Virus record (IMG/VR): IMGVR_UViG_3300042923_001815 | Coordinates: 1-40,731 of that record | From: a virus | Direction: 5' to 3' (one strand) | Length of the DNA: 40,731 nucleotides | In this document: one piece after another, positions 1 to 40,731 of the stretch | Position numbering within the stretch: the first letter of the stretch is position 1 | How the letters are laid out: every line of letters begins with the position of its first letter | Made by a program: the position numbers and the translations under genes | Notes under the pieces: generated by a model | The model's input: the letters and a program-made list of their open reading frames with translations, nothing else | Database searches by the model: none | What the model was told of the DNA's origin: nothing

Positions 1-273
1 CTACATCACCTTATTGAATATCATGATTGTCAGGTACCCAAAGAATGCCATCTGCGCATAAAACCTTGCTTTTTTTACACCAAGAAGGTGAAGTACTAAA
101 CAGATACAAAACACGGATAAACAAACATAGAAGCTTAAATCAACTGCAGTACTCCATAACCATATCAGTAGCTCCTTTGGATGAGTAATGTAGTGGTATG
201 CAGTTTTTATAATATCAAAGTACTCCTTTGTAGACTCATTGAATTGCTTTAGATCCTCCAACATTTCCCACAT
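1..273 (-). CDS. small membrane protein with two predicted TM segments
   Basis: A 90-residue protein with no family that I recognise. Residues 1-35 are charged and amphipathic. Two hydrophobic stretches follow, roughly residues 42-64 and 71-88, so a two-TM membrane protein is likely. It starts with ATG after a GGTAGGTG-type ribosome site, 8 bp downstream of the pilin-like gene on the same strand, so the two are probably co-transcribed. The window edge coincides with its stop codon, so further genes of this operon may lie outside. Pairing with a signal-peptide-bearing pilin-like protein suggests a membrane or secretion complex, but this is inference. Confidence 0.7.
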   Translation of the reverse strand: MWEMLEDLKQFNESTKEYFDIIKTAYHYITHPKELLIWLWSTAVDLSFYVCLSVFCICLVLHLLGVKKARFYAQMAFFGYLTIMIFNKVM

Positions 274-281
274 ACTAGCAC

Positions 282-563
282 CTACCCCCCAAAAGTCTTA
301 TCAATAGCGACAAATACATTAGGAACGACATAGCTTGCGATATAAGTGAGTACACTGCCTATGACAATCTTCTTCCCAAAATCATCGTGCTTTAGCATTT
401 GCAGATAAAGTCCATAAAAACTGGTGAACATCCCTACCCAAAATAGACCTTTCCTAAAACCTTTGAGAAGCTTCCAGAAATCTTCATCTCCACTGGCAGC
501 ACTAACAGTTGTTGTTAATATAAATATAGCTATTAGTAGGAACACTAATAATTTTTTATACAT
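282..563 (-). CDS. VirB2/TrbC-pilin-like small secreted membrane protein
   Basis: A 93-residue protein. Residues 1-22 form a clear signal peptide (KK, then a hydrophobic core, then a VSA cleavage site before ASGDED). The mature part has two hydrophobic segments, about 40-57 and 68-88, separated by a short charged loop (KHDDFGKK). This architecture (signal peptide, about 70-residue mature chain, two TMs) is that of VirB2/TrbC-type pilins and of some phage coat proteins. The ribosome site AAGGAGGG lies 5-6 bases before the ATG. Family assignment rests on architecture only; no motif proves it, and no other type IV secretion gene is in the window. A holin-like protein is the main alternative. Confidence 0.6.
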   Translation of the reverse strand: MYKKLLVFLLIAIFILTTTVSAASGDEDFWKLLKGFRKGLFWVGMFTSFYGLYLQMLKHDDFGKKIVIGSVLTYIASYVVPNVFVAIDKTFGG

Positions 564-605
564 AAAAACCCTCCTTATAATAAATAATATATTTGAGGTG
601 ATATT

Positions 606-683
606 ATGGGATTTTTAATATTTGGCGGTTGCTGCATAGCAGCTTCAGGAGTGCTTTATCTCATAGAAATGGCATATCATTAG
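606..683 (+). CDS. possible 25-residue hydrophobic peptide
   Basis: A short plus-strand ORF with a good ribosome site (GAGGTG, 5 bases before ATG). It encodes a hydrophobic peptide containing GGCC and ending in MAYH. It is divergent from the pilin-like gene and convergent with parM/parR. Size, hydrophobicity and position near a partition system recall type I toxins, but there is no specific evidence for that. It may be a chance ORF. Confidence 0.3.
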   Translation: MGFLIFGGCCIAASGVLYLIEMAYH

Positions 684-792
684 AATTATTTGAGATGTAC
701 TAGCATAATTTAAAATTTCTTCGCATACGCTATATTGCGTAGCGCAAGCGGGCTTGCACGCTGGAGCTGCAGTATACGCGGTCATGGGCATA
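684..792. other. convergent intergenic region with nested palindromes, candidate parC or terminator
   Basis: This is a noticeably GC-richer patch in AT-rich surroundings, between the 25-aa ORF (plus) and parR (minus). It contains a 9-bp stem with a 2-base bulge (741-749 with 752-757 plus 760-762), a 5-bp inverted repeat TACGC/GCGTA (726-730/737-741), and the palindromes CTGCAG and GTATAC (766-777). There is no clear T-tract, so it is a poor intrinsic terminator. A centromere site for the adjacent ParR is possible, but no regular iterons are evident. Confidence 0.3.
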
Positions 793-990
793 CTATAGGC
801 TTTCAAGGATATCAATGATTTCCTCACTCTTTACCTCAGTTACAGCTGGGGTAATATTATTTTTTTGGTCTTTATGCTTAAGATAGAACTTAAGAGCATC
901 TTTCATAAAATTACTTTTATCTCCTTGTTCTGATACTTTATTGAATAGATCTTGCTCCTTTTGTTTAAAGCTAACTAATACCTTTGCCAT
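793..990 (-). CDS. ParR-like DNA-binding partner of the ParM actin
   Basis: A 65-residue basic N-terminal segment (MAKVLVSFKQKEQDLF) followed by a helical region (NFMKDALKFYLKHK) and an acidic tail (VKSEEIIDILESL). A short beta strand plus helix-helix resembles ribbon-helix-helix ParR/CopG-type adaptors, and the acidic C-terminal helix would be the filament-contacting part. The gene overlaps the end of parM by 16 bp, as expected of a translationally coupled parM-parR operon. ParR proteins diverge strongly in sequence, so the call rests on size, fold pattern and position. Confidence 0.6.
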   Translation of the reverse strand: MAKVLVSFKQKEQDLFNKVSEQGDKSNFMKDALKFYLKHKDQKNNITPAVTEVKSEEIIDILESL

Positions 991-1865
991 AAACTCACTC
1001 CTATCCTCTTAAAACCATTTGCATTTGCAAACTGTGCATTTGGTATTATTGTGGTTCCAGGTATTCTCTTATCAAATAACTGTTTCAATACATAAGCACC
1101 GCCACCGGCTAGCGTTACTTTCGCAGTCTTTACCGGATATTTAAGCAGCAGCTCCTTCATTATCTTATCTGTGTGCTCTTCTATAATGTTTCTTATAAAG
1201 CCTATATCCCGCTTCTCTCCATAAATGCTAAGACCATTCTTAAGGATCCTCTCGCCATCCTCTATCTCAAAAAGGGTTTCATACTTGGAATTAATTGCTG
1301 CTACAATCTTTGAAAATAATGTAAGAGTTCCTTCATATATAGTGGAGTGCTGTGTAACTTTCCTTTTGCCGTTAACCACCTGTAAGAGTGCTATAATGAC
1401 TGTACGCCCGCCTATGTCAATATAAATTCTGTCTTCCGTATCATCTGCTGCCGGGAGCGAATAGTGAGCCCCAAGACACTGAGGGAATACCTCTGCTTTG
1501 GTAATGGCGATTGCTCTCTTTTGTTTGTTACTCTCAAATTCAACATATCTGTTACTCAAAAGCATTTGTTTCATTAGATTCTTTTGTGAGCTAAAAAGTC
1601 CTAAAGGTAAGCCGGCAACAACTTGAAAATCATTCTGATTACTCGACTTTGCTAGAGCTTCAATTAGGCATACTCTTGTAAGTTCCTTGTTAATTCTGTT
1701 TAAATCTACTTCTACATTACCTTCTCCTACTGTATAAGCCTTGTTATCGAGAATCAGCATATTTCCTTCCTCTAAAATAGTTTCCTGAGTACTGATTCTC
1801 GAAGGAAAAACAATACCTTCCGAGGTCTTTGTGTAGCCGTAACCTAGGTCTACTCCAATAATCAT
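975..1865 (-). CDS. parM: ParM/Alp-family actin-like partition ATPase
   Basis: A 296-residue actin/Hsp70-fold protein. Visible motifs are phosphate-1 (GVDLGYGYTKT, residues 4-14), phosphate-2 (YIDIGGRTVI, about 148-157), the adenosine motif (TLAGGGAYVL, 251-260), and the C-terminal PNAQFANANGF typical of ParM/Alp proteins. Such filaments push sister plasmids or phage genomes apart when capped by ParR bound to parC. ATG follows an AAAGGGGG ribosome site, and the small ParR-like gene overlaps its 3' end. In a window that also has an integrase, a segregation system suggests an extrachromosomal stage or acquisition from a plasmid. A role in intracellular genome positioning is an alternative. Confidence 0.85.
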   Translation of the reverse strand: MIIGVDLGYGYTKTSEGIVFPSRISTQETILEEGNMLILDNKAYTVGEGNVEVDLNRINKELTRVCLIEALAKSSNQNDFQVVAGLPLGLFSSQKNLMKQMLLSNRYVEFESNKQKRAIAITKAEVFPQCLGAHYSLPAADDTEDRIYIDIGGRTVIIALLQVVNGKRKVTQHSTIYEGTLTLFSKIVAAINSKYETLFEIEDGERILKNGLSIYGEKRDIGFIRNIIEEHTDKIMKELLLKYPVKTAKVTLAGGGAYVLKQLFDKRIPGTTIIPNAQFANANGFKRIGVSLWQRY

Positions 1866-2003
1866 ATATACTTTTACCCCCTTTTATAAATTTGTTTATA
1901 CTCTTTGCTTTTAACTTAGGTGATATTTGTATATATTTATTAATAGTTCTATATATTTATGTATGTCCATAAAATAAAAATTTATAATAATACATGATAT
2001 AAG
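1866..2003. promoter_or_regulatory. AT-rich leader of the parM-parR operon
   Basis: This 138-bp, extremely AT-rich stretch lies upstream of parM. It contains two copies of TATATATTTAT about 20 bp apart (around 1931-1962), which could be operator or centromere iterons. No convincing -35/-10 pair stands out. A promoter for parM must lie here, because the XRE gene upstream ends in a terminator. Confidence 0.35.
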
Positions 2004-2031
2004 CAAATAAAAAAGAGGTCATTCAACCTCA
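2004..2031 (-). terminator. intrinsic terminator after the XRE gene
   Basis: On the minus strand, GAGGT, a loop TGAATG, then ACCTC, followed by a run of T (TTTTTTATTT). It overlaps the 3' end of the XRE gene and separates it from parM. Confidence 0.65.
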
Positions 2032-2219
2032 AATATATCTTCAACCTTCTTATTAAGCTTTCTAGCAATCGATATAGCTCTTTCTAGTGATAACTGTGTT
2101 TTGTTATTTTCAATTCTGCTGTAGTTATCAGGCAGCACACCAAGAATCTCAGCAAATTCTTTCTGGCTCAACATATATTCTTTCATTCGGATTTCTTTAA
2201 GTTTGTTCCTTATGCCCAC
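2019..2219 (-). CDS. XRE-family HTH transcriptional regulator
   Basis: A 66-residue, single-domain Cro/CI-type HTH protein. The helix-turn-helix spans roughly residues 18-45 (SQKEFAEILGVLPDNYSRIENNKTQLSL) and the end is KKVEDIFEV, typical of this family. The start is a GTG after GGGGTGAT. It is the last gene of a three-gene operon (with 2281-2499 and 2531-2791) and may autoregulate it. A 14-bp palindrome in the operon's promoter (2826-2839) is a possible target. It could also regulate parM-parR just downstream. Confidence 0.85.
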   Translation of the reverse strand: MGIRNKLKEIRMKEYMLSQKEFAEILGVLPDNYSRIENNKTQLSLERAISIARKLNKKVEDIFEVE

Positions 2220-2280
2220 AAAATCACCCCATCGTTAGTATTTTATGCAGTAATTCTATGGAAATTGTGTAAATCCTTTA

Positions 2281-2499
2281 TTACCATCCCCAGTTGGCCA
2301 TATTAATAATTGGGGCAAGCGCCTTCCAAATTAAATATCCTCCACCTAACAAAATTACAGTGTAAAGGAATGTGTAAAAATAACCAATACTTTTCTTTCT
2401 CTTCTCTTTTTCTTCCTTCTGCTCTGTTTTTCTTTTTTCTCGTTCTTCCTGTTCATCGAAAAATGCCTTGGCAATTTTTCTTGCATCGTCCTCATTCAT
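2281..2499 (-). CDS. small single-pass membrane protein with charged N-terminal helix
   Basis: 72 residues from the second possible ATG, chosen because GAGGTGATATGC places the ribosome site correctly before MNEDDARKIA. Residues 5-38 are a highly charged helix rich in E, K and R, likely a coiled coil. A hydrophobic segment follows at about 42-62. No family recognised. It belongs to the operon ending with the XRE regulator. Confidence 0.65.
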   Translation of the reverse strand: MNEDDARKIAKAFFDEQEEREKRKTEQKEEKEKRKKSIGYFYTFLYTVILLGGGYLIWKALAPIINMANWGW

Positions 2500-2530
2500 G
2501 CATATCACCTCAGTAATATATATGCATGGT

Positions 2531-2791
2531 CTACATCAAATACCACTTGCAGCTATTGTTATCAAACATCAATTTAAATGGTACTCTCAGACCATCAACA
2601 CAACTCTCACATTTATAATGAAATGCCCTTCCTGCAGGATTATTCATTGATGCAAATATCTTTTTAACCTCTTGCTCAACTATCTTATCCACGTTTATAA
2701 CGTGCTTTCCTTCTTTATCCTCAAACCTAATTCGCACTGGCTTAAGTCCGCCCTTGCCATCACAATTAGCTATACATTCTACTAGTTTCAT
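2531..2791 (-). CDS. conserved hypothetical protein with paired cysteines
   Basis: 86 residues starting MKLVECIANCDGKGG, chosen because GGAGGGATAGT directly precedes this ATG. It is a mixed alpha/beta protein with a C-terminal beta region containing YKCESC and CKWYLM. The cysteines could bind metal. Similar small proteins occur in clostridial prophages as far as I recall, with no known function. First gene of a three-gene operon behind the promoter at 2819-2848. Confidence 0.65.
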   Translation of the reverse strand: MKLVECIANCDGKGGLKPVRIRFEDKEGKHVINVDKIVEQEVKKIFASMNNPAGRAFHYKCESCVDGLRVPFKLMFDNNSCKWYLM

Positions 2792-2818
2792 ACTATCCCT
2801 CCACACACATTTTAGTAT

Positions 2819-2848
2819 ATTATACCAAACATATGTTTGTGTTGTGAA
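2819..2848 (-). promoter_or_regulatory. sigma-A-type promoter with 14-bp palindromic operator
   Basis: On the minus strand there is TTCACA, an 18-base spacer and a perfect TATAAT, placed 28-57 bases before the ATG at 2791. The spacer contains a perfect 14-bp palindrome CAAACATATGTTTG (2826-2839). That is a typical operator position, and the sequence differs from the Firmicute LexA box (CGAAC-N4-GTTCG) by one base per half-site. Confidence 0.6.
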
Positions 2849-2853
2849 GGTTA

Positions 2854-3558
2854 TTATTTCTCAAATTCCGCTATATTCAATTCAGCTTTACCTCTCTCAT
2901 CTATATAACTTTGATGAGATAATATCGCCTTGCAGCATTCCATTATAACAATGTATGTTTCTTCTTTTTGTTTAAGTGGAATATTTTCATTAAAAATCTT
3001 AAGAATAGTTACTTGGCTGTTCATTTCGGTATATAGTTTTAATATTTTTTTGATAGCCTCTAAAAGTTCCCCATTAAAAAGAAATTCAGCACTATACAAT
3101 GTAAACACATTTGATTTAATATCGTATTCTTCTTTCAAAGCTGAATAAATGTTTAGTAAAGAATCTATCTTATTTTGTAACGGATCCTCCTTATCCTCTG
3201 GTTTGACTAAAAGAGAAGTATATGAAAAAATTCTTAATAAATCTTCAAACACTGCGAATCTACGATCAAATAAGTCAATTTTTAACTGTTTCTTTTGCAG
3301 TTGTTCCTGAGTGGTAGTCGAATTCTGCTCCATAATCATTTGCATATTTGCTATCTTATTAGTCTGGTTTATTATCTTATAGGAAAGCAGACCACTCAAT
3401 GACACTCCCAAAAATTGAACTATAATATTTGCTAAATTATAATCTAGCTCAACTTCTTTATAATAGCTTATCTTGTAACCTAAAGTCATTGGTAATACTA
3501 CAAAAATAAGAATAATCGAACCTAATGTAATTATTACAGCTTTCAAATTACTTTTCAT
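2854..3558 (-). CDS. two-TM membrane protein with cytoplasmic helical domain
   Basis: 234 residues from the ATG preceded by GGGAGTGATAAA. TM1 is about residues 8-27, TM2 about 42-61. Residues 65-100 form a predicted coiled coil (INQTNKIANMQ onward), followed by DLFDRRFAVFEDLL and a long helical C-terminal domain. This two-TM plus helical-domain arrangement is common among poorly characterised bacterial membrane proteins, some linked to phage exclusion, but there is no sequence proof here. It lies just past the late terminator, so it must have its own promoter and could be a lysogeny-expressed accessory gene. Confidence 0.65.
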   Translation of the reverse strand: MKSNLKAVIITLGSIILIFVVLPMTLGYKISYYKEVELDYNLANIIVQFLGVSLSGLLSYKIINQTNKIANMQMIMEQNSTTTQEQLQKKQLKIDLFDRRFAVFEDLLRIFSYTSLLVKPEDKEDPLQNKIDSLLNIYSALKEEYDIKSNVFTLYSAEFLFNGELLEAIKKILKLYTEMNSQVTILKIFNENIPLKQKEETYIVIMECCKAILSHQSYIDERGKAELNIAEFEK

Positions 3559-3654
3559 TTTATCACTCCCACATTGCATCTATCATTTTATATGAAATAC
3601 AAATATATGATGGTAGATGAAATATTCCACGCTTATGTGTATATCCCTTTTTTA

Positions 3655-3692
3655 GCAAAAAAATAAAAAAAGGTGCAGCCGAAGCTACACCT
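3655..3692 (-). terminator. strong terminator ending the late/lysis operon
   Basis: On the minus strand, AGGTGTAGC, a UUCG tetraloop, then GCTGCACCT (one G-U pair), followed by a long T-rich tract. It overlaps the amidase stop codon at 3685-3687. Confidence 0.9.
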
Positions 3693-4461
3693 CAAAAAGT
3701 TTATTCCATGTCTTTTGGCCAACTATGCCATCACATATAAGCCCTCTAGTACGCTGATAATCTCTAACAGCACCCTCTGTTATTGCTCCAAAATCACCAT
3801 CGGGCGTAAGTTTATAACCGTGTTTATTAAGTAGCTCCTGGAGTGTTTTAACATTTTGATTCTTCATCCCACGCTTTAGAATAACATTAGGTACTTGCTT
3901 CACCACAGAGGCGGTCTTCACAAATGCATTGATGTCCTCAACAAACTTGCTCCAGCCATTTCTTCCTAAAATAACCCTTGGGCAAAACTTGCCTGACCAA
4001 TCCTGATGCTTGAACACATTCAACTTTGGATATGTAAGAAGCAGAGCTGCATTTAGCTTCTTTGCATTTTCTTCTGCCTTTGATATGTTAACATTCTCAC
4101 AGATTTCTACACCAATGGTCTTATAATTTCCGTTACCCTTGCCATCTCCTGCATGATAACAAACCTCATCTAACGGCACTGTCTGTGTAATCGAGTCATG
4201 GTCCACATATAAATGAACCGATACATACTGTTTATCTGCATTCTCAACATTCTGCATCCATTTAGCATGCATCTCATCGCTTGCTGTTGGCACTACATTG
4301 CCTGTATTGTGGTTTGTAATGCCAATGCACTCTTTCATTTTAATAAGTGTTCTTACGTTCTTTGCTCCCTTTGGTGCTACAATCTGGATCTTAACCGGAA
4401 TACCATCAATATACTTGTCCTGGATGATGCCATTAACTATTGTTAGTCTCTGTAAAGCCAT
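3685..4461 (-). CDS. N-acetylmuramoyl-L-alanine amidase (endolysin) with peptidoglycan-binding domain
   Basis: 258 residues. The N-terminal Amidase_2-type zinc amidase (about 20-175) shows a zinc-ligand His (ITNHNTGN), YHAGDGKGN, the GVEICEN strand and the C-terminal ligand motif HQDWSGKFCPR. Residues about 193-256 are a PG_binding_1 domain (LKRGMKNQNVKTLQELLNK, DGDFGAITEGAVRDYQ, DGIVGQKTWNKLF). It cleaves the amide bond between muramic acid and the stem peptide at lysis. It has no signal peptide and so depends on the holins encoded just upstream. Last gene of the lysis cassette; its ATG overlaps the end of the LLH holin. Confidence 0.93.
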   Translation of the reverse strand: MALQRLTIVNGIIQDKYIDGIPVKIQIVAPKGAKNVRTLIKMKECIGITNHNTGNVVPTASDEMHAKWMQNVENADKQYVSVHLYVDHDSITQTVPLDEVCYHAGDGKGNGNYKTIGVEICENVNISKAEENAKKLNAALLLTYPKLNVFKHQDWSGKFCPRVILGRNGWSKFVEDINAFVKTASVVKQVPNVILKRGMKNQNVKTLQELLNKHGYKLTPDGDFGAITEGAVRDYQRTRGLICDGIVGQKTWNKLFEV

Positions 4462-4823
4462 TAAACATCACCAACCCTAGTATACTTATCCACCTCTCCA
4501 AGTATCTCTGTGTTCATTAAAAATACTGCAGCTTCAATCAGCATGTCCAAGGTTTCCTCTGATATATTAATATGTACCTCGTCCAATAAACGCTTTAATT
4601 TGTCCCTAGCTGCTAACTTTTTATTAATGCCTGTTTCACCGGGCAGGATCTGCTCTATATAACATACAACTTCAAATGCCAGTTCTCTTGCCCTCTTTAG
4701 TGTTTCCTGTGGAAGTTCTTTGCCTATTCTTGGAGCTATATACTTGCCATATAGCAAAAATGCCCCAAAGAAGATGGCTATTGCCACCAAAATAAAGAAT
4801 ATTACCTCTTGAATACTAAACAT
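4461..4823 (-). CDS. LLH-family phage holin
   Basis: 120 residues. There is one N-terminal TM (about 5-26). A helical domain follows, with the pattern of LLH (lactobacillus-type) holins: ARELAFEVVCYIEQ, GINKKLAARDKLKRLLDE, then ISEETLDMLIEAAVFLMN. It probably oligomerises in the membrane to release the amidase. It lies 3 bp after the other holin and overlaps the amidase start by one base. Confidence 0.8.
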   Translation of the reverse strand: MFSIQEVIFFILVAIAIFFGAFLLYGKYIAPRIGKELPQETLKRARELAFEVVCYIEQILPGETGINKKLAARDKLKRLLDEVHINISEETLDMLIEAAVFLMNTEILGEVDKYTRVGDV

Positions 4824-4826
4824 TGA

Positions 4827-5345
4827 TTATCCCTCCAAATTTTCATTATTTTGTTCAGGCTCAATGCCTGCTTGATTATATATGTCTTTTTCCTTTTGTT
4901 TTGTCCACGATAAAAAGGGCTTGAGCCAATCAGCTCCAGCCTCAATTAGATTTTCTGCATTGCTTTGCAGCTCCCGAATGAATATTACGGAGTAAGCGAA
5001 TGTAGCAACCCCTACGCCTACGATTTCCAAGGGAGTCACTCTGGCAGATAATCCAGCCAGGATGAAGATCACAAGATAAGAATAAAGCTTGATACTTGTT
5101 TTTCGCCATAGTGTATCTGACTTGATAATGTGTTTATCTATTGCTTTTAGATAACCCCCGTTTTTTCTGGCCAATGCAAATAGCTTTGTGAAGAGATCCA
5201 ATCCAATAGCTATACCTACAGCTATGGCTGCTGGTATGTACGCTGCATCCGGGAACATCATCCAGAAGAAAAATGCCCAAATGCATGCCAGAATTGGGCT
5301 TACATTATCCCACAGTTGGCGAACGAAATGTTGAAATTCATTCAT
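4827..5345 (-). CDS. phage holin, TcdE/phi29-type holin family
   Basis: 172 residues from ATG (MNEFQHF), chosen because GAAGGTGCGAC precedes it. Three hydrophobic segments are seen: about 15-48 (possibly two closely spaced), 87-106 and 113-128. The C-terminus carries SNAENLIEAGADWL and then a charged tail, which matches the toxin-secretion/phage-lysis holin family (PF05105). It forms membrane holes at lysis. Having it next to an LLH holin suggests a holin pair or a holin/modulator arrangement. Confidence 0.82.
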   Translation of the reverse strand: MNEFQHFVRQLWDNVSPILACIWAFFFWMMFPDAAYIPAAIAVGIAIGLDLFTKLFALARKNGGYLKAIDKHIIKSDTLWRKTSIKLYSYLVIFILAGLSARVTPLEIVGVGVATFAYSVIFIRELQSNAENLIEAGADWLKPFLSWTKQKEKDIYNQAGIEPEQNNENLEG

Positions 5346-5371
5346 GTCGCACCTTCTTTCATATTTTGTCA

Positions 5372-5395
5372 TAATAAAAGCGCCTACCAAGGCGC
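5372..5395 (-). terminator. terminator-like hairpin before the lysis cassette
   Basis: On the minus strand, GCGCCT, loop TGGT, AGGCGC, then TTTTATT. It lies between the tail genes and the first holin, so late transcription would have to pass through it. In the plus direction it lies upstream of the stalk-protein gene. Confidence 0.55.
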
Positions 5396-5431
5396 GGAAA
5401 ATAACTGCTGTATATTTATTCCAAAGAGGTA

Positions 5432-5437
5432 TATAAT
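5432..5437 (+). promoter_or_regulatory. possible -10 element of the stalk-protein gene
   Basis: A perfect TATAAT lies 40 bases before the ATG at 5477. No good -35 is seen 16-18 bases upstream, so the promoter is weak, activated or misplaced. Confidence 0.35.
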
Positions 5438-5476
5438 GATATTAAAATCATAAATATATAGTTTGGAGGTTTTTTA

Positions 5477-6094
5477 ATGAGAAAGTATAAACAATTTGTC
5501 ATTGGCTTTCTAGTCGGTGCAATACTGTTTTCAATAGCACCAGTAAGTGCAGCGATAGAAGAGTTTCTTTGTTATAAAGCAGATTACAAGGTTATGGTTA
5601 ATGGATCTGAGTACATCAGTGAAGAGCTTCCTATTCTAAACTACAAAGGTAATACCTATGCTCCCTTTAGAAGCATATTAGAAAAAGCAGGGCTTAATGT
5701 GAATTGGAACGCTGAACTCGGTCAGGCCGAAGTTACTTCCAGTACCACACTCGAACAAATTACTACTGATGGGTTAAACAGTTCAAATTCAACTAAGACA
5801 ATTGAATATGATACTATTACAGGACTTCCTGTGGGTATAGAATATGTTGAAAAGACTTACAACGGCAAAACTTTCAAATTAGCAGTTTATGACGGAGAGT
5901 CTTACATTTCTTCAAGTGATTTAAAAATATTCTATGGAATACAACAAGGTTATCTTGATGTAAAAAACGGTTTAAGGACCTTATACAAAGATGATAAGAC
6001 AGTAGTTATTAATCTAATGAGCAATGATTATTTCAGTGCAAATGGCTATTCATATTATAAAGAATCTTTGTTGATAGATTTAATGGGGGAATAA
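5477..6094 (+). CDS. secreted copper-amine-oxidase N-terminal-type stalk domain protein
   Basis: 205 residues. Signal peptide about 1-26 (RKYK, hydrophobic core, PVSAA). Residues about 37-72 match the stalk domain (Cu_amine_oxidN1) seen in many clostridial surface proteins: VMVNGSEY, LPILNYKGNTYAPFRSILEKAGLNVNWN. The remainder is a beta-rich region of unknown function. It is the only plus-strand gene inside the late region, with its own GGAGG site and terminator, and so has the layout of a lysogenic-conversion gene (moron) expressed from the prophage. It has no catalytic copper oxidase domain and is probably a surface or binding protein. Confidence 0.8.
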   Translation: MRKYKQFVIGFLVGAILFSIAPVSAAIEEFLCYKADYKVMVNGSEYISEELPILNYKGNTYAPFRSILEKAGLNVNWNAELGQAEVTSSTTLEQITTDGLNSSNSTKTIEYDTITGLPVGIEYVEKTYNGKTFKLAVYDGESYISSSDLKIFYGIQQGYLDVKNGLRTLYKDDKTVVINLMSNDYFSANGYSYYKESLLIDLMGE

Positions 6095-6110
6095 AATCCC
6101 CCATTTTTTT
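6083..6110 (+). terminator. terminator of the stalk-protein gene
   Basis: ATGGGGGA, loop ATAAAA, TCCCCCAT, followed by TTTTTTT. It overlaps the stop codon and directly abuts the convergent Tal gene. Confidence 0.9.
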
Positions 6111-7782
6111 ATAGTGGTACAAAGTTATTTCTAACCCAATCTTTAATATTTTCCTCATTCGCATATCCTGAACTCTCAAGTCCTGATACATTACCGACGA
6201 AGTTCCAATTTCCTCCAACGTTAGCAGCTGACAATATAAAATTCATTGCCGACAAGGTAATAGATTCATAGTCACCCATAATACGTGCTGATTCGTTGAA
6301 ATAGATGGTCTTTAGAGCAATATCTAAATATTCTCCTAAATATACGTTATCTCCTACTTTTATATCAGTATCAACATTTATCGTACCACCGTTTATCGTA
6401 CAGCCTTCTATAAATACTGCTTTCAAGATTCCTGCCACAATCAAATCAGCAAAGAATCCATCTGCTGTTCCGAAGGTCTTCCAGTCCCAATCTCCATTTG
6501 CTTTTTTGCTGTTTGCTATTGCAAAGCCATCTGCGAGAATGCCCATTGCTTTTGTAGGATTATCCGGATCATCAACCCATATATCACCGTATTGATGCAT
6601 GACAGCTTTCTTAAGTCCACCATTAAACAACGTCGAAAGCTTTGTTTTGATGTTTTCAAACCATCCAGGGTTCAGTCGTCCTTCTGATGTTATAACTCTA
6701 TCAACAGTTCTCTCCGACTCCATAAAGCCTACAAGCATTCCTGCAGTAGTATATTTGCTGTAGAGCTTCGTCTCATAGTTGCCTAATCCCACGCTGGACC
6801 GCTTTGGCTCATATGGATACTCTACATACTCAATGATTCTTTGCTGGGTGTCTGCATCGATGCCTGGATCAATTATGCGATTGGTATCTCCAATAGCGAA
6901 AGCTTCTTCGTCTCCAAACTCTTTTAACTTACACAGCTCCACGATCTCCACATTGTAAGTCACTCTCGGTTTATCTATACCGTCTTTCTCAGATATGCTC
7001 CACTCAGCCAATCCTGCATCTTTGAGTTCTTGCGGATCCTCAATGTCTTTGTAGTCGATATATCCTACATGTGGGCGGTCATAGTCATTGATTAGTGGGC
7101 TATCTAGGTATGCAACACCACTATTTACTGAATCTATCTGCATACCATCTTTTCCATAGGGGTATAGCCTTGTCACTATACCGGTGCCATCTGTATTCCG
7201 CTTCAGTGATTTAATGTTTTTGCCGAATCGGAATTGACCTCCTGTGTCACTTCCTCGTTTTGTAATCAGGTTGATTGTCCAGTTGTCTTTGATGAGCTCA
7301 CCGCCGACATTCTCAATGAGCTTTGTTACTATCTGAGCTGGATTTGCTTTACTTAGGAATATGTCTGTGGGAGTGGTTATCTCCACCGTGCCTATTGTGA
7401 ATCTTGTTCCAGAGAAAGCATACTGCAATATTTGTGTTGGAGTCTGACCAATGAGCTCAACTATTGGGATATGTTTGCTATCTGCCGCATCATAGTAAGC
7501 ATGTTCGCATTGGATATTGCTTGTGACTTTGCCCTGCTCATCTCTGATCTCATCAAAGGACCTTATGCGAAATATCTGGTCTTTCTTTTGGCTTGCATGG
7601 TATGCCTTTATAAAATTCTCTGCCTTTATGTGCTGCCACTTCGGGTCGTTTCGGGGCAAAACAAAGGAGAGTGTATACTCTCCATTAATTACCTCTTTTA
7701 TTTTTATTTCGCTGGCATTCTCCAGGACAGCTATGCCGTTGGATGTGAATGTCGCTTCGAATCTATCATATACTTTTAACAA
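6109..7782 (-). CDS. Tal-like phage tail protein (prophage endopeptidase tail family)
   Basis: 557 residues. The N-terminal about 370 residues match the gp27-like, prophage tail endopeptidase (PF06605) pattern: GIAVLENASEIKIKEVINGEYTLSF at the start, then IQCEHAYYD, IGQTPTQILQY and TGIVTRLYPYGKDG. The C-terminal about 180 residues carry GILADGFAIANSK and a beta-repeat region (VFIEGCTINGGTINVDTDIKVGD) typical of tail-tip/fibre extensions. It caps the tail tube and carries host-contact parts. The start is TTG after AGGAAGTGAT. It is separated from Dit by the spike and acyltransferase genes, an unusual order because Tal normally follows Dit directly. Confidence 0.82.
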   Translation of the reverse strand: MLKVYDRFEATFTSNGIAVLENASEIKIKEVINGEYTLSFVLPRNDPKWQHIKAENFIKAYHASQKKDQIFRIRSFDEIRDEQGKVTSNIQCEHAYYDAADSKHIPIVELIGQTPTQILQYAFSGTRFTIGTVEITTPTDIFLSKANPAQIVTKLIENVGGELIKDNWTINLITKRGSDTGGQFRFGKNIKSLKRNTDGTGIVTRLYPYGKDGMQIDSVNSGVAYLDSPLINDYDRPHVGYIDYKDIEDPQELKDAGLAEWSISEKDGIDKPRVTYNVEIVELCKLKEFGDEEAFAIGDTNRIIDPGIDADTQQRIIEYVEYPYEPKRSSVGLGNYETKLYSKYTTAGMLVGFMESERTVDRVITSEGRLNPGWFENIKTKLSTLFNGGLKKAVMHQYGDIWVDDPDNPTKAMGILADGFAIANSKKANGDWDWKTFGTADGFFADLIVAGILKAVFIEGCTINGGTINVDTDIKVGDNVYLGEYLDIALKTIYFNESARIMGDYESITLSAMNFILSAANVGGNWNFVGNVSGLESSGYANEENIKDWVRNNFVPL

Positions 7783-7815
7783 GCTTTATCACTTCCTTTG
7801 TGACGCTAAATTGTC

Positions 7816-9000
7816 CTATTGTAAATCAGAATTTAAAGGAACGTCCTTAATTCTTCTACTTTGGATTTTTGATGATAAACTCTTTCCTAACTTTATTGAT
7901 GGAATCTCAACTAAATAATAAGATAGAACCGTTAGCAACATCGTTATTACTAAACTTAAAATTAGTATTAGCCAAGTCGGAATATGTTCATAAAAAAGAA
8001 CCAGCAACGCAAATAGAGGTATGCAATGGTATAAGTATAAGCTATACGAAGCTTTTCCAACAAAATGCACCGGCTTAATTAATAATATTTTTTTTGCACT
8101 TTTGCTTGCTAAAGCTATGATAATAAACATTGCAGATCCAATAGATGTCATAATTGTATTTGGAGGATCAAGTAATCTAACTGGTATTATTTCTATATGC
8201 CGCACCCATGACGGAAATGTATATAATAATACAGCACATATAACAAATATTATTTTAATCATCAAAGTCTTTGACATGTAGAATCTGATTAATAAATCTT
8301 TTTGTTTAGCCAACAATGCTCCAATTACAAAAGTAAACCCATAATATAGACTGTACAGATAGTCTGTCTCTATTCCAATTTTACCCAAAAAGAAGGTTCC
8401 AACGAATCCTAAACCACTCACAAATATACTTGAAATAAGTGAAAATTTATTACTGTACTTCATAACTATTAACATAATAAGCGGAAAAATTAGCGAGATC
8501 CTCATTTCATGAATTAATGACCAATATACTGGATTAAATTTACCGTTATCAAAACTCCCTATCAATAAAAAATGTTGGAATATTGATTGAAACCTTATTG
8601 ATTCGCTCCACCTCCCATTTGCCCAAGAACTCAAAGTGTATATCCCATCATTAAGGAATAACATAGCTGCTATTATTGCAAATATAACTGATACTATATA
8701 AGGTATATATATGCGTGCTATTCTCCTAGTAATATATACTGGATACTCTTGGCTATTATTATTGATGTATGGAAGTGATAAAACAAATCCGCTTAAAACA
8801 AAAAATAGCATAACAGCCTGTGGACCTGAAAAGAACATGTGTAATGGACTATACTTTAATAAGTTCACTAAATAGTAGCCACTTCTACCAAATGTATCTT
8901 CGAAAAATATTGGGAATATTAACAAATAATGATAAATTACTACTGTTATAGCAGCTAATCCTCTTAATGAATCCAACTGATCGTACCTTTGTTTCTCCAT
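7816..9000 (-). CDS. acyltransferase-3 family membrane O-acyltransferase
   Basis: 394 residues from MEKQRYDQLDSL. This start is chosen because GGGAGGA lies 7 bases upstream and the -10 element of its promoter lies within the longer reading frame. Signature residues of the acyltransferase_3/OafA family are the N-terminal LDSLRGLAAITVVIYHY (catalytic His) and RRIARIYIPYI, about ten TM segments, and ASYSLYLYHCIPLF near the C-terminus. It is predicted to O-acetylate a cell-envelope glycan. Temperate phages use such enzymes (for example Oac of Sf6) to change the host surface and block re-infection. Its position next to the spike gene, with its own promoter, fits that role. Confidence 0.9.
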   Translation of the reverse strand: MEKQRYDQLDSLRGLAAITVVIYHYLLIFPIFFEDTFGRSGYYLVNLLKYSPLHMFFSGPQAVMLFFVLSGFVLSLPYINNNSQEYPVYITRRIARIYIPYIVSVIFAIIAAMLFLNDGIYTLSSWANGRWSESIRFQSIFQHFLLIGSFDNGKFNPVYWSLIHEMRISLIFPLIMLIVMKYSNKFSLISSIFVSGLGFVGTFFLGKIGIETDYLYSLYYGFTFVIGALLAKQKDLLIRFYMSKTLMIKIIFVICAVLLYTFPSWVRHIEIIPVRLLDPPNTIMTSIGSAMFIIIALASKSAKKILLIKPVHFVGKASYSLYLYHCIPLFALLVLFYEHIPTWLILILSLVITMLLTVLSYYLVEIPSIKLGKSLSSKIQSRRIKDVPLNSDLQ

Positions 9001-9007
9001 AAAAACT

Positions 9008-9053
9008 TCCTCCCAATTACTAATAGAAACATTATAACACATAATTGGGAGGA
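9008..9053 (-). promoter_or_regulatory. 12-bp inverted repeat covering the acyltransferase ribosome binding site
   Basis: In the sense (minus) strand, TCCTCCCAATTA (9053-9042) pairs perfectly with TAATTGGGAGGA (9019-9008). The second arm contains the Shine-Dalgarno sequence GGGAGGA; the first arm overlaps the promoter spacer and the first base of the -35. An mRNA starting at the predicted start (about 9024) lacks the first arm, while a read-through mRNA carries both. Confidence 0.75.
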
Positions 9054-9058
9054 TTCAA
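9031..9058 (-). promoter_or_regulatory. sigma-A promoter of the acyltransferase gene
   Basis: TTGAAT, a 16-base spacer and TATAAT on the minus strand, predicting a transcript start near 9024, 24 bases before the ATG. It allows expression independent of the late operon. Confidence 0.75.
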
Positions 9059-9108
9059 CATTTTGCGACAACAATCAGAGATACTACTTCTGATTTAAGA
9101 TTGTCTTA

Positions 9109-11139
9109 TCATACAACCAATACAGCCGTCAGTGTTCCGGTATCGCTTACCTGTATTTGATATTTAGTGCCATTAGGAGATATTAAAAGAGGTAAACCAA
9201 AAGGATTCACATTAACACTATCTAATAATATGTCCTTCACTTCTATGTTTGGGTATAATTCAAATCCTTCAATGTAGAATGTTTCTCCTCCTACAGCATT
9301 AAGAATTGGATATATGTGAATTTGAACGTTAACCAATGATGAAAAATCTGCTATAGTTGCAATCATTTCTATTAAATCTAGTTTTGTTATATGAGTAACG
9401 TGGTTGTCTCTCATATTGTATGTTGTGTTGTTACTGTCGTCTAAATTGTAATCGTAAAAATCTTTTAATTTTGCCACTAATGATGTATCTAAATAGTTAA
9501 TTCTGATTTTTGTATAAAGTCTGCTTTGAGTTATGTCAGAAAATGTAGTTGTATCAATATATAGTTTTGTTTTAATCTTTAGCTTCCTATAATCTTTCAA
9601 ATACCTATTTGTAAAATCTAATGTAACATATGCACCTCTAAAAGTGCCTGCACTTGCAGCTACACATTTTATAGCATTTTTCCCATCTAATATAGCCATG
9701 CTACCAGTCGTTCCTGTAGTTTGTACTTTCACTGCATCTGTAAAATCTATTGACTGTGGACTAGCAAAAGATGTTAATTTACTAAAATCGTTCGCTATTA
9801 TAGGTGGAGTTTTCTTTGTCAGCGAATTTAGAGTCTGTACCTGTGTATTTTGATTATGAGTATTGGCAGGTTCAACCATATCTAAGCGTTTGACATTGTT
9901 TGAAATTCTAAACATGTTGTGCTCAACATATCCCGAAATTCCGCTTATGCTCAATATATTTACCTTGTCAAATTCATACTTGTTGTATGTTCCGCTATAT
10001 AATCCGTTAATTATAATGCTATCGACTTCTGTTCCATTTGTTCCAGCTTTGATATTTGCAGTAGTATTGCTCTCAAAATAAGCGTTATTCATTACTATAT
10101 TTCCACCATCTAAAATCATCCCTATAGGATTGTTTTCAATCAATGAACCGTTAAATGATACTGTTGTGGTGCTAATTGGGTCATCAGAACGCACCTTGAA
10201 ACCGTATTCAATACATGCTTCAGCATTGTAAGCAGTGAATGACGTTGCGCCGCCAAAAGCTATCGTACCTTTATTACAGTACCTTGTTTTTAAGTTAATG
10301 AACGAATTTCCCCAACCCCAATTAGTTTCTAAGCCTATATCTAAATCTCGGCAATAAACATTAATAAAATCACAGTTATACGTTGCGTGGTTTACATCTT
10401 TTATTATAGGATCGCCTAATCGGATGCCAATGCCTTTTCTGTTAGTCGAATCACCTAATATCTTAAAATCTGAAAACTTACTATGCCATACATTTGTTAG
10501 GTCTAGCAGTATCTCATCAATGTTGTTAGGTGTGAAGTGTATAATCGACTTTTCATTTCCGTCACCGAATATAGTAAGCCCTGAAACTCGGACTTCGCTT
10601 GTAGTTTTAAATATATTTAGACTAACATCATAGTTGTCAGCTGGAATGCGGAATGCTTTTTTTTGACTAATTGAGTCGGCTATAGCTCTTAGAAATCGTC
10701 CAGAATCATCAATTTCAGGCACTATTAATGGATACTGCGACAATGATATAACTTCAGCCAAATGCGTCTTATGATCCTGCTCGATTTCTTCTAGTCTGTC
10801 ATCTAGGACGCCAAATGCTTTATTTTTTACAGTGCTTGTTCTTGCATTGCTGACTTCCACAGAAAGATTGGCTTTAGTTGCGGCATCATATGCTGCTACA
10901 ATTGCATCAACTTCACTTACTCGCTGATCCTCAGCTTCAACTCTACCTAGCTCATTATTAATCCGCACAACTTCGTTTTCTTCTACAACTGCCATGTTCT
11001 CTTCAAGAGTGGTCTGTCTTTGAGTTGTATTCTCTACTTCTGTATTTATAGTTTCTATACCCGATGCCAGGGCTTCTCTTACGTCCTTACCGAGTATAGC
11101 GTCTCTTATAAGAGCGACTATGCTTGCTATATTAGCCAT
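9109..11139 (-). CDS. tail spike / baseplate protein with right-handed beta-helix
   Basis: 676 residues. Residues 1-140 contain ASIVALIRDAILGKDVREALASGIETIN, a motif at the start of many Firmicute phage baseplate (BppU-like) proteins, followed by a coiled coil. Residues about 145-420 have pectate-lyase-fold character: DSGRFLRAIADSI, IPADNYDVSLN, FGDGNEKSIIHF, then repeated Asn-rich rungs. The C-terminal about 230 residues resemble a carbohydrate-binding beta-sandwich. It probably recognises or degrades a cell-surface glycan during adsorption. It overlaps the Dit stop by one base. Catalytic residues cannot be assigned. Confidence 0.75.
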   Translation of the reverse strand: MANIASIVALIRDAILGKDVREALASGIETINTEVENTTQRQTTLEENMAVVEENEVVRINNELGRVEAEDQRVSEVDAIVAAYDAATKANLSVEVSNARTSTVKNKAFGVLDDRLEEIEQDHKTHLAEVISLSQYPLIVPEIDDSGRFLRAIADSISQKKAFRIPADNYDVSLNIFKTTSEVRVSGLTIFGDGNEKSIIHFTPNNIDEILLDLTNVWHSKFSDFKILGDSTNRKGIGIRLGDPIIKDVNHATYNCDFINVYCRDLDIGLETNWGWGNSFINLKTRYCNKGTIAFGGATSFTAYNAEACIEYGFKVRSDDPISTTTVSFNGSLIENNPIGMILDGGNIVMNNAYFESNTTANIKAGTNGTEVDSIIINGLYSGTYNKYEFDKVNILSISGISGYVEHNMFRISNNVKRLDMVEPANTHNQNTQVQTLNSLTKKTPPIIANDFSKLTSFASPQSIDFTDAVKVQTTGTTGSMAILDGKNAIKCVAASAGTFRGAYVTLDFTNRYLKDYRKLKIKTKLYIDTTTFSDITQSRLYTKIRINYLDTSLVAKLKDFYDYNLDDSNNTTYNMRDNHVTHITKLDLIEMIATIADFSSLVNVQIHIYPILNAVGGETFYIEGFELYPNIEVKDILLDSVNVNPFGLPLLISPNGTKYQIQVSDTGTLTAVLVV

Positions 11140-11849
11140 TATAACAACTCCTTTCTAAATAGAAATTTAATGTGTCCTGTGCCGGTAATTGTGATTTGGT
11201 TGTCTCCTGTCTTAAGCTTTAAATCATAAAACTTGTTATCACCCGGAACTAAATTGTATGTTATTGCACTAATTTCAATAGTCATATTTGCATTTACATT
11301 AATTACAGGCGAAACTTTCCTGCCAACATTTATAATGTTTTTTATAGCACTTCCAACAACATCAAATTCAACCTCCTGTGCTACATCCTCTTCAAAATTA
11401 AATGTATCCCATACATCTGCACCCTCTAAGTACAAACCAAATTTAAAAGGCCTACAGCGAAATTGCACTGTAAACCTTTTAATGCTTACTATTTGATTTT
11501 CCAAGTCTAGCTTATTTACTACCTTGGCCAGATAATACTTATCAGCTTCATCATCATATATTAGCGGCTGTTCTCCACAGGCTAACCATGCTGCAATTTT
11601 GTTTGCTTTAATCCTTAGCTTTCTTGGATCTCGCTCACGTAGAGTAAATTCTATATCATGTGGTCGTGGTTTATATTTTATCTCTTCATCCGGATTAACA
11701 GCACTGTAATCATACTCACCATCCATACCGGAGAGATCTTCTACAATAATCTTTGGTTCAGGAAGAATGGGACGATTTTTACTGAACATAATGAGGTCGA
11801 GGTCATGATACGAATGCAAACCATTGAATTTTACTCCGTAATTTTTCAT
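11139..11849 (-). CDS. distal tail protein (Dit)
   Basis: 236 residues. N-terminal MKNYGVKFNGLHSYHDLDL, PILPEPKIIVEDLSGMDGEYDYS and the DIEFTLRERDPRKLRIKANKIAAWL block are the hallmark of the siphovirus Dit/phage tail component family. A galectin-like C-terminal part ends in TGTGHIKFLFRKELL. Dit forms the hexameric ring joining the tail tube to the host-binding device. It follows the tape measure gene by 7 bp, as usual. Confidence 0.85.
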   Translation of the reverse strand: MKNYGVKFNGLHSYHDLDLIMFSKNRPILPEPKIIVEDLSGMDGEYDYSAVNPDEEIKYKPRPHDIEFTLRERDPRKLRIKANKIAAWLACGEQPLIYDDEADKYYLAKVVNKLDLENQIVSIKRFTVQFRCRPFKFGLYLEGADVWDTFNFEEDVAQEVEFDVVGSAIKNIINVGRKVSPVINVNANMTIEISAITYNLVPGDNKFYDLKLKTGDNQITITGTGHIKFLFRKELL

Positions 11850-11856
11850 GTAGGCA

Positions 11857-14800
11857 TCACTTCCCCCTCGTCAGATTCTTAGCAGTATCAAATAATTCTT
11901 GTGTATAGTCGATAGCCTCATCTTTGCTGTTAATTATTTTAGCGCCATAATCATTTACAATATAATTGTTTCCTCCCGCTCCTGCTGCCGCCGGAGTTAC
12001 TATGTTATTGCTAGTGAAGAGCTTAGAGGGATCCAGTTGCAAGCTATTCATTATCTTGGAGTATTCCGCTGCAAAGCTTCTCAATTTATCAAGGCCTTGC
12101 TTCATCAGGCTGTCATTGTTTGTATCAAATAACTTAAACATTCTGAGGAGTGAATCTCCAAAACTATTTGTAGCATCTGTCATTAATGTATCTGATTCTT
12201 TAGCAAATTCAGATGCCGCTGCAAGCATTTCCTTTTGAGAAGTGTCAAGACTATCCTTAAGAGTCTTGTATTTCTCTTGATTGTCTTTTATCTCTTTTTT
12301 AATAGCCTCTTCTCTGCTTGCCTTTTCTTCTTCCATTCTGTCTTTTTCGCCTTCACGATTCAGCCGCTTAATGTCATCCTGAATCTGCTTAAGCCTATTT
12401 TTACCTTCTTCAGTTGCCGCATTAAGATACTTTTTCTCTTCTGCATATAGACTGTTAAGCTCTTCTTTCCTATCCTTGGCTCTGAGTTTGCTTTCCTTTG
12501 CAGCGTATTCCTTGTCGAGGGCTGCTAGTTTTTGATTGAGTGCATCTCTCTCTTGCTCTTCTTCCCAATCATACTGTTTACGCTTTCTATCGATGTAATC
12601 ATTTACAGATTGTTCAACAGCAGACTTCTTAACCTCTAATATTTTTCGTTCAAGGTCCTTAATAGTGACTAGCTCAGATGCATATAGCCTATCCTTTTCT
12701 GCTTTTTCTAATCTCGTATCCTTCATGCGCTCATCGAGATATTCTTTGTGATATTTTATCATACGCTCATAAGCTGCAATCTCTTCAGCTCCCGAAAGGT
12801 CACCGTAAGCCTTTTTATCATCGACCCAATTGAAAGAAGCATCTGTTCTATCTCTTATGTTTTGCTCCAGAGAATCAAGATAATCTTCATTATCCTTTTT
12901 TTCCTTCTCCAAAAGAGCTTTTTTCGCCTCATAAAGCCGTTCCTCTAATTCCATCTTCTCGTCTGCGGTCCTGGCATGCTTTTTAAGAATCGAATCTAGG
13001 GTTGTTACTTCATCTTCTAAGGTTAGCTGATCCATGCGCTTTTTATGCTCCATGACCTTCAACGCGCTATTCATAGCTTTGTTTTCATAGGATGATGTGT
13101 ACTTACCTAAATCCACAGGCTTGATGCCCGTTATATCATTTACCGTGGACTTTGCCAGAGCATTCAATGCATCCAAAGCACTCATGTCACCGTCCAGCAA
13201 TGCTCTTTGCGCTGCTATTGCGGCAGTTATTTTCGTAAGTTTATTCAAGAACACTGTAGACATGACTTCATTCTCAATCATTGCGTCTCTTGAAGCTTCA
13301 AGAGCTGCAAGCTTAGCTCTCTTCTTTTCAGATTCCAACTGAATTTCAGCAGCAGCTATCTTAACTTTATCCTGCAGGTTCTTCCACTCATTTGCTACAT
13401 TGTCATTCTCTGTTTTGGTTATTGCTTCAATGGCATCGATTATGATGCCTGAAGCTGTAGAAAACTGAGGAAACTGATCTGCTAATTTCTGTTGTGCATC
13501 TTTCCACTCATTTGAGCCCTTAGCTGCGTTTTTATAGGTATTAATGAGAGCTTCTGTTGTGATTATATCTACACGCTTTTGTGCTATATCCCTTGCTGCA
13601 CTATTCAGCTCTTCCGTGGTTGCTTGCTGTGCCTTTTTAAGAGCTTCTTCCTTCTCAGCAATTATCTTGGCAACAGTTTCTTCTGTTGCACCATAGGCTT
13701 TCATTTCAGCTTTAAGATTAGCAATATCTTTTGTGTATTCTCTTATCTGAGCTTGGTTTTCTGAGTTGTATTTTATAGCAGCTTGCCTTGATGAAGCAGG
13801 AATGTCCTTTGAAGCAGCTATATATTCATTATACTTGGCTGTGGCTTCATCATATTGCTTCGACAGCTCTTTCAGCTTATCTATCTTCTCCTGCTCCCCC
13901 GCGACCTGCGCATCTGATACACCTTCTTTTATAAGCCTGTTATGCTCTGCAAGTGCAGCATTATATTCTTCAGTTGCTCTCTTTGCCTGTTGATTTTTAA
14001 CTACTACATATCCTATGACAGCAGCTAAAGCAGCAAGCGTCAATATAACAGGGTGTGCAAGCAGCCCAGTCAGCGCTACTTTTAACCCGGCAATAGCAGG
14101 ACCTAATAGCAAGGAAGCTGCTCTTAAAGATGTAAATATTGTTATCATTCCTAGCGCTGCTGCGATGACCATTGTCGAGGTACCTACAAGCGTTTCATTT
14201 TCCTGAACAAACGATGTAATACTTTGTATCAAAGGAGTCATAATTGCGTACATTTCTCTTAATATAGGTGCCAATGATTGCCCATATGCTTGCGAAAGCT
14301 TCAATGTTGCAGCTGCATTCTGCGCTTGAGCCCCGGCGAATTCTTTCGAATACTTAGCCGCATCACCAATTTGGAATCGAGTCTCTTTCATTATTCCAAG
14401 ATATTCAGCTTGTATCTTTTCAGCTTTAGAAAGCTCATTAACTGTTTTCCCAACAGTTGCAGCATACTCTTCCCACATCTTACTAACATTCTTTGTTACA
14501 CCGGCATTATCGACTAAGATTGAATTTTCGTTTTTCAAACCTTCCGTTGCACTTTGCACTGCTTCTCCCATTGTCAAACTTGCCTGCCTACCAAATGCAG
14601 CTGAATCTTTTAACCTGTTCATAGTCTCTATAATCTGGTCTTGGCCATATCCCCTGGAAGCAAGATTCTTATATGCAGTCATAGCATTTGCTGCAGGAAT
14701 TAAACCATCTTGAATATACTGATCTATAAATTTCTGTGCTTGTTTGAAGTCTTGACCAGTACCTTGCACGACACTTTTTAGCCCTACTGAAGCGCTATTA

Positions 14801-15021
14801 AATTTATTATAGGCATCTACTCCCTTTGAAATTGAATCAACGATTTTATAGAATGCAACCCCGGCCACTATTGCTAACTTTTCATAATCAGCTCCGGTTT
14901 TACGTACGTCACTTCCATGCTTATTGAGTTGTTTCTTGACTTCATTCAAACCCTGTTCTAGAGCTTTCGTCTGAAGCTGTATCCCAATAAGTAAATCACC
15001 TAGTTTTGTTGCTTTTGCCAT
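11857..15021 (-). CDS. tail tape measure protein
   Basis: 1054 residues. N-terminal helical region with LIGIQLQTKALEQGLNEVKKQLNK, typical of tape measures. Two hydrophobic regions at about 275-345 (VIAAALGMITIF, PVILTLAALAAVIGYVVV) are followed by very long charged coiled coils from about 345 to 985. The Gly/Ala-rich GAGGNNYIVNDYG segment lies near the end. It sets tail length and helps DNA ejection. It lies directly downstream of the tail chaperone genes. At roughly 0.15 nm per residue the tail would be about 150 nm, a long siphovirus tail. Confidence 0.92.
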   Translation of the reverse strand: MAKATKLGDLLIGIQLQTKALEQGLNEVKKQLNKHGSDVRKTGADYEKLAIVAGVAFYKIVDSISKGVDAYNKFNSASVGLKSVVQGTGQDFKQAQKFIDQYIQDGLIPAANAMTAYKNLASRGYGQDQIIETMNRLKDSAAFGRQASLTMGEAVQSATEGLKNENSILVDNAGVTKNVSKMWEEYAATVGKTVNELSKAEKIQAEYLGIMKETRFQIGDAAKYSKEFAGAQAQNAAATLKLSQAYGQSLAPILREMYAIMTPLIQSITSFVQENETLVGTSTMVIAAALGMITIFTSLRAASLLLGPAIAGLKVALTGLLAHPVILTLAALAAVIGYVVVKNQQAKRATEEYNAALAEHNRLIKEGVSDAQVAGEQEKIDKLKELSKQYDEATAKYNEYIAASKDIPASSRQAAIKYNSENQAQIREYTKDIANLKAEMKAYGATEETVAKIIAEKEEALKKAQQATTEELNSAARDIAQKRVDIITTEALINTYKNAAKGSNEWKDAQQKLADQFPQFSTASGIIIDAIEAITKTENDNVANEWKNLQDKVKIAAAEIQLESEKKRAKLAALEASRDAMIENEVMSTVFLNKLTKITAAIAAQRALLDGDMSALDALNALAKSTVNDITGIKPVDLGKYTSSYENKAMNSALKVMEHKKRMDQLTLEDEVTTLDSILKKHARTADEKMELEERLYEAKKALLEKEKKDNEDYLDSLEQNIRDRTDASFNWVDDKKAYGDLSGAEEIAAYERMIKYHKEYLDERMKDTRLEKAEKDRLYASELVTIKDLERKILEVKKSAVEQSVNDYIDRKRKQYDWEEEQERDALNQKLAALDKEYAAKESKLRAKDRKEELNSLYAEEKKYLNAATEEGKNRLKQIQDDIKRLNREGEKDRMEEEKASREEAIKKEIKDNQEKYKTLKDSLDTSQKEMLAAASEFAKESDTLMTDATNSFGDSLLRMFKLFDTNNDSLMKQGLDKLRSFAAEYSKIMNSLQLDPSKLFTSNNIVTPAAAGAGGNNYIVNDYGAKIINSKDEAIDYTQELFDTAKNLTRGK

Positions 15022-15048
15022 TATTTCACCTTCTTTCAGAGGTGTATT

Positions 15049-15794
15049 TTATATTCCCATCTGGTTCCAATACACTTCCTCCGTTTTCTCTTTTGGCGGA
15101 AGCTTTGATTCTTCTTCTCTGCGTTTGTTTATAGCTGCCTGTCTTTTGAATATTGCATAGGTTTCAGCTGGATAATAATCCTCCATGAGTTCTTTTTTGC
15201 CGATACCCATTTCGCGAGCAATATTGATTATGTCCTGCAGCCAATATTTCTTATTTAACATGTGCTCTTTTTTGCATTTATCAGAACAGTACAGTTCCTC
15301 ATGATTTATTGGTGTGCCGCAATACCTGCACTTGTTTATTTGTTGTTCATCATTTCCTGTATCTTCTTGCTCCCCATCACCTTCCCTTTTAACTTCTTGA
15401 AAAAATCCGTTAGATCATTAAGCTCCCACATTGCATCCAGTACGTCCATTGTCTCTTTGGGAGTAAGTTCATTCATCAATCTTTCATATGGGATCTCCGT
15501 AAGCTCGGAAAGGAATTTCAAGAACTGTTCCGGCACATTAGCGAGTAACTTTCCTGCCAATACAGGAATCATATCTACAGAAATATTTTTAAACTCTTCT
15601 AGAATGTCGTCTGGATCCATTCCAGGGAAGCAGCCCTTCAATATTACTTCTGGCATATCCTGAATTGCATTTAATGCTTTTAAATAAGCACCATTTGGCA
15701 GTTTTCTTATTTCAACACCATGAACGGTCTTCACTTGTGGAATTGATAATGGCGCAGCATCTTTATTTTTTTTAAATATACTATCTAATCTCAT
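15049..15794 (-). CDS. tail assembly chaperone long form (gpGT) made by -1 frameshift, with zinc finger
   Basis: Shares residues 1-132 with the short chaperone and then, after the heptamer T TTT TTC (15405-15399), reads in the -1 frame to a stop at 15049, giving about 248 residues. The -1 frame is closed just upstream of the heptamer by a TGA and then open for the whole extension, although it has no good start of its own. The extension contains CRYC and CSDKC (a C2C2 zinc finger), then KKYWLQDIINIAREMGIGKKELMEDYYPAETY and a charged tail. The fused T domain would recruit tail tube protein to the tape measure, as in lambda and HK97. An independent 70-residue start at 15261 is possible but lacks an obvious ribosome site. 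Confidence 0.7.
15336..15794 (-). CDS. tail assembly chaperone short form (gpG)
   Basis: 152 residues, helical, with RKLPNGAYLKALNAIQDMPEVILKGCFPGMDPDDILEEF. It occupies the classic position between the major tail protein and the tape measure. It overlaps the upstream gene by 14 bp. Near its 3' end (DFF codons) lies the slippery heptamer that yields the long form. No enzymatic role; it chaperones tape measure assembly. Confidence 0.75.
   Translation of the reverse strand: MRLDSIFKKNKDAAPLSIPQVKTVHGVEIRKLPNGAYLKALNAIQDMPEVILKGCFPGMDPDDILEEFKNISVDMIPVLAGKLLANVPEQFLKFLSELTEIPYERLMNELTPKETMDVLDAMWELNDLTDFFKKLKGKVMGSKKIQEMMNNK
15399..15405 (-). promoter_or_regulatory. -1 ribosomal frameshift heptamer
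   Basis: T TTT TTC in the gpG frame fits the X XXY YYZ rule. Slippage yields TTT TTT in the -1 frame, which then stays open for 116 codons. Confidence 0.65.
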
Positions 15795-16251
15795 TTACTT
15801 TTCCCTCCGTATAAACAGCGAATTTTTCTCCGTCACCATAAAATGTAATAGTTTCATGGTTTATTACTTCGTTTAAGCGCTGAAAGAATTCCTCTCTAGG
15901 CTCCTTGGGTATCCTCTCATCTGATAGGACACCTTTTGCCCACTCCAAAAGTCTTTCAAATACTTCCAAGTCTGTTATTTTTACAGACACAGAAAGTCCA
16001 TCCTGCATATTGCCGATGTACTGCGGTTCTCCTTTTGTTTCTGGTTCAACATATTGGATTTTATATTTTAAGGGATGGCGTCCGATATTGTCTCTTGTTT
16101 GGGCTTCGATTTTAACTTTCTGCAAGCCTTTCTTTCGAACCCCATCAAGATAAACCTGTCCAACTTCGTTACCTTCTTCATTTATATAAATAAATCTCGG
16201 AACTTTGTCGAAGTTTAAAGTCATTCCATTTTTATTAAAATCGACTTTCAT
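15781..16251 (-). CDS. tail protein of unknown function (tail tube-associated)
   Basis: 156 residues. Mixed beta (VPRFIYINEEGNEVGQVYLDGVRKKGLQ, HPLKYKIQYVEPET) and helical C-terminal half (DLEVFERLLEWAKGVLSD). It sits between the major tail protein and the chaperone, where clostridial siphophages often encode one extra small tail protein. I do not recognise a named family. Confidence 0.6.
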   Translation of the reverse strand: MKVDFNKNGMTLNFDKVPRFIYINEEGNEVGQVYLDGVRKKGLQKVKIEAQTRDNIGRHPLKYKIQYVEPETKGEPQYIGNMQDGLSVSVKITDLEVFERLLEWAKGVLSDERIPKEPREEFFQRLNEVINHETITFYGDGEKFAVYTEGKVNEIR

Positions 16252-16287
16252 ATTCTCATTCCTTTCTCGTATTCAAAAATAATAGAA

Positions 16288-16303
16288 GGGGCATTTCTGC
16301 CCC
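16288..16303 (-). terminator. hairpin after the major tail protein gene
   Basis: GGGGCA, loop GAAA, TGCCCC on the minus strand, then TTCTATTATTTTTG. A partial terminator or a 3'-stabilising hairpin between the major tail gene and the next tail gene. Confidence 0.55.
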
Positions 16304-16309
16304 ACTGAT

Positions 16310-16864
16310 TTATGCTGCAGCTACTATTGTATCCAACCAAATAAGCGCTGCTTCATCTGCTGCTTCTTTCTCAAGTTTTACTACATTATCAACGATTCTG
16401 TTTTGTATGGAAAGTTCAATAGTAACAGGAGATATGTCTCCAGATTCACCCTTTGTCTTGTAGTCTGCCTTAAAGCTAGTTGCTTTCATTGATAGCAACT
16501 GAACCATTAACCAAGTACCATCAGACTGTAATACTTGGAATGCCATTGCAATTTCTGGCGCCTGTGAAATTGACTTGTAGGTATATACGCCTGTTACTTC
16601 GTCATATTCACCACCCTCAAAATATTCTTTTAGAGTAAGTGGACATTGAGCAAGCGTCAGTGTAGCTTTTACACCGTTGAAGTCAGAACCTGAATCAAAT
16701 ATGCCGTCGTCAGCATTGATCTTCCATTCTGTAACTTCAGGTGCAGCTGTGAAAGACTGTGCCCCGGATACAGCTATTTTTGCACCGTTGGTGTAACCTG
16801 TTGCATCATTTTTAGTTACCGGGAATATGCCTCTAATTTTAAAGCCTTTAGCTGCTTTTGCCAT
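16310..16864 (-). CDS. major tail (tube) protein
   Basis: 184 residues. N-terminal GFKIRGIFPVTKNDATGYTNGAKIAVSGAQSFTAAPEV, then beta strands such as ATLTLAQCPLTLKEYF and AMAFQVLQSDGTWL and the GESGDISPVTIELSIQ segment, match phage major tail/phi13-type tube proteins. AGGAGG precedes the ATG. Hairpins flank the gene on both sides, suggesting that its mRNA is handled as a separate, abundant segment. Confidence 0.8.
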   Translation of the reverse strand: MAKAAKGFKIRGIFPVTKNDATGYTNGAKIAVSGAQSFTAAPEVTEWKINADDGIFDSGSDFNGVKATLTLAQCPLTLKEYFEGGEYDEVTGVYTYKSISQAPEIAMAFQVLQSDGTWLMVQLLSMKATSFKADYKTKGESGDISPVTIELSIQNRIVDNVVKLEKEAADEAALIWLDTIVAAA

Positions 16865-16892
16865 GGTTTGTTTACCTCCTTATTTTAAGTAA

Positions 16893-16916
16893 TAAAAAAA
16901 CACCTTCGCAGGTGTT
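16893..16916 (-). terminator. hairpin with T-tract between tail-completion and major tail genes
   Basis: AACACCT, loop GCGA, AGGTGTT followed by TTTTTT on the minus strand; it overlaps the upstream stop codon. A strong intrinsic terminator inside the late operon. Confidence 0.75.
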
Positions 16917-17268
16917 AGACCTCTTGTAATATTGAAAACCTTAAAGGTTTGTGATAAATTTTTGTGTCTTCCAGCCATTCATCTGGTGCGGCATCATGAG
17001 TGAAGCCTAATCCTCGCATGACCTTCTGAACCTGCTTTGCAATTGGTATCGTTGAGCCTTTGCTCCACACATCAACTTGTATTTCGATGTCATCAGCATA
17101 TTCTTCATCGTCTGCGGATTCCGCTTCTGAGTTTGTGACTTCAAATAATGTGATATATGGTGTTGTTGAGTTCGCAGATGTGAGCCAGTATACTCGCTTA
17201 TTTACGAGGTTTGTTAAGGTTGCATCATCTTTTAGTGCATTTATTACTTCATCAATTTTATTTATCAT
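16915..17268 (-). CDS. tail completion/terminator protein (gpU-like)
   Basis: 117 residues with INKIDEVINALKDDATLTNLVNKRVYWLTSAN, PYITLFEVTN, DIEIQVDVWSKGSTIPIAKQVQKVM and GFTHDAAPDEWLEDTKIYHKPLRFSI. This is the DUF3168/gp17-like pattern of tail completion proteins, which cap the tail and join it to the head connector. It overlaps the HK97-gp10-like gene by 4 bp (ATGA). Confidence 0.75.
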   Translation of the reverse strand: MINKIDEVINALKDDATLTNLVNKRVYWLTSANSTTPYITLFEVTNSEAESADDEEYADDIEIQVDVWSKGSTIPIAKQVQKVMRGLGFTHDAAPDEWLEDTKIYHKPLRFSILQEV

Positions 17269-17708
17269 TCAAACCCCAACTCCTTCTTCAAGCCTTCTAT
17301 TATAAGCTTACGTACTTTAGCACGGCTTGTTACCAATGTTGGTCTCATGAAGGGCTGTGCAAGCATCTTTTTCGTACCAAACTCAACAAATCTAGCATAA
17401 AATTTATCTTCTTGTTTGAAATATTCATTTTCAGCTATGCCTACCTTTATACCAACTTTGCCCTTACCGTGGTATACCCAGCCTATATCAATGCTATCTT
17501 GCAGTGTGCCCGGCGGATGAGGATACTTGCCAGATTTTCGCCCAGTAGGACCAGGCGCTCTCCCTTGCGCTTCTTTCTTTAGTATCTCAGCACCTTCTTC
17601 AAGTATATTTCCTGCAGCTGATTCAGTTTCAGTTATAAAGCCTTTTAGATTCTTAGCAATTTGCTCTTCACCTTCAAGCCTTATTCCTGATCTAAGCTTT
17701 ATCGCCAT
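17265..17708 (-). CDS. HK97 gp10-like head-tail/tail component
   Basis: 147 residues. Contains GEEQIAKNLKGFITETESAAGNILEEGAEILKKEAQGRAP, SGKYPHPPGTLQDSI and FYARFVEFGTKKMLAQPFMRPTL, the diagnostic C-terminal block of the HK97-gp10_like family. It acts at the neck/tail interface. It directly abuts the head-tail adaptor gene. Confidence 0.88.
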   Translation of the reverse strand: MAIKLRSGIRLEGEEQIAKNLKGFITETESAAGNILEEGAEILKKEAQGRAPGPTGRKSGKYPHPPGTLQDSIDIGWVYHGKGKVGIKVGIAENEYFKQEDKFYARFVEFGTKKMLAQPFMRPTLVTSRAKVRKLIIEGLKKELGFE

Positions 17709-18053
17709 CTACTCCACCACCTTGATTTCAAGATATAAATCACGATGCATCATTTCCTCATCAATTGGTGGAGATACAATTTTATATACTGTATTGACTC
17801 CGTTACCAGAATATCTCACTCTCCATTTTGATGTTATGCCGGCTAAATGCCTTATTTTAATCCATCGGGTCAAGGATGCGTGTTCAGTCTCAGCTTGTCT
17901 AAATGCCTGTCCTTTAGGAGGCCTCACATCAAATGCTGCCCAAACAGTGGTACCATCTACATAATTTATTATTTCAACACCATCAACTACTTTCGTTCCC
18001 GATGGATATATGAGTGTTACCCTGCGGTCATATCTACCTGTCTTTGTTTTCAT
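17709..18053 (-). CDS. head-tail adaptor (SPP1 gp16-like, Phage_H_T_join)
   Basis: 114 residues with GRYDRRVTLIYPSGT, TTVWAAFDVRPPKGQAF, ASLTRWIKIRHLAGITSKWRVRY and an extended C-terminal strand. This matches the head-tail joining family, which closes the capsid connector. It has a good GAGGTG site before the ATG and lies between the connector and gp10-like genes. Confidence 0.87.
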   Translation of the reverse strand: MKTKTGRYDRRVTLIYPSGTKVVDGVEIINYVDGTTVWAAFDVRPPKGQAFRQAETEHASLTRWIKIRHLAGITSKWRVRYSGNGVNTVYKIVSPPIDEEMMHRDLYLEIKVVE

Positions 18054-18064
18054 GGCAACACCTC

Positions 18065-18625
18065 CTAGACTGGTACTATTCGGTTAGTCCATAGCAGAGT
18101 GTAAAATGCTTCCGGAATATCATCACCATCCGGATTCTCGTATCTATGATCTGCATACACTAAGATAGCAGTCTTTACTAATTCAGGAACCTTGCTTGCA
18201 TCTGTATACCCTGCTTTAAATTGGAATTTCACAGCATTAATCCCTCTAAGAGTGATTGAAGGCCATGTTTTCCCGCTTTTGAAGGTTATCCGCCCTGGTT
18301 CTGAGTCGGTATCAACTATAAAATCAGTTATGTCCATACTTACCTCAGCACCATCTGCATCATAAAGCTTGACGGATACAAGGCTTTGCAACGGTGGTTT
18401 CGGCATTTCAAGCGGCATTTTAGGGAAGGTATCAAAGCTTAATTCCCAAGTTTGCGTGATATAGACTCTGTTTTGAAAGCCTTCTGCCGCTTCCCTAGCT
18501 GCTTTTAATAGTTTTGCTATGTTGTTGTCGCTTTCTGAACCATCTATTCTAAAATATTCCTTAGTCGCTTGATCCTGAATTGTCACCGGTTCCGTCGTTG
18601 GCGCTGTTATTAATCTTAGTATCAT
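18065..18625 (-). CDS. head-tail connector (gp6/gp15-like DNA packaging protein)
   Basis: 186 residues from MILRLITAPTTEPVTIQD, chosen for the GGGGAGG just upstream; longer versions read into the preceding gene. It contains KLLKAAREAAEGFQNRVYITQTWELSFDTFP, PPLQSLVSVKLYDADG, ITLRGINAVKFQFKAGYTDASKVPELVKTAILVYADHRYEN. These match Phage_connect/gp6-like connector proteins under the portal. It overlaps the upstream gene by 65 bp. Confidence 0.85.
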   Translation of the reverse strand: MILRLITAPTTEPVTIQDQATKEYFRIDGSESDNNIAKLLKAAREAAEGFQNRVYITQTWELSFDTFPKMPLEMPKPPLQSLVSVKLYDADGAEVSMDITDFIVDTDSEPGRITFKSGKTWPSITLRGINAVKFQFKAGYTDASKVPELVKTAILVYADHRYENPDGDDIPEAFYTLLWTNRIVPV

Positions 18626-18980
18626 TTCCCTCCCCGCCTTCCAAAGCTTCGAGAGCCTTTTGTTCCTCGAGAGCCTTTTGTTCTTCAAGTGCTTTTAAAG
18701 CTTCGAGAGCAGCTTCCTTACCTTTTATTTTTTCACCGTTCGGCAACAAGTAATATCCGCCGCCAACATGATTCAATTCTGGTTCTTTGGGTGGGATAGG
18801 TGGATTCTTAGGTGGATCCAGTGGGTCCTCTTTGAGCTGTTCATCTTTTTTAAGCCTACAATATCCATTTTCTTCCCATATTCTTAAAAGGTCATGTGGA
18901 AGCTCTACGATTTCACCTAAACTTCTGTCAATTCCATTAAGTCGTACTCCATCAGACAAAATTTCAACTTTAACTTTCAT
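18561..18980 (-). CDS. hypothetical virion-region protein with proline-rich and Glu/Ala repeat linker
   Basis: 139 residues. Residues 1-48 form a small beta-rich domain (VEILSDGVRLNG, LGEIVELPHDLLRIWEENGYCR). A proline-rich linker follows (DPLDPPKNPPIPPKEP), then LEALKALEEQKALEEQKALEALEG from a DNA repeat, and a low-complexity acidic/Asn tail. Similar short proteins lie between capsid and connector genes in Firmicute siphophages. Function unknown. Confidence 0.6.
   Translation of the reverse strand: MKVKVEILSDGVRLNGIDRSLGEIVELPHDLLRIWEENGYCRLKKDEQLKEDPLDPPKNPPIPPKEPELNHVGGGYYLLPNGEKIKGKEAALEALKALEEQKALEEQKALEALEGGEGNDTKINNSANDGTGDNSGSSD
18649..18684. repeat. tandem 18-bp coding repeat
   Basis: Two near-perfect 18-bp units (18649-18666, 18667-18684) within the preceding gene, with further degenerate copies nearby, encode an LEEQKA-type repeat. 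Replication slippage could vary its length. Confidence 0.75.
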
Positions 18981-18990
18981 AGATATAGTA

Positions 18991-19010
18991 GGGAGCTCCT
19001 ACGAGCTCCC
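18991..19010 (-). other. intercistronic hairpin
   Basis: GGGAGCTC, 4-base loop, GAGCTCCC, a perfect 8-bp stem between the decoration-like gene and the next. There is no T-tract on the minus strand, so RNA stabilisation or processing is more likely than termination. Confidence 0.5.
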
Positions 19011-19026
19011 ATTCCCCCTTTTTATG

Positions 19027-19743
19027 TTATATGGATGTTGCTGCTCCAACTTGCTGAACAGGTTCGAACCTGTCATCTCCCCTAACAACATTAACTGCCA
19101 CAACGCTGGTTGCTGTTGTTGTGACTTTAGCAGCTACATATTCAAAGCCATCTGCTAGATCCAAGCTACCGACATCAACTTCCACATAGGCTTGAGCCTC
19201 TATAGTAGCAGCTGTTATAGTTGCGGCCGGGTCTGCAATTGTTATTGTAGCATCTCCAGGGTTTGCTGCTTTAAGAGTAACAACTCCTAAAGCACTTGAT
19301 GCTATAACTCCTGGTACACCTGCAGTTTCATGGTTAATTGCTAAAACAAGGCTAGCAGCACAAGCTGTATCATCAGCGCCTACTGCGAATACGCGGTTTG
19401 GCAAGTCTGCAGCTGCTGCAGCTGTGAAAGTCAATCCGTTAATAGTAACAGCCTGAGTCGCAAGAACAGTAGCGCAAGTTAATGTTGCTTCTGTTACCGC
19501 AATATTTGCTGTAATAGTTGCGTCAGCGCCTTCGATAGCCTTTGCATCGGTGCCATCTGCATCTTTTGCCTGCAATAGCTCAATTTTAGTTGTCTTTGTG
19601 GCAGCCATTGCACCGCCTAACAACCAAAATATTGCCTTTCTGAACATCTGCAAGCCGAAATATCTTCCGGTTGCATTAGTATTGTTAAGAGCTTGAGGCT
19701 TGAGTCCAATATCAAACTTTGCTCTTTTATTAAGATTTTTCAT
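19027..19743 (-). CDS. capsid decoration/head-fibre-like protein
   Basis: 238 residues from MKNLNKRAKFDIG, chosen because GGAGG lies 9 bases before it. After a short N-terminal segment it is extremely rich in Ala, Thr and Val with regular beta strands (ATITANIAVTEATLT, AVTINGLTFTAAAAA, DATITIADPAATITAAT), then VVAVNVVRGDDRFEP. It follows the capsid gene, so a head decoration or head fibre protein fits. The N-terminus (IGLKPQALNNTNATGRYF) may anchor it. No exact family identified. Confidence 0.6.
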   Translation of the reverse strand: MKNLNKRAKFDIGLKPQALNNTNATGRYFGLQMFRKAIFWLLGGAMAATKTTKIELLQAKDADGTDAKAIEGADATITANIAVTEATLTCATVLATQAVTINGLTFTAAAAADLPNRVFAVGADDTACAASLVLAINHETAGVPGVIASSALGVVTLKAANPGDATITIADPAATITAATIEAQAYVEVDVGSLDLADGFEYVAAKVTTTATSVVAVNVVRGDDRFEPVQQVGAATSI

Positions 19744-19796
19744 GTATTTTACCTCCATTTTTTGATATTTTTATTTTTTGCTGTTTATTAGGATAA

Positions 19797-19816
19797 AGGC
19801 TGGGGTAGCCCAGCCT
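19797..19816 (-). other. intercistronic hairpin after the capsid gene
   Basis: AGGCTGGG, loop CTAC, CCCAGCCT on the minus strand, starting 3 bases after the capsid stop. No T-tract follows. Possibly an mRNA-stabilising or processing element for the capsid message. Confidence 0.5.
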
Positions 19817-19818
19817 AA

Positions 19819-21060
19819 TTATTTGAGTATGATATATGGAGAAACTGTTGTTACACCATCTTCAAGCTTCAAAGGATCCTTAACCCAAGGTTGACCATCT
19901 ATATTTGCAACAATTTTGAAGACAGTTTGGTTTGTTGTGAACTTCACATGCTCAGATACGGATACATATGGTCCAGAACCAGCCTTTGTTAGGTAGAAGC
20001 TGAGGTCTACCAGCATTAGATCACCCTCGGTGCCTCTTGTAGGAGTTTTACCTGTAAATTTCAATGGCAAGCCGGCAAGAGTTGCAGGTATTCCTCTTGT
20101 TGCATCACCAGCATTGAAGATGTAATGATCAGCATCATCTTTCATTGTCATAAGTACAGGCAGCAAGGTAATGCTAGCAACAAACAATGCCTTTCCGAGA
20201 GCTTCAGGAAGTAATCTTCCTAGCATTGTAACAACGTCAAGATAAGTTACAGTTGCTGCTGTTGTTCTCTTGATCTTGATTGCACCAGGAGCCAAAATTA
20301 CTCCAAGAGGACATCCTGCTCCAGAACCTCTTAAGAACTTATGATCTCTGCCGGCAACATAAGCCTGTCTCATAAGATTCTCAACCAGAGCTCCTGCTGC
20401 TCCCCAGTTTTGGAGTGTCTTGTTGTTAATCGTAGCCAAGCCAGACACTTCATTAGGTGTTAATGTAAGGTCCTTTAGAACTGGATCCTTTATATCTTTA
20501 ACAGTCTTTGCTTCGCCTGTCCAGTTAAGCTGTATTCCACCAAGGACGCCGTCAGCTCCCTGCTGTAGGTAAGGAATAGTGAAAGGTGCATCAGGTGGAT
20601 CACCTGCAGGTATATTGGTTGCTCTAGGCATTACCAATTCATCTTCTCCGTTCAGCTTCATAATGTTTTGGCTGAACTGTGCTGGAATCATTATGCCCAC
20701 ATCGCTAGTAGAAAGTGCTTTAAGTCTACCCTTGCTATCCCCATTCTTTACACAGAACATGAATTCGCCGAGGTTCTTGAAGCCGCCATCATCAAGGATT
20801 TCACCTTGTGTACCAGCTTTAATATCAATTGGAATCATTGTTTTTGTGGCTGGTTCATCCATGAACTTTGCATTGGCTTCCATCTTTTCAAGGGTTTCAA
20901 GCTGTGCCTTAAGGTTCTCAATTTCTTTTTGGCTTGCATTGAAGTCTTTAACCTCATCTTCTGTCAAAGCTCTACTGTTTTCAGTCTTGGCTTTGTCATA
21001 GATGCCCTGCTGCTTTACCATAAGCTCTTTGATTCTTGCTAATATTTGATCTTTACCCAT
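19819..21060 (-). CDS. HK97-type major capsid protein
   Basis: 413 residues. Residues 1-80 are a charged helical delta domain (scaffold) with LKAQLETLEKMEAN, expected to be removed by the protease encoded upstream. The HK97 fold follows: GGFKNLGEFMFCVKNGDSKGRLKAL, the E-loop region, LSTSDVGIMIPAQF, then NWGAAGALVENLMRQAYVAGRDHKFLRGSGAGCPLGVIL and VKFTTNQTVFKIVANIDGQPWV. It forms the icosahedral shell. Its ATG overlaps the protease stop by one base. Confidence 0.93.
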   Translation of the reverse strand: MGKDQILARIKELMVKQQGIYDKAKTENSRALTEDEVKDFNASQKEIENLKAQLETLEKMEANAKFMDEPATKTMIPIDIKAGTQGEILDDGGFKNLGEFMFCVKNGDSKGRLKALSTSDVGIMIPAQFSQNIMKLNGEDELVMPRATNIPAGDPPDAPFTIPYLQQGADGVLGGIQLNWTGEAKTVKDIKDPVLKDLTLTPNEVSGLATINNKTLQNWGAAGALVENLMRQAYVAGRDHKFLRGSGAGCPLGVILAPGAIKIKRTTAATVTYLDVVTMLGRLLPEALGKALFVASITLLPVLMTMKDDADHYIFNAGDATRGIPATLAGLPLKFTGKTPTRGTEGDLMLVDLSFYLTKAGSGPYVSVSEHVKFTTNQTVFKIVANIDGQPWVKDPLKLEDGVTTVSPYIILK

Positions 21061-21815
21061 TAAAATATACCTCCGATCATATTTTTGTTTATTTGCATTT
21101 GAGTTTCATATAAAGAAAGCACCCCTTCTTTGGGCTGCTCTACTTTTGTATTAACTGTTTGTGATGATATAAATGCTAATTTAGGTGCGTTTTTAAACCT
21201 TGCAAGGTCCATTTTTTGACCATTTAAAATTAAGAATCCATCGTTTAATGAAGCTGCTACTGCCTTTTCTTGCTCAATTTCATCTGCAAAGCCATAATTA
21301 ACTGCTTCTTCAGCAGATAGCCATGTTTCTGCATCCATTAGCTCAACAATTTTATTCTTTTCAATACTCGACCTGCCTTCGTATACCGCTATGATACTTT
21401 CACCTATCTTGTCCATATCGTCAGCAAGTTTTCTAAAGTCTTTTGAATTACCCACTCCCCAAGTCCAAGGGTGGTGTATCATCATCATTGCATTTTTAGG
21501 CATTATCACCTTATCACCTGCCATTGCAATAACTGAAGCAATCGAAGCAGCCAAACCGTCAACAAATACTGTAATATTAGCATTGTGGCGTTTCAGCATA
21601 CTGTATATTGCCTGTCCTGCAAAGACATCTCCTCCATCAGAGTTAATGTATACACTTATTTCTGTCACATCACCGAGATCATCAAGGTCTTGCTTGAATT
21701 GTTTCGGTGTTACTTCATCTCCCCACCATGAAGAACTGCTTATATCTCCATACAAAAGCAGTTCAGCAGGTTCTTTGTCAGTTGCAGCTTTAAACGACCA
21801 AAATTTCTTAGGCAT
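21060..21815 (-). CDS. ClpP-type head maturation protease
   Basis: 251 residues from MPKKFWSFK, chosen because GGAGGTGG precedes this ATG. S14-family features are GDISSSSWWGDEVTPKQF, INSDGGDVFAGQAIYSML, the nucleophile region DGLAASIASVIAMAG (Ser), and MMMIHHPWTWGVGN with the catalytic His. It cleaves the capsid delta domain during prohead maturation. It overlaps the portal gene by 8 bp and lies directly upstream of the capsid gene, the standard HK97-type order. Confidence 0.93.
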   Translation of the reverse strand: MPKKFWSFKAATDKEPAELLLYGDISSSSWWGDEVTPKQFKQDLDDLGDVTEISVYINSDGGDVFAGQAIYSMLKRHNANITVFVDGLAASIASVIAMAGDKVIMPKNAMMMIHHPWTWGVGNSKDFRKLADDMDKIGESIIAVYEGRSSIEKNKIVELMDAETWLSAEEAVNYGFADEIEQEKAVAASLNDGFLILNGQKMDLARFKNAPKLAFISSQTVNTKVEQPKEGVLSLYETQMQINKNMIGGIF

Positions 21816-23070
21816 TGTTTGTGCCACCTCCATTCTGAGCTTGTCTCGGTGGCTGCTTAGCAGCCGTTTCCACAGATATCATGTTACCATTTATCAAATA
21901 ATGCTTTCCTTGTCCGTCTTCTTGCGGATTCATATTTTCAAGTTCACGCCACTGATCAGCATTGATAACACCATCTTGACGCATCTTATGAAGCATTTCA
22001 GCTCTTGCAGCTGTATCCCCTCTGAGAAGAGCATTAATCAGGAATTCAGCAAAATAACCTTGCTTTCTTTCTTCTTTTGTAAGAAGCTTGAAATTAATGA
22101 ATTGCTCCCAACGAGTGAACCAGGGCAGCATGGTATACATGACAAATTCAAGGCTTTGATGCTCAATATTGTTGTTTGTAGACTTCTGAAGATCCTGAAT
22201 AAGATGTAATGGCACCCTGTATATACTCGCAATCTCTTCCTTTTGGAAGCGTCTTGTCTCCAAGAATTGTGCTTCGTTGTTTGGAATTGCAACTTTCGTA
22301 TATTTAGAGCCATTTTCAAGGAATAAAACACTATTGCTTTTCCCTAGACCGCCATACTTCTCCATGAAGGACTTTCTAAATTGTTCTTTAGCCTTATCTT
22401 CCATCCTGCCTTCATACTCAACCACACCGCCTGCATTAGCACCATTTGAGAAGAAATTTGAACCAAATTCTTCAGCAGCAAGTCCAAGGCCTATGGCTTC
22501 CATGGCCATTCTTATTGGTGAATACCCTTTTATGCCATCAAATCCTAAGCCTGGGATGTGGAATACCTGATCAGACGGAAGCGTTACCGGCTTTCCTCTA
22601 TCATTTGTCTGATATTCTATCTCCCAAGTTTCTTGATTTCTCACAGGTCCTGTAACCGTCCACGGTAGAATATTAAGACTAAGCACTTCCCCGCGTCTAT
22701 TGCGTTGGATCTGCGCATAACAATTCCCTGAGCTGCAGACATGTCCCATCATCGTTTCCTTCAATATCATGCTCGGCATCTCTTTATTCGGTGCAGTTTT
22801 CAACAGATCATACAATGGATGCTCAACCGCTCTATCCTTACCACTAGATTTATCTCCAACCTTGCGGTCACGATAAAGAATTATTGGCATTGAGGCAAGT
22901 GTTTCCGATAGTACCCGGATACATGAAAAAACAGCCGTATATTTCATGGCTGTTTGTTCGTTTACATTCACCCCCGTTTTTGAGGGTCCTCCCCCTGTCA
23001 AGTTTGTAAACCACCCTGGAGGAGCTCCAGATAGTTGAAACCCTTCAGACATATTTTTTATTAATCCCAT
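21808..23070 (-). CDS. portal protein (HK97 family)
   Basis: 420 residues. Contains AMKYTAVFSCIRVLSETLASMPIILYRDR, HPLYDLLKTAPNKEMPSMILKETMMGHV, GNCYAQIQRNRRGEVLSLNILP, FHIPGLGFDGIKGYSPIRMAMEAIGLGLAAEEF and QKEEIASIYRVPLHLIQDLQKSTNNNIEHQSLEFVMYTMLPW, the classic signatures of HK97-type portals. It forms the dodecameric DNA entry channel and docks the terminase. The Gln/Pro-rich C-terminus is variable. Confidence 0.95.
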   Translation of the reverse strand: MGLIKNMSEGFQLSGAPPGWFTNLTGGGPSKTGVNVNEQTAMKYTAVFSCIRVLSETLASMPIILYRDRKVGDKSSGKDRAVEHPLYDLLKTAPNKEMPSMILKETMMGHVCSSGNCYAQIQRNRRGEVLSLNILPWTVTGPVRNQETWEIEYQTNDRGKPVTLPSDQVFHIPGLGFDGIKGYSPIRMAMEAIGLGLAAEEFGSNFFSNGANAGGVVEYEGRMEDKAKEQFRKSFMEKYGGLGKSNSVLFLENGSKYTKVAIPNNEAQFLETRRFQKEEIASIYRVPLHLIQDLQKSTNNNIEHQSLEFVMYTMLPWFTRWEQFINFKLLTKEERKQGYFAEFLINALLRGDTAARAEMLHKMRQDGVINADQWRELENMNPQEDGQGKHYLINGNMISVETAAKQPPRQAQNGGGTNNA

Positions 23071-23073
23071 CCC

Positions 23074-23259
23074 TTATTTCACCTCCTTTTTGGGCCAACC
23101 AGGGAAAGCAAGTATAATTCCAATGACTATATACATCAAAGGAGGATAAACCATATATAATCCTTTGCCTATCATTACAATTCCGGCTAATACTACCGCT
23201 GCATCAAACAGAGCTATGGGATTTTCTATGCTAGGCATACGAATTTTGGGTAGTTTCAC
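23074..23259 (-). CDS. small two-TM membrane protein between TerL and portal
   Basis: 61 residues from GTG, favoured over the upstream TTG because GGAGG is 8 bases away. Two hydrophobic stretches (about 17-34 and 38-54). Small membrane proteins are often found at this position in Firmicute siphophages. Function unknown. Confidence 0.65.
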   Translation of the reverse strand: MKLPKIRMPSIENPIALFDAAVVLAGIVMIGKGLYMVYPPLMYIVIGIILAFPGWPKKEVK

Positions 23260-23273
23260 TATCAATTCCTCCT

Positions 23274-25043
23274 TTAAACACTGAATATTTCATCACCGGT
23301 TTTGTATACCGGTGTCGTATCTACATTAACAAGAGCTCTTACTAAAGCATTTATTACTGCAGCGGCTAAGTCTATTCTCTGACTATCGTCTTTGTGTTTT
23401 TTCGACAATTTGATATTTCCATTATTATCTGTAACTTCAAGTGCATTTGATAGGCACCAGGTAAGTAAAGGATTCCCATCATGCACAACTTTACCTTGTA
23501 AAATCATTTCTCTAAATTTTTTGGTAGGCTCAGATAATGTCTGCACTCCTTGACGGATTTCAATCATCTGGTCTTGATCATAGCCATCATTAACTAAATC
23601 CTGGATAAAATGTGTTGCGTTATATGGGTCAAAGCAAAACTCCTTATATGACCATTCATTATCAAATTCATTGTCATGTAAGTGTGCTTTAATATATCTA
23701 TAATCTGTAACGGCTCCTTCAGTAAGTGTGCACCAATCTTCTTTTGCCCAATGCTTATATGGAACTCTGTCTGAGTGTTCATGCTGTGTTGCTCTTTCTT
23801 GTGGCATATAACCGTGAGAAGAAACAGCAAGTCTTCCATCATCAAGCCAACACACAAACGCATCTGCCGTAAGGTCGGTAGTTTTGCTTAAATCGAGCCC
23901 TTCCCAACCAGCTATACCCTTTGTAAGTTTTAAAAATTCCTCTCTTGATACGGCCAGTGACTTCCACTTATCCATGCAACCAGACATATATTTGTTTTCA
24001 CTATCAGCTTGCCAGCGGTCCATTCTCTTAATGAGGAATTCACGTATCTTCGAAGGATCACCGCTTTGATAAGCTGTGTTATATTCAGCTTTAATTTGCT
24101 CTAACAATACAGCTGAATACTCATTTGGATATCTTAATATTGGGTTTGCCTTTACCCAGCAGTCTATATTATGTGGGTCATCCTCATCACCAATTTCTCT
24201 TATCATAATAAAAAAGCTCTCGTCAGTGGCTTCACCGGAAAGAACTTTTTTTGCGTAATCTTCTTCTTTTTTACAAGGCTTGTTTTCTGCGTCAGTCCCT
24301 GCAGTAGTGATTATATCAAGCAGTGACTGTGCCCTTTTACCAAATCCAGAATATCCAACATCGTATATCTCTGAAGTTGGATGAGCGTGGTATTCATCTA
24401 TATCAAAATAACAAGGAGCTCCACCATCTTTGTTCTTAGTATCTTTAGACAATGGTCGCATGAAGCCTCCTCTTGTCTTATGTCTTACGGATGTTTTCTT
24501 GACATCCATTCTTTTTGCTATATCAGGTGAAGCCATAGCCATATCACAAGCATCTTGCCAAACTCTTTTTGCTTGCAACCTATCAACAGCTGCACATTCA
24601 ACTTCTGGAGACATTTCATATCGTGCTAGTTCAGGTTTACCAGGTGGATAAATAACATCAGCACTCATATGATACAAACACTTTCCGCTTACTTCTGTTG
24701 ATTTAACATTACCCCTAGCTCTTTTATGATAAGCTTTTCTAAATCGACGTGCACCGGTGTCTTTATGTACCCACCCATATAAGCATCCCTGGTCAAATAC
24801 TTGCCACGGTTCTAACTTTATTGGTTGACCTTGAAAAACACCTCGAACATGTCTGCATATGCCGAACCACTTAAATATTCGGTCTGCCCTAGTTTCATCA
24901 AAAACATATGGGAAATCATCAGTGCCTTGTCTTTGTAAATCATCCAAGTGCCTTTTACAAGCGAGTATTTCCCATTTATTACACATTTTATTTAAGTCAC
25001 CATGCACAACATCAATAGCATATAGTGTAGTTGGATGTATCAT
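23274..25043 (-). CDS. terminase large subunit
   Basis: 589 residues. ATPase domain: PIKLEPWQVFDQGCLYGW (adenine-binding Q region), the deviant Walker A RARGNVKST at 108-116, and Walker B CYFDIDEYHAH near 205-215. C-terminal RNase H-like nuclease with WEGLDLSKTTDLTA (first Asp) at about 375, FDPYNATHFIQDL, and the final acidic residue in QRIDLAAAVINAL. It is the motor and nuclease that packages DNA, using the small subunit encoded 2 bp upstream. A cos-type strategy fits the flanking genes. Confidence 0.95.
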   Translation of the reverse strand: MIHPTTLYAIDVVHGDLNKMCNKWEILACKRHLDDLQRQGTDDFPYVFDETRADRIFKWFGICRHVRGVFQGQPIKLEPWQVFDQGCLYGWVHKDTGARRFRKAYHKRARGNVKSTEVSGKCLYHMSADVIYPPGKPELARYEMSPEVECAAVDRLQAKRVWQDACDMAMASPDIAKRMDVKKTSVRHKTRGGFMRPLSKDTKNKDGGAPCYFDIDEYHAHPTSEIYDVGYSGFGKRAQSLLDIITTAGTDAENKPCKKEEDYAKKVLSGEATDESFFIMIREIGDEDDPHNIDCWVKANPILRYPNEYSAVLLEQIKAEYNTAYQSGDPSKIREFLIKRMDRWQADSENKYMSGCMDKWKSLAVSREEFLKLTKGIAGWEGLDLSKTTDLTADAFVCWLDDGRLAVSSHGYMPQERATQHEHSDRVPYKHWAKEDWCTLTEGAVTDYRYIKAHLHDNEFDNEWSYKEFCFDPYNATHFIQDLVNDGYDQDQMIEIRQGVQTLSEPTKKFREMILQGKVVHDGNPLLTWCLSNALEVTDNNGNIKLSKKHKDDSQRIDLAAAVINALVRALVNVDTTPVYKTGDEIFSV

Positions 25044-25045
25044 AA

Positions 25046-25615
25046 TTAATCACCAAACATTCCTTTGTTTGGATCTTCTATTATCTTTTCTTTCTTAGGT
25101 ACATTCTTAATCTTTGATAAAGGATTAAGGAACAACCTATCTTCCATTTTTATTAACATATCCATTTTTTTATTGATTGCTGTCTCAATCGTCAAGATGG
25201 CTCCTATGGAAAACAAATCTCGAAGTTGTTTCTTTACTTTGTAGCTAAATAATGCATACACCTTATCGTCATCTTCATCATAGTAAGTACCGTTAATAGA
25301 TTCGTCAAGTTCTTTACAATCGTAATGTATTTCACTGACTCGTTGATATGATTTTAATAATAGCTGATACTCACTAAAGGTTTTACAATACCTTGCCAAT
25401 AATCCCACATCACCCGATGAAACGAAGTCAACATCTTTATATAATTTCATGACTTCCTTCCATTTCTTATATGCTTCTATATCACTTTTTACAAACTCAG
25501 GACACTTCAGCTTGCTATCTCCAAATTTTATCTCTGACTCCTGACGGGCAGCAATTTCAGCTTTTGTCCTATGCCCAGTTATTAATTGTATTGGCTTATT
25601 ATTTCTTCCACCCAT
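25046..25615 (-). CDS. terminase small subunit (P27 family)
   Basis: 189 residues from MGGRNNKPIQL, chosen because AGGAGG lies 8 bases upstream. The GRNNKPIQLITGHRTKAEI start, CPEFVKSDIEAYKKWKEVMK and DVGLLARYCKTFSEYQLL segments are characteristic of P27-family TerS. It binds the packaging site and loads TerL. The non-coding gap directly upstream is the likely recognition and cleavage region. Confidence 0.87.
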   Translation of the reverse strand: MGGRNNKPIQLITGHRTKAEIAARQESEIKFGDSKLKCPEFVKSDIEAYKKWKEVMKLYKDVDFVSSGDVGLLARYCKTFSEYQLLLKSYQRVSEIHYDCKELDESINGTYYDEDDDKVYALFSYKVKKQLRDLFSIGAILTIETAINKKMDMLIKMEDRLFLNPLSKIKNVPKKEKIIEDPNKGMFGD

Positions 25616-25639
25616 CTGGTCCACCTCCTAAAAGTTTCA

Positions 25640-25718
25640 TTTTGGGAATTTTTTTCACGCACGAATAGGCGCTTGGTCGCGGTAAAACTAGGACCAGAGA
25701 TTTACACCCCCCTAGGGG
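25640..25718. other. candidate cos packaging site between HNH and terS
   Basis: A short, locally GC-richer stretch with a perfect CCCCTAGGGG palindrome (25709-25718), GTGTAAATCTCTGG (minus strand), and GCGCCTATTCGTGCG-like sequence followed by a poly-T/A tract. It sits between the HNH gene and terS, where cos sites of HNH-containing Firmicute siphophages are found, and I recall similar sequence there. The exact nick positions cannot be called. Confidence 0.4.
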
Positions 25719-26079
25719 TACCCTCCATCTTTCTATGTCCTTTCACTGAATTGCAATGTATACATGCACCTTGATGATTGTCAGTATCCCAGAACCTAGG
25801 ATCATCCGCTCCGTTCGGTGGATCTATATGATCCACACATTCAGATAGTTTAGTACATCCATCTAGTTGCAGCTTACACATAACATTCTCAGGCTGTCTC
25901 AAGAACCACAATGAATACTTTCTCCATCTGTATGTATAGCCTCTATCATTAGCAGAACCTCGGTGCTCATCAACTTGCTGCTGGACCTTCTTCCTATGCT
26001 TCTCACAGTATCTTTCGCCACCATCTACAAGTGATGCACATCCTTGATAAGCACACGGCTTCTTTGCTCTCGTTGGCAT
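25702..26079 (-). CDS. HNH endonuclease (terminase-associated)
   Basis: 125 residues from MPTRAKKPCAYQGC, chosen because GGAG lies 8 bases upstream. There is a zinc-binding N-terminus (C-x4-C and YCEKH). The HNH core is CKLQLDGCTKLSECVDHIDPPNGADDPRFWDTDNHQGACIHCNSVKGHRK: a beta-beta-alpha metal fold with DH, N and H. Phage HNH proteins next to terS help TerL cleave cos concatemers. The last codons run into the candidate cos palindrome. Confidence 0.9.
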   Translation of the reverse strand: MPTRAKKPCAYQGCASLVDGGERYCEKHRKKVQQQVDEHRGSANDRGYTYRWRKYSLWFLRQPENVMCKLQLDGCTKLSECVDHIDPPNGADDPRFWDTDNHQGACIHCNSVKGHRKMEGTPRGV

Positions 26080-26134
26080 GTAATCAACTCCAATACACAG
26101 GGCTCGACACGGAGGAATGTGCCGAGCTCTCAAA

Positions 26135-26236
26135 CTATCTTTTCTTTATACAACTAAAAAATGGACAATAGAACTTAGTCCCTGTCCATGTACCCCATAC
26201 GCATTTATAACATTTGTGATATATTAATTCATTCAT
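26135..26236 (-). CDS. 33-residue cysteine mini-protein
   Basis: Starts MNELIYHKCYKCVWG after a TTGGAG site. Four cysteines in C-x2-C then C-x4-C arrangement suggest a small zinc-binding knuckle. It lies between the HNH gene and the first late-region gene on the same strand. No known function. Confidence 0.5.
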   Translation of the reverse strand: MNELIYHKCYKCVWGTWTGTKFYCPFFSCIKKR

Positions 26237-26263
26237 ATTAATCAACTCCAAAAGGACAATGCC

Positions 26264-26479
26264 CTATTTATTCTGTTTTACTCTACCATGCTCACGTCTG
26301 TAGGTATGAATACCTTCCTGCATCAGCTCTTTGGTTTCTCTATCTATCTCAGCTTGAGTCAATAACCTTGCTGTCATTACTTTAGTCTCAGCTGTTTTAC
26401 CTGTTGCTTTATTTAAAGGTTCCATGTTTATAACTCTGTCCTCATCATTTAGGTTTACTTTGACTTTCATTTCCTTCAA
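26264..26479 (-). CDS. hypothetical small protein
   Basis: 71 residues from TTG (8 bases after GGAGAG); a GTG three codons upstream is possible. Residues 1-35 look beta-rich and charged, while the C-terminal half is helical (TQAEIDRETKELMQEGIHTYRRE). It is the first gene after the promoter-hairpin at 26507-26571. Function unknown. Confidence 0.55.
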   Translation of the reverse strand: MKEMKVKVNLNDEDRVINMEPLNKATGKTAETKVMTARLLTQAEIDRETKELMQEGIHTYRREHGRVKQNK

Positions 26480-26506
26480 GGTTATCACTCTCCTTTAAAT
26501 GCAAAT

Positions 26507-26538
26507 AAAAATAGCAGGTAGAAAGCCCTGCTATTTTT
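26507..26538. terminator. bidirectional 12-bp hairpin between early and late genes
   Basis: AAAAATAGCAGG, an 8-base loop, then CCTGCTATTTTT: a perfect 12-bp stem with T-rich ends on both strands. It terminates the early message and lies within the first transcribed bases of the promoter at 26542-26571. Confidence 0.8.
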
Positions 26539-26541
26539 CTA

Positions 26542-26571
26542 ATTATATGTTGGGGTCCCGAAGTCTGTCAC
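26542..26571 (-). promoter_or_regulatory. candidate late promoter
   Basis: GTGACA, an 18-base spacer containing GGGACCCC, and a perfect TATAAT on the minus strand, predicting a start near 26535 in front of the late genes. The spacer dyad could bind the regulator encoded just upstream. Confidence 0.55.
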
Positions 26572-26614
26572 AGCTAATAACAATTTTCGTTACTATAATA
26601 ATATCATCACTTTT

Positions 26615-27040
26615 TCAGGAATTGTGGGAAACTTCAAGGAATCTATCACATTTCTTTCTTTCAGTGCTCCCATCACCTTGAGTTCCCATAGCTAAAGCTA
26701 CTTGCTGCCATGTAAGATTATTAATATACCTCAATGTAATTATCTGTCTTATCTCACTGTCCTGAATAGTTTCTATTTGAGTATTGAGCTCGTCTACCTT
26801 ATCAAGGGCTACTCTAAGCATTTTCGCTATTCTTATCTTTAACCTTGTCATCTTATCTCCTAAATCTTCTACTCCTGATATTATGACAAGGTGTTCTGTA
26901 TATGGAAAGCTTCTACTCGAAGCAGTTACAGAGTCAGAAACTATTTTAGGTTTCTCATTCATATTATCTATCTGTCTTTTTAACAGCTCTATTTCGCGAT
27001 TTAAATGATATAGCTGCTCCAGTTGGTCTTTATCTATCAA
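26615..27040 (-). CDS. ArpU/RinA/DUF1492-like late transcription regulator with sigma-70 region-4 HTH
   Basis: 141 residues from TTG preceded by GAGGTGA; an ATG 7 codons upstream lacks a ribosome site. The N-terminal helical region has DKDQLEQLYHLNREIELLKRQIDN and EDLGDKMTRLKIRIAKMLR. The C-terminal region-4-like HTH is DSEIRQIITLRYINNLTWQQVALAMGTQGDGSTERKKCDRFLE. This layout matches DUF1492/RinA/ArpU regulators that switch on phage late genes. Its place as the last early gene, immediately before the putative late promoter, supports that job. Confidence 0.75.
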   Translation of the reverse strand: MIDKDQLEQLYHLNREIELLKRQIDNMNEKPKIVSDSVTASSRSFPYTEHLVIISGVEDLGDKMTRLKIRIAKMLRVALDKVDELNTQIETIQDSEIRQIITLRYINNLTWQQVALAMGTQGDGSTERKKCDRFLEVSHNS

Positions 27041-27103
27041 TAGTTTCACCTCACTTGCCATCTAGTTTTAATACAATAAATTTTATTTTTATATTACTCT
27101 CTT

Positions 27104-27607
27104 TTACTTCACTATCAATTTCAAATATCTTACCGCTTCCTCAGAAGCTTTAGTAAGTTTTATAAAATCCTCACTTTCTCCCCCACCGTCGGGATGCAGC
27201 TGCTTTGCTAATGTTCGGTATCTTGTTTTAATATCTTCTCCAGAAGCCGGTATAGTTTCAAAGCCAAGGAGTTTGAAAAAGCTTGGTACTTCTATGACCG
27301 GAGGAAGGTACTTCATTCCGCTTACCCATGTTTGTAGGTCGTATATACCTCTCTCCACCATCCTTGCTAAATCTTCAAGAGCCAGAACAATTTGTGCAAA
27401 CGCATCAGAGCCATAGGAGAGATTAACTCCTCTTGATTTAGCTTTCTCTACACTATGGTCGAATCTATAAAGATCTCCTTTGTACCGAAACTCAATCCAA
27501 GCTCCATGCCTTCCCCAATCATAGTTATAATCTTTGATATTGAAGCGCTCCATTACCTTCTTTAATTTTGATTCATAGAATGCGGCATCTGCATATTGCT
27601 TTGCCAA
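27104..27607 (-). CDS. J-domain (DnaJ-like) protein
   Basis: 167 residues, TTG start after GGGGG. Residues about 108-165 form a C-terminal J domain: FFKLLGFETIPASGEDIKTRYRTLAKQLHPDGGG with the key HPD tripeptide, then a terminal helix. The N-terminal about 100 residues are a conserved phage-type domain of unknown role (YDWGRHGAWIEFRYKGDLYRFDHS). HPD stimulates Hsp70 (DnaK) ATPase, so it may recruit host chaperone to phage replication or assembly. It overlaps the preceding gene by 46 bp. Confidence 0.88.
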   Translation of the reverse strand: MAKQYADAAFYESKLKKVMERFNIKDYNYDWGRHGAWIEFRYKGDLYRFDHSVEKAKSRGVNLSYGSDAFAQIVLALEDLARMVERGIYDLQTWVSGMKYLPPVIEVPSFFKLLGFETIPASGEDIKTRYRTLAKQLHPDGGGESEDFIKLTKASEEAVRYLKLIVK

Positions 27608-27822
27608 GGTTTTCGCCCCCTTCTACCTCTCAATATAGTAGCGGAAACATTTACTCCCTTTGCTTTAAGTATCTCCGCCACAGAAGCATGGAGACGATCC
27701 TCATATTGCCGCTTCCTGTATTCCTTATATGCCTGAGCTGTCCACTTTCTGAATAACTCTATATCTCCATTTAGGTATTGCACCACTGCTTGTACAACTA
27801 ATTTCTTTACATCAGGACTCAT
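27562..27822 (-). CDS. hypothetical helical protein
   Basis: 86 residues, helical and basic (VKKLVVQAVVQYLNGDIELFRKWTAQAYKEYRKRQYEDRLHASVAEILKAKGVN), ending in an Arg-rich tail (RGRRGRKPW). It overlaps the J-domain gene in another frame. No family recognised. Confidence 0.6.
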   Translation of the reverse strand: MSPDVKKLVVQAVVQYLNGDIELFRKWTAQAYKEYRKRQYEDRLHASVAEILKAKGVNVSATILRGRRGRKPWQSNMQMPHSMNQN

Positions 27823-27849
27823 AAAGATACCCCCTAACTTATATATTGG

Positions 27850-28044
27850 TTAATACTGTTCTTTACTTATTAACACATCTATTTGGCTAGATCGCTGCAT
27901 ACCTTTCAGAAGCTTTCTATTTTGTTCCTTAGCCACTTGCTCATCAAGTTCTTGACTTAATTCCAGAGCAAGCTTTTTATTACCATGCAGATATGCCGCT
28001 TCCATCCTTTGCCTAAGATCCTCATCAATCATAGGTTTACTCAC
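27850..28044 (-). CDS. Spo0E-like aspartyl-phosphate phosphatase
   Basis: 64 residues forming two helices. Residues about 24-36 read LALELSQELDEQV, matching the SxxLD signature of the Spo0E family, which dephosphorylates Spo0A~P and delays sporulation. The length also fits. Its place among early phage genes suggests a way to influence the host's sporulation decision. The match is short, so a generic helical hairpin is possible. Confidence 0.55.
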   Translation of the reverse strand: MSKPMIDEDLRQRMEAAYLHGNKKLALELSQELDEQVAKEQNRKLLKGMQRSSQIDVLISKEQY

Positions 28045-28068
28045 CTCACATAATCATTGAACTGTGCA

Positions 28069-28245
28069 TTAACTTTTTAACTTTTTTAATATTTTTTCAT
28101 AATCATCAATTCTTGATTGTGTTTTCTTAGTATGTTCTTCACTATGTATTAGCTGCTCTAATAATTTCTTTTCGTCTAATATAGCAATTCTTAATGCTGA
28201 ACATACATCTGCAATTTCATTTCCTTCTAACTCGATTTTTCTCAT
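28069..28245 (-). CDS. 58-residue helical protein
   Basis: Starts MRKIELEGNEIADVCSALRIA after a GAAGGAG site and ends in a coiled-coil-like stretch (QSRIDDYEKILKKLKS). It fills the space between two neighbouring small genes. Function unknown. Confidence 0.65.
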   Translation of the reverse strand: MRKIELEGNEIADVCSALRIAILDEKKLLEQLIHSEEHTKKTQSRIDDYEKILKKLKS

Positions 28246-28267
28246 TTTTTACTCCTTCACATAATAT

Positions 28268-28483
28268 TCAGTATTTGATACATGGTTTTGTCACTCCGTG
28301 CCCACAACAGGCATGTTTTGCTCCCTTGATGTGACCAAGGCAAGCATCATAACCTTCTTTTGTAGGCAGTTGACCACATCTCTTACATGGTCTTTCTTCT
28401 TTATCTATAGGTGTACCGTCCTCATATTCCCATCGTTCATTACGAAATACTATTGGATTTCCTCTTACATGAGATGTTATCAA
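28268..28483 (-). CDS. conserved zinc-ribbon-like phage protein
   Basis: 71 residues from TTG, chosen because AAAGGAGG lies 7 bases upstream, just after the previous stop. It begins ITSHVRGNPIVFRNERWEYEDG and has CKRCG, a DACLGHIKG segment and HACCGHG. This arrangement (CxxC, CLG, CCGHG) recurs in small proteins of Firmicute phages. Probably zinc-binding; function unknown. Confidence 0.75.
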   Translation of the reverse strand: MITSHVRGNPIVFRNERWEYEDGTPIDKEERPCKRCGQLPTKEGYDACLGHIKGAKHACCGHGVTKPCIKY

Positions 28484-28485
28484 GG

Positions 28486-28737
28486 CTATACCTCCTTTAC
28501 TCCATGAATAATGTCCAGCCATTCGTCTATACAAGGCAAACAGGTATAACTCCGTACAGGTTTACCATCCATAAATCCGCTTTCCGCAAGAGCATAATCT
28601 CCAGCCTCTATTTGCTTCTGACAATTAACGCATTGATGTGATTTTCTACAATGGACAACTTTTTCACTGTGTTTTTCAATTTCAGTATCATCACCGTAAA
28701 ATCCACTATCTAAGTAATCCTCTGGCTTATACTTCAT
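28486..28737 (-). CDS. small zinc-finger-like protein
   Basis: 83 residues from the second ATG (9 bases after GGAGGG). It contains CRKSHQCVNCQKQIEAGDYALAESGF and YTCLPCIDEW: CxxC pairs of a LIM/treble-clef-like fold. It overlaps or abuts both neighbours on the same strand. Function unknown. Confidence 0.7.
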   Translation of the reverse strand: MKYKPEDYLDSGFYGDDTEIEKHSEKVVHCRKSHQCVNCQKQIEAGDYALAESGFMDGKPVRSYTCLPCIDEWLDIIHGVKEV

Positions 28738-28742
28738 GATCA

Positions 28743-29036
28743 TTATCCCTCCTTCGCAAATTGCAGCACCTTACAGTCTGGCTTCTCATAGTCATATCTA
28801 AGTGTTTCTTTCAGTTGCCTAAGTTCTTTCATTCTGGTTTCATATGCTGCAGTCTCATCGGCAATCCTTTGATCAATCACTTTATCCAGGATGATCTTAA
28901 GCTTTGCTTGTGGTGATTTTCCTTCATGGATTTTACTATAGGCTTTGTTCAAACCTTGTCTCGTGTATCCGGTCATTTTCTCAAGCTGCTCATTGCTGTA
29001 TCCAGTGACCAGTCGAAACTCAGATAATCTGTCCAT
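28743..29036 (-). CDS. HTH-like small early protein with coiled coil
   Basis: 97 residues. Residues 1-45 resemble an HTH (TGYSNEQLEKMTGYTRQGLNKAYSKI) and residues 46-85 a coiled coil (IADETAAYETRMKELRQLKETLRYDYE). It may be a regulator or replication accessory. No family recognised with certainty. Confidence 0.6.
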   Translation of the reverse strand: MDRLSEFRLVTGYSNEQLEKMTGYTRQGLNKAYSKIHEGKSPQAKLKIILDKVIDQRIADETAAYETRMKELRQLKETLRYDYEKPDCKVLQFAKEG

Positions 29037-29116
29037 AATATCACCCTGCCTTTCATGTAAATTTTATTTCCGTTTCTCTTGGTTTTTGGTAATTCTTACG
29101 ACGCAATATATTCAAA

Positions 29117-29374
29117 CTATGAGTTACGCTCCTTCAACTGCAGATTACGGACTTCCACCAAGTCGCTCATGTCGGCTTCTTTCAGCGCCCAGTTTATACC
29201 ACCGTACCCGTTTATAGAGCAATTATCATTTATACGTACCGCTTTACCGCCTTTACCAACCGCCCACCTTTCAGACACAATAAGATGATCATTTCTGCAA
29301 TCGATAGCTTCTCCTTGACTTCCGTATGCTTGGTTACAAACAGGGCAGCGATACCATGTCTCAATGTGTGCCAT
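29117..29374 (-). CDS. small C2H2-type zinc-binding protein
   Basis: 85 residues. N-terminal WYRCPVCNQAYGSQGEAIDCRNDH is a C2H2/C2CH-type zinc motif. The rest is neutral (INDNCSINGYGGINWALKEADMSDL). AAGGAG precedes the ATG. Function unknown. Confidence 0.65.
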   Translation of the reverse strand: MAHIETWYRCPVCNQAYGSQGEAIDCRNDHLIVSERWAVGKGGKAVRINDNCSINGYGGINWALKEADMSDLVEVRNLQLKERNS

Positions 29375-29412
29375 CTGTGCCGTCTCCTTGTCAAAGTTTA
29401 TTGGAATGCGGC

Positions 29413-29733
29413 TTATCGTTCAAAATAAAACTTGCCGTCAAATTCTTTTATTTGCACTATTCCATAATCCAAAGCAACATTGAATAAATAATCTTTTTTC
29501 AACCGTTCATGCGCTGTTTTAAGCATTACTCTCAAATATTCAATATTACCGCCTCGCTTGTAATGATTACACCTTCTACAAGTAGGATTATAATTTTCAA
29601 ACACATCCGCCCCACCAACACGCTTCGGTTCGATGTGGTCAACTTGCATTTTAGATAAAGTTATTTCCTTACCGCAATATGCACAATGTCCATCATATTT
29701 TTCATGCACTTTGATTCTTTCTGATTTATTCAA
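29413..29733 (-). CDS. HNH endonuclease
   Basis: 106 residues from TTG, chosen because AAAGGAG lies 9 bases upstream; the GTG further up has no ribosome site. HNH core: HEKYDGHCAYCGKEITLSKMQVDHIEPKRVGGADVFENYNPTCRRCNHYKRGG with CxxC pairs, the DHI catalytic His and the final N and H. It could be a free-standing homing-type or phage-replication nuclease. A second HNH gene lies at cos. Confidence 0.88.
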   Translation of the reverse strand: MNKSERIKVHEKYDGHCAYCGKEITLSKMQVDHIEPKRVGGADVFENYNPTCRRCNHYKRGGNIEYLRVMLKTAHERLKKDYLFNVALDYGIVQIKEFDGKFYFER

Positions 29734-29778
29734 TTTGTTACTCTCCTTTCCATGCTTCACATTTTTATATATTTTATG

Positions 29779-30588
29779 TTACTCTTCGGGATACTCTAGT
29801 ATTTGCTCTGGCCAGTTCAAATTGTCTTTCAGAAATACCGGTACTCCTTCATGTCTGCATGCATCAATGATGTGTTGTACCCATTCCGCTTTTGGTGCCA
29901 CTGCTCCAGGTCCTGTTTGAGCTCCTACTATGACCCAATCACACCAGTCGAAAGGTTGTCCCATTAGATGATCATATTTAAACTCATCTTCTACATCTTC
30001 AAGCAGTGGTTCTATTGAGTAGAAAGTCTTTATATTGCTTCCCCATTCGTCATTGTGATCCACAATATCATAAAACACATTTCTTGCTGCATATAGCATG
30101 TCCTTAGAATCTGTAGAAGCTCCATATAGAGCATTTGTAGGAAAAAAGCCGCTTCCGTAAGTAGCTAATAATGCCAAGTATCTCTTCGGATTCTTTGTTA
30201 GAAACATGAATGTGTGCTGCGGACACTGTTTTACTGTTTCAAATACTTGTTTTATCCAATCCTCAGGCACCCATTCCCCGAATAGATCACCCATACTGCT
30301 AACAAATATCCTTGAAGGTTTAGTCTTTTGCTTTGGTTCTTCAAGGCGATAACGATGAAAAGTCGGTTGAAAACCAGCCGGATACGGTTCAATCTTTCCT
30401 TCGTTAGATTTATATGGTATGTGTAAGTCAGATTTGAAATCTTTTGTAAAATTGTTTTTGTTTTTTGTGTAGACTTTGGAAGCAAACCTATTTGCAATCC
30501 TTTCAGCATAACAGTATTCACATCCATGTAAGCAGCCAGTAACAGGATTCCAGGTATAGTCGCACCATTCTATCTTGCTTTTATTCAA
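29779..30588 (-). CDS. DUF5131 (phage Gp37/Gp68) radical-SAM-like protein
   Basis: 269 residues, TTG start after GGAGGG. N-terminal KIEWCDYTWNPVTGCLHGCEYCYAERIA contains C19-x3-C23-x2-C26, the cluster ligands of radical-SAM enzymes. Other family blocks are RIFVSSMGDLFGEWVP, FMFLTKNPKRY, YSIEPLLE and WVIVGAQTGPGAVAPKAEWVQHIIDACRHEGVPVFLKDNL. Known DUF5131 proteins are widespread in phages, with no defined reaction. It overlaps the zinc-ribbon gene upstream by 8 bp, suggesting coupled expression. Confidence 0.85.
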   Translation of the reverse strand: MNKSKIEWCDYTWNPVTGCLHGCEYCYAERIANRFASKVYTKNKNNFTKDFKSDLHIPYKSNEGKIEPYPAGFQPTFHRYRLEEPKQKTKPSRIFVSSMGDLFGEWVPEDWIKQVFETVKQCPQHTFMFLTKNPKRYLALLATYGSGFFPTNALYGASTDSKDMLYAARNVFYDIVDHNDEWGSNIKTFYSIEPLLEDVEDEFKYDHLMGQPFDWCDWVIVGAQTGPGAVAPKAEWVQHIIDACRHEGVPVFLKDNLNWPEQILEYPEE

Positions 30589-30748
30589 TATAAACCCTCC
30601 ATTTCTTGATTGATCTACATTGCTTGCATCTCTTCGGAAGACTTAGTTTATTTCTTCTGAAAAACTCCTGCTCATCTCCGGTAATAATAAACTCACTGCC
30701 ACATTCTTTGCACCTGAATTTCTTTGGTAATAAACTTGATTTACTCAT
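30581..30748 (-). CDS. small zinc-ribbon protein (zf-trcl type)
   Basis: 55 residues. Starts MSKSSLLPKKFRCKECGSEFIITGDEQEFF and continues LSLPKRCKQCRSIKK. This is the pattern of the probable zinc-ribbon domain PF13451 (CxxCG, geQeFF, PkRCxxCR). It overlaps the DUF5131 gene by 8 bp. Function unknown; perhaps nucleic-acid or protein binding. Confidence 0.8.
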   Translation of the reverse strand: MSKSSLLPKKFRCKECGSEFIITGDEQEFFRRNKLSLPKRCKQCRSIKKWRVYIE

Positions 30749-30760
30749 AACTACACCTCA

Positions 30761-31135
30761 CTACTCAAAATCCAGCTCAGATATCCAACAGCCATAGTCA
30801 GCAAGCTGCTCTCCTTCTATCCATCCATCAACCGGTAGTATGCTTGGGAACCAAATAGGCTTAAATACCAAGCTTCCCTTTTCTTTGTAATATAGGTCTT
30901 GTCCAATCTTATAGTATTCTGTTATATAGATTGCGTTGGTCCATCCTCCGTTGGGATAATGGATAAGCGTATATTTCCCGAAAACAATCTTCGGAGCTTC
31001 CACATGTTGCACGTTTGCTAATTGTTCCTCAAGCTTTTCCATCTTTACTTGTTCTATTGCAATTACCCCTACAAGTACAACTATAGCCATTACTAAACAT
31101 AGCAATATTACCTTTTCACGTGATATATAATTCAT
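30761..31135 (-). CDS. membrane-anchored hypothetical protein
   Basis: 124 residues. A single N-terminal TM (about 8-27), a short coiled coil (MEKLEEQLANVQ), then an exported beta-rich domain with aromatic residues (YTLIHYPNGGWTNAIYITEYYK). Positive residues before the TM predict an extracytoplasmic C-terminus. No family recognised. Confidence 0.6.
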   Translation of the reverse strand: MNYISREKVILLCLVMAIVVLVGVIAIEQVKMEKLEEQLANVQHVEAPKIVFGKYTLIHYPNGGWTNAIYITEYYKIGQDLYYKEKGSLVFKPIWFPSILPVDGWIEGEQLADYGCWISELDFE

Positions 31136-31167
31136 TAATAACCCTCCCTTAATTCTTTAATACTAGA

Positions 31168-32169
31168 TTAGCTGGCTTTTTCACTCATCTTACCAAGCAA
31201 TGTATTGATAGCATTCTTATATTTGCTATGTGTCTCTTGATCGGCGCCTTCTATTTCAGCTAGTACTCCGAGAAGCTTCTGAAAGTCTTTGACCAACTCA
31301 TCAAAATAGATTGAGAATTTCTCAGCTGCACTACCCATCAATGCTTTTCGTCTAAGGTTCTCAAGCTCTTTCTCAACTTCTTCTGGTACCTTTTCTATAG
31401 TCGCTACAGTGGCTTCAATTGGCTTTTCTTTGAGCTGCTTCTCCAGATCTAAAATCCTTTCACTTGCCCAGTTTAAATCACTCTCTGTTTTTTTCAGAGT
31501 CTCTTTCAATTGCTCCGCTCCCTCATTATCCCCAGCGTCTTCAGCAGCCTTTAGGGCTTCTCGTTCTTTCTTAAGTGCTTCCTGTAATCTCTTTACATCG
31601 GCTTGAGTTTCCCGGAGAACTTTTTCACTAGTCCTTTTTTCCGCTTCTGCCTTTTGCTTTTCTTCTAATAGCTGCAAAGCTTCTTTTGACTTGTCATTAG
31701 CTATTTTCTTGAAGTCCTCCATCTTATTAAGGGCCTCATCCCTCTCTTTGATTGCTTGCTGCAGCTCCCTAGTGGACATACTGTCCAAATCATTGTTTTC
31801 TATGAACTTTTCCCGCTCTTCTTCAGGCAGTCCAAGCAAGGAAATTGCTTGTGTGTAGCTCAAATTGGCAAGCGCTTGCGATTTTGCATTGTCACCCAAA
31901 AGGGTTAATTGCTCCGCTCCGTACTCTTCAAATATCCTCATTAGGTTGGTTGCTGTTCTTTGTGAATAATCTACTGATTCTTGCAACCATTTGCCCCATT
32001 CCCCATGAGCTACTAAAGTCTTAGCCTCAAGCAATCTACGTCCTATCTCTATACTGTTATATAGCATCATCTTTCTGGTCTGGTTCTTTATATTGTTTAT
32101 CTCAGCAGCTATTAGCTCAGGTGTCCTGGCCATAAGCATTGATGGATTGTTTACTGATAAATCATTCAT
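31168..32169 (-). CDS. DUF3102-domain coiled-coil protein
   Basis: 333 residues. Residues about 15-135 match DUF3102: ELIAAEINNIKNQTRKMMLYNSIEIGRRLLEAKTLVAHGEWGKWLQESVDYSQRTATNLMRIFEEYG. Residues 140-270 are a long charged coiled coil, and 280-330 a helical end. Such proteins occur in Firmicute mobile elements and phages near replication genes. Function unknown; the first part has the look of an HTH-containing, ParB/Kor-like module. Confidence 0.8.
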   Translation of the reverse strand: MNDLSVNNPSMLMARTPELIAAEINNIKNQTRKMMLYNSIEIGRRLLEAKTLVAHGEWGKWLQESVDYSQRTATNLMRIFEEYGAEQLTLLGDNAKSQALANLSYTQAISLLGLPEEEREKFIENNDLDSMSTRELQQAIKERDEALNKMEDFKKIANDKSKEALQLLEEKQKAEAEKRTSEKVLRETQADVKRLQEALKKEREALKAAEDAGDNEGAEQLKETLKKTESDLNWASERILDLEKQLKEKPIEATVATIEKVPEEVEKELENLRRKALMGSAAEKFSIYFDELVKDFQKLLGVLAEIEGADQETHSKYKNAINTLLGKMSEKAS

Positions 32170-32180
32170 GATTATCCTCC

Positions 32181-33782
32181 TTACGATACCTTAACTTTAT
32201 TTTTACTAGGCACTTTGATGTCAGAAGTATTGATTTGGATATTCGCTCCTTTGGCCCACTCTAGTATTGCATTGTTCAGTTCTGCATTTTGTGCGACTGG
32301 CTTGTTGCGATCGAGCTTTGCCTGTACTACTGCATTCTCTTTAATCTCCAAGCAAGCTGCCAATTTCCCTTTATCGTCCGCTACTAAAACAATCCACTTT
32401 GTATTATCTTTCATAGCTTGTCCATACGATGCCACACAGTTATGAAGTTCATGACCTGCAATTAGTAACTCTAATGATTCCTTGGGAAGGAAAAACGCTA
32501 ATCGTTGTTGCTGCATTGATAGCCTTTTGATAATATACTCCGGCACTTCAAATCTCATATTTTTATGATTCTGCATCTTATGTTTTATAGACATCCAGTC
32601 GTGCAGGTCTGCTAGCTTTACCTTCTCAGTTTTTATCAGCTCTTTATTTTCATCAGTAAGCTGCTCATAAAGCCGTTTGCAGTCCCAGAAGTTTAATTCC
32701 TTTTCCTCATTTAGCAAACGGACTATTCCAGGTTCTCCATATATGTGCTTCATTGCTTTTATAAAACTGTAAATTGATTTAAAATCTCTTGTATCATTTA
32801 ATTTAACAAGTCCCTTGTATAAGCCAATTGCACAATCATAGTTATCACAAAGGTCGAAGGCTTTTGCAATCAGCTTTGCTCCAAATGGGTTTTCGAATAA
32901 TAGCCTTCTTAATAGCGGCTTATCTGGCAGTCTGTGTGCAGTTAATAATGCTTTTATAAAGCTTGTCTTTTTTCTTGTCTGCTCAATAATGTTTTTCATG
33001 AAATCATATTTTGTAATTAAATTTCTATTCCAGAATGCCTCGATTTCCATAGTTCCATCTCGATAAGCAATAGGTAAATTCGGTGCATCTGGACAAGTTA
33101 CTCTGAATGCCATATTAAAGATTGGTAATAGGAATAAACCGTGATACTGACCTGGACTTACATACATTGATGCGACCTTATAACCTAGATACTTTTCAAG
33201 CTTCTTATGTACCGCTTCTCTTAGTATTTTCAGAATATGATTAAGCTCCTTTTTCTGCTTTTGGTTTGCTATGCTAAACGATTGAAAAAAGAATAGAATA
33301 CTTCTGTCGAATACTTCAAGCTTAAACTGATCCCCAAGCTCTAAAACTTCTTTTTCTGATCCAAATGATGATATTCTTGTAAATGTCACTGTTTGTTTTT
33401 CAATATCAAACTTAAAATTTTCTTTGTATCGATGTGTATTAACTTCCATATCTCCAACGAATTTGACTGTTTGACATGAAACTCCAAAAGTAATAGATGT
33501 TTTGAATTCGTTAACTGTGAGACGAACTTTATCTGGTACATTTACACCCCTGCCGATATAAGCTACATTATCATGATGCATCTCTCCGCAGTTCGGACAT
33601 ATAAACCAACTTCCAAATTCAACAGCTGGATAAGTTCCTGGCTTCCTTCCCCATGCAGCCATAAAAACTTGATTGCACTTATTGCAGAAATATTGGTATT
33701 TGTGTAAGCCATTTTTTAGATATCTCATATCCTCAGCATAGGCTGTAAACATTTTGGGAATTTCTACTGCAGCAATCAACAT
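32181..33782 (-). CDS. PcfJ-domain protein
   Basis: 533 residues. N-terminal zinc ribbon (FCNKCNQVF and ICPNCGEMH), a long central region, then the C-terminal PcfJ block LELLIAGHELHNCVASYGQAMKDNTKWIVLVADDKGKLAACLEIKENAVVQAKLDRNKPV. PcfJ proteins are encoded on conjugative plasmids and phages beside PcfK, as here. Function is unknown. It lies 12 bp downstream of the PcfK-like gene. Confidence 0.85.
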   Translation of the reverse strand: MLIAAVEIPKMFTAYAEDMRYLKNGLHKYQYFCNKCNQVFMAAWGRKPGTYPAVEFGSWFICPNCGEMHHDNVAYIGRGVNVPDKVRLTVNEFKTSITFGVSCQTVKFVGDMEVNTHRYKENFKFDIEKQTVTFTRISSFGSEKEVLELGDQFKLEVFDRSILFFFQSFSIANQKQKKELNHILKILREAVHKKLEKYLGYKVASMYVSPGQYHGLFLLPIFNMAFRVTCPDAPNLPIAYRDGTMEIEAFWNRNLITKYDFMKNIIEQTRKKTSFIKALLTAHRLPDKPLLRRLLFENPFGAKLIAKAFDLCDNYDCAIGLYKGLVKLNDTRDFKSIYSFIKAMKHIYGEPGIVRLLNEEKELNFWDCKRLYEQLTDENKELIKTEKVKLADLHDWMSIKHKMQNHKNMRFEVPEYIIKRLSMQQQRLAFFLPKESLELLIAGHELHNCVASYGQAMKDNTKWIVLVADDKGKLAACLEIKENAVVQAKLDRNKPVAQNAELNNAILEWAKGANIQINTSDIKVPSKNKVKVS

Positions 33783-33794
33783 ATCAACAACCTC

Positions 33795-34169
33795 CTACAA
33801 CAAATCTTCAAGCTTAATATCAAAATCTGCCGGTGCTTTCTTTTTAATTGCAGGCTCTGGTGTGCTCTGCTCCATGGCCACAGGTGCTGATGCATGAATC
33901 TCTGATTTTATTTCGAAATATTTCAAAACTATATTAAAGCCTTCCTCAGGTGTAAACATGCCACATCGGTTAACTTGTTTTTTTTGTGCTTCCTGCCTCA
34001 TAACATCAAGACTCTTACCTATGGACTTATTTGCTGCAAGTATTTTCTCTGCATCTTCATGGTTAGCATTAATATGTTGTAATAAGAATCTTCCTACTGT
34101 CTGAATATAAGGATCCTTACTGTTTTGGTTCATTTCATTATTTATCTTTGCTAGTGCTTGATTAAGCAT
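33795..34169 (-). CDS. PcfK-like protein (AcrIIA9 family)
   Basis: 124 residues. IQTVGRFLLQHINANHEDAEKILAANKSIGKSLDVMRQEAQKK and CGMFTPEEGFNIVLKYFEIKSE fit the PcfK-like family, to which the Cas9 inhibitor AcrIIA9 belongs. The Pro/Ala-rich linker and DFDIKLEDLL tail are typical of the clostridial versions. Whether this homologue inhibits Cas9 is not known. The assignment is supported by the PcfJ gene immediately downstream. Confidence 0.6.
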   Translation of the reverse strand: MLNQALAKINNEMNQNSKDPYIQTVGRFLLQHINANHEDAEKILAANKSIGKSLDVMRQEAQKKQVNRCGMFTPEEGFNIVLKYFEIKSEIHASAPVAMEQSTPEPAIKKKAPADFDIKLEDLL

Positions 34170-34182
34170 TAAATTACCTCCC

Positions 34183-34587
34183 TCAATTTTTCATCTCTAA
34201 ATATTCTAATATCACTTTTGTTGCTGCTTCCCAGCCTTTACAAACTGTTGTGCAATATCCTTGCTCACTCAATGCTGCCAACCAAGAGTCTTGATTCTCA
34301 GTTGTGATATTGCCTTTCTGTTTTTTAAGCTCTATATATAATCCATGATACTTTCCTCGTGGTACCGGTAAGTGAACATCAGGCACACCAGCTTTTACCC
34401 CTTCAGCTTTTAACCTTTTGGCTGTTGTGATATTCCGCTTCCCTCCATTTGGAATGTGATACATCAATCTCAATTCTGGGTGAGCCGCTTCGGAATATGC
34501 TGCCCATCTAAAAAGGCATATTTGTTCAACACTCTCACTTGGTGCTGGCAGCTGTGTTTGTCTTGGCTTAGTCTGTTTTGTTCCCAT
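34183..34587 (-). CDS. VRR-NUC domain nuclease
   Basis: 134 residues. Shows ESVEQICLFRWAAYSEAAHPELRLMYHIPNGGKR, LKAEGVKAGVPDVHLPVPRGKYHGLYIELKKQKG with the PD...ExK catalytic set (D, E, K), and QDSWLAALSEQGY. VRR-NUC proteins are small PD-(D/E)xK nucleases of the Holliday-junction resolvase type, common in phage replication modules. It overlaps the DUF4406 gene by 20 bp. Confidence 0.9.
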   Translation of the reverse strand: MGTKQTKPRQTQLPAPSESVEQICLFRWAAYSEAAHPELRLMYHIPNGGKRNITTAKRLKAEGVKAGVPDVHLPVPRGKYHGLYIELKKQKGNITTENQDSWLAALSEQGYCTTVCKGWEAATKVILEYLEMKN

Positions 34588-34900
34588 TACTCACTAAAGC
34601 TCCTTCCTGCCCAATCCCATTTTCATAAAAATCTATTTCCTTTGACTTTTGGCCAGCGTATACCATTTCAAGTTTTGCACCTTTACTTTTTATCCAATCC
34701 GGAAGAAATACAACCGCTTCACAGGCATCTATCATTGCATAACAGATTGGCATGTAAACTTCCCATGGAAAGCCCTCAGGTAATATCGCTGGGGACATTA
34801 CCAAGTGTCCTTGCTTTTCCAGTTCCTTCTGTGCGGCTTCAAACTTCCTCTTATAATTTGGATCTCCGGTAATCTTGCCCGCTATGTATATTTTTTTCAT
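34568..34900 (-). CDS. DUF4406 (nucleoside 2-deoxyribosyltransferase-like) protein
   Basis: 110 residues starting MKKIYIAGKITGDPNYKRKFEAAQKELEKQGHLVMSPAILPEGFPWEVYMPICYAMIDACEAVVFLPDW and then SKGAKLEMVYAG: the Rossmann-like fold of nucleoside deoxyribosyltransferases (DUF4406). It may act on nucleotides or be a structural relative. It overlaps the Rep stop by 4 bp. Confidence 0.88.
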   Translation of the reverse strand: MKKIYIAGKITGDPNYKRKFEAAQKELEKQGHLVMSPAILPEGFPWEVYMPICYAMIDACEAVVFLPDWIKSKGAKLEMVYAGQKSKEIDFYENGIGQEGALVSNGNKTD

Positions 34901-35760
34901 TCCCGCTTCCTCCTCGTTTTATTTTCTTTAGCTTCATTTGCCCTCATCCTTGCATATAGGTAAGCACCTGAGACATAATCGCTATATTTCACATTTATGT
35001 CGTTGAATTTATAGCCTTTATAAATTTTTTCAAAGATGGCAGCTGCTTCATTCTGATTCCTGGCTATTTTTTCTGCTTGCCGCTTGGTTATCTTATGATC
35101 AGCTATTGTTATTTTGGGTTCCTGCAAATTTCTACTAGCACACCATCGTTTGGTACCCTTTGGGTCCTTGGTGATGTATCTGGCAATACCTTCTAATCCG
35201 AATTCATTTGGCTGTAGCCGGCGAGCATTTGCATAACCCTTCCCCCAAAGTTTTTCTGCTACATCCCTATCCATTGAGTTCATCAGCATATGATGGTGAA
35301 CTCTCTTCTTTTTTCCGTCTGTATCAAATTCAATGACATATATGTACTTAAGCTCAGGTAATCCATTTTTTCGGCGATACTCTCTTACCCTGCGTATGTA
35401 ATTTTGTATATCCTTTCTTGCCTGCTCTTCATCCGGAGGAGATCCTTTATAGGTAAGGTCAATTGCTAAATCTTCATCTGTGAAATTAGTATTGATTTTC
35501 CTGATAATATTTTTCTTGGCATTTTTATCGTTTAGGTTTTTTTGGACCTTGCGAGATTCTATTTCTTTTTTTGCCCTGGTTGCTTCACTTCTGTTTTTCC
35601 ATAATGGATAAATTTCACTTTCAAGCATCTTTCCAGATTTTATTGTTTTGACCCTATATGTGAAAATATCCTTGCTTCTTAAATTTTCAAATTTTTCTTC
35701 TTTACCATCTTCAAATGCTTTATCAAAAATATCTAAATATATTTCACTGCTAAACGGCAT
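34897..35760 (-). CDS. HUH-type rolling-circle replication initiator (Rep)
   Basis: 287 residues. HUH-family motifs: motif 1 region FTDEDLAIDLTYKG (93-106), motif 2 HHH at 155-157 (KKRVHHHMLMN; metal-binding His), motif 3 ARYITKDPKG with the candidate catalytic Tyr195 and Lys198. It resembles the Rep_ORF2/G2P-type phage replication proteins. It would nick one strand at an origin hairpin and prime rolling-circle synthesis. A run of hairpins just upstream (35803-35926) is the candidate origin. ATG follows GGGGG by 13 bases. No phage polymerase or DnaC-type loader is in the window, so this may be the main initiator. Confidence 0.82.
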   Translation of the reverse strand: MPFSSEIYLDIFDKAFEDGKEEKFENLRSKDIFTYRVKTIKSGKMLESEIYPLWKNRSEATRAKKEIESRKVQKNLNDKNAKKNIIRKINTNFTDEDLAIDLTYKGSPPDEEQARKDIQNYIRRVREYRRKNGLPELKYIYVIEFDTDGKKKRVHHHMLMNSMDRDVAEKLWGKGYANARRLQPNEFGLEGIARYITKDPKGTKRWCASRNLQEPKITIADHKITKRQAEKIARNQNEAAAIFEKIYKGYKFNDINVKYSDYVSGAYLYARMRANEAKENKTRRKRE

Positions 35761-35802
35761 ACTATTTTCATTCCCCCTTGCTTTTTTATAATTAAGGGTT
35801 AA

Positions 35803-35926
35803 GGGTATCGTAACGTTGATAAGTTAATACCCATTACAAGCCCGCAATACGCTCAAATACAGCGTATTTTGATTGACTTTATGCCGTAAAACTGCTATGC
35901 TTTTATTAGGATTTATAACAGTTTTA
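35803..35926. other. candidate replication origin (three hairpins upstream of rep)
   Basis: GGGTAT..TAAC/GTTAATACCC (35803-35832, 10 bp with a 2-base bulge); AATACGCT/AGCGTATT (35846-35868, perfect 8-bp stem, 7-base loop); TAAAACTG/CAGTTTTA (35887-35926, 8 bp, 24-base loop). All lie in the non-coding space between rep and the preceding mini-gene, where an HUH origin is expected. The nick site cannot be called. Confidence 0.45.
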
Positions 35927-35944
35927 TCCAAAGTCTTTAGTCAT

Positions 35945-35979
35945 AAGCACCTTGTATTTGGTAGATACAAGGTGCTTTT
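35945..35979 (+). terminator. perfect 13-bp hairpin upstream of the origin region
   Basis: AAGCACCTTGTAT, loop TTGGTAG, ATACAAGGTGCTT, then TT. The T-tract is short in the plus direction and absent in the minus, so it may be a terminator insulating the origin region or another origin element. Confidence 0.5.
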
Positions 35980-35988
35980 CATTTACCC

Positions 35989-36120
35989 TTATTTTCTAGG
36001 TTCTGTTGAATTTCTGCTATCAATGGAAAGCGTGTCCTGTACAACTATCTCAGCTCCCTCGTCACAATCGCACTTTTCACCTGGATCAAGATGTGCTCCG
36101 CATTCTGGACAAATATACAA
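35989..36120 (-). CDS. 43-residue zinc-ribbon mini-protein
   Basis: TTG start after AAGGAGGTG. Sequence begins (M)YICPECGAHLDPGEKCDCDEG, a C-x2-C / C-x-C zinc knuckle followed by an acidic-polar tail. Such tiny proteins are common next to replication genes of Firmicute phages. Function unknown. Confidence 0.7.
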   Translation of the reverse strand: MYICPECGAHLDPGEKCDCDEGAEIVVQDTLSIDSRNSTEPRK

Positions 36121-36132
36121 TCTAACACCTCC

Positions 36133-36288
36133 TTACTTTTTATTTAGTATCTTTCTTCTACTGGACTTCCGATTTACTACTTCCATGATGTCCGGTGTGT
36201 CTTTAACAACCAACCAATTATCAGGATCTAGCTTATGGCCTTCTATAAAGATTTTCTGTTTTACCCTTGGCCGCTTCCCGTGCTTCAC
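36133..36288 (-). CDS. DUF6906-type small basic protein
   Basis: 51 residues, GTG start overlapping the previous stop (GTGA). Begins KHGKRPRVKQKIFIEGHKLDPDNWLVVKDTPDIMEVVNR, the recognisable pattern of a small conserved Firmicute phage family (HGKRP, L-PDNWLVVKDTP, VHR-like). Ends with a basic tail. Function unknown. Confidence 0.75.
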   Translation of the reverse strand: MKHGKRPRVKQKIFIEGHKLDPDNWLVVKDTPDIMEVVNRKSSRRKILNKK

Positions 36289-36497
36289 CTTACCACCTCT
36301 TTTACAAAGGTTTTGATTTCATTTGCCAGAGCCTGAATAAGAATGAACAAGAAAGGGATTAGCAGTTCTCCACCAGCTGCGTTATATCCCCGCTCTCGGG
36401 AAGCTGCTTTAACAGCTATAGGTAAAATCAAAAGACCCAAAACAAAAACTGTTATGTATGGAATGGTTGTCCTATTTATGAGCCTGAATTTTTTCAT
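36285..36497 (-). CDS. two-TM small membrane protein
   Basis: 70 residues. Hydrophobic segments at about 11-28 and 45-60 with a polar linker (SRERGYNAAGG). Basic N-terminus. GAGGTGAAAAACTG precedes the ATG. No family recognised; perhaps a superinfection-related or holin-like early membrane protein. Confidence 0.6.
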   Translation of the reverse strand: MKKFRLINRTTIPYITVFVLGLLILPIAVKAASRERGYNAAGGELLIPFLFILIQALANEIKTFVKEVVR

Positions 36498-36516
36498 CAG
36501 TTTTTCACCTCATCTC

Positions 36517-36639
36517 CTATTTTTTCATTTCAGATCTACAGATGCTGCAGCTGTTCTTACCCTTGTGAACTATGATGTCGTTAGCTTGTCCACAGAACAC
36601 ACAGGATGGTTCGTACTTTCTGAGGATAATGTTAACTAT
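36517..36639 (-). CDS. C4 zinc-ribbon mini-ORF without a standard start codon
   Basis: The reading frame encodes KYEPSCVFCGQANDIIVHKG and then SCSICRSEMKK: two CxxC pairs of a classic zinc ribbon, which strongly suggests a real protein. However there is no ATG, GTG or TTG between the upstream in-frame stop (TAG at 36654-36652) and the first cysteine. The listed start (ATA) is arbitrary. It overlaps the preceding gene's end, so reinitiation at a rare start, or a decayed start codon, is possible. Confidence 0.35.
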   Translation of the reverse strand: MVNIILRKYEPSCVFCGQANDIIVHKGKNSCSICRSEMKK

Positions 36640-36907
36640 GTAGTAGTCTGTCTATCTCTGTTAGTTTGTCTTTTTCATTGAGTCCTGCGAACCACTTTCT
36701 GTATTCTGAGTTAATATCTCTTAGTACAGGCCTGTTATTTTCTATACCTATAACCCTATTAATCTCATTGATGTTGATTACCCAGCAGCCCTCTATCTTA
36801 CAACCTTTTATTATTCCTTTATTTAGCCAGTTTGTTAGTGTCTGCTTATCAACACCAATCATCTGTGCAGCTTCTGATGGTCTGTATGCAAGTCTCTTTT
36901 CTTCCAT
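36632..36907 (-). CDS. MerR/excisionase-like HTH protein
   Basis: 91 residues. Winged-helix HTH_17 pattern: AYRPSEAAQMIGVDKQTLTNWLNKGIIKGCKIEGCWVINI, then a helical C-terminus. It may be an excisionase (Xis) or an early regulator. It lies far from the integrase, so the Xis role is uncertain. Confidence 0.75.
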   Translation of the reverse strand: MEEKRLAYRPSEAAQMIGVDKQTLTNWLNKGIIKGCKIEGCWVININEINRVIGIENNRPVLRDINSEYRKWFAGLNEKDKLTEIDRLLHS

Positions 36908-36942
36908 GGCTTCACCTCCTGCTCTTTATTTTTGTGATGTGC

Positions 36943-37134
36943 CTATCCCAAGAACTCACAATCACTTGGGCAAAGTCTGCATTGCTCATTACATGTAAAC
37001 CCCGGGCAACCATCTTCAGTTCTCAGACTGTCAAACTCACAAAAATCAGCATCTTCTAATGACTCCCCTATATCGCAAAACAAGCAAATGCCATCTTCTC
37101 CTGCACAAATTACGTTCTGCCTTTTATCTGCCAC
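36943..37134 (-). CDS. cysteine-rich mini-protein with nine Cys
   Basis: 63 residues, GTG start after GGAGGG. Nine cysteines including C-x2-C (ICLFC) and CNEQCRLCPSDC. The spacing could hold an iron-sulfur cluster or two zinc ions; acidic between. No family recognised. Confidence 0.65.
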   Translation of the reverse strand: MADKRQNVICAGEDGICLFCDIGESLEDADFCEFDSLRTEDGCPGFTCNEQCRLCPSDCEFLG

Positions 37135-37171
37135 AATATCCCTCCTAAAAATCTTGTGATGCGCACCATTT

Positions 37172-37597
37172 TTATCCTTTAAGTAAGGTCTGCAGCATAT
37201 TAATCTGAGCCTCCAGTTCTGATATCCGTTTCTTCAACTTAACTTTTTCCCCGGATTTATCAAACCACTCACGTATTTTATTAACTAATGGTGATTCAAA
37301 CTCTCCGCACCTTTGGTCAAGCGCGTACAAGTTTAACCCGCACTTTTCCGGGTCTATGTCAATTTCGGATGCTATTAGGTCTATTACTGCTTTCGCTGAT
37401 TTCCATCGCTTATCATACAAAGCGGTACTTTTATCCTTAAATGCACACATGCTAACATACTCATCGCCTGTGTATGTTTTGTCGCGCAACTTATCATAAT
37501 AATCTGTTGGGCGGTCAAAATCACTATGTGGAATCTTAATACCGCTCTGGTCAATCACATATTCCGTTTTGGTTAAGTTTTCAAAAAGTTCACTCAT
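37172..37597 (-). CDS. hypothetical early protein with C-terminal coiled coil
   Basis: 141 residues. Central alpha/beta part (YTGDEYVSMCAFKDKSTALYDKRWKSAKAVIDLIASEIDIDP) and C-terminal coiled coil (VKLKKRISELEAQINMLQTLL). Strong AAGGAGG site. No known family. Confidence 0.6.
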   Translation of the reverse strand: MSELFENLTKTEYVIDQSGIKIPHSDFDRPTDYYDKLRDKTYTGDEYVSMCAFKDKSTALYDKRWKSAKAVIDLIASEIDIDPEKCGLNLYALDQRCGEFESPLVNKIREWFDKSGEKVKLKKRISELEAQINMLQTLLKG

Positions 37598-37641
37598 TTT
37601 AAAACCTCCTTCTAAGTCACATTTTTATCCAAGCCTTGACC

Positions 37642-38127
37642 CTAATTATTAAGTTCATTCCTACTCCTTGCTATAAGAATCTCTTCAAGCCTATCTGCAT
37701 CATATTGTCTGCCCTTAAAATTACTAAAGCTAGGTTTTGCTGCAGGCTTATTATATTGTTTAGTTTTGTTTAGTTTATTAATAGGGCCTGTCTGCACGAC
37801 AACTTGTGAGACAACTTGCGGGACAGTTTGTGAGACACATTGTGCGTCTATCAGACTCACAAGGCGGTATACTGCTGACTGATTCCCGGAGCGTGAATTC
37901 CAAGTTATTCTTCCTTTTTGTGCAAGCTCATTGCGAGCTCTCTCGATGGTCTTTTTACTCATCCCTGTTTTAAGTTCTAAAACTGATATGGCTACAGCAA
38001 ACTCTCGTTGCCAACCTGCCTTATTGTTGATATGCATCAGCGCATACCAGAGACCAATTGCATGTTCAGACATAGGATTTGTTTCGAGCCAATCGTACAG
38101 AGAATTTATCTCTATTAGGTAGTTCAT
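37642..38127 (-). CDS. phage replication-module HTH protein (DnaD/replisome organiser N-terminal-like)
   Basis: 161 residues. Residues about 1-95 form a winged HTH resembling phage replisome organisers: EHAIGLWYALMHINNKAGWQREFAVAISVLELKTGMSKKTIERARNELAQKGRITWNSRSGNQSAVYRLV. A Gln/Val-rich linker and basic C-terminus follow. It lacks a clear DnaC-interacting domain. It could help the HUH Rep at the origin. Confidence 0.7.
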   Translation of the reverse strand: MNYLIEINSLYDWLETNPMSEHAIGLWYALMHINNKAGWQREFAVAISVLELKTGMSKKTIERARNELAQKGRITWNSRSGNQSAVYRLVSLIDAQCVSQTVPQVVSQVVVQTGPINKLNKTKQYNKPAAKPSFSNFKGRQYDADRLEEILIARSRNELNN

Positions 38128-38155
38128 CAGATCACCTTATATTAAGAGATCCCCT

Positions 38156-38362
38156 TTACTCATCCTCACATTCATCACAATCAATTAAATCATTAGGTGT
38201 GCAGCCTAGAGCTTTGCAAAGTCTACAGATAGTCTTTATTGTAGGATCATACATACCTTTTTCCATTTCACTTATGTGGCTTCTTGATAGACCACTAACC
38301 ATACCGAGCTTTCTTTGACTCCAACCTCTCGCTCTCCTTACCTCAGAGAGCTTTAATCTCAC
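38156..38362 (-). CDS. XRE-family HTH regulator
   Basis: 68 residues, GTG start after AGGAGG. HTH: LSEVRRARGWSQRKLGMVSGLSRSHISEMEKGMYDPTIKTICRLCKALGC, then an acidic CDECEDE tail. Likely an early or antirepressor-side regulator. Confidence 0.87.
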   Translation of the reverse strand: MRLKLSEVRRARGWSQRKLGMVSGLSRSHISEMEKGMYDPTIKTICRLCKALGCTPNDLIDCDECEDE

Positions 38363-38420
38363 TCTTAGTACCTCCTAAAATTTTTCATTCATGCAAAATC
38401 GAATGAGTGAGATACTATAT

Positions 38421-38657
38421 CTAAGCAGTAATTTTATTTTTGTCTCTTTCAGTGACATCTATGGCAGAAAAAATATCTTCTATAGAGCATTCATAAATAT
38501 CACTCATTTTTTTAATCAGCTCTCTACCAGGTTTTTTATCGCCTTGCTCTATCTTGTATAGCATACTTTTACTAATTTGTAGTGCTTTAGAAGCTTCATC
38601 AGTTGTTTTTACTTTTGAGTTTTCTCTCAGTGTTTTAAAATTTTTATTTTTTGTCAT
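38421..38657 (-). CDS. Cro-like XRE regulator, first gene of the early operon
   Basis: 78 residues from the ATG (MTKNKNFKTL), chosen because GAGGTG lies 6 bases upstream. HTH: TTDEASKALQISKSMLYKIEQGDKKPGRELIKKMSDIYECS. Divergent from the CI-like gene across an operator cluster, the typical position of Cro. Confidence 0.85.
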   Translation of the reverse strand: MTKNKNFKTLRENSKVKTTDEASKALQISKSMLYKIEQGDKKPGRELIKKMSDIYECSIEDIFSAIDVTERDKNKITA

Positions 38658-38690
38658 ATTGTTCACCTCGCTTTCATATATTTAGTATAC

Positions 38691-38830
38691 CACTATTAGT
38701 GACATTGTATACTATTAGTGACAGTGATTTTAGTTCTTTTGCTCACAATAGGTGACATTAGCTTGTATTTACTTTGATTTTCTCATTATTCCAGATTAAT
38801 TTTTGTTGTTTAATGACACTGATTGTGATA
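38691..38830. promoter_or_regulatory. operator cluster between cro-like and CI-like genes
   Basis: Four related sites: CACTATTAGTGACA (38691), TACTATTAGTGACA (38710), CACAATAGGTGACA (38744) and CACTGATTGTGATA (38817, reads best inverted). The first is a perfect CACTA-T-TAGTG dyad. They overlap the predicted divergent promoters. Two sites sit near the cro-like start, one in the middle and one near the CI-like start. Confidence 0.75.
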
Positions 38831-38855
38831 AATTATTAAAATAGGAGGTGGTATT

Positions 38856-39212
38856 TTGGAAATAAATACGAGAATAATAGAGTTGCGTAATGAAATTGAT
38901 AAAACGCAAACTCAATTAGCTGATGATTTAGAAATATCGAGATCAACAATTGCTATGATTGAAAGTGGAGAGAGAAAGCCAGGATACGATCTTTTGTTGA
39001 AAATCGCTGATTACTTTAAAGTTTCTACCGATTATTTACTCGGAAGAGTCAGCGACAAGAACGCATATATAGTAAAAGAAGTTATCGATGGAGATAATGT
39101 TGAAATAGAGGCAGATAGACGGGTATACCCTGATGGACTAACACATGAACAGGTTATCAAGATACTTGAGGACCTTAAGAAAATGGGTTTTAAATGGGAA
39201 GGAAAAGAATGA
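38856..39212 (+). CDS. CI-like XRE phage repressor
   Basis: 118 residues, TTG start after AGGAGG. N-terminal HTH: IIELRNEIDKTQTQLADDLEISRSTIAMIESGERKPGYDLLLKIADYFKVSTDYLLG. The C-terminal about 45 residues are short and have no LexA/CI autoprotease motif, so SOS induction by self-cleavage is not expected. It would repress the divergent early promoter through the operators upstream. Confidence 0.88.
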   Translation: MEINTRIIELRNEIDKTQTQLADDLEISRSTIAMIESGERKPGYDLLLKIADYFKVSTDYLLGRVSDKNAYIVKEVIDGDNVEIEADRRVYPDGLTHEQVIKILEDLKKMGFKWEGKE

Positions 39213-39230
39213 ATACTATAAAAATATACT

Positions 39231-39256
39231 AAATGCCTTAGGGCATTTTTTATTTT
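39231..39256 (+). terminator. terminator after the CI-like gene
   Basis: AAATGCC, loop TTAG, GGCATTT followed by more T. Ends the repressor message before the integrase operon. Confidence 0.85.
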
Positions 39257-39416
39257 GTCTTTATGTGTCGAATCTTGTCTTTATTTCTTGCACGATGTCC
39301 GAAACTCCGACATAGGAACATGATATTTAAAGCAGAATTAATATAATTAACCTACATTAAGAAATTTGCCCTATAGCATATTATCAAAATTAGTGCTAAA
39401 ATTAAAGAACAAAATA

Positions 39417-39430
39417 CGAACACGTGTTCG
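39417..39430. promoter_or_regulatory. perfect SOS (LexA) box upstream of the integrase operon
   Basis: CGAACACGTGTTCG, a perfect 14-bp palindrome matching the Firmicute LexA box CGAAC-N4-GTTCG exactly. It lies 28 bases before the start of the small ORF preceding the integrase. Confidence 0.75.
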
Positions 39431-39458
39431 GTTATTTTTATGAGGGGGTGCACAGATA

Positions 39459-39644
39459 TTGTTGCATGGAGTGTATGGGATTAACAGAGTTATCATAAAT
39501 GGGAGAGAGGTTTACCAGAATATACCGCTCGGTATACTCGACATGGAACAATGTACCTCCACAATTCCACACAATCCTGACGTAAAATTGAATCAGGAGG
39601 TGTTAGATCATAATGAACGGCAGCGTAACCAAGAAGGGAAATAA
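39459..39644 (+). CDS. small ORF overlapping the integrase start
   Basis: 61 residues, TTG start about 10 bases after GAGGGGG. Begins [26 protein letters not shown] and ends QRNQEGK. It overlaps the integrase gene by 32 bp and contains the integrase ribosome site, suggesting translational coupling. Possibly a Xis-like or regulatory protein, but no HTH is evident. Confidence 0.5.
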
Positions 39645-40731
39645 ATGGTATATGATCATCTACATGATGGATGAGGAAGGCAACAAGAAGCAAAAGTGGA
39701 TACCTTGTGTAGAGTCCAATACCCAAAAGCAAGCTGAAAAAGAACTGACTAAAAAACAGTATGAAATAGAAACAGGTCTTTATGCAGATCCAAAGAACAT
39801 GACCATGTATGACCTTCTAGACGAATATATGAAGCAGGCTGAGAAGAAATTAGAATATAATACAATTCAGAGATACAAAAGCATTATTAAGAATTCGATA
39901 AATCCATACTTTTCTCACTACAAAATTGATAAGGTGAGCCCGCTTCTAATACAAAAATATATTTCAAAGCTTGAATCAGAAGAAAAAGCTCCACGGACAA
40001 TCAAGCAGCATTATATTGTACTCTCTAATGCATTGAAGCAAGCTAAGAAGTGGAGATTAATACAGTATGATCCAAGCACCGACATCGAGCTTCCAAAGGT
40101 GAATAAGAAGCAGATGCAGGTATGGGATATAGAGCAATGTAAAATATTTTTTAATTATATAAAGGATAAGCGATATTACATGCCTATGCTCTTGGCTATA
40201 ACCACAGGAGCTCGGCAAGGGGAAATATCCGCGCTTAAAATCAATGATTACTCATCCAAGGAAGGATATCTTAGAATTGGGCAGTCTATGGATAGGAAGG
40301 GTAATTTAAAAAGTACAAAGACAGAGCGAACAAGAGAGTTTAAGCTTCCTCAGACAACAAGAAAAGAGTTAGACAAACATCTGCGCCAGCTGCGCATAAA
40401 CCGTATGCCTAACCCTGATTTTAATAAAGAGGATTATTTATGTTGGAACAGTCTCGGAAAACCATACACTCCAAAGAGCCTTTATACTCAGTTTGTAAAG
40501 ATATTAGATGAAATTGGACTTCCGCATATCCGATTCCATGATCTGCGTCATAGCTTTGCCACACTTATGCTTGAGGATGGCAGCATAGATATAAAAACTG
40601 TATCGGCTATGCTAGGTCATGCAAAGATCTCCACAACTCAACAGATTTATCAGCATGTAACTGAGAATATGAAGCAGAACTTGGCTGACAATATAGAAGA
40701 GACATTTTTTAAGAAAATTGAAGGTCATTAG
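39613..40731 (+). CDS. int: tyrosine-type site-specific integrase
   Basis: 372 residues. N-terminal AP2-like arm-binding domain ([28 protein letters not shown]), SAM-like core-binding domain (about 65-150), catalytic domain with Arg ([10 protein letters not shown]), HDLRH, GHAKIS and the Tyr nucleophile in [11 protein letters not shown]. It catalyses phage integration and excision. ATG follows AGGAGG. The gene runs to the window edge, so attP or attR would lie just outside. Confidence 0.95.

Follow-up and report, generated by a model that had tools for sequence, protein, structure and literature searches.

A candidate promoter-dependent translation gate in the leader of a late-region acyltransferase gene of a temperate phage

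Introduction

How can an accessory gene that lies among the late genes of a temperate phage, and faces the same way, escape the expression programme of its neighbours? The question is raised by the IMG/VR record IMGVR_UViG_3300042923_001815, whose whole stretch of 40,731 nucleotides (hereafter the window) was analysed. It represents a temperate tailed phage with integrase and HTH repressor-like genes at its right end; its late genes occupy the minus strand. Among these resides a gene (7816-9000, minus strand; ATG at 9000-8998, stop codon at 7816) for a surface-modifying enzyme of 394 amino acids that belongs to the Acyl_transf_3 family of acyltransferases (Pfam, 1.2e-35) and matches the O-acetyltransferases of PHROG 3333 (2.6e-41). 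Its neighbours are a tail-fibre-like gene (11139-9109) on the upstream side and a Prophage_tail gene (7782-6109) on the downstream side. The acyltransferase gene is co-directional with the late genes, no terminator-like site separates it from the genes upstream, and no intrinsic terminator (a GC-rich stem followed by a U-run) was found at 8000-11000.

Anatomy of the acyltransferase leader

Read along the minus strand, the leader consists of a predicted −35 box (TTGAAT; 9053-9058), the 5' arm TCCTCCCAATTA (9042-9053), the extended −10 box TGTTATAAT (9031-9039; TATAAT at 9036-9031, preceded by TG), a predicted transcription start near 9024, the 3' arm TAATTGGGAGGA (9008-9019) and the ATG. The two 12-nt arms (9053-9042 and 9019-9008) are 100% complementary, the 5' arm being the exact reverse complement of the 3' arm, and are separated by a 22-nt spacer. 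Two structural elements that the first-pass annotation had named, a perfect 12-bp repeat around the −10 box and the predicted start, and a ribosome site GGGAGGA (the SD) inside the downstream arm, were confirmed, the SD at 9014-9008 and 7 nt before the ATG. One refinement is called for: the upstream arm, which constitutes an anti-SD sequence, does not merely flank the promoter but fills the 16-nt spacer between the −35 box and TATAAT, and the extended −10 box falls into the loop of the predicted hairpin.

The predicted promoter agrees with the consensus at 10 of 12 positions, a quality that also arises by chance in AT-rich DNA. We infer from these elements that it is active, and the spacing of its −35 and −10 boxes places the start of transcription near 9024. 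It is so positioned that its transcript would omit the 5' strand of the helix.

Predicted folds of the long and short leaders

The leader of a read-through RNA folds into a stem of 13 pairs (the 12 pairs of the arms and an inner U-G pair) of about −19 to −21 kcal/mol, with a fold z of about −4.2 to −4.9. Shuffled versions of the short leader, by contrast, fold at least as well as the original. At 37°C, the SD is predicted to be unpaired in about 2% of the read-through RNA and in about 46% of the RNA starting at 9024; at 65°C, the corresponding values are 4% for the long and 63% for the short leader. Opening the region from the SD to the AUG costs 7.8-11.8 kcal/mol on leaders carrying both arms vs. 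about 5 kcal/mol when the RNA starts near 9024. Even the short leader is open only to about one half and forms weak pairs with the coding sequence, which counts against a gate. Since the stop codon of the tail-fibre gene is located 55 nt upstream of the 5' arm, ribosomes terminating there should not open the stem, and translational coupling is therefore unlikely.

We consider it probable that the inverted repeat serves as a promoter-dependent translation gate operating at the level of the RNA. RNA entering from the upstream late genes would carry both arms, fold into the 13-pair hairpin, bury GGGAGGA and give little acyltransferase, whereas RNA initiated at the gene's own sigma-A-type promoter would begin within the loop near 9024, would lack the 5' arm and would be translated. 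The gene's own promoter would then most likely supply most of the enzyme, in the lysogen and/or early in infection, with the gene muted in late read-through. Silencing of the presumed read-through RNA at the step of translation is likely on these folding models. The earlier proposal that read-through RNA hides the SD and own-promoter RNA exposes it thus finds support in the computed folds, in the statistical significance of the repeat, in the precedent set by phage T4 and in the recurrence of the arrangement in other phages.

No terminator is present directly downstream of the acyltransferase gene. A terminator-like hairpin (5380-5395, minus strand), identical in the nearest related phage (L002), separates the tail genes from those for the holin and the endolysin; because it stands ahead of the lysis genes, transcription from the acyltransferase promoter in a lysogen need not reach them. 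Expression specific to lysogeny is plausible, a timing that we infer from the integrase and repressor genes, the shared direction of the late genes and the terminator before the lysis genes, with all of which it is consistent. Beyond the lysis genes, a gene for an actin-like protein (975-1865, minus strand; ALP_N, 2.7e-21) is present, and the same 296-amino-acid protein is found in L002.

Relatives of the phage and of the acyltransferase

The genome of L002 matches the window at 97% identity as far as position 10753, and the match resumes at 95% identity from 7818; L002 differs in the fibre C-terminus and lacks the acyltransferase gene. Hence, the fibre tip and the acyltransferase gene (7818-10753) represent a single replaced segment, which ends at the acyltransferase stop codon. 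The upstream, co-directional tail-fibre-like gene (9109-11139, minus strand) has accordingly kept the N-terminus common to L002 while its C-terminus was replaced. Five relative records, some of which are incomplete, contained no Acyl_transf_3; as an accessory gene that close relatives lack and a temperate phage carries, the acyltransferase gene is a candidate lysogenic-conversion moron.

Searches of IMG/VR, phages, plasmids and genome contigs recovered no close relative of the acyltransferase (the best were about 33-39% identical and had different leaders) and no orthologous leader whose arms could be compared for covariation. The exact repeat had no match elsewhere in IMG/VR, the fibre C-terminus none when used as a search handle, and Rfam none at gathering thresholds. 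The sole find of the host search was a Thermoanaerobacteraceae MAG with a related portal gene, and 398 genomes of the phylum of this MAG contained one acyltransferase match, which is interrupted by an internal stop. Two distant homologues can be compared with respect to their leaders. That of L017 (on a Priestia plasmid; 35% identity) folds over the SD through CTCCT/AGGAG with a z of −3.5, and its AT-rich stem overlaps a −10-like sequence. The homologue L037 (in a prophage; 39% identity) lacks an anti-SD arm in the vicinity of its promoter; its gene has the orientation opposite to that of the adjacent structural genes, from which no read-through would therefore be expected. These are two anecdotes rather than a test of the gate.

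Alternative readings of the inverted repeat

That the fibre tip and the acyltransferase gene arrived together fits a reading without any lysogeny programme, which we regard as quite possible though somewhat doubtful: the hairpin may simply decouple the gene from neighbouring transcription, with a constitutive promoter of its own that provides expression in the lytic cycle as well. The promoter is of the common sigma-A type, and the arm lacks the further copies that an operator would have. Nothing separates this insulating role from the lysogeny-specific one; the two share their molecular mechanism, and our confidence in the one therefore overlaps with that in the other.

It is unlikely that the repeat instead acts at the level of the DNA, as an operator through which a dimeric regulator controls the promoter and for which burial of the SD would be a by-product. 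The arms are symmetric about the −10 box, 34 bp from centre to centre, but further copies of the arm are no more frequent in the window than chance predicts (37 sites with at most three mismatches vs. 44 expected); moreover, the 3' arm is accounted for as the SD, with which a half-site would not be expected to coincide. No more attractive is a role in RNA processing or stability, in which the stem of the read-through RNA is cut (e.g., by RNase III) or protects the end of the fibre mRNA, translational control being secondary. The 13 pairs of the stem would suit such an element, as would a second predicted hairpin, devoid of a U-tract, just upstream (9067-9105, minus strand) in the fold of the intergenic read-through RNA. 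However, a terminator-like tail is absent, and neither perfect complementarity centred on the SD nor an arm inside the promoter spacer would be needed for processing.

Chance expectation and SD burial across the window

That a pyrimidine-rich promoter spacer is complementary to a strong SD by accident, without function, is very improbable, although the cost of opening the initiation region as a whole is no outlier: first-order Markov simulations of the window yielded 0.06 perfect repeats per window (at least 12 bp, a loop of at most 60 and at least five GC per arm), with far fewer expected at one given SD, and the next-best complement to any SD of the window measures 8 nt. The 12-nt complement in the acyltransferase leader is the longest perfect one. 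The real window holds two repeats of this kind, of which only that of the leader coincides with an SD. Among 46 predicted starts, picked by an automatic rule so that individual ones may be wrong, the acyltransferase SD is the most deeply buried (mean unpaired probability of 0.001). Opening its whole initiation region would cost 10.1 kcal/mol in comparison with 7.2 ± 3.0 kcal/mol for the genes of the window; this value is above average without being extreme and hence does not single out the acyltransferase gene, which counts against the translation gate. Besides that of the acyltransferase leader, the window has two perfect inverted repeats of 12-13 bp, at 35945-35977 and 26507-26538; the latter, with its T-rich tail (minus strand), resembles a terminator.

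A comparable leader (5418-5485) precedes the gene at 5477-6094 (plus strand; Cu_amine_oxidN1). There, a −10-like TATAAT is found between TCCAAA/TTTGGA arms that reach into the SD; the hairpin is weaker (fold z of −2.4), and the leader is nearly identical in L002. Since this gene has no co-directional genes upstream, silencing of read-through would not explain its hairpin, which either detracts slightly from the case for the gate or indicates that AT-rich leaders readily acquire short arms of this kind. Another terminator-like hairpin is present at the 3' side of this opposite-strand gene (6082-6105, plus strand).

Comparison with known systems

In the transposons IS10 and IS50, read-through RNA folds back over the start of the transposase gene while RNA from the gene's own promoter does not; unlike in the acyltransferase leader, the arms are there the terminal repeats of the transposon. 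A close parallel is gene e of phage T4, whose longer transcripts form a structure that lowers lysozyme production about 100-fold, while late promoters within the DNA encoding the 5' strand yield translatable RNA (PMC3014915). The same arrangement has been reported for I-TevI, soc and 49 (PMC3014915, PMC2988022). As in e, soc and 49, a longer RNA started upstream would hide the ribosome site of the acyltransferase gene and an internal promoter, here a predicted one, would give a short, translated RNA. A stable helix over the SD can form, and the gene lies inside a co-directional unit, as far as sequence and folding reveal. The systems differ in that T4 is a lytic phage that uses phage late promoters and keeps its early RNA silent, whereas the temperate phage studied here has a host-type promoter and it is the late read-through RNA that is predicted to be silent. 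The mechanism is not new, being established in T4; what we describe is its candidate counterpart in a temperate phage with a host-type promoter.

The SD-burying hairpins of I-TevI, I-TevII, I-TevIII, SegB and MobE of phage Aeh1, each with an internal promoter, insulate an inserted accessory gene from read-through (PMC2988022). The acyltransferase gene resembles them as an accessory gene inserted in another transcription unit with its own predicted promoter inside the hairpin; these genes, however, encode mobile endonucleases and are served by late or middle promoters, and the gene studied here encodes an acyltransferase. Inverted repeats just upstream of phage gene starts are also known as the SAS/ESAS elements of Cluster K mycobacteriophages (PMC3203893). 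The ESAS are imperfect 17-bp repeats, mostly with 4-13-bp spacers, that are located upstream of the SD-like 13-bp SAS and occur in copies throughout the genome (PMC3203893). We rejected an identity of the acyltransferase repeat with ESAS, as it is a single site with perfect 12-bp arms and has the SD within its 3' arm.

Occurrence of the same anatomy elsewhere

We scanned IMG/VR for the pattern TCCTCCC-N(4-24)-TATAAT-N(4-24)-GGGAGGA and, as a control, for its counterpart with the scrambled arm CCTTCCC. The former was present in 19 contigs, some of them duplicates, and the latter in 12. Several of the 19 matches were discarded for being terminator-like, for lying between divergent genes or for having no gene start. 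When a −35 box agreeing in at least five of six positions and a gene start were demanded, a filter set after inspection of the matches and leaving small numbers, four contigs (L019, L020, L022 and L023) were retained and none of the control. Each of the four has a reading frame in the same direction that terminates 15-155 nt upstream, although that of L019 is doubtful since it overlies a longer opposite-strand ORF. The arms measure 12 bp in L019. The gene concerned in L022 encodes a dCMP deaminase and lies downstream of a UvsX/RecA-like gene. In 398 Bacillota genomes, the same scan returned three matches vs. eight for the control, so that the anatomy is not enriched in these chromosomes.

It is conceivable, and we put it forward tentatively, that phages and prophages have repeatedly evolved vegetative promoters whose spacer is complementary to the SD of the gene that they serve, leaving this gene deaf to read-through; among temperate phages, lysogeny genes of late operons would thereby stay untranslated in the lytic cycle. 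With a gate of this kind, a lysogeny gene could reside in a late operon without an insulating terminator ahead of it and be expressed mainly from its own promoter. An anti-SD arm in a promoter spacer is a signature searchable in sequences that could help to find accessory genes under independent control.

The clearest case of the same anatomy outside the window is that of L020 (3213-3265, minus strand), where 14-bp arms surround TATAAT and the −35 box TTGACA stands two bases ahead of the seven-base core of the arm; the gene encodes a radical SAM protein and follows that of an anaerobic RNR activase.
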